From: Dioscorea cayenensis subsp. rotundata
Lineage: Eukaryota; Streptophyta; Magnoliopsida; Dioscoreales; Dioscoreaceae
Assembly (NCBI RefSeq): GCF_009730915.1
Contig: NC_052474.1
Span: 6,297,501-6,361,500, forward strand
Direction: 5' to 3'
DNA: 64,000 nt
Shown here: positions 1 to 64,000 of the stretch, in pieces
How positions within the stretch are numbered: the stretch's first letter is position 1
Layout of the letters: every line of letters begins with the position of its first letter
The notes under the pieces: generated by a model
What the model was told of the DNA's origin: nothing
What the model saw: only the letters and a program-made list of their open reading frames with translations
Database searches by the model: none
Made by a program: the position numbers and the translations under genes

Positions 1-9
1 AGACTTAGG

Positions 10-1105
10 AAATCTATATAAGGACTAAAACTAGCATCCTATCAGTGGTATTTGAAGTTCCATGATGTTGTCTCATCATTCAGTTTTGTTGAGAACATTA
101 AGGATCAATGCATATACTATAAAGATAGTGGGAGTAAGTTTTACTTTTTAGTCCTATATGTTGATGATATTTTGCTTGCAACTAATGATAAGGGTATGTT
201 GAATGAGGTGAAGCCATTTCTCTCTAAGAATTTTGACATGAAAGATATGGGTGAGGCATCTTATGTCATTGCATTAAGATACATAGAGACAAATTTCATG
301 GTGTTTTGGGTTTGTCTTAAGAAGCCTATATTAACAAAACTCTTGAGAGATTACAGATAGAAAATTGTTCACCTAGTGTTGCGCCTATGGTGAGAGGAGA
401 CAAGTTTAACTTGGACTAGTGTCCTAAAAATAACTTGGAAAGGGAACCAATGGAAAGCATCCCGTATGCTTCAGCTATTTGAAGTCTTATCTATGCTCAG
501 GTCTGTATAAGACCAGACATTGCATATGCTGTGGGGATGTTGGGAAGATATCAAAGTAATCCAGGGGTTTATCATTGGAAAACTGCAAAGAAAGTAATGA
601 GGTATCTTCAGGGTAAGAAGGAGTACAAGCTTACATACAGAATATCAAATGACTTGAAATTCATTGGGTACTCGTATTCAGATTATGCTAGCTGTCTTGA
701 TTCTCGAAGATCAACATCCGATTATAGTTTCGTGTTGGCCGGTGGTGCTATCTCATGGAGAAGTGCAAAGCAGACTTTGGTTGCTACTTCCACTATGGAA
801 GCCGAGTTTGTTTCGTGTTTTGAGGCAAGTTCCCACGGTATTTAGTTGAGGAGTTTCATATCAGGGCTTAGAATCGTTGATTCCATATCTAAGCCATTAA
901 AAATATATTGTGATAATTTTGCTGCTGTAATCGAAGTAACACATCGACATCAAGTATTTAGCACTAAAGTAACGCGTGAATGCCGGTGAAATAACCATTC
1001 AAAAAATTAGCACAAAGTTGATGATTGCAGATCCTTTGATGAAAGGAATCTCACCAAAATTGTTTAGAAATCATGTAAAACATATGGGAGTTAGTTTTTC
1101 TTTTT
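10..1105 (+). pseudogene. copia reverse transcriptase / RNase H remnant
   Basis: The translation shows the RT core (YVDDILLAT near 157-183) and a downstream RT palm segment (DMKDMGEASYVIAL). After a frame break come the RNase H region with LTYRISNDLKFIGYSYSDYA, the SRRSTSDYSFVLAGGAISW block and the TMEAEF motif. A stop codon interrupts RNase H right after the TMEAEF segment, where the family usually has Trp. The rest, to about 1105, is recognisable only in pieces (CDNFAAV, then the terminal ISPKLFRNHVKHMGV-like segment). It is non-functional as read. Confidence 0.88.
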
Positions 1106-1451
1106 GAACAATTATATCACTTTAACATTGAAACTCTTAAATATTTATTTATATATTTATTTGTCTTCTCTTTAAATGTATACATTAAGTTTGAGAATGA
1201 CAATTATTAAGTTTATGCATTATTAGTTTGCTTGTGTTGGACCCAAATAAATATCTAGCTTATTCATTATGATAAAATGTCATATATAGGTTTGCATTAG
1301 AGAGAGAGATTGTGTCGTAATACTTGGATTATAATGATGACTTACCGTCATTATGCATGTAATTTATTTCTTTGATGTGGACATACGAATTTATGGGTTA
1401 ATGTGAATAAATATTAAGTTACCTATGATAAAGTTGGACAAAGTGGGAGAA

Positions 1452-1859
1452 TGTTAGTTTGAATTCTATTCTGACTTAACTTTGTGATGATATTAATCCG
1501 ATCTGAATTCAAATTGAATATAGTCCATGACATGATTTTATCTAATGGAATCCTAAATTAACTCTAATTGACACTTTAGATAGCGATCTACTTGAACTTT
1601 TGAGTGGAATTAATCTTTTGATGGTAAGGATTATATATATGACAACACTAGGGCTCCCAATCTATCGTTTGTGTAATTAGCTAGCTCTATCGGTGGGAGA
1701 ATACGAGATAGATTGGAAGAGTCTAGTTACTTTAAGCGTGGACTTAAAAGATTTTTGTCATCTTCTATAACCTGTTATGGCTGAAGGTAAATGATCCTGC
1801 TTCCGCTTATGATAGTACGGCATAAATATCATAATTAAGTTCTGATGAAAATTCTAACA
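1452..1859 (+). repeat. 3' LTR of the copia element
   Basis: It starts with TGTTAG immediately after a purine-rich tract and ends with CTAACA, giving 6-bp terminal inverted repeats over 408 bp. A TATATATA stretch lies inside. A second CTAACA at 2085-2090 was rejected as the end because DNA from about 1925 on matches the GGH 3' flank. The matching 5' LTR is outside the window, so the TSD cannot be tested here. Confidence 0.7.
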
Positions 1860-1924
1860 TCATCGCATCGCATCAAACTTAAATTTAAGATGAAATCAAT
1901 ACATATGAAATTAATTGACTTCTT

Positions 1925-2120
1925 TAGGTGTATATACTTTTCTGTTGTTACATACTAATGGAATAATTTAATAAACTATAAGAATTCTCAATTTCTAATT
2001 GAATGCCTGGGATAAATTGCTATACAGACATGTAAATGCTAGTTTTCATATTATAATTATTTATAAAAACTTGTTTGAACTATTCTAACAATATTCATGG
2101 AAGCATGTATATGGTTAAAA
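1925..2120 (+). repeat. Diverged duplicate of the GGH 3' flank
   Basis: This segment aligns by eye with 7595-7807 downstream of GGH. Shared blocks include a poly(A)-signal-like AATAAA (1970-1975 here, 7648-7653 there), 'ataaattgctata' and 'agttttcatat', in the same order. It lies just beyond the copia LTR and is probably what remains of the 3' end of a tandem GGH copy or of a segmental duplication. No coding exon of a second copy is in the window. Confidence 0.7.
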
Positions 2121-3387
2121 ATAGTGTGAGAGATACATTTGAGATTAACTTGAAAGAGTTTAATTAGATAGATTTGAGTTTAATATGATTTTTAAGCATT
2201 ATATTTAAGACTTAATATAACTGCGAGGACTACTTTATTTTAAAATTTTATTTTATAATATAATCTTTTAATGCTTAGCATGTTTTTGAACTCACGCTAT
2301 GTTAGACATTTTTATTTTTTATTTAATTATTATGAATTAAAAACCTATTTAATTTGTAATAAAATAATTGCCTGCCACCGATAATAATCCTTATTTAAAC
2401 GTATTCGAACAACGTGTTTTTAACAATTGTACTTGATTAAGTTAGTTAAATAATTAATTTTAATTTAAATAATAACAAAGTTTTTACCATTTTTTTACTT
2501 AAAGGATATTTCATTAAAAAATAAAAAAAGAAAAACTAAGCCATTTCCACATATTTGCAATCTCCCTCGTAAGTTTCCAATCACCCTAAAAAATCCTTTC
2601 TTTAAGAAGAATACCATATTTTTAGTTTATTTCTTAATTAAAATAATTATAACTAATTTTTTTTTTTAAAATTACCTATATGTTTTTTGTCTTCCAATTT
2701 TTTACCCTTCAAAGTGGGAGTGGTGTATCAGTTTGTATAACGATTGTTTAAAGATTTACCCCAAAATGATATATCAGTCTTTTACGGTGAATAATAAATA
2801 GGTTTGTTAAAGTGATAAACCACTAGACCATGCAGTAGATATCCTCATGATTCTCTCTCCATTTTTTTTTAGTTGTCAATTTTACCTAATACACATCGAT
2901 TAAGAAAAATTGGTTAAAAATAGTTAGATACTTATATTTTATAAAAAATTTCATTACTTTCCAAAACTACCCCTATTTAAAACTCTATTAAGCGGAGTAT
3001 ATAATTAGTTGATTATAATTTATTGAAGATTGTACAAATATATTAAATTAAAATGTAAATTTGAAAAAAAAAATATTTAATGCTGTATAAAATTTTTAAT
3101 GTGACAAAGTAAAAAAAAATAAAGAAAAGCTTCAAATATGACAAGTAAAAGGTAATGGAGGGAGTATATATATATATATATATATATATCGGATGAAATA
3201 TAATTTTTGAATAAAAGATAAAAATTAGAATATTCAGACTAGTTTTGAAATTTGCCAAGAGCTGATGTCCTCCCAATACTCCAAAAAAGCAATCGAACCA
3301 ATTACCAATCGCCACGTAATCCAGATTCCAAATTTTAATTTTAGAGTACCAAAAGTCTATTAAGAATTTAAGATTCAGCGCTAGCGA

Positions 3388-3390
<3 letters not shown>
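2121..3390. other. AT-rich intergenic DNA upstream of GGH
   Basis: No gene is recognised. The stretch is AT-rich and has a (TA)n tract at about 3165-3189. The minus-strand ORF that runs from the GGH first exon through this stretch is a shadow of the exon plus simple repeats. Confidence 0.6.

Positions 3391-3426
<36 letters not shown>
3391..3426 (+). repeat. (AG)n microsatellite in GGH 5' UTR
   Basis: A perfect run of 18 AG dinucleotides ends seven bases before the GGH start codon. Such GA/CT tracts are frequent in plant 5' UTRs. Its effect here is unknown. Confidence 0.9.
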
Positions 3427-3428
<2 letters not shown>

Positions 3429-3432
3429 TCCA

Positions 3433-6400
3433 ATGGCTTCGATAGTGGAGCTCCTCCTTCTTCTTCTTCTCGTTTTCGCCGTCTGGATCGGCTCTCTGAA
3501 GGCTCAATCCCTTGCTCCCCTGGTCGCAGACGACGCCATCTTCCGATCCTCTGATGGATCCAGCTGCCCCTCTCCAGATCCCTCGCTGTACCACCGGCCG
3601 GTGATCGGGATCCTCACTCACCCCGGTGATGGCGCCAACGGGAGACTCAGCAACGCCACCAACGCCTCCAATATCCCTGCATCCTATGTTAAGTTCGTCG
3701 AGTCCGCTGGTGCCCGCGTCATCCCTATAATCTACAACGAGCCCGAAGATCTCATCATCCAAGTAATCCGCTCTTACCCCCTTCTCACAAGAAAGAAAGA
3801 TGCATTTTTTTTTCTTCATTTAGATTAAATTCTTTGTGAACTGTTTGAATTTTTTTTAAAATTTTTTTTAGGCAATTATGATATTTTATGACATTTAAGA
3901 AAAAAAAAATACTTGTAGAACCCACCGTATAGTTTGTCTCAAATTCACAACTACATTGAAGTTTAGTTTTACCAATCGAAATATGTATTTTGCTATGATG
4001 AAGTTAATCTTCTCGATGCATTGACTGAGTAGGAAGCGGTGCACGGGGCAGTTCATATGATTGAAAATTTGCAAAATCATCAATTTGTTTTTCGTTTCAT
4101 TCAAAGTAAATGCTATTTTTAAAATCCAAAAAGTAAAATTTAAAAAATCATTAGTATGAATAAACATTTCTAACAAGCCGCATCATCCTAAATCTTAAAT
4201 TTATTTTCAGTCTTAAACTCATAAAAAATTGGCAGCAGCCGCAGACATGATGCTAATTTTTGTATGGTTAAGAAAATACAAGCATGGTTTTGATCGAGTA
4301 CTCTAAATAAATAACTTGGTTTCTGTGTAGAAACTCAAATTGGTGAATGGGGTGCTGTTTACTGGTGGATGGGTCAAAACGGGCTTGTACTATGATGTTG
4401 CAAATAAAATTTTTGAGGTATGCCAGTCAGTTTCATGAGATGTTCTTGATTACAATTTACAAGTTTATTACTGAGAAGCGAAACTGCGTTGAAGTATATG
4501 TATGGTTAGCTGCGATATGTTTGTTGTATAGAAATAGCTACTGATCTCCTTTTTGTCTACTTCCTAGATAGTTCTGGCCAAAAATGATGCAGGGGATCAT
4601 TTTCCTTTATTTGCAATCTGCTTGGGCTTCGAGCTATTGAGCATGTTCATCAGCCAGGTTCCTCTTTTCCTTAACTTGAAAGTTGATGTATTTCAGGTTT
4701 CAGGTTTACCGTGCCTTTCAGTTTACAGGACTCCTTTTGACAAGATTGTGTAGATTATTTTTGAAATTCCTAATCTTTGGAAGCAATTGATATTGTCAAA
4801 TTCATCTTATTTCATTGCTTAACTACCTGTGTTTGTGAACTAATGATCATAGAATCCTGATATCTGTGAGAGATTTTACGGAGAAGATCGAGCATCTACA
4901 CTTCAGTTCGGAATTTCAGAAACCAGTGGAACTCTTTTTGAGAGGTAGGTAGCTGCTCTGCAGTGTGCCAATTGAAGTATCCTTGTTATTATTGAAACAA
5001 AACATTCAAAATTTTACAACTTTTTGTGACTGTATATTTCAGCCAAATCCTTATCTACAGCTTCACGTTGCTGGCATTCCTAGTTTATGGCTATTATTTG
5101 ATAATAAATTATTTGAATTTTTGATTGATGGATGGTCTTACAGTCTTTTGTATATGCAGTGGATTGCATCATTCTGACTTTTTATTGTTACTCTATCATA
5201 TGCTTTTATGAACTATTTGATGCAACATGAAGAATGTTATTTTAACCTAATTTATCTGCACTTTGAAGCATGTTTTAATTTTCATCAGGTTACTTAACAT
5301 GATTCATTCAAGCTCTCCTGTTTTCTATTCTTTAGCTTAGTAATTTTATTTGAATTGTTACTTTTTGCTTACTTTGAGTTGTTTGCTTTTGACTATGTAC
5401 AATGTCGAAGATTTCCTCCAGATTTATTGACTAAGATGAGTTCAGAATGCCTTGCCATGCAAAATCATATGGTGAGTAAAATGAGAACACTATGATAAAA
5501 CTTTGTAAGGTCATTCATGTTAGATGAAATGTAATAATATTTTCTTTCCTCTTTTTTTGCTAGTATGGATACTTTTTATCCTTGAATAAAGATTCAAAAT
5601 CTTTGTTTTCCAGCATTTGTGCATATAAGTGAATCTCTCACGTTCCAATGATTAAGTATTATCATTTTTACCAGGCAAATTTCAGGGAGATTATATTGTT
5701 AGACATGGGCATGGGTGTCATGATTTAGATGTAATGTGCTGGCACTCATCATTTTTGAGTTGTTAATGTTGGTTACAAACAAAAGACGAGCTACTATAAT
5801 GTTAACAAAAAAGATCAAAAGATCATAGTCCATCTGCGAATGGAGCCATGTGAAGGAGAACAAAAGAAGACAATATCTCATAATAAATCAATATATTATC
5901 GGAGCACCTACACACTTGCAGATATTACAAACATAGACTCACCTAGTATATGTATAACGTATTTTTACAGCCATAATCGATATATTTTAGTATGTGTTCA
6001 GATCATAAGCATGGCTTCTTATAGTGCAGCGTCCCACAAATCGTAGTATCAAATGTTACAAATTTATTCTCTATTACAAATCATACAAGTTATTGCAACA
6101 CTTTCATATGATTTAGTGACTGAACAGAGACAAGCTTTATGACAATGAGCTCGCATTTCAACATAGTTTTTCATGTCACATTTTAGGAGACCTAATTTCT
6201 ATCAATTGAATCTTGGTAATGATCTAATTCTGCTGATTTTGGATATTTGGCAGTTTGGTATTTCACCGAAAAGGTTGCGAGAGAACCGTGCACTGTCAAA
6301 CTTCTTCAAGATTCTCACAACCACTGCTGATGCTAATAATGACGTATGCAATTTGAATGCATTTCATTAACTTCCAGCCTAGTTTTGCTTTGACTTGATT

Positions 6401-7424
6401 AGCCACAGCTAATGTTTGTGTTTTTCAATCAGGATTATATTTCTACTGCCCAAGCCTACAATTATCCTGTCACTGCATTTCAGTGGCATCCCGAGGTATG
6501 TTTTAACCTCCATTTCGTTAACTTCATAACTTTGAAGAATTAATTTTTGCAAATTGGAAATTTTACCTGGCTTGATACAGAAAAATGCTTTTGAGTGGGG
6601 AACTGATAAAATTCCTCATACTGAAGATGCAGTTCGAGTTACTCAACACACTGCCAACTATTTCATTAGGTGATTAATATTGGATTTGCGTTGTTTCAGA
6701 GTTTTATTTTAAATTGCTTTTAATTGAACTATTCATTTCTGATATAATCTTATCACATGATGCCAAATTGCCAATATTTTTCAACTGGAAATGTTTATTT
6801 GTCATGCTATTGGAGACACAAAATTTTTATCTAAGTCATGGAAGTTCCTTTTCTTCCCTACTTTCGTGTAATTTTCAGCTGCAATTCACTTGACTGCCTC
6901 GTGCTAAGAAAGGAATATTGCTTAAATTGTAACATTCATGAGTTGTTTTCTAGTGTTCCTCGATTAATTGTTTCTGTTCTTTTCTTTTTCTAGGAATGAT
7001 TTAAATTCCAAATATAGCTATTATGAAGATGTTTCACTCGTATTCCTCAAACTCTTGAGAGAAAACCACTGATTTCTTGTGTCTCATGCTCTTACTGAAT
7101 ACTGATTGGTACAACTAGTATTATTTTTCCAACAGGAAAATTGAAACAAGCTTGCAATTGAAATCACTATATGTTTTTTTTTTAACTTTATGCAGTGAAG
7201 CACGGAAATCTTCAACTAGACCTGATCCAGTGAAGTTGCTATCCCATCTCATCTACAATTACAAGCCAACTTATGGTGGATACGCAGGGTAAGGAAGAGT
7301 TTAACTTTCTTTGTTCACCATCATCTTAAAAGATTGTTGTTGCAATACTTTGAGACGCTAATACTTGTGCTTCTCTATGCTTTACTGCAGCAAAGGATAT
7401 GACGAAGTTTATATTTTTACATAA
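3433..7424 (+). CDS. GGH: Gamma-glutamyl hydrolase (folylpolyglutamate hydrolase), 10 exons
   Basis: The product removes gamma-linked glutamates from folylpolyglutamates; plant members are mostly vacuolar. Exons: 3433-3762, 4331-4417, 4568-4657, 4853-4944, 5411-5471, 6254-6343, 6433-6495, 6581-6669, 7196-7288 and 7391-7424. All junctions are GT-AG and in phase, giving about 342 residues, close to the usual plant length. The N-terminus is a Leu-rich signal peptide (residues 1-25). Then come the PVIGILTHPG strand, FTGGW, the nucleophile Cys157 in ICLGFELL and the catalytic His269/Glu271 in FQWHPE, all typical of the class I amidotransferase-like GGH fold. The end GYDEVYIFT is typical. The start was chosen because it opens the signal peptide and follows the (AG)n leader. 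The open frame continues past the first donor, but that is intron. No defect is seen. Confidence 0.95.
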
Positions 7425-7594
7425 TGTCTCAATCCTTGCACCACCAAGTGTAGACGTATGAGCTGGATGACTCATTCTCGGCTGTGCCCATGACCTTATA
7501 CATGTGCTTGTCGCATTTTATAAAATAAGAAAAAAAAAACTTCAATGAAACTTGGGTTGTATCAAACTTTAATGTAAAATCCTTTGTGCCAGTA

Positions 7595-7807
7595 TTTGTA
7601 TTCTTGTGTATATACAATATCTCTTTGTACACATTATGGAATCATTTAATAAAGCATAAGAATTTGGAATTTCTAATCGTATTCTATGAATAAATTGCTA
7701 TATAGGTATGTGTTTGTTAGTTTTCATATAATTATTTACAAAAACTCAATTTAACTGCTTTAACAATATTTGTGCTGAAGCATGCATATATATAGTTAAA
7801 AATTATA
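7595..7807 (+). repeat. GGH 3' UTR/flank, partner of 1925-2120
   Basis: This segment contains the AATAAA at 7648-7653, the likely poly(A) signal of GGH, and matches 1925-2120 in order and orientation. The match is interrupted here by the MITE at 7811-8078 and seems to resume for a few dozen bases after it. Confidence 0.7.
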
Positions 7808-7810
7808 ATA

Positions 7811-8078
7811 GGTGTAAATATCAAAATGATCCTTCTATTCTGTGTTTTCTGCTTTATAGTCCTTCTAAAATAAAATCCGCCATGTCCTTGTATTTGCACA
7901 TGTCCTTTAGCTATAAAATCTGCCATTTTGGTCCTCATATTTGCATATTTTCGTCTTTTTTGGTCCATTCAATTCATCAATTGGAAGGACCAAAAAGACA
8001 GATCCATCATTTGGAGGGATTAAAAGAACATAAATGTGTAAATACGAGGAATAGAGGGACCATTTTGATATTTTGACC
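7811..8078. mobile_element. MITE with about 22-bp TIRs
   Basis: The left end (ggtgtaaatatcaaaatgat) and the inverted right end (ggtcaaaatatcaaaatggt) are near-perfect inverted repeats, and the interior is non-coding. The paralogous segment at about 2110-2150 lacks the insert, which supports insertion after the duplication. Flanks are AT-rich, so the exact TSD is unclear. The superfamily is uncertain; Mutator-like is possible. Confidence 0.8.
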
Positions 8079-8376
8079 TAAATAATATATTTGAGTTAGA
8101 TCCGCATATATATATATATATATATATTAAAAAATTGGATAAACCATATTAATTAAGATGAAAAGGGAAGATAATATCCACTGGTAGTGGAAAGATATAG
8201 AAATCTACAAAACAACAAACAAAAGGCGGACAGAAAAAGAAACAACGCTCGCTCCCGGGCCCAAGGGTTGGGAGATATTTTTTTGGGGAATATTTTCTAG
8301 AAATGGCTTTGTCCCTAGGTAATTGCTCTTTTTGGTTGACTGATATGGGATAATTAACAGAGAGATATCCCATGTC

Positions 8377-8492
8377 GGTTCCATGATAGTTACAATGGAA
8401 CTGAAGTGTGGCTTATTATTATCATTGGATTGCCTCAATTTAATGACTTTTAGAATAAAGCATCAATATTTTAAGATAGTTACCACGGAACC
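8377..8492 (-). mobile_element. Small MITE, family A copy 1
   Basis: The ends are the inverted motifs ggttccatgatagttac and gtaccacggaacc-like. The core shares the blocks 'cattaaattgaggcaatcc' (on the minus strand) with 14533-14743. The two copies are in opposite orientation. Confidence 0.65.
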
Positions 8493-9581
8493 TAGCCCAC
8501 TGGATTATTTTTCTAATTTAACAAAGAGAGTATGTAATGATTTAGTTTAAAATAACTTTTTATTATGTAAACAAATATTGTTTCTACTTTCTTGGTCCCT
8601 CAAATATTTTTCAATATCTTTAAGTTCCTTTAATTTTTGTAATTTGGAAATCTTACTCCTCTCTTTAATGTACGGTCATTGAATTTGCTCTTCGGTTTTG
8701 CTTACATTACATTTTTTATTTTATTATTAAAAAATATAATTTTTTGAATAATTTCTTTACTTTGTAAAACTTACTTTTTTAGTCCCTTTTTTAAACTGTA
8801 ATTTTTTAATTACTTGACTATTTTAATTGAGCCATGTCAGTTTGTCTAAAGTCTAAACCCAATCTAAACGTATTGATATGGCTCAATTAAAATAGTAAAA
8901 ATATTAAAAAGTACTAATTTAAAATAGATGGATTAAAAAGATAAGTTTGGAAAAATAGAGATTATTCAAAAAAATTATATTTTAGAAAAATTGTGAAAAC
9001 AAATAAAATTACTATTTTAGTCTTTAAATAAGTACAATTTATGCTCTTTTAGTGCATGTAGTAATTTTTTTTATACCATAAGTCTTAAATTCATGATTTT
9101 AAAATAATAATTTAAAATAAAAAAAATGCCACACAAACAAAACCGAACCATAAACTCAACTTCCAACAGTAAAGAGAATTAAGATTTTCAAATTTTAAAA
9201 ACTAAAGAGACTTAAAAGTACTGAGAAATATTACTAAGAGAGCAGAAAGAAACTGTATTTATTTAGTGAAAAAAAATAATTTTACCCAATAATTTATCAA
9301 TAAATACAAGTGTACTTTAATTTGTCATGAGAGCGGTCGGAACACACTAACCACATATACATATATCGCACATACACATCACGCATCTCAAATCATTTTA
9401 ACCATAATCTTGGGTTAACAAAATTCCCAATCTATGTATATGTGAGATCTCCACTCTCTCGATTGCTTACATGAAATCACGACAACATGAGACATTGGAG
9501 CTCTTCATACAGATAATTTTCCATTGTATTTGGTTGAAAATAAATAATCTCACTTTCAATCAATATTTCACTTCCACCTAT
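8493..9581. other. AT-rich intergenic DNA, no gene seen
   Basis: Very AT-rich. A short inverted pair around 8820-8900 (gccatgtcag ... tgatatggctc, with 'aattaaaatagt' on the arms) suggests an old palindromic repeat. No open frame of note. Confidence 0.5.
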
Positions 9582-10025
9582 GGCTGCAATCGAGCCGAGT
9601 CGATACGAGTTTTATAATGTTCAAGCTTAGTTCGATACTATTTGAACTGAGCTCACCCTCGAGACGAGCCTATTTTGAGATTATTTTATTAAGCTTAAGC
9701 TCATCAGTTCACTAACGAAATATCAAGCTCGAGCTAAGCTTGGGTTAGTTGTAGTATAATAGCTACATTATATAATACTACAAGTAGATACAATACATGT
9801 ACTACATTATTTTTTAATCACTATAACATAATTACAATATTATATGGTGCAGTACTGAGTTTTTCATGAGCCTTAATGAGCCAAGCAATGTGAGGCTTGA
9901 GCTCGGCTTGATTATTTACTTGAGCTTGAAAGTTAAGCTTGAGCTTGGCTTGAGCTCGGTTCGTTTGCTTAATAAACGAGTTTTTTTTTTAATTGAACCT
10001 CGAGCAGACCTATTTTGAGTTCCAC
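9582..10025. repeat. GAGCTCGAGC-rich dispersed repeat, copy 1
   Basis: Many copies of gagctcgagctt-like words in both orientations fill this stretch around an AT-rich core. The same vocabulary fills 29926-30965. It is probably a non-autonomous transposon family. Ends here are approximate because no clean TIR could be fixed. Confidence 0.55.
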
Positions 10026-11122
10026 CGATCTCGATTACTATTAAAAGTTTGATCACATGTATATATTTTGGGCATATGCAATCCAAGAATTGTAAGGAAA
10101 GAAATTGGTTGACGTGACTTTTAATTACTATCAGATCTAGAGTCTAAGAATTAATTAAAGTTCCCATGCATCTCGTCCACCGCAGAAAAGACTACTCGTG
10201 ATTAGACCAAATTCTCGCATCCCCTCTGAAAATGATCATAGACTAATGTCCTTACACGAACAGTGATCATTGTCCAGAAATTTAACCCATCCTTCTTCTG
10301 CTTTTGTTATTTTCATTTCACTCAATCACGTAAGAGATTTTAATAATTGCCTGTGATTCTCCCTACTTTTGCTCATTTATTTGTTCCGTATTATAGTCAT
10401 GTACTTGTAATTCTCTTTACTGTTTCTTAATTGGTGTAGTTTTGATTCATCCGCTTTGGTATATACTAGTTAAATTCACTTATTTCGCGTATGGTTTTTT
10501 GTAATCATAGTAATTTTGAGATATTCTTGTGTATCGATAAATAAATATTCAAAATATAAACTAGTTTAATCATCCAAATTATATAATTATACCTATGTAA
10601 AAATGAGTAAAGCAATTGTAAGTGAGTAGACAATGGGTAACATATGAAAAATTCAAACAAAAAAAAAGTATTAGGAAGAAAAACAAAAAAAAAGCAAACT
10701 AAGTTTAATTATATAATTAATATATAATAGATTTCATAACCTATTCAACAATTTATTGAAAAAAAAAATCAAAACTATCGATATTAGGATCATGAGTACT
10801 AAATCCCATAAATAACAAACTGCCTCTAAATTATAGATGTTGATCGTCTTTATTAAAGTTTTGTTAATGTGCTAACAACTTTTACATATATAATTATCCA
10901 TGGTTTTTTTTTTTATGATTTTGATGGTTTTGTGGTAATATTGCATATGGACATATAATTTGAAATACAAATAAAATGTTTTCATTAATGAAATTGCGAC
11001 ATTATGAATAGATTATTTATGAAAAATGAGGAAAACAAATGTAAATGCAAATGAAACAATAGTTAACAAAAGAAAAACTTAAAAAACTCAATAAAAACAA
11101 AAAAGTAAAATCGCATGTAGAT

Positions 11123-11174
<52 letters not shown>

Positions 11175-11366
11175 GGCCAATTTGTAAGTCACAATTGATA
11201 GGGAGCTTTTACATGGCTTTATGTAAAATATATATATATATATTATAGCTTTGTAGGAGCGGAAGAGAGGAGAAAAAAATTTTAGTTTTTCATTTTGTTT
11301 GACTAAGATGACCCAAAGAAAAAAGGGATGATTTGTTTACATTTATGACCCTCTTTGCTTTCAATT
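10026..11366. other. AT-rich intergenic DNA with (AT)n at 11125-11171
   Basis: No gene is recognised. A long (AT)n tract lies at 11125-11171 and a shorter TA tract near 11228-11242. The rest is unremarkable AT-rich sequence. Confidence 0.55.
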
Positions 11367-12469
11367 TGTTAGTGTAACCGCACTATTTAATTGGTATGAT
11401 TTGACACCAAGGTAAGATGACGTAGCAACCATGGTGATAAGGCATAACTGATGACATGGAAAACATGGTGACATAGCAAGGAAACTTGGCTTGTAAGGCA
11501 AAACATCTTGAAGATCTTGGTAGAGCTATTTTTAGTATGCCTATAATATGGAGGCAAATATCTTGAAGATCTTGGTGGGGTTATTTTTGGTAATATGTTA
11601 CAACTTGAAAACAAGATCATATCAAGACCATATTTAGGTGATTTGATTGAAGATTAAATATGGTGGAGCTTAATTGAAGAAAAATCTATTCATGGTATGA
11701 ATGAAGGCTAATTGAAGATATGATTTGAAGAATCTTTGATGATTGAGTTGATTGATTGAAGATCTATTATTGGGAAGATTTGAGGACCAAACTTGGGTGA
11801 ATTGAAGATCAAGTTTGGAGAATCTTTGAAGACCAAACTTGGAAGGTTGAAGATCAAGTTTGGCAAGTTCCATGAAGACGCACAAGGACGTGCGCCCTTT
11901 GCGAGGGGACTGCATGATGAGGAACTGAGGAGGTAGGCTAGTTGCCAGCAGTCGGGATCGGGAGATTTGGCTGCATCGACTTGGACTAAGCATAACCAGG
12001 AGGTTGATGGGTTTTGAGGTCGTCCGCAATGTAACCAGAACTCAGGGCCATGTTGCAACTTATGTTACAACAGGAGTTGCAATAGCTAATTTCGGAAGGT
12101 TTTTAAATTAGTAGCCACGGAGATTCTAAAAGTGGTATGTGCTATATTTGGGGCGTTGAGGCGTCTATATAAGCTACCTTGCTCGTAGATTGTATGTGTG
12201 ACCGGAGCTAGAGAGAGTGGGTGCACAAGACAATCTAGAGATGGTAGTGATCTTTGTTTGTGAGCGTTGAGTGACAAGTGGTTGTACTCATGTATTTTCA
12301 CCTCTTTTAGTGGATTGTTTATCTCCGAGCTTGGCCCCCCAGACGTAGGCGAGTGGATGCCGAACTGGGTTACCAACGTCGTGTGTCTCCTATTTGTTTG
12401 GTTTGTGTATGCTTGTATGAGTGTTTGAGTGTTCCCTAAAGCCCATAAAACACACCGGCGGAACTAACA
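11367..12469. mobile_element. Solo LTR, 1103 bp, with 5-bp TSD
   Basis: It begins TGTTAGT and ends ACTAACA, a 7-bp terminal inverted repeat. The flanking five bases are CAATT on both sides (11362-11366 and 12470-12474), a perfect TSD. The interior has diverged tandem pieces around 'ttgaagatcaagtttgg' (11740-11870) and an LTR-like end ('ccgagcttgg' ... 'gccgaactgggtt', 12330-12370). No internal retrotransposon genes are present, so it is a solo LTR left by LTR-LTR recombination. Open frames on the minus strand are not genes. Confidence 0.9.
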
Positions 12470-12604
12470 CAATTCATAAAACCCAAGATAAGGACATCAT
12501 CAATCAAAACATATGATCCACAAAATCTATCCTTTTTTTATTAAATAAATCATTACAATGCAAATTATTGGTATGGTAGATAAATAACTCCTTAACAAAC
12601 TATA

Positions 12605-12824
12605 GGGTAAATCACACAAATAGTCACTAAACTATAGGGCATTTTTGTTTTGGTCACTAAACTTTAAAAAATTCTATTTGGGTCACTAAATTTTAGTTTT
12701 GCTTCCAATCAAGTCACTAGGGAGAACGCCAAGCGATGTCACATGCTTTTTGCCACGTCACTAAAGTTCAGTGACAAAAATAGAAATAACTCAATAGTTT
12801 AATGACTATTTGTGTGGTTTATCC
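12605..12824 (+). mobile_element. MITE, family B copy 1
   Basis: The ends are inverted copies of ggrtaaaycacacaaatagtca-like sequence. Inside are the words 'tcactaaactttaaaaaatt', 'gcaaaactaaa' (inverted) and 'catgctttttgccac', also found reverse-complemented in 13561-13829. Confidence 0.8.
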
Positions 12825-13560
12825 TTGATTTTTTTTCCAAGTTTTGTTGTAACTATAGATTCAATTTTCTTTGTAAAGATGTATTTGTAAATGTATGGAA
12901 CAATATATACATTTAATAAATCAATTGTTGAATGTTAAAAAATGACATTCACAAAACACAATCATACAAATAGAATTTTTGTGAAGTAGTTACTTGTATT
13001 GATAACTAAAAATAATTATATTCAAATCCCAAGTTGATGCACAAAATTGGCAGACATGCCTGTCATCCAACAACTTGATAAAAACCCAGGTTCATATGTA
13101 ATGGTCTGTTAAAGCTAAATAAAATAAAAAAACAGTTGACAAGTCTAATTCCAAAAACTAAGCCTACTGAAGACTTCCACAACGTGTGCAACCTCCTCAA
13201 TAACAGTACTTTTGTTAATGTGCACCCTTGGAGAGTTGGATCTTTGCATTTCTATCAGATTGAGACTCTTTCCTTTTTCTTTGGGCCATACTTCCAACTT
13301 GTGGTAAGGCCCTCATATACCTAAAAGGTACTTGTCTCCCTTGTTGTTACCTACATGCATTTTCAAAACCAACTCCAGATGCAAAACTTTGTTGTGTGTT
13401 TGTACCTTGAGAAGAACCCTATACAATAATTCAAAATAACATGAACCATCATAGCAGAAAAGTATTGTGTTTATAACCTGAGCAAGATGAAAACATGTAT
13501 CTTGATTTACAACAAGAAGAAACAAGGTGTTCTACTAAAAATTGGCCCAACTACTCTTGA

Positions 13561-13829
13561 TCCAACCACACACATAGTCACTATACTATAGAGTTATTCC
13601 TATTTTGGTCACTGAACTACAAAAAATTCTATGTAGGTCATTCAACTTTAGTGATGTGGCAAAAAGCATGTGACATGGCTTGTCACGTCCAGATGTTGTT
13701 AATGGAGTTCTCGCTAGTAACTTGATTGTAAGCAAAACTAAACTTTAGTGACCCAAATAGAATTTTTGAAAGTTCAATAATCAAAACAGGAATACCCCTA
13801 TAGTTTAGTGACTATTTGTGTGGTTTACC
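13561..13829 (-). mobile_element. MITE, family B copy 2
   Basis: Reverse-complement relative of 12605-12824. It starts with tccaaccacacacatagtca, ends with gactatttgtgtggttta and shares the central 'gtggcaaaaagcatgtgaca' block. The two copies are about 0.75 kb apart in inverted orientation. Confidence 0.8.
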
Positions 13830-13989
13830 CCAAACTATAAGCATACCTCATTTAGTGTAAAGGAACACTTAAATACAATTAAATATTTTTTTGAATTATT
13901 TTAAAGTAAATTCTCTTGATTCAAATTATAAGTCTATTTTAATATTATGTGTAAATATATATAAAGAAAACAAACTGGTGGTAATGGGA

Positions 13990-14370
13990 TGCAAAAACAT
14001 ATGTGCTAACTAGTAAATTACCGTATTCTTAAAGTTAGATTTGAGTAGCAATTAGTTTGCCTTTCGCATTGATCAGATACAATTTAATTATCCAAGTCAT
14101 GAATAGAGTAAATTCAAAATTTACGGCAATTGAAATCCCTGAAAGGCTTTCATAAGATACTATGTCCTAAATTATTTTATATGTAGTTATATTATAAAAT
14201 AATGAATAAATTTAAATAAATAAAAAATAAAAACATAATTTCCTAATTACTTATATATAATTGAGCCACCTTTTGATATAGGAGGGTCCCTGGCTCCTTT
14301 GAAGTTTGATTCAAAAATGGTTGTCTACTTGCTGAATATGATACAATGTTGTTTATTTCATTTTCTGATG
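13990..14370 (+). repeat. Dispersed duplicate, copy 1 (pairs with 19275-19576)
   Basis: It shares 'gctaactagtaa', 'aaagttagatttgagtagca', 'ccttttgatayrggagggyc' and 'gatacaatgttgttt' in order with 19275-19576. It is non-coding and the family is unknown. Confidence 0.75.
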
Positions 14371-14532
14371 AATAAATAATATGTGTACATATTTGAAGGA
14401 AGTCAGGAATGTGCACATACATGAAATGTAACCGCAAGCATAACAAGTATCTACGCTCTAAGTCACTCATTTTGCATGAATTTTGAGGTTGAATTTAAGA
14501 GTATCTCTCTCTTTTAGATAAGTTAGTGGACT

Positions 14533-14743
14533 TGGTTCTATGGTAACTATCACTGAATCAAAATATGCCTCATTTTTAACGATGGGTTTATAAATTTTGT
14601 TTTTTTATTTATTATATAATATGGGAATATATTGGTAATTACATAAAAAGATTGTTACTCTTTATTTTAAAAATCATTAAATTGAGGCAATCCAATGGGT
14701 GAAAATGTGCTACATCTTGGTTCCGTCGTAACTATCACGGAAC
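14533..14743 (+). mobile_element. Small MITE, family A copy 2
   Basis: Bounded by ggttctatggtaactatcac on the left and ttccgtcgtaactatcacgg on the right. It shares the 'cattaaattgaggcaatcc' block with 8377-8492 (reverse-complemented there). Confidence 0.6.
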
Positions 14744-14929
14744 TGTATATGTGGGATCATTTCTCAAGAAAAAATGGAATCATACACAAAATTATAATAA
14801 ATATTTTTTAATTATTTTATCAAATAATAAATTATATAAAAAAAATTAAAAAAATATTATCATAAATAAATTAATCTAATAAGATTAATTTTAGAGTTTA
14901 AAAAATAATTAAAATTTTTTAAAATTATA

Positions 14930-15480
14930 ATTATGTGGATAGGATCATGTGGTAGCAAATAAAAAGTTTAAATATAATTTTTTAAAAAAAAACATGATTT
15001 GTGAGGTTCCAGAAATTTGCGGGGCCCTATTATAAGTGTTATTATTTAAAAATAATTAAAATTTTCAAGATAATTATACAATTTTTTTAAAAAAAGAAAA
15101 CATGAATTGGGAGGCAGTGAAAAATTATAAGGCCTATTATAAGCCAAATTTGTTTCGCATTGATACTATAATAAATTAAGTGTTATAGTTTAGAAAATTT
15201 TAAAATTTTAAAGATAATTATATGTATAGAATTATTATAGGATGATAGTAAATAAACATTTAAAATATAATTTAAAAAAATGGATTGTGAGACCCTGGAA
15301 AATTACGGGGCCTCACGCCAAATTTATTACACATTTTATGTTTGAAAAAGAATTAAAATCTTGAATATGATAATAATATGAATAGGATAATACTAAATGA
15401 AAAAAATTAAATATAATTTTTTTTTGAAAAAATATATATGAATTAGTGGGACTTCAGAAATCTTGTGGCCATAGGAAAAG
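14930..15480 (+). repeat. Degenerate tandem array, about four units
   Basis: Four diverged units, starting near 14990, 15100, 15275 and 15435, share the pattern: A-rich run, 'catgaattgtgagg', 'cagaaaattacggggcct', then 'agataattat'. Spacing is irregular (about 110-175 bp). No coding potential is seen. Confidence 0.6.
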
Positions 15481-16137
15481 ACCTTGGTCGCCTATGCCGG
15501 TCTTGCTCTCTTGAAAACAAACACTTTATAAAAAAAAACCTATATATTTATATATTAATAATTTATTTAATTACTTATTATAAGATTATATAGCTTTTCA
15601 GGACATTTTAATTTTTTAATCACTTAGACAATGCTGTAGCACTAGCTCTGATATAATATGAAATTAAATAGACTAAATATAACTTTAGAAAGAACTCTTA
15701 CTTAATAAATTATGAGTTTGATAAAAAAAAATTTGATTTTTGATCGGGATATATCTGAGAAAAAACCAAATAATTCACAGTGTGGCAAGCAAGTGGTTAG
15801 GCTTTTAAGGGCATTCATGTTTTTTAGATAATGAATCCACGTGACAACAAAAAGGACATTCATTTTTTATTGAAATATATCTGAGAAAAAGCCAAATAAT
15901 CCATGGTCATCGTAACGTTTGTTTTTTTCTGATCTAAATTATTGATCTCCTCAATTTAAATTATTATTATTATTATTATTATTGTTTTAGAAATTATATG
16001 TGGACGTGAGAGTTCTAAATAAAAAGAGAAATATGATACGAATTCTCCTGTTGCAAAGGTAGTTTCTAAATTTCTTATATTATGTTTTTGTTTTTTTATA
16101 GTGATGAGATGTCACGTTTTATAATTAAAGCTACTTC

Positions 16138-16597
16138 CTCTCTATTTCTTTTTCTATAAATATTTTAAAACAAATATAGATGTTTGTATTTATCATAATA
16201 ATTATTTTGGTTTACCGAAACATTCACATTGTTTAAACTGTGAATATGTAGATTTATGTACATTTTTATTAATTCTATTAAGATATTTTTTGTGGATGTT
16301 TTATTTAGATTGTATTTTTATTTTTAAATATTTTAGTATATGTTTTTCTTTGTGTCTTGGTTTTATGAGACAATAATAAGATAAGAAGAGAAAGTAGTTT
16401 TGTCTACCCAGGTTTCATTATATTAAAAAACATCATGTTGGTGGTCCTCGACATGTTTGGTTGATAAAAGGACATTTTGTCGTGAAGTTAATAAACAAGT
16501 CAGTTTTTTACATGTGTTAAATATGTCCAATTCAATTTTAAAGTCTAAAATTATAAAAATAATAAAAAAAAAAGTTAGATAGACATTTATGCTATGT
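16138..16597 (+). repeat. Direct repeat copy 1 (pairs with 17218-17668)
   Basis: It shares long blocks with 17218-17668, including 'tggtggtcctcgacatgttt', 'ggttgataaaaggacatttt' and 'gtccaattcaattttaaagt'. Ends lack TG...CA, so it does not look like an LTR pair. Confidence 0.8.
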
Positions 16598-17217
16598 TTG
16601 GATTGAGGGCCGGCGAAGAAAGCAAAGTAAAGCGAGGGTTTTGGAGGGTCAGAGTCGGTCTTTCCCTCGTTTGGATTGATATTTTTAATTTAACGAAAGG
16701 AAAGAAAGAGTTAACTTTGACCCTCCGAAACCCTCCAAAACCCCCTTTTCTTGGCCCACGATTTGGGGTGCCGGGTGAAGGAGAACCTCGTAAAGATTTT
16801 AAAATTTTTTAAAACACCTTATTACCCTTAATTTTTTTTAAATTAATTACACAACACCACTTCATAAGTTTTTTCTTTCACTTTTTGCAATCTAATTTTA
16901 TTTTAATCAAGTATTCACATGACACCGATCACAAATATTTGTTTTTTATGTATTTTTTTTTGTTTGCTTATTTTTATTTGTTAGTTTATGTTGTGTTATT
17001 TATTTCTCAATTCATCCTTAGAATAATTTATGTTAATAGAATTCTATTTTTTTAATATTTATTAAAAAAAATCTACCTAGAGTGTAAATTTATTTGAGAT
17101 ATTCATAATGCATTTATTTAAAAAGAAATAAGTAATTTTTTATTTAATAATAAAGGTATAATTGGTAAATCATATCATTATATATCATTTCCTTTCATTA
17201 AATTTATTCGAGAACTC
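16598..17217. other. Spacer between direct repeats
   Basis: The left part (16598-16800) is GC-richer than its surroundings and contains an imperfect inverted pair ('gagggttttggagggtc' near 16635 against 'gaccctccgaaaccctcc' near 16718). It may be a small inserted element. The rest is AT-rich. Confidence 0.45.
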
Positions 17218-17668
17218 TCATTTCTTTCCCTCTATAAAATTTTAGTTTACCAAAACATTCACATTGTGTAAACTCTCAATATGTAGATTTTAGTATTTAT
17301 CATAATAATTATTTTAGTATATATTTTTCTTTTGTGTCTTGGTTTGGTTGTATTGTATGGTCATGATCATAGTCGTGTTTATTCTTTTTATTTCTTGAAT
17401 GAATTGTGATTTATTCACTTAAAAAAAAAATATTCAATGAATATACGAGACAATAATGAGATAAGAAGAGAAAGTGATTTTGCCCATTCAGGTTTTCATT
17501 ATATTAAAAGACATTATGTTGGTGGTCCTCGACATGTTTGGTTGATAAAAGGACATTTTATCGTGAAGTAAATAAACAAGTCAATTTTTTAACCGTGTTA
17601 AGTATGTCCAATTCAATTTTAAAGTCTAAAACTATATATATATATATATATATATAAAAGCTAGATAG
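17218..17668 (+). repeat. Direct repeat copy 2 (pairs with 16138-16597)
   Basis: Same blocks as copy 1 with several indels: an extra segment around 17345-17445 and a (TA)n tract at 17634-17656. The offset between copies is about 1.07 kb. Confidence 0.8.
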
Positions 17669-18124
17669 ACATTTATATGCAAATAATTCCTTCATTTATT
17701 TAATAAAAAATTATATAGCTTTTTATTATATACAAGTTAAAAAGTTGCGATATCATGTTAAAAACATTGGCCTTGTTTAATTAAACAATTGTGAATTTGT
17801 TAATGAAATTTTTGTGTTTCTCAAGGATTTTTGTGAGAAAAAGTACCAGCCATACGTTTTCAGGCCATTCACTTGATAACGCCAAATAAATTAATGAATA
17901 ATACACGTGAATAAGAACAGGATTGTGAGTGCATGCAATAATTGGGACGTGCTCATATTTGAGTCCACCAACCCAATAAAACATTAAAACCACAAACCCT
18001 GCAGCAAATCAACGGTTGACGCGTGGTTCTGTTTGGATATATCATCCGCACGCTGGGTTTTCACCCCCTCGTATTGTTTTACCCTTTCAGTGGATTTTTT
18101 TATATTGTCATGTTGATGTGTGCT

Positions 18125-18844
18125 CAGAGGCGGAACCAAGGTGTGCTAGCAGGGGCGGAAGCCTCCTTTGATGCCGGACAAAATATTTTTTAAACAATAT
18201 AAGATTTGATGGTTTCGATTTTTTCATACTTAATTTTATGGAAAATATAATATTTGGACATATAAAAATATGGAGTGTGGGTGTGTTTGAGTGGTTAGTG
18301 GGTCATCCATAAGGTTTGGGATTTTTTGATCCACCCAAGTTCAAATCCCACTTGGTGCATTTTTTTCACATTTTATTTTTTAATTTAAAAAATACTATTA
18401 TTTCAAAATTTTAATAAAATAAATTTTATATACAAATTTTAGTAATTTTAAAAAAGTTTGAATTGATCATGAGACTTAACATATATACATATATGTTATA
18501 ATGTACCATGTATGCTAGAGTGAAACAACGAAAGTTTTTTTATAAACAATAGTTTGGTTGTTTGTAGTGAGGAGGATCAATTTTACCATATTTTAAAAAA
18601 AAATACAAACTTAAGATGTATTTTTATTAGTTGAATTATTGAAAATCTCATATATTTTCTATCGGTAATAACAAAATTTTAAATTATACTTTGTATTTTT
18701 TTAATATATGTATTCAAATTTTGGTTATATTAGCACATTATTCTTCATTTAAAATAATTTTTTTGTTAGATTATTTTTTTACTTTTTTATTTTTTTGTTT
18801 TGCCTTTAGGCTTTAGCCCCCTCTAAGTCCTGGTTCCGTCCCTG
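18125..18844. mobile_element. hAT-like non-autonomous element, 720 bp
   Basis: It starts with cagaggcggaaccaaggt and ends with the inverted cctggttccgtccctg. Eight-base flanks are TGTGTGCT and TGTATGCC (6 of 8 equal), as expected of an aged hAT TSD. The interior is AT-rich without a transposase and holds a SINE-like insert. Confidence 0.75.
18272..18369 (+). mobile_element. tRNA-derived SINE-like segment
   Basis: An A-box-like 'tttgagtggttagtgg' (from about 18286) resembles the D-arm of Leu/Ser tRNAs. A B-box-like 'agttcaaatccca' ends at 18350, followed by a T-rich tail. The A-B spacing of about 60 bases fits a long-variable-arm tRNA ancestor. It lies inside the hAT-like element. It cannot fold as an intact tRNA. 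Confidence 0.55.
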
Positions 18845-19274
18845 TGTATGCCTATTTATCTTTGTTGGTAACTCACTATTTTTTATTTAATAAATTAGTA
18901 ATGTTTTTTAGATGACTTACATAGTTTTGGGTGAGATGTTACAGCAAAAATCTCATCCCCACGTACTCCTAACTTATCCACTCAAATTTATAAAATTAAA
19001 ATTTTTAAATAATTTTTTATTTAAATTAACTTCTGTGGTTGTTTTCATTTACATTACACTAAACATAAGTGAGGTTATTTTACTAAACAATAAACTCTTT
19101 GACAACCGTTGTGATTGGCCCAATTACTATTATGGTAACAATCGGTTCAAATTTAAAAACTATGCATCTCATTGTACTGTGCAACTATTAATAATACTGT
19201 TTACCCTAAATTTAACTATGTATAATATTGTTTAAAATTATTATATATATTTTATTGTTGTGTTTTATGTTTGC

Positions 19275-19576
19275 GAAGAAGATGAATGATTTATGCTAAC
19301 TAGTAAGTTACCGTAATTTCAAAGTTAGATTTGAGTAGCAATTAGTTGGCCGTTCACATTGATCATATATAGTCATTGTCAAATAATAAATAAATTTAAA
19401 TAAAAACATAATATCATAATTACCTCTATATAATTGTGTTACCTTTTGATACGGGAGGGCCCTTGCCCCTTTTAAATTTGATTCAAAAATGACCATTTAC
19501 TTGTTAATTATGATACAATGTTGTTTGTTTCATTTACTTGTTAATTATAATACAATGTTGTTTATTTCATTTTTTT
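19275..19576 (+). repeat. Dispersed duplicate, copy 2, running into the gap
   Basis: It matches 13990-14370. Near its right edge a unit of about 40 bases (ttacttgttaattatgatac ...) is tandemly doubled at 19496-19574. The sequence stops at the N gap in the middle of the homology, so the gap probably begins inside this repeat. Confidence 0.75.
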
Positions 19577-20576
19577 NNNNNNNNNNNNNNNNNNNNNNNN
19601 NNNNNNNNNNNNNNNNNNNNNNNNNNNNNNNNNNNNNNNNNNNNNNNNNNNNNNNNNNNNNNNNNNNNNNNNNNNNNNNNNNNNNNNNNNNNNNNNNNNN
19701 NNNNNNNNNNNNNNNNNNNNNNNNNNNNNNNNNNNNNNNNNNNNNNNNNNNNNNNNNNNNNNNNNNNNNNNNNNNNNNNNNNNNNNNNNNNNNNNNNNNN
19801 NNNNNNNNNNNNNNNNNNNNNNNNNNNNNNNNNNNNNNNNNNNNNNNNNNNNNNNNNNNNNNNNNNNNNNNNNNNNNNNNNNNNNNNNNNNNNNNNNNNN
19901 NNNNNNNNNNNNNNNNNNNNNNNNNNNNNNNNNNNNNNNNNNNNNNNNNNNNNNNNNNNNNNNNNNNNNNNNNNNNNNNNNNNNNNNNNNNNNNNNNNNN
20001 NNNNNNNNNNNNNNNNNNNNNNNNNNNNNNNNNNNNNNNNNNNNNNNNNNNNNNNNNNNNNNNNNNNNNNNNNNNNNNNNNNNNNNNNNNNNNNNNNNNN
20101 NNNNNNNNNNNNNNNNNNNNNNNNNNNNNNNNNNNNNNNNNNNNNNNNNNNNNNNNNNNNNNNNNNNNNNNNNNNNNNNNNNNNNNNNNNNNNNNNNNNN
20201 NNNNNNNNNNNNNNNNNNNNNNNNNNNNNNNNNNNNNNNNNNNNNNNNNNNNNNNNNNNNNNNNNNNNNNNNNNNNNNNNNNNNNNNNNNNNNNNNNNNN
20301 NNNNNNNNNNNNNNNNNNNNNNNNNNNNNNNNNNNNNNNNNNNNNNNNNNNNNNNNNNNNNNNNNNNNNNNNNNNNNNNNNNNNNNNNNNNNNNNNNNNN
20401 NNNNNNNNNNNNNNNNNNNNNNNNNNNNNNNNNNNNNNNNNNNNNNNNNNNNNNNNNNNNNNNNNNNNNNNNNNNNNNNNNNNNNNNNNNNNNNNNNNNN
20501 NNNNNNNNNNNNNNNNNNNNNNNNNNNNNNNNNNNNNNNNNNNNNNNNNNNNNNNNNNNNNNNNNNNNNNNNNNNN
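19577..20576. other. Assembly gap, exactly 1000 N
   Basis: A run of 1000 undetermined bases. The round number suggests a fixed-size scaffolding gap of unknown true length. Long 'ORFs' drawn across it are artefacts. The left edge is repeat; the right edge is STT3 coding sequence. Confidence 0.98.
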
Positions 20577-21896
20577 CTGCTTGGTAGGTTATGGATACCA
20601 AACAACTGCAATGGCCAATCACACGGTCATTGTTGATAACAACACATGGAACAACACCCATATTGCAACTGTTGGCACTGCCATGTCTTCACCTGAGAAA
20701 CCAGCTTGGGAGATCTTTAATTCCTTGGATGTTAAATATGTTCTTGTTGTTTTCGGAGGTTGGTGTTTGTGATTTAGGAAATTAGTGTATCATTTCCAAA
20801 TTTACGCATAGCCCATTTATTTACATCTCAGGTCTTGTTGGCTACCCAAGTGATGATATCAACAAATTCCTCTGGATGGTTCGCATTGGAGGTGGTGTAT
20901 TTCCTCACATCAAAGAACCTGATTACCTTGTAAGTTTATACTATACCATGTCAAGCATTGCCACATTTGGATTTGAAACCTCTGTTTTTGTCTAATTGGT
21001 TTTCTCAAATACCAGATGTAACTTTAGTGTTAGGAAATACAATTCTTCAGTTCATCATTCACACTCATTCATTTGTGGACAAAAAGCTGTTGGATTGATT
21101 ATATAAGATCACTTGGTGTGTTTGATGTGTTTTATATATTAATTGTGGTTACCTTAGTAATATTTATCTATTAAAGAACTCATGCGTAGAGATAGAAGAA
21201 TTTTTTTTCTTTTATAGTTTGTAGATTGTGATGTTCTTTGTGTTCTCTTTTTTTATGAAAATCAGAGAGATGGCCAATACAGAATTGATTCTCATGCAAC
21301 TCCAACAATGCTAAATTGCCTCATGTACAAGCTCTCCTATTACAGGTCAGCACAGCCCTTTCCCTGCTTACCTACTTGATTTAATATCTCAGTATATTCT
21401 TACTCGAGCGGCCTTTTTTTCACAGGTTTGTGGAGACAGACGGCAAAGGATTTGATAGAGTTAGAAGGACAGAAATTGGAAAGAAGTACTTCAAGCTGAC
21501 CCATTTTGAAGAGGTAAGATGAATACCTGAGTTTATATTTGTTTTCGATAAATGAGTATATGATTTTATCATCATATTGTTGCTTTTGATGCAGGTATTT
21601 ACAACACATCATTGGATGGTCCGAATATATAAATTAAAGCCTCCGAAGAACAGGATCGAGGGAAAACCAAGAAACTTAAATCAGTATGTCCAGACGAAAT
21701 CTATGAATTTTTCTTGGCTTACCCTTCGCATGGTCAGCCTGTTATGAATTTTGATTTATGTTTGGTTCAACCATTTCATCTTTTCTTTTCTTTTCGCAGG
21801 CATCCAAAACTTCTACAAGCAGTCAAAGAACAGGTGGGCAATCCAAGAAAAATCCATGGCAATTATGATTTCTCAAGAACTAGATTAGGGTTTTAG
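20577..21896 (+). CDS. STT3: Oligosaccharyltransferase catalytic subunit STT3, 3' part (probable frameshift; possible pseudogene)
   Basis: STT3 transfers the lipid-linked oligosaccharide to Asn in N-glycosylation in the ER membrane. Exons seen: 20577-20758, 20832-20929, 21266-21345, 21426-21513, 21595-21683 and 21800 onward. The translation carries GYQTTAMAN, the [13 protein letters not shown] segment, [19 protein letters not shown], the [15 protein letters not shown] block and [16 protein letters not shown], all typical of the STT3 luminal domain. About 500 N-terminal residues with the membrane segments are absent, lost in or before the gap. At the left edge the invariant WWDYG reads LVGYG. 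In exon 5 a one-base loss near 21667 shifts the frame: the usual end ...KKNPWQ with stop at 21866-21868 is in another frame, and the frame as read stops at 21894-21896. The exon and intron structure is otherwise intact. Confidence 0.85.
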
Positions 21897-23820
21897 AGGA
21901 ATGAATGAAACTTCGGAGAGGGATATGGCGCATATATATACATGCTGGAAGTTTTTTTTATTTTTCGAAATGACTTCTCATTGAAGATTTTGTAGTAGTT
22001 TTGTTCTCCTATTGTATACTTTTTCCCAATTATTATTGGCATAACAAAGAAAAATATGTGACCATGCTGCAAAATTCTAAATTAGATGAGATTGATTTAT
22101 ATTGTTGACTTGTTTGTCTTTACCTATGTTGGTATCTGCTTATTTTTAAATTGATTAGGTTGTAGTAACGAGTGAAGAGTGAAGAGTGAAGAGTGAAGAA
22201 CAGGTGCACTGGGAGCGGAATTGTTGCTTTTTTAGTTAGCCATTTGCGTTATTTATACACACACACACACACACACACACACAAATTCCATTCGTTTTAT
22301 TTTATAGGTTTTAAGCAAAAAAGTTAGTTTAGAACTTCTAGTTAAAGAGAGGTGGGTGATTTCATTTCTAAACATTCAAAATTATAAGGATTATCTCAAA
22401 AAAGTATATTTGCGAATGATGATGGTATGCAATATCTTTTACGTATAAACACCATTATCCATTTTTGTTATGTTTATATATTTATAAAAACATGAGATCA
22501 CAAATTTTGAAGGTTATCTATCACAATTAATGAATTTATATACATGAAAGTAAATTAATTTATCAGGACCTGATGTCAAAAATGATTCCTACTCTTCCTA
22601 TGATTTTTGCACCTCGCCAGAACAGCAATCTTGGATCCGCGAACTTAGTGCCTTCTACAGCGAGAAAAGCTACCCTTATCCTCAATTTTTGTTGCAATGA
22701 TGTTAGGAAAATTTGTGCACTATACAGGAAATATTATATGAGAACTTCATATTATATATATAGACAACTGGAATTTTAATGCAGTGGAACAAAGGGGTTA
22801 AAATAGAAAACTGATGACCATCATGGCATAAAAAAAAAAATTTACTCATCTAAACATAAACGAAAAAATTTCTGAAAAAGATAACTAAGCTGTAGTAAAT
22901 AATTCAACCATTTCAAGAGCGAGAAGTGACAACAACAACAATTTGTCAAAATCAATGCTTGTGATCTTGAAAACTATTTTAAAACAAATCCATCAGCATT
23001 TTTATGTTTTGTCATAAAATCTTTCAATTCCAGCCACATGTCTAACTCCAGATGTACATAATGAAGTCACTGGATCATAAACACATACATTGCCATAGAT
23101 AACCTTCAAAAATTCGTGATCACATCTAAAGCACAATCTCCACATCATCATCGCTGCTAGAAGCATAATATAAGGCTTACATGTACAAATACGTATACTT
23201 AAACACATAACTACCTCATAGAAAACCTAATTTAACAATAGAGAAGGCAAATACACATGCTTTCTATGAAAACCGGAAGTAAGATTGCCTACATGCAATT
23301 TGGCACTCGCATAGAATGTAAACATCAAAGTTTTTTCATTGGAACAAGTATAACAAGTTGTAACAAAATGAATAGCAGAAAGTTAATAACTTTTATTATA
23401 ATAAAAGATTGCTCTAAACAATGAAGAGATTAATCAGAATAAATGAATGAACAAATAACCGAATAAACAAAATGAAATCTTCTAAACATGACAAATAATA
23501 ACATCCATGCAAAATCAGCGGCTGCAGCAAAGTAAAACCAATGTGCGTTGGTGGAATAAATAAAGGATGCTAATTCTAATGCTAATTCCTTCAGTCAGAC
23601 TTTCACCTATACCACAAATCCAACCCCCATTTTGGTAGAGTTAAATGCACATACCTGTGTCAAGCTAATTCTGCTATATGAATTTTGTCTGCAGTGTGAT
23701 GCTTCATGTGGAGGAATGACTAAAATATTCACAATGATCAATAGAGCATGACTGTTGGTTTTCCATAGTAAATAGAAATTCTGCTCCAGATCTGTCGCAT
23801 GTTGTATGTACCCTAGCAAG
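21897..23820. other. Intergenic DNA between STT3 and the DUF810 gene
   Basis: No gene recognised. It holds a short GTGAAGA tandem (about 22172-22200), a (CA)n microsatellite (22257-22283) and an inverted pair of about 25 bases ('gaaggttatctat' near 22511 and its complement near 23090-23105). The short ORFs here match nothing I know. Confidence 0.6.
22257..22283. repeat. (AC)n microsatellite
   Basis: About 13 AC dinucleotides in a row. Confidence 0.9.
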
Positions 23821-26800
23821 CTATAGCTTCTTAGGAAGATTGTATGTTTGCTTTAAGAATTTGGAAGCAGCCTTATCATTTCTATGACAAAGAACGCGAA
23901 GAACCGTATTAGCGTCGTTTGGGCTCCAATAACCAGTAGTTGGAGGTGGAGAGGTGGATTTGGCTACAGAACCATGAACCTCTGTTATCATCTGTTTGTA
24001 GCGTTCAATTAAGGTAGCAGTATCAAACTGGTGAAGATTTAGTACATTTTCCACTTTGGTGGAAGTTTTTTCAACCAATTCTTCAGGCAACTCATCCAAA
24101 AATAAGTCCTTGAGATCTTTGAAATCATCTTCTAAAATATTATAGTCCTCGTGAGAGAATGCTCGAGATGGGCCACCAGCAAGAAGTACCAACAAAAACG
24201 CATCGAATGAGGTTTTCATTAATGCTGTTAAGGCATGATCATGCACCCTGATGTTCACATTGTCTGATATTATCCCCAGGGTAGTTTCGAGTTCCTTCAG
24301 CAAAGGTTTTATCCTGGAAGAAGCAGGCCCTCCAACATACAAATTATCCCATAAAACAGGACTCAGATCATGAAAAATCACCTTATTTGCTGTTGATTCA
24401 CATAATTGTTTAATTCCTTCCTGACAAGCAACTCGAGAGAGGTCAAACTTGATGTCTGATCCACTTGAAATACAAGATTGTGAAGATACAGCATTCCTTA
24501 GACATTTAATTATCTTGGTCTCAAGATTCTCCAATTTCATGCCGATTTGATGAATGGTATTCATGCCAACACAAAGCTGAAGAATACCAAATGGAGTTTT
24601 TTTGTTCACAATTCCAGATTGTGATTTCCACATTGTCTCATTTTGATCTTGGTCTATCTTCTTCCTGAATTTTGAACCAGTCTGACATCGAGTTAATGTT
24701 GGATATGCTGGAACATAATTATGTTGGGTTCCTGCTTCGAGAGGATTAGTTAGAGAAGGTAGCAGTCATAAACATGAAGCAAGCAGCTTTTGTTTCAAAA
24801 CTTACCACAGCCTAACTTTGTTTCCGAAACAAAATACTGCAGACTCTTATCGAGTCCATGCACCAAATCTGGAAGAAAGGCTGAATGCGTCACTATAGGT
24901 AGCTTAAAAAATGCATCTAAAGTCTCATCAACCATCCTTACAACTTCAAAAGCAGAGGGAGCAAAATTCTCATTGTTTGCCCTTGACTTCCAAATCTGTA
25001 CAGATAAAATGTGAAGTTACATGCATCTTGTATTGCACCAAGTTGATGTCAATCCAGCATTCGACATGAAAGTTCATTGAAGTCAATAAGGGAATTAACA
25101 AACAATTCAGATTAAAAACTTAATAAAAAAAAAGGACTGATATAGAACATCACAAGTAGGACCTGTGAAGCACACTCAAATACATAAAAATTACAGGAGA
25201 GTGCAGGAGATAAATATTAAATTTGGCATAGCATGTTTTTTAACTAGTACAATGGCATTTTGAGATTTAAATTTTTTGCATCAAATTCACAGAATCAGTG
25301 AGGGTTTGTTTCTTAATTATATTAATAACAAAAATGACTATTATATTCCGCATAGCATGTTGTTTAATTAGTACCAAGGTAGCTTGAGATTTATGTATTT
25401 ATTTATTTTTAAGCGTGTAACTTAGCAAAATTGCCACTACAAAAAAGTGTTCAGATCAAGCACATTTTCCATTTTCTAGTGCGGAAATGTGATTTGCACA
25501 TATTTCTCAAGAAATATGATAAGCCTGAGATGAACAACATTAGCCAGAATCATAGCAACATGCATCATATAAGCTCATGCTGGGATTAAGCTACCATCTA
25601 TGGAGATGAATAATCAAAGGTCAAAGAAGAAGTTGAGTCAAACCTCTTGTAAATTCCTGTCAGCCCACTCCTTCAGTTGGCCTACTCTTCTCTTTATCCA
25701 TGATCGCACAATGTTGGCAAGTGCAGTTTCAGTATCATAATGACGCATCTCATGGATTAATTTTCTCACTCCATCATCATGATCAGCAGAATCCTTAACT
25801 GCCATTAGCATAAGTTCTTCCTCTAGTTTTTCAGCCGCTTTCAGTACTTGAACTAACTCAGGTGTGAGTTCCATGGCACTGGATACAAACTGCTTTAACT
25901 CATTTCCATAGCAAGTATGAAGAGTAGCAGCAGCAACCCCTGCAGCGAGAGGATGCCATTTTCTCAATATTGGACTAAACATCTCATTTTCTTTACGAGC
26001 CAAATCTCCAACATCTGCTGCAAGGATTAAAAGAACTGGGGTTGGCTGGGATTTTGAGGCACACTGACTCGAGTATACTTTTTCCATTTTCTGCATTAGA
26101 TGATATAAAATCAAATCATTATGTGAAAATTGTCAAAGGAGACAGCTGTAGCAGCATCTAGTCATCAAAAAAACCAGAAAAGAACAATTAGAAGGAATGA
26201 AAATCTGAACTTTAGTGCCAATTTCTGATAAGAGAAGGCTGGATGATCTACACATTTGCCCTGAGGATGCAGTAAAAAGTGGGCAAGCATATATCTTGCT
26301 TAAAAATCAAGGGTAGAATACATAATATTTCTTTCACATTTGGCGAGCGTTTCTACGAATGTGTGCATGCTGCAAAAATGTTCTTTTTAGAAAAGATAAT
26401 TCAGTGTGGTGTCATTTATTTCATTTGGTCCAAACAACCAAAAGGGAAAGCACGCTAGTTTGTTATTCAGTGAGGAAAGATAACCTGAGCGAAAGCAGTG
26501 CGAAGTGATGAGCGAATATAGGCTTCAGTCTTGCTTTGAGCAACATCCAATTCTTCTGTTCTCTTGTGATGAGACTTGGGTGACATAATTTCTGCTAATA
26601 TTTTAGCAACCAACACCCCTAAAGAGAGAATACCCTGCATGGAATCAATGTTAGCAGTACTGAATGTATCATGATACCCGAAAAGTCTCTTCTCTGTCCA
26701 ACCCATTATCGAACTCAAGGTTGACCTCAATATATTTAAATGGGCAGTATGCTTTGTTACTTTAGCATCCTGTCCAACTTCAGTTAACAGGTTAGCAGCA

Positions 26801-29109
26801 GAACACAGTAGATCAGTTTCTGCTTGTCTAGTTGTGATGTAATGATGAAAGAAAAGCCACGAAAGACAGAGATTGTGCAGCATCTTGTTTACACCAAGGA
26901 TAACCCAGGTCTTTTTTATCAATTCCATTATTTCAGCATTCTCCTCAGTTATTGATCCTACATCACTATAATAGCAAGCTGCTAATAATCTTTGATATAA
27001 ATATAGATTGAGTGGACTCCCATCTGCCCAGTGGTAGGTGTCAGGAGACGATCCATCAAGTGATCTGCAAGCAAGATTTGTAACAGAACTTTTGAGGATC
27101 TGCATTGATTCAAAATTCTTTTCTGTTCCAAGTGGTCGCTCCAAAGCTCCATGTATGATCTGCTGGAGTTGTTGTGCAGCAAAATCTCCTTTTCCTAAGG
27201 GAATATAAGGATGTAATAGCAACCCGAGCTCAAGAATTTTTAATTTCCTCATTTGCCATAATTCATATTCTTGCTGGCTTGGGAAATCTGAAGCCTTTAG
27301 TTGATGAAGTAACTCCAAAGGCAAAACCATAGATTCTGCACGCTTCCCTAGCTATTTGGTGCACAAATGCTTCAATTAATATTGATAAAAAACCAATAAA
27401 CGATAATACCAACAATCAATCTCAAAGACATGCAATCGAAGAGAATGACAGGCAAAGTAGCAAGTTAACTTTTGAGAGATCTATGAAATAAAATAGGAAT
27501 AACATATGCCCTTGCCAGATGCATAACTCGGAAGTTCTTGTCAGCTGAAAGAGAATCAGAAAGTAAACAAAAGGATAGCAGGGATGTTGTATAACATGAC
27601 ATATCAGGGATGCCGAATATTTGGTTGTATTTTCTAGCAACGTACACTCATTGATTCACTGACTATCAAGATAAGACAGCTAATATAAATAAAATGCAAT
27701 GCGTGATCATCAATTTTCAAGAGCCAGTTACCCAGCAAAGATATCAAATGATAACATAATTTACAAAAAGCTATGCAAAACTTCATAATGCTACCATTTC
27801 AGAGTCATATAACAGCCTTAAATAGTCCAAATAACTGAGGATTATCTCACTGTAAATATTGTTTAAGTTAAGACCTCCCCATTTCCAGACTTCAGTTTAT
27901 GTTTTTCCTGTATTAACATAGAGAATGTGCACGGCGATAGACAACATTTCCAAATAATCATGGAATTTCTCCAACAGTAGATATATAAGCTCTTTCGAAC
28001 TTTAATATCATGAAACAAGGTCGGAAACATATAAGCATGCCATGAAACAGACAACTCAAATGACATGAAACAAAATGCTGATTCACAAGATTTACATAAT
28101 ATCCAAAAGAAGTTTCCCTATTTATGGTAAAAGCCTTGTGAGTAAAGCAATAAGAACAGTAAAATATTTAAGTCACCACCAACTTTTTTAACCAGCTTTA
28201 CAACTTAAATATTCACATATCTATCAGTGATCAAGGCTCGCAATCCATATATATATATATATATGCTCCAATATTAGAAAAGAAATGTAAAACCTAAAAA
28301 TAGTACAGAGCTTTATCAAAAGGTACAGAAAGCATTTCAGAATTATACTACATAAACGTGAAAACTTAAAACCTTTGAGCAATGGATCATGCACCATATA
28401 GAACTTGTGCGTAGACAGACAAAGTTTCAAGCTACAGTTTCATACATATAAAAATCCTACTATTAACACTAAATTTTTTTAAAAAAATCAATTAATTCAA
28501 CCAATCAGCATACTAAAATCAATTTAATAACTGAGTACTTGATTATATATTAAAAAAAAAAATCAACTCATATATCACACAAGTCACAAGCACAAACCAA
28601 AGGTAAGCCAAAGAATTGGGAAATAGAACTGAAAACCCTAAATCTCATCTCACCTTTCCGGCGACGATTTTGATCAAAGCCCGCCGCAACCGCTCATCCG
28701 TCTGCTCGGACACCCCCATTCGCACTCTCATTAGTTCCCCAATCGTCGTAGGCCGCTTGGGAGGCTTGGCAGGGCTTCCCTTCGAGGATTTCAGCCCCAA
28801 CGCCTTCTTCATCTTGCTCGCCATCGCCGACGTCAGAGATCGATCCCCTCGCTCGACCACGGGAGTGTAGACTAGGGGCTTGGAGCTGGTGGTTCGGCAA
28901 GCGGCGATAAAGATCTCATAGGCGGACTCGCGGAGTTCCGCATCAGAAAGGGCGGAGGCAAGCTCCCCGAAGGGGGAAGGCAGGTCCGGCGGTGGAATGG
29001 AGACATCGGAGAAGTGTTGGGCTCGACCTCCGCCTCCGCCGCCGCCTCCACCGCCGGATTGGCGGCAGGAATCGGCTAGGGTTTTTCTCTCACCGAAGAG
29101 AAGCGGCAT
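23821..29109 (-). CDS. DUF810 / MUN-domain protein, UNC13-like (PATROL1 family), 5 exons
   Basis: Plant members of this family are related to the MUN domain of UNC13 tethering proteins. Arabidopsis PATROL1 helps deliver the plasma-membrane H+-ATPase in guard cells. Exons (minus strand): 29109-28654, 27351-26485, 26090-25644, 24995-24806 and 24731-23821. All are GT-AG and in phase, giving about 956 residues, near the 950-1,100 usual for the family. The N-terminus has a poly-Gly run (residues 19-28), then DLPSPFGELASALSDAELRE, YEIFIAACR and TIGELMRVRMGVSEQTDERL, and exon 2 opens LGKRAESMVLPLELLHQLK; these are family signatures. The C-terminal exon shows LWDNLYVGG, ALMKTSFDAFLLVLLAGGPSR and ends YNLPKKL. 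No signal peptide or membrane segment is evident. The exact subfamily and cargo are inference. Confidence 0.93.
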
Positions 29110-29925
29110 CGTTGAGAGACAAAGTGGATGCTTCTCTCTTTCTCTGCGATATCTTCGCGCTTCTCATCTTATTGAGTCAGTTCGGCGGTTAAGATTTTGT
29201 AATGTGCTCCCTGGAGTTTTTGAAAAATGGGATAACGTTTTGCATATTTATAGTTTAAGTGGATGAGAAACTTTCTTTTAAGCCCTTGAAATTTTTATAA
29301 ATTTTTGCTATGGTGAAAAGGTATTGATGTTGGATACAATGGATAGTTGCCTTGATAAACCCCCTTGAAATTCTTTACTTTTGTAATTTTGCCGGTTCCT
29401 GCCTGGAAGGGGGAAAAGGGGAATATATTTACTTGATATCTGTAAGGGGAGTCATCTGCCGCTCTTGGAGTCTTCCGCATGAAATGTTATATATAATAAT
29501 ATAATAATATATTTCCTCTGTTTTTTTTTATCTGAATAATTAAATTTCACATATCAATAATTATTTCACAAATTTTATAAAAAATTTGTTTTTTTTAAAT
29601 TATTCTTAATTTATACTAATTTTGAAAAAATAATAATAAATATTTTATGATATTAAAAAATAACAGATAAAAAGAAACGAAAGAAATATGAGTTAAAATA
29701 AAAAAATTTAAAACATATATAATATAATATCTAAATCCATGAAATTGGATTTTTTTTAAAAAAAAATTTATGTTGAAAAGCCAGGATGGAGATCCTGTGA
29801 GAGTGGGAAATTTCTCATCTCCGATTTCTCAATTGTTGCAAGAACAAAAAAAATTTTGTTCTAAACAAGAGAGTGAGTGAGGAGACATTTCCGTCCCCGC
29901 CTCAGCTTGTGTCCATCCCTACTCA
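29110..29925. other. 5' flank of the DUF810 gene and intergenic DNA
   Basis: No gene. The first ~150 bases are likely promoter and 5' UTR of the minus-strand DUF810 gene, without a clear TATA box. AT-rich sequence follows. Confidence 0.5.
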
Positions 29926-30965
29926 GGGCTGTAAATGAGCGGTAGAGCGAGCTTTTATCTTTGATCAAGTTTGGTTCAGATCTATTTAATCGAGCAGCTT
30001 GAGCGAGCTGTTTCTTGAGCTTCATTTTTCATGTCGAAAGCTTGGCTCGTTATTATTTTAACTGAGCTCGAGCTCTAATCAGCTTATTTCGAGCTTCAAC
30101 TCGAGCTCAACTTGTTAAGAAAGATTTCGAGCTTAACTTTGGCTCATTAGCTTAATTAAGGCTTTACTATTTTTTTATATTCAATTTTTTTATTTAGTAA
30201 AGTATTATTTAAAGCTTATTTAATGAATTATTATCAAGTGTGATTCAACTCGATTTGTGTTTGAGGATTAAAAGAATAATTTAAGCTTATTTATTGAATC
30301 ATTAAGGTTTGAGTTCAAGCTTGTTAAAAAAAATATTCATTAAATAAGTTAACAAATAATTACAATAATAACAAAATAAACATTGTGATGTAACTATCTA
30401 TAAATATTTTTTTCGATATTATTAATGATCCAATAAATAAGACATGTTCATGACACTATGAATGGTTATAGTAATGATTATTCTAAATAAAATTGGAAAT
30501 GATCTATAAAACTAGCTTTTAATTATACGATTTGTTCAAAAAGATTTAATGAGGCGAGCTTGGTGGTGTTCAAACTTGCTCATTTATCTTTACGAGCTCA
30601 TTTAACTTAATGAACTAGCTAACCGAGCTTTTGAGACTAAGCTGCCGAATAGTGTTAAGAGCCCTATATGTGTAACTCAAATTGACAATGACGACAGAGT
30701 CATATACACCTTAATATACATACATACATATATATGTATATATATAGATAAATGAGCTCACAATTGAGCTTACAAACGAGCTTGTTCATGAAAAGCGTTT
30801 CGTGAGCCCAAAGCAGACGAACTTTATCTTTGCTCAAAGCATCAGATATTAATCGAAACTGAAAATGATATTGAACTTTGACTCATTCTGATATGAGTTG
30901 ACACGACGAGCACTTATCGAAACCGAGCACCATGCTCACTGAACAACTCGGCTCAAATACACCCC
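29926..30965. mobile_element. GAGCTCGAGC-rich element, copy 2, about 1.04 kb
   Basis: The left end gggctgtaaatgagcgg and the inverted right end ggggtgtatttgagccgag are imperfect TIRs. The interior is filled with gagcttgagctc-like words near both ends and an AT-rich core with no ORF. It belongs with 9582-10025. The superfamily is not determined. Confidence 0.65.
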
Positions 30966-31283
30966 TAGTACCCTACTCCACTAAGAGGAAATCATAATCA
31001 ATGTTTTCACATAACTCCCGGACAGTCATTAAATTAAGAAAAATTTTCCTTCCCTACTTTTTTGTTTTTTTGTTTGGTTTGCATAAAACACCCTGTAAAT
31101 ATATGGAATTACAAAATCCTTGTGTTTTGTTTGAGAGGTGCCCACTTTCGCCAACTTTCTTCTTAAACTTGAAGTGCTCACTTGAGAGAGCACGAGCCAT
31201 CCTATTTTACGGGAAAGTACTCTATATTTATCTAAAATACATATAGGTCTCTGTTATCTCTCGCAAGATTAAAATTTATTATT

Positions 31284-31313
31284 CCACGTGGCTTCAATCC
31301 AGAACGTTCAAGA
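31284..31313 (+). promoter_or_regulatory. G-box and heat-shock element upstream of HSP101
   Basis: A perfect palindromic G-box CCACGTGG (31284-31291) is followed by agaacgttcaaga (31301-31313), three nGAAn/nTTCn modules in alternating orientation, i.e. a heat-shock-factor site. They lie about 215-245 bp before the HSP101 start codon. A further loose cluster, 'ctagaactctctccttctc', is at 31352-31370. Confidence 0.75.
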
Positions 31314-31424
31314 TCTTACGGGATCAATCCGACCGTCCATCTGCCTGACGCTCTAGAACTCTCTCCTTCTCTCCAGCACCTTCTCGTCTTCCCCACCAGA
31401 ACAATGGCGGACCTTCTCCTCCCC

Positions 31425-31430
31425 CTATAA
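31425..31430 (+). promoter_or_regulatory. Possible TATA box of HSP101
   Basis: CTATAA in a C-rich context, 98 bp before the ATG, would place transcription start near 31455 and leave a leader of about 70 bases. If transcription began further upstream, the ATG at 31404 would open an 8-codon upstream ORF ending at this same site; the downstream start avoids that. Confidence 0.45.
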
Positions 31431-31527
31431 CTAGCTTTACCTCCTCTTCTCCTCCCCAGAATTCCAAAGCTTGAAATCCCTAAATCTTCGCAAGTATCAG
31501 AATCATCTTTGACGATCTTTTGAAGCT

Positions 31528-34500
31528 ATGAATCCCGATAAGTTCACTCACAAGACGAACGAAGCCATTGTCGGAGCTCACGAGCTCGCCATCAACTCCG
31601 GCCATGCCCAGATCACGCCCTTACACCTTGCATCATCACTTATCTCTGAGCAAAACGGAATACTCCGACAGGCCATCGCCAACGCCGCCGGCGGTGCTGG
31701 TGATTCTGCCCCCACATCGTTCGAGCGCGTCCTCAACCAGGCTTTGAAGAAGATTCCGTCGCAGCACCCGCCTCCGGATGAGGTTCCGGCGTCGACGTCG
31801 CTCATCAAGGTTATACGGCGGGCGCAGTCGTCGCAGAAGTCCCGCGGTGACTCGCACCTCGCTGTGGATCAGATTATCCTGGGCTTGTTGGAGGATTCTC
31901 AGATTGGGGATTGTCTGAAGGAGGCCGGTATCTCTACGGCACGCGTGCGGGCGGAGGTGGAGAAGCTCCGAGGAAAGGAGGGGAAGAAGGTCGAATCTGC
32001 CTCCGGGGATACTAATTTCCAGGTTTGTTAGTAGCGCTATGCCTTTCTTTGTGAAAATTTTATGATTAATTTACATTTTTTCTATATTGTCGAATTGAAT
32101 TCTCTGGTTGAAAAAATCTTTATATGTTTTCATTCAGTATCCAATTTCTCTGTTTTAGATACTTGTTTGTTAGAGATACTAAAAACAGATGTTTGTTGGT
32201 GTAGATAATGAGGTGTTGTTGTTAACGAGACTTGCTTGGAATACATTCTATTATGAAAATGATAAACTAGCGAATGCTGAGAAACTAAATTTAGTATTTT
32301 TAAGGCCATTTTTTGTTCGGCAGTAGAAGTTCTTAGTTTTTAGTTGTTGAATTATTATGGTTTCTTCTGTAATAGAGAAAACCAAGAGCAATGTACTGTT
32401 CATTAGCATACTGAAATTTTCATTACCAGATGCTCAATCGCATCTCTCTAATACTCTTATTCCCTGTAAATGTTTCTTGTTAATGAGTATTAGCCGTTAG
32501 TCTATAGTTTGTTGAGTGAGATTGCCAGGAATGCTTTCTAGTTTTCATACGTGCTCATTTTGATTGCAAGTTTGCCTGAAAGCTGAAATTTTGACAATGT
32601 TTGCAGGCTCTGAAGACATACGGTCGTGACCTTGTGGAGCAGGCTGGGAAGCTTGATCCTGTTATTGGGCGCGATGAAGAGATTCGGAGAGTTATCAGGA
32701 TACTTTCTAGGAGGACCAAGAATAACCCTGTGCTTATTGGTGAGCCTGGTGTCGGCAAAACAGCTGTAGTGGAAGGCTTGGCTCAGAGAATTGTGAGAGG
32801 AGATGTTCCCAGCAATCTTGAGGATGTGAGGCTGGTGGCACTTGACATGGGTGCTCTTGTGGCTGGTGCAAAGTACCGGGGTGAGTTTGAGGAGCGGCTC
32901 AAGGCCGTGCTCAAAGAAGTAGAAGATGCTGACGGGAAGGTTATTCTATTCATCGATGAGATTCATCTTGTTCTTGGTGCCGGCCGAACTGAGGGCTCTA
33001 TGGATGCGGCTAACCTCTTCAAGCCGATGCTGGCAAGGGGCCAGTTGCGTTGCATTGGTGCTACAACCTTGGAGGAGTACAGGAAGTATGTGGAGAAGGA
33101 TGCTGCATTTGAGCGCCGTTTCCAGCAAGTCTATGTGGCTGAGCCAAGTGTGCCGGATACAATTAGCATACTTCGTGGGTTAAAGGAAAAGTATGAAGGA
33201 CACCATGGTGTTCGAATCCAAGATAGAGCTCTTGTGGTTGCTGCTCAGCTTTCAAGTCGGTATATCACTGGTAAGCTGATTGCCTACCTTTCTGAGGCTT
33301 TAAGATTTGATATCGATTATTTGCTTAATGTAGGTTGAGAGGAGTGTTTGAGGCCTTCCATGATAAGTGTGTTTCTGATATATATTTTTTTCCTTCTTTA
33401 TTGTTTAGGTCGCCATCTCCCTGACAAGGCCATTGATCTGGTTGATGAGGCTTGTGCCAATGTCAGAGTGCAGCTTGATAGCCAGCCAGAGGAGATTGAT
33501 AATCTAGAAAGGAAAAGAATTCAATTAGAAGTTGAGTTGCATGCTCTTGAGAAGGAGAAGGATAAAGCCAGTAAAGCTCGGCTTGTGGAAGTGAGTAATT
33601 TGTGTTTGATAAAGACTCTGATAGATGTTCAGGATTTTCTGTGACAGTTATTGAAATCTATGTTATCATCTGTTTCAGGTGAGAAGGGAATTAGATGATC
33701 TAAGAGACAAGCTGCAACCATTGAAAATGAAGTACATGAAGGAGAAGGAAAGAATTGATGAGATTCGAAGATTGAAGCAAAAGCGTGAGGAGCTCTTGTT
33801 CTCTTTACAAGAGGCAGAGCGCAGGATGGATTTGGCTCGTGTTGCAGACCTGCGATACGGTGCCCTTCAAGAGGTTGATGCTGCAATTGCCAAACTAGAA
33901 GGGGAAACTGGGGAGAACTTAATGCTAACAGAGACTGTCGGTCCTGATCAGATTGCAGAGGTATGTATTTATTAACAAAACCATCAACAGAGCTGAGTTT
34001 GATGTCTAGTTGTTTTTACTGAGTTTGCAATACTTTGTTTGTGCAGGTGGTGAGTCGCTGGACAGGCATCCCTGTGACCAGGCTTGGCCAAAATGATAAG
34101 GAAAGGTTGATAGGCCTAGCCGAAAGGCTGCACAAAAGAGTTGTTGGCCAGGACCAGGCGGTGGATGCTGTCGCAGAGGCGGTCTTGAGATCCAGAGCTG
34201 GCTTGGGTCGGCCGCAACAGCCTACTGGTTCTTTCCTCTTCTTGGGCCCCACTGGTGTTGGCAAAACAGAGCTTGCCAAAGCCCTTGCCGAGCAGCTCTT
34301 TGATGATGAGAACCTTCTTGTTCGGATTGATATGTCTGAGTACATGGAGCAGCATTCAGTTGCACGACTCATCGGTGCCCCACCTGGGTAAGTACTAATT
34401 CCTTCTCCCTGCATTTATATGGATCCTTTTGTTCTCTCAACTCAAGTCTAATGCCCACTTGATTTTCAGGTACGTTGGTCATGATGAAGGTGGGCAGCTG

Positions 34501-35434
34501 ACAGAGGCAGTGAGGAGGCGGCCATACAGTGTAGTCCTCTTTGACGAGGTGGAAAAGGCTCACATTGCTGTCTTCAACACTCTGCTTCAGGTTCTTGATG
34601 ATGGCCGTCTAACAGACGGCCAAGGCAGGACAGTTGACTTCAGCAACACTGTCATCATCATGACCTCCAACCTCGGAGCTGAGCACCTTCTTGCTGGGAT
34701 GGTTGGCAAATCATCAATGAAGATTGCCCGAGAACGAGTCATGGAAGAGGTTTGTAACAAGAATCTTCACCATAATAGAATGTTCTATAATATAGATTCT
34801 TAAAATGCTTAACACTGAATATTCATGGGCTTTGCAGGTGAGGAGGCATTTCAGGCCTGAACTACTGAACAGGCTGGATGAAATAGTAATCTTTGATCCT
34901 CTGTCCCATGATCAACTGAGGAAGGTTGCTAGGCTTCAAATGAAGGATGTTGCCGTCCGGCTTGCTGAGAGAGGCATTGCATTAGCAGTGACAGATGCTG
35001 CACTAGACATCGTCTTAGCTGAATCTTATGATCCAGTGAGTATAACATAGGTTAAGCATCTCTCAATTCAAACAAACACTATATGAACAAGTGACTAACT
35101 GATGATTGTTTTTCTTGGTATGTAGGTATATGGTGCGAGGCCTATAAGAAGATGGCTGGAGAAGAGGGTGGTCACACAACTATCCAAGATGCTTATTAGG
35201 GAAGAGATCGACGAGAACTCGACTGTCTACATTGATGCTGCTGCAAACAAAAAGGAGCTGAGTTACAAGGTGGAGAAAAATGGTGGCATGGTCAATGCTG
35301 CTACGGGGCAAAAGTCCGACGTCCTGATCGAGATCCCTAATGGTGTGGTTAAGAGTGATGCTGCTCAGGCAGTGAAGAAGATGAAGATACAGATTGATGA
35401 AGATGATGAGGAGATGGAAGAAGCTTTAGTGTGA
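31528..35434 (+). CDS. HSP101: Heat shock protein HSP101 (cytosolic ClpB disaggregase), 8 exons
   Basis: HSP101 is a hexameric AAA+ disaggregase that, with HSP70 and small HSPs, rescues aggregated protein and is needed for acquired thermotolerance. Exons: 31528-32022, 32607-33270, 33409-33590, 33679-33960, 34047-34387, 34470-34749, 34838-35035 and 35126-35434. All are GT-AG and in phase; 916 residues, as in other plant HSP101s. Order: Clp N-domain (starting [13 protein letters not shown]), Walker A GEPGVGKT (about 210-217), Walker [10 protein letters not shown], the coiled-coil middle domain encoded by exons 3-4, second Walker A GPTGVGKT (about 608-615), Walker [12 protein letters not shown], arginine-rich sensor regions and an acidic tail [12 protein letters not shown]. 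There is no transit peptide, which points to the cytosolic form rather than the plastid or mitochondrial ClpBs. Heat-shock element and G-box upstream fit heat and possibly ABA/HSF induction. Confidence 0.97.
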
Positions 35435-35637
35435 CTTGTTGTTCATTATGTCCAGCAAAGTGTGCATTTTAAGATGTTGTACTGTTTTTGCTCTTCTTCC
35501 CTTTCTCGTCACTTTGGTTGTTGTTTTTCGGAGTGTTAATTGTTTTGTGTTCTCTTTTGTTCATGTAGGTGGCTCATTTCGGTTGTAATATGCCTCCAGT
35601 TTTTTCTCACTGGAGTTGTGATCTGATATTTTGCACA

Positions 35638-35643
35638 AATAAA
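35638..35643 (+). terminator. Likely poly(A) signal of HSP101
   Basis: AATAAA about 205 bp after the stop codon, preceded by a T/G-rich stretch (35480-35600). Confidence 0.5.
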
Positions 35644-35659
35644 TGTAAATACATCAAGT

Positions 35660-38600
35660 TGTCATAAAATTCTTATTATTGTCAATTTTGTTGTTTTGGC
35701 TGAAAATATAGCAATAAGTGAAGCTGTTTGATATGTTGTGTGTGTATATATATATATACATATATAATTCTAGTTGCTATGATTTTTTTTTTTAACAGTT
35801 AATAAACTTGAATATTTTGGTATTGCCAAACTTATTGAGGAAGGGCATAAATGCAAAAATCAGAAGGTTATTAAGGGATAAATTAATTTTACAGTATCTA
35901 GATATGTATTTTTCCAAATTACTTTGCAAGATATATACAACAGGGATGGAAATAGCATTTTAAATTAGGATTAGCAGAATTGGTGAATTCTGTTTATTAT
36001 TAAATATTGTTTTGGTGAAGAGTTTCTTCGTCTTCATATCAATGTCTTCAATTTGATCATGGTTCTATACTGATTATTTTGGTGGATGCTAATTTCCTTT
36101 GGAGACAATGTGGATTGATATTAGCACATCGCTATTTGTGTATATTAGTTTTCATCTATTTGACAACTTTGAAATTACAATTTTTACTATTATTAATTAC
36201 GGAATTATGAATAATTTGATTAACTAAATAGTTAAAAATTAAAAAAAAAGTTTTTGGTTATAAGATAATTCAATTTAGTTGTAACAGAAATAATTAAATA
36301 TAATTAATATCAAAATTATATATGGATAAACTCATAACCCAATATCATATCCAAAAAGAGGAAAGAACTTATTCCAACCGAAGCCCAATGCTTTCCTTTA
36401 AAATTTGGGAGACCTACATTTATCCTAGAAGTGTTTTTTATCCTTTTTTGAGAAAAAAGAAGAAGATAAATCATGATTTTTATTAAATAGAAGACTTGGG
36501 TGCAAAGGTCCACAACGTATTGGAAGGATTTAAAAATCGTATTCTAGTTTTTTTTAGAAGATTTAATTTACTTTGAGTTATTAATAAAAATGTCCCAGAT
36601 GATGTATTGTGTATATATATATATATTTTTGTGAGTGGTTGCCTGTTTTGTGATTTTTTTTTTGTAATACTTTACCACATCTAGTGGTTGGTGTATTTTG
36701 TTCTTTTTTTTAATTTGAAGTGGTTGATCTATTTTTTTTTAAAAAAAAATATAATGTATATATGTGTGTTGTTATAGTAGCTAGTAATTAGATGATTCAA
36801 ATAATAATATATGGCTAATCACGAGTAAACATATCCTGAATAATTACTGTGATGGTAAAAATATAAAAGATTATATCAGAAAATTTGCATGAAACTTCAA
36901 GCTTGAGAACAAATTTACTTTAGTGTTTTTTTTATGTTTTACTTTTATTTAAAAAGATTATGTTAAGCCCCTTGAATTATATTAAGCTTTTTTTATCTCA
37001 ATTAAGTAAAATATAATCATTTATCTTTTAATATTGGAATAAAAAGGTTTATCCTTGGCAGAAAAACTATTTTCTTTATTACTACGAGCTGCTAATAATT
37101 GTCATAAAGGATTAAACTAAGTATGAACATGCGCACTGTTTAATGCATCATAATTAATAAAAAGAATTAGCACAATATTAATGATTTATTTTTTAAATAA
37201 ATATATATAGTTAAAAGATTAAAACGTCACTCAAGATTACTCTTGATTTGGCCAAAAGATTTGTACCCAATAATACTATTCCCATTGTGAAAGACGTTAT
37301 GATTCGTTTAATAGTACTGACAGGTCCCAAGTGTAGCTACTAATTTGTTACCTAAAACCCTATATCTATGTGTGAGGATGCATAGCCTGAATGCCAATGT
37401 ATATGCTCTTGTTTTTAGTCTGTCTTTGCACTAATTGTACGGTTGTCACATTTGTAAAAAAATAAATAAATAATAAATAATAAAAGAGTGATTCCATATT
37501 CCACTTTCGCAATCTCCCGTATTGTTTAAATTGGTGTTCATTATGTTTTATTTACATAATTAACAATAATTATTCACAAACTATTAACCATACATTCATT
37601 AAGCATATATTATAATTTAGGTTAAGTATGTTCCAAATTTTATTATATAGATAATATACATAAGTAAAGAGGTATAACAATTTGAATATAAAATATTAAT
37701 ATTTATTTTGAAAATCATAATAAACTAATCTTCATATATCTCGATGATAAATCATAAATACTTTCAATTTACATTATTTTTTTCTTTTATAGTTATATTT
37801 ATAAAAATTATAAACCTAGAACTTGATGACCCTTTTGTTATTTCTGTTATTTGTTCTTTTTGTATTGATTTCGTTTGTTGTTTCTTTTCAATAAATTTAT
37901 GATTTATCTATTTTTATAAAAAAAATGTACAATAATTTTACAGGCCACAATCTTATCCAAAATTTAATCAAAATAAGATATAAGTTAGCATGATATATAT
38001 ATATAATACTTAAATTGTAACTTTATATGAATCTATTCTTAGCTTTATATTCTTTTCTTCAAAATTAACCTAAATCCAATCCAAACCCAAAGCAGCGAGC
38101 TTTATAAATGGCAACTCGGTCAAATTCCGTTCTAACTCGGTCGCAAGACTCCATGATCCCGCGCTACGTCGCTATCAACGTGACAATGACTCAAGCTTTG
38201 ACACGTGGCGATTGTACGAATGTCGATTAAGAAATAAGGCAGCCGATAATCAACGGTGGAGGAGGACCCACGTCATTAATAAATTTAACACCAGTGGTTT
38301 TCGTATTAAACTAAAAGATTAACAAATAATTATAAGGAAAAGAGACCAATTGTGTTTCGTTTTCATAAGAAATAAAATAGTTCCAATGCGTCCATTTGAG
38401 GAAAGAAATATTTGATCTGGCAGTTGGCTATATTAATAAATGGTATTTGATTTATTACCATCATTAATGTACATTAGACCCACTTTTGGCTATATATTAT
38501 ATATATTAATCAAACAAACAGTGACACATAACCCACTTTTTATATTTTTTGGTGCCTTTGTTTTGTGGTTTTATTCCATTTTTGGAAGAAAAAAAAAATC

Positions 38601-39960
38601 ATAAAACTTCTATTTTGAATTTTTTTTCCTCTTTTGTGTTTTTTTAAATAGTCACATAAAGCGAAAGTATATGTATAAATGAGTATAATCTATAATTTTA
38701 GTTGTAGGCGAAGACCTTCATAAGCTAATTTTTAATAGTTTTTTTAATAATATTCTTATACTTTTTCTTATTTGCATGAAAAATTATAACATCATCTAAA
38801 ATTTATTACTAACTAAATTGATAATTAGCGGCAAAATTATTTTCTATTAATTGTACTTCTTTTTTTCTTCTAAAGTTTCTCTCTCAAAATCCTTGTGAAT
38901 CCCTAATCCTCCCTCTTATTAATGTATCGTGGGGTTTAGGGTTTATCTCTATACATTTTTTGTCACATTTCTTTGTCATTAGATACTCCTCACAAATGAT
39001 ATGTTATATGACATACTGCAATCTAATTACAAGCAAGTTGGCCAAAAATTAATACTTTGTAAGATAGTCTCAATCAAGATTGCATAAATGATCATCCAAA
39101 GAGATGATGAATATTAGCCACATGATTATTATTTCATTTGAGAATCAAATCAGTTCTCTACAATGTCTTGTTTCTCATTCAACAATGACGTGTTTAATAT
39201 ATATATACACCACACACACACTATAATATTTAAATTAAGTTTATTTCTCTATTTGGTTAGAAAAGCATCTAGCTATTGCCTGATTATCTTCATAGATTTA
39301 TTTATTAAAACTTAGCCTTAATTGGATTCCAATTCATGCATACAATCATCAAGCAATCAGTACTATTAGATTTAAATAAGAATGTTTAATTGGTAGAGAA
39401 TCTGATTATTTATGTTATCAATCTGAACGTTTTGTTTTAAATTTTCTTCTTCTCTTATAACAAGTGGAATGAGTAATTAGCTGGTTTCTAATTATTTTAT
39501 TTTAAATTATAAAATCTGGATAGATAAAAAATTAATAAATAAGTAATGTTCATTTCTAATGATAAGCGAATTTGTACATGAAACTTTATTGTTTTGATCT
39601 ATATATATATAGAAAATAGTGTAATCAAAATCAGTTATATGATATCTTGTTTGATTATTAATTTCAAACATTAATATATGGCTTAATTACAACTCTTAAT
39701 TATACATATTGTTGATATTTTCTCCTTGAATTATAATTAAGTTGTTGATAATCATTATTTTAGAGAGCTAGTTGGCTTAAATTATGTAGAAGTTGGTGTG
39801 CGGTAGTAAATTTAAATTGTGTTCGAGTGCTTCTATTGAAGTCCACACAACACTGTTGTGACTTCATAAAGATTACCTTACTCTCATATACTTGCAAAAG
39901 ATGTTTGATATGAGTAATGCTATATGAGTCGAAGAGGTTGGCTGAATCCCTTACACGAAT
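35660..39960. other. AT-rich intergenic DNA, no gene seen
   Basis: A long AT-rich stretch with short TA tracts. Only scattered short ORFs. One 130-base patch at 38090-38230 is less AT-rich and includes 'gacacgtggcg', a G-box-like word, but no gene could be attached to it. Confidence 0.6.
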
Positions 39961-40913
39961 GAGATGGATGCCAGTTAGCATCTATGTCAACCTATTTTAT
40001 CTTTTCTAATCATCAATTAAAAAAAAAAACAAAACAAAACAAAACATGCCCTAATTCCTCCCATCCCTCTTTGTTTTCATGGCAGCCTCACGTCTCACTC
40101 CAGTGAACCTCGTCACCAGCCGCCGAACCTCTCCGCTACCGCCTCACCGACGCTGACGAACTCCTCGCATGCCCTAATTCCTCCCATCCCTTTTCGTCTT
40201 CGCCCATGTCTCGCGCCATCGAACCTCGTCGTCGGCCACCGCTGCTGCTACTGACACCGAAGAACCCTGTCACCCATTGCTTGCAAACAAACTGGTCATC
40301 CGCTTAAGATCATAGATTCATGAATATTTGTAAATTTCTAGGTTTTTTTGTATGTAATTGCCCATCTTTTTTATGTATGTTATTTTTACCATTTGTTAAT
40401 GATTTTATTGTGAAATGTTTGGTTTTGTGATTAAGAATTGTTGAAATTTTGAAAATCATGGTTGTTAATTGGAGAAGCAAACCAGTTGCCAGCCTAAGAT
40501 CATAGATCCATGAAATTTTTGCAAATTTCTGAATTTTTTCATGTATGTAATTGTATCTCTTTTCATGTATGTTTTTTTTTTTTTATCTTCTCATTTGTTC
40601 ATGAATTTATTGTGAAAAGTTTGGTTTTGTGATTAAGAATTATTGGAATTCTGAAAATGATGGTAAGCAACTATAAACCAAGTTTTTCATTTGTTTATGA
40701 AGACAAAGAGGTATGAGAGAAATTAGGGCATGGTTTTTTTTACAGGGTTTGTCGGCGTCGGTAGCTGTGGCGGGCGACGAGATCCGGACGTGAGGCGATG
40801 GCAGCGGGAAGACGAAGAGGGATGAGAGGAATGAGGGCATATTTCTTTTTTTTTTAATTGGTGACTAAAAAAAATAAAATGGGTTGACATGGATGCCAAT
40901 TGGCATCCATGTC
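39961..40913. mobile_element. Non-autonomous transposon with long TIRs, about 950 bp
   Basis: The left arm (39961-40120) and the right arm (about 40685-40913) are inverted copies. They share ggatgccarttrgcatcyat-like tips, a 'ttgacat'/'atgtcaa' block, an A/T-run, and inside it 'catgccctaattcctcccat' with its complement 'agggatgagaggaatgaggg'. The tip itself is palindromic. The interior has two direct repeats and no transposase. Short ORFs in it are not genes. Confidence 0.8.
40282..40663 (+). repeat. Two direct repeats inside the long-TIR element
   Basis: Copies at about 40282-40460 and 40475-40663 share 'aagatcatagatycatgaa', 'gcaaatttct', 'ttattgtgaaa' and 'gtttggttttgtgattaaga', in that order. 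Confidence 0.8.
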
Positions 40914-43580
40914 ATTAATCGTATGATATATAAGTCATCTACCTAAGGATTATATAATATAATATAATATAATACAATATAATATTTGCAATTTGTATTT
41001 AAGGTATTGTAAACTCTTTTAGTAATGGATTGTTCTCTTTATAAATCTAATGTCATGTTTCACTTTTTTGGGTCAATGTGGATATATACTTGATGTTCCT
41101 TGGTCCAATTAATACCCCAACTTTCTATATTTAGAAAATTACATATTTATATATTTCAAATATTTAATTTAAATTTTTTTTTGAATTTTTTGAATTTTTT
41201 TTGCCTTTTTCTTGCATATATATATATATATATATTTTTTTTTATCTCCCTAATTTTTATAGGAAACTAGATGCTTATAGAATAGAATGATTATCTTGGT
41301 ATTTTTTTTAACTACCATCATTAATAAAAACAAGCCGTCATTTGATAACAATCACTTGTGCCACATGAATTAAACTTAAATTTTTTATCAATGAATAAAA
41401 ACAATGGTAGGTACACTTGTGCAAAATTCTGTTTGGTAAGAATAAGTTTGTAATTAAGAAACCATTATAATTAAACAAACACTAGCTAGTTAATGCAAAT
41501 GGCATAAAAGCCAATGATTTAGGTCAATGTCTTTTTTCTATATTAATTTGGATTCATATTTTTCAGAAGACAAAAGACCACTCAACTTTATATATTTATA
41601 TATAGTTTTATAAGTTGATTCTCATGATCATCTACTCCCTCTGTTGGACTTTTAAATGCATGGTAGTCCTTCAAGAGGAGGTGAATTAATGAATGAACCA
41701 ACTTTGGTAGCTAGGCGCCCACACAATGTTCTTAACTTCTTAATAAGGCATGGCATGCAAGTTGGGCATGTTATGTTTTCCTTGGTGGTCTAATTAGCTT
41801 ATAATTAATAAACCTTTTTCATATAATCTTATCATATTGAATAAGAATAGTATCAAAACCTAATGGTAGTTATATACATAATCACATGCAAAAACTTTGA
41901 TCCTTTCTCCATTATTCTTGGCATATACATGATGTGTAGGTGCATTGTATTAAGACATTTAATTAGTATAAGCACTTAAACTCTAATTATGGAGGTGGTT
42001 GTTGTACACATGTGTATGTAATAGGCTTTTAATTAATTACATTTTGGATTTAGAGTACTTGTTTATCTTGTTATATAATATTAGAGTTTTTTTTTTTCAA
42101 AATAGATTGGTACAAAATAAATTAGTACATCTATGACGTGGTAGAGGCTAGGGTAGCAATTGAATACCATTTTCATGGTAGATGGATGACCATATCAAAC
42201 TATTACTTTTGGTAGTCTTTTTAATCTTCAAGTACTTGGAGTATTGTAATTTGTAAGATATCAAAATGAGTTATTCCCATTTTCTATGCTTTTCCTCTTT
42301 AATTTTGGAAAAGAGTTAAAAAAAAATTATATATATACATGCATGCATATTTTTCCTCGTTAATTTTGAAAAAGAGAAAAAAAATCATATATATACATGC
42401 ATGTTGTATATATCTTTTTTCAGCTTGTTTGTATTTATTTGTATTTATAAATTTTTTTAGAACCTTTATTGTATATTTTTCTAATTGTAAGTAATTTTTG
42501 GATGTAACTTTGAACTAATTTTGAATTTATGCCGTGACTAAAATCACATTTTTTTATACATTTTTATTAAATAAAAATTAATTTAGGAGAAAAAAAATTA
42601 GGTGGTGTTGTTAAAACTCAATCAAAATATGCACAAAAGAAACTTCAAATTAAGAATATTGTTAGATTTTTTTTTTCAATGCATGGTTATGGCATGTAGA
42701 TAAGAGTCAATAATTCATTATTAATTGGTGTCAACTTCTAAGCTTAATTAGCAAACTAATCAAGACTATGACCTTGCAACAATACCTTGAAAGCTAATTA
42801 ATCACAATAGTAATTAAAAAGACTAATTTATCCTTGAACTTTCATGGTTGAGAATCTTACTGAAAAGTATAATTATTTAGTGAAAACTCAAGTATTTAAC
42901 AAATGCAACTTAGATGTTTTGGATTTATATATATTTTTGGACTTAATTTAAGATATTACTTCGAGATAAACTTAATATAATAGCAAAAAAAAAAAAAATT
43001 ATTATACTGCATGAGCTTCATATCACATATAATTAGACTCATAATTGGGTAGGTTTCATATTATTTTTAGATAAATGATTTTTAATAAATGTTACTATCA
43101 TGTATAAATATTAGTTTTAAATAATAGTTGTTAAATACTATTGTTATTATTATTATGTTAACAATGTGATGAATAACAAGAAGCCCGGCGAGAAACCAAA
43201 ACATAATCTAATGATTTTCTACCTTACTTATGTTTGAGGTTTGAGAAGTCTCAACTTCAAAACCTCTCAAACACAATGCAAAAAAAATAAAAAAAATATT
43301 TGTCGCTAATTTATCAAAAAAAAGAGTCGGACCTAAAAAGCAAAAGAATCGACATTCTTCTACATCTAATTTTTATAAAATAAAAATAAAAATAAAATAA
43401 AAGTCAAAACAAATTAATGCACTCTCTTCTCTATTCACCAAACGTGATAAAAATATAAACAAACGAGTTAAAAACAAAAAAAAAACAAAAACAAAACAAA
43501 ACCTACTATAGACTTGCATACCTATGTAAGGTATCTATCAGAGCAAATTTTCAAAGCAACCCCTCAGCCAGTCAGTCCCA
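40914..43580. other. AT-rich intergenic DNA, no gene seen
   Basis: No coding signal. A tandem pair of about 60 bases ('tttcctctttaattttg' ... 'tatacatgcatgcat') lies at 42291-42408. It would include the 3' UTR of the minus-strand ERF gene at its right end. Confidence 0.6.
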
Positions 43581-44189
43581 CTAATAAAAAACAGAGGGAC
43601 TAAAAAGAAAATTACAAGCGGATCCGGGTGAAGACGAAGTCCAAAGCGGGTCAATATCAGACCCGAACTCATCCAAGCCGTCCATCCAAATGGAAGGCAA
43701 CGGCCAGGATTCAACCGAGTCATCATAACAAACGTCAACGAACTCATCGCTCAAGGGTTCGTCATGAAGTTGAGGGAGCTGGAGGAGCTCGGCGAGGTCA
43801 TCGGCGGCGGCTGTGGTGATGGAGTTAGGGTCCATGGCGGCGGCTTTGGCGGCGGCGGCTTGGACATCGCGAGGGGAAAGAGAGGCAGGGCGAGGGAGAG
43901 AAGGGGCGAGGTCGGGGAAGTTGAGGACGGCGGCGGAGCCTTTGATGGTGATGGCGGCGGCGTCGTGGGCGCGAGCGGCCATCTCCGGCGTGGAGAAGGT
44001 GCCGAGCCAGATGCGGGACTTCTGGCGGGGTTGTCGGATCTCGGAGACCCATTTGCCCCACGCCCGCATCCGAACACCGCGGTAACGCGGGTGGGGGAGA
44101 GGAGAGGTTTGAATCCGTCTGCGTTTCGGATTCGGGTTTGGTAGGGTGGCGGATTCGGGTGAAAGAGGAGGGTGGTCGGAGTTGGCCAT
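43581..44189 (-). CDS. AP2/ERF transcription factor, DREB A-4 (group III, TINY-like)
   Basis: A nuclear regulator binding DRE/CRT or GCC-type elements. Intronless, about 202 residues. One AP2 domain (about 35-94) runs from [20 protein letters not shown] to [13 protein letters not shown]. The WVSEIR stretch, with Val at domain position 14, marks the DREB side, and [21 protein letters not shown] is close to TINY/ERF04x proteins. A basic KRRR patch precedes it. The [17 protein letters not shown] segment after the domain is typical of group III. The C-terminus is acidic with Trp/Leu pairs, a likely activation region. The start at 44189 (MANSDHPP) was chosen: an upstream in-frame ATG at 44291 would encode a poly-Tyr run from a microsatellite and lies at or before the probable transcription start. 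Function in stress is inference from the family. Confidence 0.93.
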
Positions 44190-44205
44190 TGATGTGGAAT
44201 GTGGA

Positions 44206-44249
44206 TAATAATAAAAATAAAAATAATAATAATAATAATAATAATAATA
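44206..44249. repeat. (AAT)n/(AAAAT) microsatellite in the ERF leader
   Basis: A run of AATAAAAATA followed by about nine ATA/AAT units, just upstream of the ERF start codon on the transcribed strand. In the extended reading frame it yields the spurious poly-Tyr run. Confidence 0.85.
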
Positions 44250-44292
44250 TTTGGAGGAGTTTGAGGAGTTCAATAGAGATAGCAGAAGCATT

Positions 44293-44308
44293 TATATAGG
44301 TTTATATA
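44293..44308 (-). promoter_or_regulatory. TATA boxes of the ERF gene
   Basis: On the minus strand this reads ctatataaacctatata: two TATA elements ten bases apart. They would place transcription start near 44262-44275, giving a leader of about 75-85 bases before the ATG at 44189. Confidence 0.65.
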
Positions 44309-44362
44309 GAAGCTTGTTTTTCAGTGAGAAAGGGTGGCAGAGAGCTACCTAGAGTTGTTTAA

Positions 44363-44367
<5 letters not shown>

Positions 44368-44411
<44 letters not shown>
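44368..44411. repeat. (TTA)n microsatellite
   Basis: About 14 TTA/ATT units upstream of the ERF promoter. It is complementary in sense to the leader microsatellite at 44222-44249. Confidence 0.9.
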
Positions 44412-44413
<2 letters not shown>

Positions 44414-45799
44414 TTTTGAGTTTATTAATAAATTATGTATCTACTGCATTTGTGGTTAACCCTCTGGAGAAGAATGAGACCGGAGATGAAGGTAGAGGAC
44501 TTTACCTCAAATAACAAATGCCGTCTTAATTGTTTTTGACTTTTTTATCTTTAATTTTAAAAAATAGGTTTAATTAATATTGGTCTCGGTTGAGACACTA
44601 GCTCATTTTATGTGATGATTTTCTATGATGATTATATTTTTAGGTGGTATTATTCACTTCCATTTGTTTACTAGTTTTTATAAGAAGTAGTTAATGGATG
44701 GATGTTTTTTCGAATTTGATAGTTTGTTAGTTGTTTTGTTTTACATCGCTTTATTTAATATTAATTAATTATCTTATATTATCCTACCAAATTGCACTCA
44801 TTATTTAGTGACTGCTTCTCGAGTTTTAATTGCAATAATAATAATAATAAATTGGATGGAAATTATGGAAACTGTTTGTGGGTAAACGTTAAACCATGAT
44901 CATGTACTAAATAGCTTTAATAAACTTTGTGCCGCGTTTGTACACTTTTGGCCTTTTCTCTCTTATATTATAACCAAGCCTAATTATATTTTGATCTTAT
45001 CAACTGTTCTCTTTATACATCATTATTATCATGATTTATTCTTAATCTTTTGAACCACTCATTACATTCATATTAACAATTCCTCATGAATTGAATATTA
45101 AGACACACTTTATTCTTTAGTACATTTAATATGGTAGCAAAGTGTGGTTTTTTATTTTTTCCTTTTCCCAAATTTAATAAAAGAGTTGAAATTTTGTGTT
45201 AATGGATATATTTATATATATATGAGGGGACTTGTGCAAGCATGCTTAACTTCCCCTCAAGCTGACTCCAAACTTCCAAAACTGTTTAATAATTGGTATG
45301 ATAAAACATAAAGCAAAAAGACCTTAACATAAATATATATTATGTTATTTCTTGACTTAAATCTAAGTACTGAAATCAATAAAGAAAATCTATTTGTTGT
45401 ATTGTCTCAAATTAGGATTACAGATGGCAAAACCATTCATATTTTTTTGGTATAGTGATATGAACATTGTTCCTAACTTTAATTCATATTTTATGATAGT
45501 CATTGAAACTAAACATGCAACTATATATAAATAAACTTTGTTAGTTGTGTCTAACTGAAGTGCAGTTAGTTTTAGGGTATCTATCCATAATAATCTTCTA
45601 TGTCTGACTATTTAGCCCAACACTAGAATAACTTAAGCTTGTTTATATTTTTATAATATTTATAGCTATTATAAATATTAACCTTGATCACTAGAGTGGT
45701 TCAATGAGCTTGATTTCCCACCTTGTGGTGACTGTTCTTTATCAAGTCAATCCATATATGATCATGGGGGTTCTCATCTAGGAAATTTAAACATGTTAC
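44412..45799. other. Intergenic DNA between ERF gene and copia element
   Basis: AT-rich; no gene or clear repeat recognised. It includes the distal promoter of the minus-strand ERF gene. Confidence 0.55.
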
Positions 45800-46065
45800 T
45801 GTTGGGGTTCTCTATGAGGATTTGGCTAGAAATTGGCAAGTGTATATATGAAAGTAATTAAGATCAAGCTATATGGCTAGTGTTACAACATGACATGTAT
45901 TAAACAAGCATAGAGTAACCATGTACTAAACATTAACTACAAAGGACATCCATCATATGTTGTGTACTTATACAACTCCATGCACCCAATGCTCTTCACC
46001 AATTAAATTCGGTGGGCAGGACCGGCAGATCTTGATCATATCCATACTTCAATCACATCTTGACA
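45800..46065 (-). repeat. 3' LTR of the interrupted copia element
   Basis: On the minus strand it begins TGTCAAGATG directly after the purine tract AAGGGAGGG and is taken to end GAACCCCAACA at 45800. The left boundary is chosen by the TG...CA rule only, as no second LTR is available for comparison. Confidence 0.55.
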
Positions 46066-49000
46066 CCCTCCCTTGATTGAAGCTTATAGACTCCTAGCTG
46101 AGCTCTAATTGCATTATGATTTTCAATAGGTAGTAATTTAGTGAAGAGATTTGCCAATTGATCCTCTGTAGAGCAGTGTTGTAATGAAATTGCTCCATCA
46201 ACAATGAAGCCCCGGATGAAATGATACATAATATCGATGTGTTTACTTCTACCGTGAAGAGTAGGATTTTTGAAAACATATACAGTTAATTGGTTATCAC
46301 ACCATACTATGGTAGGATGACTGATATTAATTGCACAATCTGCTAACATCCTCCTAGGCCACACTATATATCTGACATGCAGCTAGATGAGGTAGGGGCA
46401 ATGTACTTCACTTCAGTTGTTGATAGAGCAACTATGTCTTGCTTCTTGGACCCCCAATGTAATTGCACTGGATCCAAACCTAAACACCATTCCTAAGATG
46501 CTCTTTTAATCAGTCAATGAACCACCCCAATCTCTATCCGTAAAAGCTTCTAAACTGCCTTCTAAACATTATGAGAACCATAAGCATTACTCAACTATTC
46601 CTGCTAGATATCTTACTATATGTTTAACTGCAGAAAAAAATGGTGTTTGTTTGTATTGAACATAAACCTTGATAGCAGGTTAACAGCTAGCAGATGTCGG
46701 GTTTGGTGTGTGTTACATAGGGTAATTTACCCATCAAACTTCTGTATATCTTTGTATCTACCTTTTTTGGGCTCTCCTCAAAATACAGTTTCTCATTCAC
46801 ACACATTGGTGTTGCAACAGCTTTACAGTGCTTCATATTTATCTATGCAATGAGATCCTTCACATACTTTTTCTGCGTAATAAATATTCCACCAGTTATC
46901 TGCTTCACTTCCAAGCTTAGGAAGTACTTCGTTAGCCAAAGATCAAACATATCAAACGAATTCATCATGTCTAACCTGAACTCTTCAATCAATTTCAGTG
47001 ATGAGCTTGTATAGATAATGTCATCCACATAGACACCTTTCTACCATGAGTTTGTTAGGATCGGGTGAGATGAAGTGTATAAATGTTCTCACAAAACACT
47101 CAGGTTCACTGATAATTGAACTCTAAATATAAGAACAGAATGAGAGGAAGAGATGTGTAGAAGAATAGATAGCAGAGATGCTATGAAATTCCTTACATTC
47201 ACTTCATTAATTCATTCAAGCATTTAAACAAACAACTGATATGCGTGCCAGTGAAGCAGCATAGTTCATACAACCAGAACAATTTAAACATAAACTACAA
47301 ACATACAGTGAAAGCAAATTCTAAATAAAACACAACAATAAGATAACTCTGGGATGATGTGAATCCCAATTCAGTGCTGAATACATTGGTCTTCGGCAGC
47401 AGTGGAGAGTGAGCTGGAGGCTGGAAGCAAGTGCAGGGACCTGGGGAGAATCCAGCAATGGCTCCAGTGATATGTCTGATCAAACAGCCTTAACAGAGTT
47501 TTCTTGTACATAGCATGATCATTTTCACTTCTTATAAATCCATGCTGTCGAAAATGCATATCTATTCTCATATGCCAGGCTCTAGGGGTTTGTTTTACTC
47601 CTTATAGAGCCTTTCTTCAGTTTGTACAGTATGTTCTCCTTTCCTTCCACAACATAACCCTCTGGTTGCTCGACAAAGATCTCCTCTTGTATCTTCCCAT
47701 TTAAGAATGTTGATTTAATGTCAAAGTGAAATGCTTGCTAGTTTGCTTGAGCTACGAGTGCAAGAAGAATTCTAATAGTTTCTAATCTTGCTACCGGTAA
47801 AACACCTCAACATAATCCACTCCATATTGCTGTGTATATCCCCTAGCCACCAACCTGGCTTTGTGTTTCTGGATTTGACCATCAGCCTGTATATCCCCTA
47901 CAACTCTTTTGTCAGGCGGTAAATCAGTCAATTGGTAAGTGTTGTTACTCTGAATTGCTGAAAGTTCTACATCCATAGCATCCTTCCACTCTTTATACTT
48001 CACTACCTCATTGAAATTCAATTGGTATATAACATTGAGTGCAAACGAGCATGTGTTGTAGATGTCTGCGAGAGACTTTATCTTCTTGAGAGATGAACCA
48101 TCTGTGCATGCTACTCTTGGTCTTGACAAATCAGTTGCTTCGCTGGAGTTTGAAGAAGATGTGGCTCTTGCTGATTCGTTAGATATGATAGTGTCATTGG
48201 TGTTTGAGATTGGCCCTGTTCATAAGAAGGCTCAAAGAAGTTAATAGAGTGCTTATCCTCTGGTGTTGTATTACTGGTTTGAGATTGGCTCTTGCTTAAA
48301 GAAGTTAATAGGAGCACCTTTAATTATTTGCATTGGTTTTTGATTCTTCAATTGTGATGGAAGGCTCTCTTCCATCAGTGCCATGCCAGTCCCAGTGAGC
48401 ATCCTCATGAAACACCATATCTCTACTTACAATCACTTTGCAAGTAATTGGATTACAGAGTTTGTAGGCCTTAGTTTATGAGCAATAACCTACAAATAAG
48501 CACTTTTCATACTTCTCATTCAGCTTTAGATGCTTTTTCATAAGGATCATACCAAAAACAACCCATCCAAATAATCTAAGGTGACTTACTGAAGACTTCA
48601 TTCCACCCTATACCTCATAAGGCATCCTATTATGCACTTCTTGTGTTGGAGATCAATTGATTAAATCTATTAATGTTGAGATTGCCTCTGTCCAGAAACT
48701 GTTTGGTAAGCCTCCACTCTTAAGCAAGCTGCGGGTCATTTCAACGATGGTTCTATTTTTTCTTCTATTACACCATTCTGTTGAGGAGTGTAACGAGCTA
48801 TTAATTCTCTCCTGATGCCAAGCTCCTCACAATAACTATGGAATTCATGTGACATGGACTCTTCACTAGGATTATTTCACAGAGCTTCGAGCATCCTTCT
48901 TGTCAGCCTTTTGACTAAAGCTTGAAACCTCTGAAAACATTCAAACGTGTTTGCCTTGCTCTTGATGAAGTGTACCCAACACATCCTGCTGAAATTATCG

Positions 49001-49436
49001 ACAAACAAGAGAAAATACTTACTGCCACTTAGTGATTCTATGCTCATAGGTCCGCACACATTGGCATGGATGAGCTCAAGACATAAAGTTTTCCTCCAAG
49101 CCTTCATTATGGGAAACGGTCTCCTTGACTACTTGGCAACCACATAATCTTCACATTGAGTCACCTGCTTCAGAATTCGTAGCCCATGTACCAATCCATT
49201 CTCTCTAAGTAGTCTCAAACTCCTATAATTCAAGTAACCAAAACACATGGCCCATAGATCTGACAAGCTCTGATTGTTCATAGTTACATTAGCATTCCCT
49301 ATACTTGAGATATCCACGAGAAACATGTTGTTTTTAGTCCGTGGATAGAGATAACTTGCATTCCCGTTAGATCATCTCTGATGACATAATTGTCTTTCTC
49401 AAACAACACTGAGCAACCCTTAGTGAGCAATTAACC
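46053..49436 (-). pseudogene. copia pol remnant: integrase, RT, RNase H
   Basis: Pieces in order on the minus strand: GAG-pre-integrase (CFGYLNYRSLRLL, 49129-49326); integrase core (ELIHANVCGPMSIESLSG and FVDNFSRMCWVHF, 48877-49107); RT N-terminal part (EWKDAMDVELSAIQSNNTYQL and KARLVARGYTQQYGVDY, 47791-48129); YVDDIIYTSSS (46985-47028); RNase H with IVWCDNQLTVYVFKNPTLHG and SKHIDI (46053-46364). Several stops and frame changes break it. The first catalytic Asp of integrase (HxDVCGPM in relatives) reads Asn. It cannot make a working polyprotein. Confidence 0.88.
47053..47495. mobile_element. Solo LTR (443 bp) inside the copia RT, TSD GAGTT
   Basis: It starts TGTTAGG and ends CCTTAACA on the plus strand, with GAGTT on both sides (47048-47052 and 47496-47500). 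It sits between the RT segments ENDHAMYKKT and YVDDIIY; removing it and one GAGTT joins them with almost no loss. No internal genes. Confidence 0.88.
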
Positions 49437-51469
49437 TGTTGGGGAGCCTAGGGTATACAACACACAGCGGACAAAACCTGGCAGTCAACACTATTCACCC
49501 CATTTGGATCAAATGACAAACAAATATACAATTCTCATTCAAAAACCAATGTACATCTTTTTTCAGGAAGAATCCTTGTGGGAAAACTCCTCACTACAAA
49601 GAGAAACCACAAGGACCTAGAGTGTTCAATTGGTATGGGAAGTGCTACAGTGTTCTTCTTCTCCCTTAAGCTACAACCTAGCTGAATCCGGCTAATCAAT
49701 GCATACAAACATACAATAAGCCTCTCTTGAGCAAATAAGAACACACAACAAGATGATAAACAACTTGCCCTAGCAACCTTCCCACCTTCTTGCAACCGCT
49801 AGCTTAGGTTTACAAGAATGAAGAAGAAGAATACAAATATACCTTCACTTCTTCTTCTTTGAGCTCACAAGCTCGGATCCGAAGCTCTAGGATGTCTTCA
49901 AGGCTTCCCCTTTGATGGATGTTGAAGCCCTAGCCCGTAGCCCTCTCCCCCTTTCTTTTTCTCTCAAGAAACCTCAAAGAATGCACTATTTATTGAAGAG
50001 AGAATGAAGAGTTAAGTATCTCATTCGGGATGCTACAGTAACCCATACGGTCTCCATGCGGGCCGCATGGCGCCCACATGAAATTCCCAGAACTAGAAAT
50101 TCTCTCACGGCTGCTATAGTACCACTGCTATAATACATCTGCTACAGTAACTTTACTACAGTACTGTGGGATCGAAAATACGCATCTGGCATCATGAAAA
50201 GACACCAGACGATATATCGAAGCACAAATATCGTATTTGTTTTGTGTGGGTTCTTTCATTCCTAATAGAGGCAAGCCTCTATTATTAATTACCCTAGATT
50301 AGAAATCTTAGGAACCTCCGATTAAGGGCAAAAAGTACAAGTAAGAGCAAGAAGATTTGTGAATTTTAAATCCTGTTATTTTATTATATAAACATATTTA
50401 TTACATCATTTATATATATATATTTTTATCATCGCCATGTCACTGTGCCTTTGTCATCTGCGTTGCTGCCCGCATTGCTTCGCTTTTTGCAATTTTTGTT
50501 GCCATTTTAAAATAAACAAGTCACTGCTTGATTGTGTCTTTCATACTATATTGCATGTCTTGTTGTCACCCTCTTGGGAATATGTCTCATTGTTGTTTTG
50601 AGACAAATTTAGCCATGACATTGAGATGAGCACCCTTTATCGTTGCTTTTGAAATTAGCGAGTCTTATTTCTCCTGCTATTCATTTGCTTACATATCATT
50701 TCTAGATATATATTTTTAATTTATTTATTTTTAATCCACACTTATCATAGTGGGTTATATTTATTTATTTATTTTTTGAGAGGGCCGTGAGCATATAACA
50801 TGCATGTGTTCATGCTTACATATAATAATTTTCTTTTAAAATATCCCCATGTATATCCCTCCAAGGTGGGCCGATTTCTTCAGTTTTTTTATTATCATTT
50901 TTTTATGTCATGAGACCATAGCATGCTTTTTTCTTTATTATTGTTATTATTATTGGTGTATATCATTTATTCTTACAAAAACATGAACATGCATTTTTTT
51001 TAATGTATGCATAAGCCACGTGAAAATATTTTAACCCCATACTCATCATTTAAATGGTGGGTCCCACTTGAGTATATGCATGCATACCTACTCGTTCATT
51101 TTTTTTATATGCATGTTTCATTTTTTCCTTATCTCATGCTAGCATAAAAAATTTGTTTTATGTCATTCCCATATGCATGGTAATCCTGACTTCTAAATGT
51201 CTGAGTATGCATGCATTATATATATATATATATATTTTTAAAAAGATGGGCCCACCTCTTTAAGTCATGATCACGTGCATCCTTTTTAAAAAAAATTTCA
51301 TATTTTTATTATGCGCGTATGTATGCATGAATTTATTTATTTATTTATTTATTTTTTTGCATGCATGACTTATTTAAGGTTTCTTATTCTTTTTCTTCGA
51401 TCACATTTAATCACTGTAATGAAACACTTCATTCTTTTTTTTTTTTTATTATTATTTATTTGTTTGCAG

Positions 51470-52090
51470 GATGTTATGCACAGTAATCTGAAGAAATGGC
51501 ATGATCCTTCTGTTTCTTGCTTTGAGATATACAGCTTTTCTTTTGAGGATGAATAGTGTAGAAATGGATGATCGTTTCCCGGTGTATGTGCTAAGATTCC
51601 AGCACATAAAAGTTCTCATAGGCATGACCTTAGTATCTCATATCGTGCTTGAAGGGTGGGTGGACCAACATAAGCCTTGATATCTGCCCAGTCAATAAAA
51701 GCAATATCTATTGCTGCAGTTATATTTGATAATAACATTTGGCCATGATTCTGGTCTGTCCATCTGAGTAAACAAAGCATTAACAACCCGAATTGAGTCT
51801 GAAGATTCTGAACCTTTAGCAACCAATTTTCCACTTTTCGGAAAAACCATTTTGCTGAACGAGGAATGGGCAATAACCTCTACCGATTGGCACATAGAAT
51901 ATCTTGACTTAAAATAAAATGTATATAGAGCTTCTGAGCCAATGCTTTACATAAAGAAGTCTTCCCAATTCCAGGAGGCCCATGCAATAGGATGATCCGA
52001 TTCCGATAAACAAGGCAAGGATCTACACCTCGCTCAATAAACAAAAAGAGCACTAGCAAAGATACTGCAGAGAAGTTACTCGCTTGAAAC
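51470..52090 (-). pseudogene. PCH2/TRIP13 AAA+ ATPase fragment captured in the LTR-like element
   Basis: On the minus strand, in shifting frames, one reads a GVDP segment, [20 protein letters not shown] (Walker A), [83 protein letters not shown], then ELLCAGILAHTPGNDH and SSSKEKLYISK. This is the pachytene-checkpoint ATPase PCH2/TRIP13. Between LVAK and the SSDSIRVV segment about 35 residues that hold Walker B are missing. A stop follows RSCL, and two-base shifts occur near 51895-51910. No intron is visible over about 620 bases. It is not functional. Confidence 0.85.
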
Positions 52091-52659
52091 TAGTTTCATA
52101 AATTAAACCCTCTCACATTCCATTAAATTCTCTAGCGGGGTAAAACCCTACTCATTAAAGCTAGAAAGCATATCATTTCCATTTATTTTTTTCACCGTGA
52201 TCCACTTCACTAAGCATAACGTAACTTTTATGATTATCAATAGACTCATCTCAGTCGTCGCATGCAGGAAAGCTTCATCTGCGAGGAAGGACCCTCAGAG
52301 ATAGCTTAAACTCCACTTTTCCAAAGATTCTTTCCACTCGCGATGAGAACATTCTCAGCAGACCTCAACTGAAACCAAGACCTTGTCATCAGGAGCAGGG
52401 ATCAGGGAAGGCGAGGAGTCTAGGGAAGTAATGACCGCAAAGAACAATGAAGAACGCGAGATGATTTAAAATTAAGGATGGAGACGGTTGATAGGCAAAG
52501 ATCAGAAGCACCACGAGCAGGGACTTGGATGAGAGAGAAACTAGAAGCAAATGGTCTCTCTCTCTGCTGGTAGTAATGCCTCTTCTATCTGGGTCCTCCC
52601 TGGTGCCTTCTGGGGACCCAGCGTCGGCTTCCTCAGTAATTCTTTTTCGGCGGCGATGG

Positions 52660-52915
52660 CGGCAGTGGCGTCAATGGCGGACACAGCAGCAGATAGCAGC
52701 GACAACAAGCGGTAGCGCGTGACATGCTTTAGCGGCATTATTTCGACCATCAAGCATGTCTCGGTGATGAATGGCGACAGACGGCGGCGTGCGGCAAGGC
52801 GTCGATAGCGGACACAACAACGGATAGCAGCGACAACAAGCGGCAGCAGTGACATGCTTGGCGGCATTATTTCAGCCATCAAGCATGTCTTGGTGATGAA
52901 TGGCAGCAACGGCGA
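52660..52915. repeat. Tandem pair, about 130-bp unit, GC-rich
   Basis: Two units share 'gcggacacarcarc', 'gatagcagcgacaacaagcg', 'gtgacatgctt', 'gcggcattatttc' and 'catcaagcatgtct'. They give the impression of GC-rich coding sequence, but the frames are not conserved between units. Confidence 0.75.
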
Positions 52916-53194
52916 CGTGCAGTGGCGGCAGCAAAAAATCTTTTTTATGTATATATATGTATATAAGAATACGGGAGAGGAAGAGAAATATACCTCTTCT
53001 TTTCGTTCTCTCTTCCTTCTTCCTTTTTTATTTTTCTCACTCTTTTTTTTTTCTCCCCCTCAATCTCTCTTCAGCTTCCTCCTCCCTTTTAAAAGCTTTG
53101 ACCACCACTTTTTTTTTATCCTCATCCCGTGAGATCTCTCCCCTTTTTATCCATCCCGTGAAATCACAGCGAATAATATATATATATTTTTTTT

Positions 53195-53720
53195 AAATTT
53201 CAAATTTTAAAACTTTTTTTTTTAATTTCAAATTTTTAATAAATTTTTTTCCTTTTTATATTATTATTATTTATTTTATTTTATCTTATTTTATTATTTT
53301 ATTTTTTTCTTTTTATTTTTTTATTTTTTTATTTATATTTATTTATTTATATATTTTTTATTTATATTTTATTTATATTATTTATTCATTTTTTTATTTC
53401 TTTTATTATTTTTATTATTATTATTTTTATTATTATTATTTTTATCTATATATATATATATATTTTAAATTTACTTTATCCCAACTTCTGATTGTGATTT
53501 TTTTTTATTTATTTATTTTATTTATTATATATTTATTTATTACTTTTTCTAATTTTATTTCAAATTTTAAATTAAATTTTTTTTTTAATTTATTTTTCGA
53601 ATTTATTATTATTATTATTATTATTTAATTATATATTGATTTATTTTATTTATTTTATTTATTATTATTTTTTTAAAAAAAAAATTTATTTTATTTTTAT
53701 TATTATTCACTTAACTCAAT
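53195..53720. repeat. T/A low-complexity tract (TTTATT-rich)
   Basis: More than 500 bases of TTTATTTTATTATT-like sequence with almost no C or G. Confidence 0.9.
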
Positions 53721-53779
53721 TTGCCTTTGGGATGTGTGTTCAAGCACTTCAAGATTTGTACTTTTCTCAAATCGCCTCA

Positions 53780-53915
53780 AGATCCGCTCTCGTAGGGCAA
53801 TCTTGTAAATTTTGCATTCATGCCCTCGAGATATGTTCCTCAGGGCAATTTTGTAATTTTGCATTTATGCCTCGTGATATGTTCTCAAGGGCAATTTTGT
53901 AATTTGCATTTTGTA
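53780..53915. repeat. Three tandem units of about 45-50 bp
   Basis: Each unit contains 'gatatgttcctcagggcaat' or a close variant followed by 'ttgtaattttgcatt'. They lie between the low-complexity tract and the outer end of the LTR-like element. Confidence 0.8.
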
Positions 53916-54134
53916 TTTAACTTGGAATTTTGCATTCTAGTCCAAAAACAATCCAATAATCAATTAAGATTAAGATTATGACATTTAAATTTTTAATTCT
54001 AAATATATCTCATGATTAGGATATATTAGTAAATCTAATTTGGCTCCATTCAGGGACATTGAGTTTTATTAGGACATGCGTTATATTATTTATATATAAA
54101 CAAGTACCTGGCAGAAAGGAAAATTTTCAGTGAG

Positions 54135-54173
54135 CCTCACGGTCTCCATGCGGGCCGCATGGAGCCCGTGAGG
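54135..54173. repeat. Near-perfect 39-bp GC-rich palindrome
   Basis: Arms cctcacggtctccatgcgg and ccgcatggagcccgtgagg form a hairpin broken by one mismatch pair. The inner part 'ctccatgcgggccgcatgg' occurs again at 50052-50070 near the other end of the same element. Confidence 0.85.
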
Positions 54174-54284
54174 TTTACAGCCATTCTCTGCATCCCCGTC
54201 GCTACAGTAATTCCTGCACAAACTCAATATTGAGTTATACATTTATCTTAGAGCTTCAAACAGGGCTGGACACCTTACATAACC

Positions 54285-55170
54285 AACGCAAAGGAAAGTA
54301 TGTGCAAGGCTAGGGATATATTGAACTCCATGCAATTGCTTGACTCTTTCATCCAACGCGTTTACTACCGCAGTGCCAACTCCTTCCACCTTTGTCTCAT
54401 TCTCGTCAACCAGTTATTCACCTTTTGAGATTCATTCAGCTTGCTGAATAGTTTCCTTCCCTCTGACATATGGCTTGAGTATCCACTATCCACTAGCAGT
54501 ATGGAGTTTGCTTCAGTCCTAGGATCACTACTTGTCATGAAGTTATTGTTTGCTTCCCTTTCCTTAGCCACATGGGTGACCCCTTTCTTTGGATGCTTAT
54601 CTTTTGCCCAACACTCTGCTTTGATATGGCAGAACCTCTTGCAGTTGAAGCACTGTACATTGCTTATGTATTCGCTACTTCTATCCCATTCTCTGCTTCT
54701 CCCTTTTCCCCAAGAGAATCCTCTTCCATGACCTCTAGAATTACTCCAAGTTTCAATAGTGCTTGAGCTTCCTTTCTCATTGGCATTCAGGACTGCAGCT
54801 TCACTATTCACATGCATAGCTTTCTCAGCTGTCCTCTCTACTGCACGATTTACCCTCTTCTCATGCTCCTACAAGGAACCACTGAGCTCGTCCAATAAGA
54901 GCTTAATGATATCTCTGGATTCCTCAATGGTGATTGCTACATAGTCAAATTTCGGCGTAAGCTCCAAAGGACTTTAGAGATAACTTCATCTTTAGAAAGT
55001 TGGTATCCGAGTCCTTTGATCTAGTTGACGATGGTGACCACACTTGAGAAATACCTTGTACTGACTCCACCCGAACTATTCCATGGTACTAGTTCTTTAT
55101 CATCTTCCATGTCTCATGTGTTGTTGTTGCATCGGCAATGCATCGAGAATGGGTTCATTATCCTATGTAT
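54285..55170 (-). pseudogene. copia gag and protease remnant
   Basis: The gag zinc knuckle CFNCKRFCHIKAEC (CX2CX4HX4C) and the protease motif VDSGYSSHM are readable at 54365-54817. Upstream, in broken frames, come a DATTTHETWKMIKN-like segment (about 55075-55135) and other gag pieces to about 55170. The start of gag and the 5' LTR are not found. Confidence 0.85.
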
Positions 55171-55516
55171 CTCCAATATATTCCGTTAATGTTGTATATT
55201 AGATTGTTTATTTATATAATTATTTTTTCATGTAGAGTAATGGAGTTTTCTTCTATATATGCATAAATATAATTTTTATGGAGATATCTGCACAAAATAG
55301 GAAAAAAAATTCTGCAACATGAGCCAAACTTAGTCACTAAATGACATCTTTGGAAATAGTCATATATTACTTCTGATTGAGTGATGATACATGAAGGAGT
55401 GCTCAGTTTCTGCAGAAATTCACAAAAAAAAAAACAGCAAAATTCTTCAGAATACACAGTAACAGGAAACAAATGCAGTGATGCACAAGTGATATCCTTC
55501 ATCCTTGCACTTATTT
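55171..55516. other. 3' flank of the mannanase gene
   Basis: Non-coding; it would include the 3' UTR of the minus-strand mannanase gene. No repeat recognised. Confidence 0.5.
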
Positions 55517-57629
55517 TCAGTTATTTCGGCATTCACCTTTAGATGTTTTCCTTGCCCAATCCTCTCCGTGATGCAATACCGCCATGCGGCATGACTGTTC
55601 TTTTAGCAATTTAAACAGCGAAGAACGCTTCCGAGGAATAAAACCATAATCATCGACATAAGTATCCATGCCTTTAACCATTAATTGCCAAACAAGAGCT
55701 CCTGCACCAGCTCCATTTTCCTGTGCAGACTTGTACACAATGTCGAATATCGTCTTGTAAAGCTTATCCCTTTGAGTGTTATGGAAGTCCTTGCTGTTGC
55801 ATGAAAGTCCAAATTCCGTGAGCAGTACTGGTTTTTTCAGTATCTTTTCGCCATCTTCGATGTGAGAATTCACCCACTTGAAGATGTATCTCAGTTGATT
55901 ATCAAGTTCTGATACTTCTAACCTGTACAAGAGAATGCAATGATTTCTAGATTCATTATTAAATTTTTTACTTAATTTGATGCTTACCATTGATCAGGGT
56001 ATACATGGACAGATGCGAAATCAATGCCAGAGGCATTCGTGTTGCTAATAAAGTCAGTTCCTACATTACCATAGTACTCGCTGGGATTGACATTCCTTTT
56101 TTCCGGAGGGCTTTTTGGACCATAGAACCCCTCTATACCGATAGTTACTAAATGGTTCTTGTCAATTGATTTTACATATGCTGACATTTCTTCAATCCAT
56201 TTCTGCATTGCTCAAAAATTAAGTATCACAAAGCAGATCAAAAGAATGAGAAGATACTGAAGAACTAGTTGAACAAAGCTCAAGAATTGGTATAAAAAAT
56301 CCTATTGTAAAATTCGATAGCCTCTCAGGTTATAAAAAGCAAAAACTGCAACCTTCTTAATTCAATTTCCCTTGAAAGCTTCACATTCTCATGAAAAAAA
56401 CACTTAATTCGATCTCGACAAAATCACCAAATTTTACAAAGGAAATCTCTAATTCATTAATGATCGCAAGACGACAAAACCGACATACATACTTGGAGAG
56501 TGTCACCCCATGGATCGGTCTCGATAGCTTCTCAGGTTATATAAAAAGCAAAAAATTGCAACCTTCTTGATTCAATTTCCCTTGAAAGCTTCACATTCTT
56601 ATGATAAAACACTTAGTTCGATCTCGACAAAATCACTAAATTTTACGACAAAATCACTAAATTTTACGAAGAAAATCTCTAATTCACTAATGATCGCAAG
56701 ACGACAAAACCGGCATACATACTTGGAGAGTGTCACCTGATGGATCGGTGACGCAACGTGGTTCATTCATCAGCTCCCATGCAAAGATAGTAGGATCATC
56801 TCGATATTCAATCCCGGTTAAGTGATTTTCCCTAGTCAGTATAGCCTGCATTACACACAAAATTTTTCGGTTCTTATTCAATCAAATCAAGTGATTCTTG
56901 CGTGACAAAACATCAAGAATTACCTTCAAGTAATCCTTGAAATAACTCCGAATAGCAGGATCAAAGAAGAAGGAATCCTCGGAGGAATTCAAGCTCAAAC
57001 CTTCTTCCCATGCCCATTGAACATACTGAGGCTTCCCACCATATGCTTCCAAATTGTTCACCAAACTAAGGAGCAGGCGAATACCGTGTTTTCGAGCTTC
57101 CATAATAACATAATCCAATCCCTACACAGAACAAAAGAGTCAAGCTATATAGTTCTACACAGATTGCTATTCTTATGTTTCTGGATCATCAAACATACAG
57201 TTGAAATACATAGTTGAATTAGATACATTAATAGTAACAAGTATGAAAGAAAGATGAGATCTGATGAAGTAATACCTGAAAAACCTGCTCGTCGAAGTTG
57301 CCGAGAGAAACTTGCAGAGCATTGTAAGTTCCATCATTGAATGCCCAAGTTCTGCAAACAGTAAGACCCATCTTGGAAGCAAGATAGAAAATGTCCCTGA
57401 CCTTTTGCCTAGTGGATTTTTCCACAGCATGATCCATTAGCCAGTAAGAGTTCCATCCATTAACAAAGAATGGCTTACCATCCAACATGAACTTAGTCTC
57501 ATTCCTCCCCACAAAACTCATCATATTTTGCTCAACAGGTTGGTAACCAAAGTCCCCATAAGTAATGTATATGAATATCACACAAGATGCAAGGCCAAGA
57601 AAAGGAAACAAGACCCTATTCCCTAACAT
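55517..57629 (-). CDS. Mannan endo-1,4-beta-mannosidase, GH5 (subfamily 7), 5 exons
   Basis: The enzyme cuts beta-1,4-mannan backbones in the cell wall. Exons (minus strand): 57629-57276, 57121-56924, 56845-56723, 56202-55988 and 55922-55517. All junctions are GT-AG and in phase; about 431 residues, normal for plant MANs. A hydrophobic N-terminal segment (residues 5-24, [18 protein letters not shown]) is a signal peptide or anchor. Then come [26 protein letters not shown], the [12 protein letters not shown] strand, WELMNEPRC with the acid/base Glu (about 212) and LLTEFG with the nucleophile Glu (about 333), plus HVYPDQW. The active-site residues I can check are present. Intron 3 carries a duplication that copies the end of exon 3 with its splice donor. 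The closest Arabidopsis MAN was not determined. Confidence 0.95.
56314..56749 (-). repeat. Tandem duplication across the exon 3 / intron 3 boundary of the mannanase
   Basis: Copy A 56314-56520 and copy B 56521-56749 match from 'tcgatagc' to 'tggatcggt'. Copy B includes the last ~27 bases of exon 3 and the real donor at 56722-56721; copy A therefore carries a decoy of the exon end (acttggagagtgtcacc) plus the donor sequence in the intron. Copy B also has a 20-base internal doubling ('aaaatcactaaattttacga'). Confidence 0.9.
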
Positions 57630-57760
57630 TGCTTGGAAACCTCAATGGAAGTCACAAAAGAAGCAAATTTTTAAAGAAACCTACTGCTCAAGCCAAAGAA
57701 GAGGAAAAAGTAAAAGATGGAACTAAAGCTGAGCTATAGGGGATTAGGAGATGATGGTTT

Positions 57761-57767
57761 ATTTATA
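57761..57767 (-). promoter_or_regulatory. TATA box of the mannanase gene
   Basis: TATAAAT on the minus strand, about 130 bases before the start codon, fits a leader of about 100 bases. Confidence 0.6.
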
Positions 57768-57934
57768 ATGGGTGGGGGGAAGGAAATGGATAGATACTAA
57801 GAGTTGATAGCAATGCAGCATAATGCTTGCAAATCTACAAAAATGGTGAAAGCTGGAGCCACTGAAAGATTGTCACTTGTCTAACTAAGGACAGTAAAAC
57901 AACAAGGACATAAAACCATGAATAACAAGGAACC

Positions 57935-58260
57935 AACCATGTGGGAATGAGGACAAAATCTATGTTTGTGCTTTACCTCTAAATTTTGATCATCCTGATG
58001 TCTAGAGGTTAAAAAAATTTCTAACAGGATTACAAGACAAATGCAACTGGCTTCCACTACAATGCTTGCATATTTCTTCTGACTTTGCGCAAAACAACCA
58101 TGTAAGGGGTGAGGACAAAATCTAAGTCTTGTGCATTACCTCTTAACTTTGTCAGTATGATGACTGGAGAGATGAAGCAAAATACTAACAAGATGGCAAG
58201 TCAAATGCAGTTGGCTTCATTTAATATTCTTATATTTTCTACTGACTTTGTGCAAAACAA
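57935..58260. repeat. Tandem duplication, two units of about 160 bp
   Basis: Units 57935-58095 and 58096-58260 share 'gaggacaaaatct', 'attacctct', 'acaagatggcaagtcaaatg' (variant in unit 1), 'ggcttc' and 'ctgactttgygcaaaacaa'. They lie in the intergenic stretch upstream of the mannanase promoter. Confidence 0.85.
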
Positions 58261-59082
58261 CACTTGTTATGGTTGTCAGAATGATCTCAGATGAAGGTAG
58301 ACAGCTCAAAATGAAAACTTTGCTAGCAAGGGGTTCTGAATGTTTCTGATTTGAAAGCCATTGAAGAGGAAAAAGACATACAGAGATTTTGGTTTAGTCT
58401 AGGATTCTATTGATCTTATCCTAAATTTCTGACTGCTATGAATTTTGTTCATCTGATGAAGTAAATATAATGAATACTGACAGTAAAATTTCAGACAGAC
58501 ATCTTTGCTTAAATTTGAAGAACAGGCAACCACAAGCATGGTTGGTACTTGGTATAATAAGGTAAGGTACAGAAAGGCACTAGAAACCATCTTTCTGGTG
58601 AGAGTACCTGTTCCATCTTCTTCAATCAGAAATGCACTGCAGAACTAACCTAACAAGATCTGGCAGAGTTATCGCATTTCATCTCACTAAAATAGTGCGA
58701 AAGGATACATATGGTGGTGGGAACAATATCGTCCCCTACTTAGACTAATAAATACAAAGAAAATTTTTATATATTGATTCAAAGAGCCAAACTTATATGA
58801 AGAACTACAAGAATGCAATTAATCTTCTTTCTATTGCTCTTGATCAAATAAATTTCACAAATTGACTTGTGGGGAAAACAGGAACTAATTGAGAATTATT
58901 GTAAATCGGTTATTTACAACCAAATGAATAGATATCGACACTTTTGTGAGGTGAAAAAATAGAATACTGTTGCTGTGTCTTTCCTTGAATTTAAGCCTGC
59001 TAATTCCAAACTGCCTGATTCCCCATGGTCCCCAGTAATGAATCTATTGTGAAATACAATGAAAAAACTTTGATGACAAAAT
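58261..59082. other. Intergenic DNA, probable 3' UTR of the MUCI70-like gene
   Basis: No gene recognised. The part next to 59083 should be the 3' UTR of the minus-strand DUF616 gene. Confidence 0.55.
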
Positions 59083-62000
59083 TTAGTTTGCCACAAACTC
59101 CCTGGAGATGAGAGGTCTGGGACGATGCCTTTTTGAATTTGATTTCTTGTCCTTCCCATGCTTCACCGGTGGCTTCCGTAGTGGTGGGGGTTTACTGACC
59201 CCACGGCGAAGAGCGTCTGGACTTGGTTTTGAAGACTGTTGTTCTCCGGAGGAGGACCGCGGTGGAGGGTAACTGAAGGGCAGCTGTAAATTCCTCTGCT
59301 CTAACAAGTCTTTGTGGTATGCCTGTATTATCATGCATAAGATCAAAAGGCCACAGGAAACACTCAGGCCGTTTTACTTGCTTCATTGGGTGAGTGAAAA
59401 GGAAGAAATACCTGAACTACAAAATTACGGCGCTCACAATCCAGGAACATGTTGATACTCCAATCGACTTTGGACATGATTTTGTCCCTTACGGTGCTGA
59501 AACTGAGTTGATCCCTTGATGTAAAACGATTGACTTCATTGAACCAGAGACACGTGAAGAGGTTGGTGATGGGAATGTGTTCTCTTAAAATGACACAGCC
59601 TTCTGGAACATCTGCAGATCATGAGAAACATAAGAACATGTATAGACTAACCTCAGAGGGATTTAACTACAATGAGTACCTGCACTCACCACTGCTGATG
59701 GGAAGCTTATCTTCGGTATAGTGAGTCAGACCCTCTCTCCTGTAAAACTCCAGCTGGTAGTCAATGGAGGCATTGTCATACTTTCCGGCCGCTTTGTTAG
59801 CTTCTGCTTCCTCAAAGACATCAAAGCGTTTATAATGCTTTGAAATTGCAAAAGTGGCATTTTCCCGCCACAAGAACCTAAAGAAAAAACAAGATTACTG
59901 TTGTCAATCAAACAAAATAAATGGATCACAGCACTTGACATAGAAAAGATAACTTTTGTTTTTGGAAGGAAATATGTGCATTGCAAAAGTTGATGTTTGT
60001 CAGTAAGTCCTGGCAATATGGCCAAACTTATATAAGATACCACATAGTTCAGGTGAGATGTTCATAAGACTACATATTTCCCCATTTGGCCTTATTTCTT
60101 TAAAAGTGATTAAATAACTCTGTAACTTTTTAAGATATTGGAGGAACTTGCAGTAAATAAGTTCCACACATTGTACTGTTCAATCTGAATATAACATGGC
60201 TCCAAGAAAATATTTTCACATAAAAGCAAGTATGTCTCAGTTTTTGATCCACTCAAACCCAACATACAACAAAAATCATTCTCCTAGCACGTGTTAACTA
60301 TTAAATTTCTTAGTTGCCATATTAAGTATAGATTTAGAAGATTATAATAATAACTATGTACTGAGATTTTTATTACATGAACATATACTGTATTAAGCAT
60401 ATAGAATATGTAATAAAAGTGTGGACACAAGCATGTGTATCTAACACTAGTGCCTTCTTATTAGTTTTTCTTGCATTGCACATCTCAAACATAAACAATT
60501 CCTTAGATGAATAGTATTGGGCAATTCTTAACTCTAGGCTTCACCTTGCAGAGGGCTAGTACAACATCAGAAAGAATCAGGAAAGCCAAAGCTAAAGGAG
60601 ATAATACCAGATTATCATTTGCAATAGCAAGAGATATCTGAAAGCTTTCATGTTTCATATATGGATTCTTTAGTTTTGAACGACTTATCGCCAACATACT
60701 TGATTCCTAACCCTTTCTATATCTCATGTTTCTATCCTGATAACTGGCAACTAAGAATTTCATTAAACATGCCATGCCAAACAGTCATAGGGCACTAAAA
60801 AGCAAATATAGTAATGCCCCAGAAACATAGTGGTACAGATATTTTCTTTCCATGGGTAAATATAAGAAAAGGTATCAGCTGAAATGTGCTAACTTGATGC
60901 TAGTTAATTTGGGAACGGTGAAGAGATTCTTTACATTGGTGAAAATAGAAGAAAAGGCATGAGTTGAAATCTGCTAACTTGATACTATTTAATTTGAGGC
61001 TGTTCCAAAAACCTGCACCAAAGATTCAAGGCATGATATCTCACCAGTTAAGCCCATGACTCTACATATAATCACTTAGATTCAGTTAACCTCTCAAAGA
61101 TTCATGGCATGATATGTCACCAGTTAAGCTAAAGAGTATATATATATTCACTTAGATCCAGTTAATGAAGAGTATATAGTTCTCATCATTCACTGTGCGC
61201 AATCACCAAAGTAATAGTACAGCATCAGGCCCATTACACATGATTGCTGGCCAAGCTAAACTATAGGCCTGTTACATCCAGACATAGGAAGAGAGTATAC
61301 ACCAACCTCATGAAAAGTTCTCTTACAAATGTTAACCACAACAGCTTTATGTCTCGGAACAAAGAAATAATATCGCCAAACAAATCAGTTGAGGTATGTT
61401 TAAGATTCACCCTCAAGTTAAAAAAAAGGGGCTTATTTTGGTTCTTGAACTACATGAATAAATGCAGAATGTGCCATATAATTACTCATGGCAGCTAAAA
61501 CATAATTAAGTTCCTAAGCTACTTATTGAACCACACATATTAACATGCATGTCAGATACGAAAAAATAAGAAAGCCGTGAATTCCGCATGAAACATACCT
61601 CTCAAGTATTCGATAAGGGTCCACAACAAGTTTAAGTTTCCCATCGATCCATATGGAAAATCGGGCATGAGGAAATATTCTGTGTAGTAGAAGTTTTGGA
61701 ATCTGCAAAGTTAATAATATACTGAGTCATCTGATATACCAATTTACCAAAGCAATAGGATCTTAGAATACTGCTACTTCATGAGTCAAACGCAAGTCAT
61801 GCTACTTAAAGGTAAAATTATTAGTTAACAAATATAACAAATAAGAGATTTATTTTAAGCAAATGAAAATAAATGCATAAATAAGGTTACCATTTTCTGT
61901 TGTCACTTAGACATTATAGTATAAGCAACATTCTAATTCTAATTCGCACTCAAATTTCATGTCAAATAAAAAAGGAGTCTCAAAGAATGTGAAGCAGGCA

Positions 62001-63854
62001 CATTAGGTCCCCTTGTCCATGACCGTTTAGCAAGACTATAAGTGGAGATATTGTTTATAATCAATAATATATTAGAGGCACAATCTGATTTGGTAATAAA
62101 ATAGAATCACAGTGAGTGCATTGTTGCAGTACAAGGCAGGGGATAAGATGAACGGAAATTGGAAAAGGGCAAAATTCAAGCTGAAGAAAAATTGAAGGAA
62201 AAAAAACAATTCAAGGGACTTGGGTAAAAAAAAACTGATTATATGTAGAGAAAGAAAAGTGTATCAATTTTTCACAGAATATTAAAAGATTATCTATACT
62301 AGAGTCGCCACAGCCTCTACTCTCAGTGCAAAATTACAAATAACCTTCTTTATATAATCTCAGTCATCCGACTTATTATAGCCACAAGACAAATACATGG
62401 CTGCCAAGAAAAAGCTGAACTATGAACTGAACTAAAATAACCAATTGAATAGTTAAGTAACCTTCTGTTATGCTCCAGCATCACCCTCAAAATGGAAGTC
62501 ACAATTTTTTTCTTAGGTTGTCAGGTAGAACTGAAGTCTTGGCTATGGCAATATCTTCATCATATTGAAGAGGAACTTCCATGTGATCATATATGGAAAA
62601 AGTGTCTTATTGCCAATATTAGGGCATTTTCCCATATACATGCAGTAGAAACGCAAAAGGTCCTTTATCTTTACATCCCATTCTTACCATATTCTTGCTT
62701 TTCTATTATAAACACCATTTTTACCACATCTACAAAAATGATTGCAAAATCTAGTGCTGAAAGGTACATACCATAGTTTTGTTTCAGAGGAAATATTTCA
62801 CCTTCAGGTGTAAATAAACTTTCAGGTGCAAATAAACTGTACTTTTAATTATCATGAAAATCAAAATAATGATAATTGTTGCCTAAGATCTCATATGCAT
62901 TGCAAGAATGATGTGCAATCTCACCTTTTTTTTAGGTAAGAGAGAATGGCAATCTCACCTTTTGAAGATGAGCCAACATAGGCTCAGAATTAGAATAAAG
63001 GGTTGAAGTAAGGTAAGATTGAGCAGCTTCACTTATAGAAGTTGGTTAAATTTATTGTGCTCCGTGGACCTTGACCATAGAATGTTCCATCTTTGCACAT
63101 ACTAGTAACACAATATTTCTTGAAAAGAAGGAAAGCAACTATTCCAGCCCAACACCAAAAGTTAACATTGGTGGTAGTACATAAACTAAAATGATATAAA
63201 ATCATTAGCATTAGGGTTGAACTTCTGAAAGGCCCCGCTAATGTGAAATTCTATAAAACAAAAGCATAAACAAGAGAGACTTCCACCGTCAAGATAGTTA
63301 ATATATATGTGATGTTTGGCATCAAAAAGTATAAGAAATACAACTTTGGAAATGATTTAAAGAGTGTATTAATTAGTGGCCAAATTCAATAATTTAGTAA
63401 AATATTCCATTAATGGAATGTGGAATACTTGTGGATCATGTTGTTTCTTAAGTCTTCTGAAGACACCACTTCTTTAAAAACAGAAATGAAAAAAGAATAA
63501 GAAAACAAAGGTATAATAGCTTGCAACTTGTCCAGTTATGAATATTTTTCTATAGCACCTTTGTTCTCTAGAGCAAATATCAAGTGAACCTTTTCACAAA
63601 TAATGTAGTAAAGAATCTAACCAACCATATCAACTGAGAAGAAAATTCAAGCACCTTTCCGTTGCGTCTTGCATCAGCATATGGAAGGTTTCGGACAACT
63701 ACCACCCTCCACAATCCGACCTTCATTGTGTTGTCCAAGACACTAGTATTCTTTATATAAGCTTCTGTTTCTTCATCAACAAACATATAGAAACACACAC
63801 TTCTCTTTGAAAACCCACCAATACCTTTTGGTTGTTGCATTATATCGTAGTTTC
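59083..63854 (-). CDS. MUCI70/TOD1-like DUF616 protein (probable hexosyltransferase), 3' part
   Basis: Relatives are Golgi/endomembrane proteins: MUCI70 is needed for seed-mucilage pectin, and TOD1 has been reported to have ceramidase activity. Exons seen (minus strand): 63854-63655, 61702-61599, 59877-59690, 59611-59412 and 59322-59083, all GT-AG and in phase. The sequence runs YDIMQQPKGIGGFSKRSVCF, MFVDEETEAYIKNTS, GLWRVVVVRNLPYADARRNG, PKLLLHRIFPHARFSIWIDG (the IDG of the putative nucleotide-sugar site), KHYKRFDVFEEAEANKAAG, GCVILREHIPITNLFTCLWF and MFLDCERRNFVVQ, and ends in a basic Pro/Ser/Lys-rich tail. The N-terminal half, with the expected membrane anchor, lies beyond base 64000. The ATG at 63840 is internal, not the start. 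Choice between transferase and ceramidase roles cannot be made from sequence. Confidence 0.92.
60853..61165. repeat. Two short tandem duplications in a DUF616-gene intron
   Basis: Pair 1: about 60853-60916 and 60938-61000, sharing 'gctaacttgatrctaktta'. Pair 2: 61018-61090 and 61095-61165, sharing 'caaagattc', 'ggcatgatat', 'tcaccagttaag' and 'tcacttagat'. Both are in the intron between 61599 and 59877. Confidence 0.75.
61703..63654 (-). other. Long intron of the DUF616 gene
   Basis: AT-rich intron of about 1.95 kb without recognisable exons or elements; the short ORFs in it are not supported. Confidence 0.6.
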
Positions 63855-64000
63855 CTGGCCAACAAGATAATTTTTAGAAACAAGTTGCCTAGTTACCATA
63901 ATTGGCCAGCCTCTCCATGAAAGGACTGAAAGCGTTATGGGATTGAAAAACAAAAGCATGAAGATATAGTAACCAGTAGTGCTGGTGCATCAGTACCAAA

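Follow-up and report, generated by a model that had tools for sequence, protein, structure and literature searches.

The window analysed here, a stretch of 64,000 nucleotides from Dioscorea cayenensis subsp. rotundata (C4:6297501-6361500), carries on its minus strand a solo long terminal repeat (LTR) that contains an intronless, partial copy of the host gene for the meiotic checkpoint ATPase PCH2. We consider it likely, at a probability of roughly three in four, that a gag-bearing LTR retrotransposon family captured host mRNA in its LTR through template switching, and probably did so repeatedly. The genome searched comprises 584,211,761 bases in 2249 contigs.

Organization of the window

A copia-like gag-pol region on the minus strand is split in two by an inserted TG..CA unit with a 5-bp duplication, GGTTA. 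The gag/protease part, the upstream half of the interrupted element, is found at 54285..54868 (Pol_BBD, E 8.7e-4) and the integrase/reverse transcriptase part, its downstream half, at 47791..49431 (RVT_2, E 1.4e-5; rve, E 7.6e-3); all three scores lie below the curated cut-offs. Once joined, the flanks of the insertion presumably read copia-like on either side, with the frame resuming across the site. The inserted unit (49437..54279) is solo-LTR-like, measures about 900 bp without its own insert, and is bordered by GGTTA at 54280..54284 on the 5′ side and at 49432..49436 on the 3′ side. This unit and everything described inside it are likewise on the minus strand.

Self-comparison of 49437-54279 revealed no LTR pair belonging to the unit, only a 40-nt match near its ends, because a second unit, recognized by comparison with genomic copies, sits inside it. 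The inner unit is the solo LTR carrying the PCH2 cDNA: 3938 bp at 50165..54102, reading TGTTTATA...GATCCCACA with TG..CA ends (terminal CCCACA), boundaries common to other genomic copies, and GTACT on either side (54103..54107, 5′ side; 50160..50164, 3′ side). Treating 49437-54279 as one solo LTR was dropped; the other copies place the inner ends at 50165 and 54102, and the outer ends are not common to the six other PCH2 copies. The first-pass annotation had put the PCH2 fragment inside an LTR-like unit, which is right as to the LTR, while the single unit is really two, nested, with the outer one the target of the PCH2 LTR. A GC-rich repeat block precedes the PCH2 segment (52780..53120, including the stretch just upstream) and is present at all seven PCH2 copies and at 33 further places.

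Elsewhere in the window, self-comparison reveals more repeats at 56314-56749, 16364-17676 and 12605-13830, direct and inverted, with 78-87% identity. Frames at 55517-56211 resemble what we take to be a plant glycoside hydrolase (mannanase-like); the one frame of this region scanned against Pfam gave no match.

The PCH2 segment and its parent gene

Alignment to the host coding sequence (CDS) and PDB matches define a PCH2 cDNA segment at 51474..52425, minus strand, which is intronless, carries six internal deletions and runs from CDS nt 71 to about 1201. Beyond this point the homology passes into LTR sequence, the aligner extending it nominally to 1216. Identity to the host CDS is 837 of 918 aligned nucleotides, separate open pieces match solved TRIP13 at E 2.4e-12, 3.4e-08 and 1e-07, and the Walker A region, GPPGIGKT, is read at 51956..51981. 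The annotated homology to PCH2/TRIP13 on this strand was thus borne out, as was the match upstream of Walker A, which in fact reaches about 335 nt further upstream than had been noted. The statement that the fragment continues to near the C-terminus was wrong for the window copy, in which host exon 14 (CDS 1226-1365) is absent; the sister copies L010 and L015 extend to CDS 1359 and 1345. The fragment is oriented sense relative to the LTR. With stops, frameshifts and a gap at Walker B, it has no open frame containing both Walker A and Walker B, as a functional AAA+ ATPase would require; no PCH2 protein can come from it, and it looks like a neutral passenger, probably methylated.

The host carries one intron-bearing PCH2 gene (L009; C10:9098799-9104362) with 14 exons and a CDS of 1365 nt, the exons having been read by eye from their borders, of which all inner ones are GT-AG. 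With 671 nt of the segment as query, a DNA search of the genome gave 14 matches, counts that are lower bounds (11 of 11 candidates scored). Seven are short and all fall within the host gene; the other seven, among them the window's own, are long and are LTR copies. Their alignment to the host CDS confirms that introns are absent, at every junction in the scope of this check; the exon 9/10 junction falls inside the Walker B gap and so outside it. Host exon 13 (L009 about 9283) has one base more than L010 and the window copy. The extra base disrupts the model's frame close to the end and probably reflects an error of assembly.

The Walker B gap is clean, as had been reported: 35 codons are absent between ..SGKLVAK and GSESSD, that is, CDS 751-855, 105 nt and in frame, with GCTAAA joined to GGTTCA (host CDS 750 to 856) at 51804..51824. 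Exon 9 comprises CDS 742-811 and exon 10 CDS 812-882, so that the gap begins 9 nt into exon 9, stops 44 nt into exon 10 and leaves the last 27 nt of the latter in place. Neither end is a splice site (no GT-AG). It is not the only gap, as the annotation had implied; six deletions, of 26, 8, 24, 34, 105 and 11 nt, are common to all seven copies. The 105-nt gap is a single block in six of the seven, the aligner splitting that of L014 into 37 + 62 nt, and the other five are split or shifted by the aligner in L014 and L015 and, at individual deletions, in the window copy and L012 too. Where the blocks are unsplit, microhomology amounts to 0-2 nt, with none at the 105-nt deletion. Jumps of a reverse transcriptase would be expected to give deletions of this kind; DNA-level loss in the founder is another possible origin.

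PCH2-bearing LTRs in the genome

The suggestion that the fragment had spread in copies is supported by the seven LTR copies recovered (the window copy and L010-L015). Two are solo LTRs with TG..CA ends and a 5-bp duplication on both sides, namely the window copy (GTACT) and L012 (CTCCC). Three others adjoin primer-site-like, gag or polypurine-like sequence. L010 and L013 continue past the LTR end into sequence containing GTGGGGAC, which we take to be like a primer site. In L013 a gag follows the LTR (Retrotrans_gag, E 5.3e-10), the only copy after which one was seen. GGAAGGGGGCATT, presumably a polypurine-like tract, precedes L011, and an integrase-like frame scoring only 0.0068 lies about 11 kb upstream of that copy. 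The flank ACGGA is found to the left of L013 and L014 and to the right of L011, and L010 8193-9953 represents the same target without the insert, an empty site; GTGTA occurs at L010 (left) and L015 (right).

No intact element with two near-identical LTRs was seen among the seven copies, whose sequence is in part interrupted by N: stretches of 1000 N fall within L014 and L015, and at L010 and L013 they are found at a distance of 0.3-2.6 kb. L011 (C1:22744338-22748248) and L014 (C1:22779145-22782301) point in opposite directions, separated by about 31 kb, and share the ACGGA flank of L013; assembly may have split or inverted what was a single element.

Divergence and a recombinant junction

Divergence was counted in five copies (the window copy and L010-L013) over the 825 CDS sites before the exon 13 problem; L014 and L015, with their many small indels, were excluded. 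All five have 51 differences from the host in common, spread over the three codon positions as 15/16/20 (p 0.66); with the host base as the ancestral state, 29 of these 51 are C>T or G>A. Another 47 sites differ in a single one of the five copies. The cDNA thus drifted without coding constraint, probably methylated, before the copies separated.

Two subtypes can be recognized. The window copy and L011-L014 show 86-93% mutual identity over the alignment, L010 and L015 are 93% identical, and identity between the subtypes is 70-76%. The PCH2 segment alone is far more alike (window copy vs L010, 97%). Two PCH2-less stretches, L039 and L052, match the window LTR at 88.3% and 91.5% from LTR position 2618 to its end, which corresponds to the A-rich 3′ part at 50165..51468, and have no PCH2 before that position. 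The switch from PCH2 to this other LTR sequence lies at 51469..51487, where the window reads ATTACTGTGCATAACATCC; L010 reads ATTACTGTGCATCAAGC (..TACTGTGCATCAAGC), L039/L052 read GATACTGTGCATAACATCC (..TACTGTGCATAACATCC) and host PCH2 reads CTACTGCTTCAAGC. Comparison of the L039/L052, L010 and window reads locates the switch in a common 10-mer, TACTGTGCAT, and the window subtype is a recombinant, at this 10-mer, of a PCH2-bearing LTR and another LTR. A poly(A) tail directly after the window fragment was considered and dropped; the same stretch occurs in L039 and L052, which are PCH2-less there.

The share of A on this strand is 43-50% in the nine 3′-part LTR stretches measured. A-runs in captured pieces have also expanded to long A-rich stretches, at L010 5540-5620 (PCH2) and at 300-420 of oriented L048. 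Such expansion suggests slippage, which may be the source of the A-rich LTR parts.

Other host genes at the same position

The family is large. A query with the final 266 bp of the LTR yielded 963 first-look candidates; all 40 of those scored matched, and 30 of these matches became loci. With the GC-rich block as query there were 227 candidates, of which 40 were scored; these gave 75 matches, spread over the seven PCH2 copies and 33 further places, 40 in all. L036 holds the C-terminus of TCP-1 gamma (E 6.2e-25), sense, at the same place in the LTR as PCH2, between the GC-rich block and the LTR end. The order there is a 5′ part matching the LTR from about position 192 (the first 190 nt of the LTR are without a match), the GC-rich block, TCP-1 gamma, a stretch that follows the stop codon and resembles the 3′ untranslated region of that gene, an A-rich part and the LTR end. 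L037 likewise carries the end of TCP-1 gamma, and an unnamed membrane-protein-like segment occupies the same interval in L059 and L052/L081.

The 700-800 nt past the GC-rich block were sampled at 21 of the 33 non-PCH2 places, chosen by strand and space and not by content; a place was named by a Pfam match above the cut-off or by close identity to a place so named. Seven of the 21 could be named. Three contain an ADP/ATP carrier (L068-L070; Mito_carr in all three, structure match E 1.1e-35), three Exo70 (L067, L084 and L083; Exo70_C at 7.7e-11 and 5.6e-12, with L083 named through 91-97% identity) and one Pescadillo (L078; Pescadillo_N at 2.5e-41). At C17 and C2141, which both have the GC-rich block, Pescadillo is uninterrupted; at C8, C3 (two places), C5, C20, C18 and C9 it is broken into pieces of 30-62 residues, a contrast to be expected if spliced copies were made from loci with introns. 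The base-by-base comparison of intron loss was confined to PCH2. The structure match of the carrier starts at chain residue 170 and the sequence just before it is presumably N-terminal carrier sequence, so this piece, too, seems to be without a large middle part.

The remaining 14 sampled places yielded no named host gene by Pfam or close identity. Four of them (L065, L066, L075 and L079) have one segment in common, as do L076 and L085; L081 has the L059 segment, with no Pfam match; L071 (MULE, 5e-4, below cut-off) and L074 (DUF4219, 0.013) are transposon-like at weak scores; and the others are L072, L073, L077, L080 and L082. After the GC-rich block, L076 and L085 contain what we take to be ubiquitin-like words; they were not counted as polyubiquitin, two L085 pieces having no Pfam match. 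L082 is PPR-like and also lacks a Pfam match. The PPR piece of L048 (Pfam 2.2e-6, below the curated cut-off, two stops read through) was left uncounted as cargo, no GC-rich block or LTR start being seen there. Among the longest sense frames of the first ten places, 8/10 gave some match at 0.05 and 4/10 one above the curated Pfam cut-off; the longest antisense frames of the same places gave no Pfam match (0/10).

Both LTR ends were seen for PCH2 copies only. With 40 of the 963 ends scored, a scored LTR end lies no more than 6 kb downstream at 4 of the 33 non-PCH2 places and at two of the 21 sampled (L066 and L081, neither with named cargo). For the carrier, Exo70 and Pescadillo places, whose own LTR ends were not seen, the LTR frame is thus inferred from the GC-rich block and from nothing else. 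A leader of about 250 nt is common to PCH2, L074 and L080 right up to the cargo edge, despite their different cargo.

Origin of the captured sequences

Intronless copies in LTRs, alongside an intron-bearing host gene, support the earlier proposal that a retroelement captured a spliced transcript, and the copies show what marks a template-switching retrocopy: element sequence joined to a copy from which the introns of the parent gene are gone. In the course of events we propose, reverse transcriptase in a virus-like particle would leave the element RNA for a co-packaged PCH2 mRNA and then return, all while copying the LTR, the switches occurring at short matches and perhaps aided by A-runs. Both LTRs would thereby inherit the PCH2 cargo. 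Further jumps of the enzyme would produce the internal deletions, including the Walker B gap; later switching between packaged element RNAs would set the PCH2 segment on another LTR background, and LTR-LTR recombination would leave the solo LTR of the window. The same slot probably received pieces of other host genes as well. A switch of template within the particle would account for the sense direction, the splicing, the 5′- and 3′-LTR contexts, the mosaic leaders and 3′ halves, and the internal deletions. At the 5′ edge of PCH2 the LTR reads ..CATTACTTGCC, the host ..GGGTGCCCC and the copy ..CATTACTTCCC, a match of at most about 4 nt with PCH2-less relatives. Microsimilarity is thus 10 nt at the 3′ junction of the window type, possibly about 4 nt at the 5′ edge and 0-2 nt at the internal deletions. 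The shortness of the matches at the 5′ edge and the deletions counts against the switch into PCH2 mRNA, which is presumed.

An alternative in which a LINE made a PCH2 processed pseudogene that landed in an LTR and was then multiplied by the LTR element appears unlikely to us. It would suit L010, where PCH2 ends around the stop codon and is followed by an A-rich stretch, and also the loss of the first 70 nt of the CDS. Against this, A-rich sequence is ordinary for LTRs of the family, pieces of other host genes are also sense and follow the same GC-rich block, the leader common to PCH2, L074 and L080 runs to the cargo edge, and, short of a dedicated search, no private duplication flanking the PCH2 cDNA was noticed. 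The LINE route is less likely than template switching because it would need many landings, in the same direction, at one address in one family. Capture of an exon-skipped PCH2 transcript, which the first-pass annotation had favoured, is scarcely credible. The 105-nt gap is in frame and all other checked junctions are spliced; yet its ends lie inside exons 9 and 10 and not at their borders, the five other deletions likewise remove no whole exon, and exon 6, itself 105 nt long, is present in the copies. Exon skipping is refuted by the exon map, unless the exon borders differed at the time of capture. Hardly more plausible is transduplication of the PCH2 locus at the DNA level by a Pack-MULE or Helitron-like element. 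In plants the capture of gene fragments by such DNA elements is common (PMC13317346); the copies here have no introns, which capture by a Pack-type DNA transposon would have kept, and they show LTR ends, 5-bp duplications and, after one copy, gag.

Nor do assembly artefacts offer more than a very improbable source of the copies or chimeric LTRs. The 1000-N runs that cut L014 and L015, the many small indels of these two, and the runs near L010 and L013 would be in keeping with such an origin, but two solo LTRs, the window copy and L012, occupy different sites, each with its own matching 5-bp duplication, L012 has no N in the 10 kb examined, and the copies can be told apart by private differences. 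A further proposal, close to the antisense or small RNAs against PCH2 that the first-pass annotation had thought possible, is that small RNAs from silenced PCH2 LTRs might dampen host PCH2 in trans, which, on the sequence, we regard as improbable. Of the host CDS, 170 of 1345 21-mers and 119 of 1342 24-mers recur without mismatch in one or more of the seven copies, and the longest stretch of perfect identity is 47 nt. In a moth, silencing RNAs of Masc retrocopies target the parent gene, as reported in PMC9674220; the cargo, however, is sense to the LTR and drifting neutrally.

Returning to template switching, we lean, if by a narrow margin, towards the family LTR being a reusable cDNA trap, into which spliced host mRNAs were repeatedly inserted, in sense, between the GC-rich block and the A-rich stretch. 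An element would then hold its cargo in both LTRs, and cargoes would pass between lineages by template switching. As one possible route, T-rich minus-strand DNA copied from the A-rich part of the LTR could pair with the poly(A) or the A-runs of host mRNAs in the particle.

Relation to known systems

It is established that LTR elements can capture genes through template switching (PMC13317346, PMC5408686, PMC9674220, PMC3726574 and PMC1950507). LTR-mediated retroposition by this means was described by Tan et al. 2016, as cited in PMC5408686 and PMC9674220; as there, host mRNA is joined to element RNA to give intronless partial copies with short matches at the switches. In the present family the copy is situated within the LTR itself, and one and the same block is followed by several different host genes. 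Maize Bs1 is comparable in that a single LTR element bears pieces of three host genes; those segments, as described in PMC13317346, are within one element, whereas here the cargo is in the LTR and varies among family members. The 10-nt junction recalls BARE-2 and abnormal template switching, in which an LTR is altered by switching between two packaged RNAs (PMC13317346 and PMC1950507). The donor there is another retrotransposon, whereas here host mRNAs would be donors too. A published survey likewise finds many host genes within LTR retrotransposons, counting genes in full-length elements; its available text describes no slot inside LTRs. Diamondback moth PxyMasc retrocopies are also several LTR-linked partial cDNA copies of one host gene, and they make silencing RNAs against the parent gene (PMC9674220), which for the PCH2 copies would be conjecture.

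Among the titles and abstract openings listed by word searches of an open-access subset of the literature, none described a recurrent host-gene slot inside LTRs, and none of the papers listed for PCH2 placed it in an LTR element. Provisionally, then, we regard such a slot as new. If the interpretation is correct, gene capture by an LTR element could be a repeated process with a fixed address, besides happening now and then by accident at random sites. Template switching would have left a natural record in the family, whose cargo, leader and 3′ half change partners, and this record would reveal where in the LTR switching occurs. The family would show, too, by what path exons of host genes, that of a meiotic checkpoint ATPase among them, come to lie in repeats, and trans-silencing of the parent genes thereby becomes directly open to test. 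An LTR acting as a cDNA trap would be the retroelement counterpart of Pack-MULEs.
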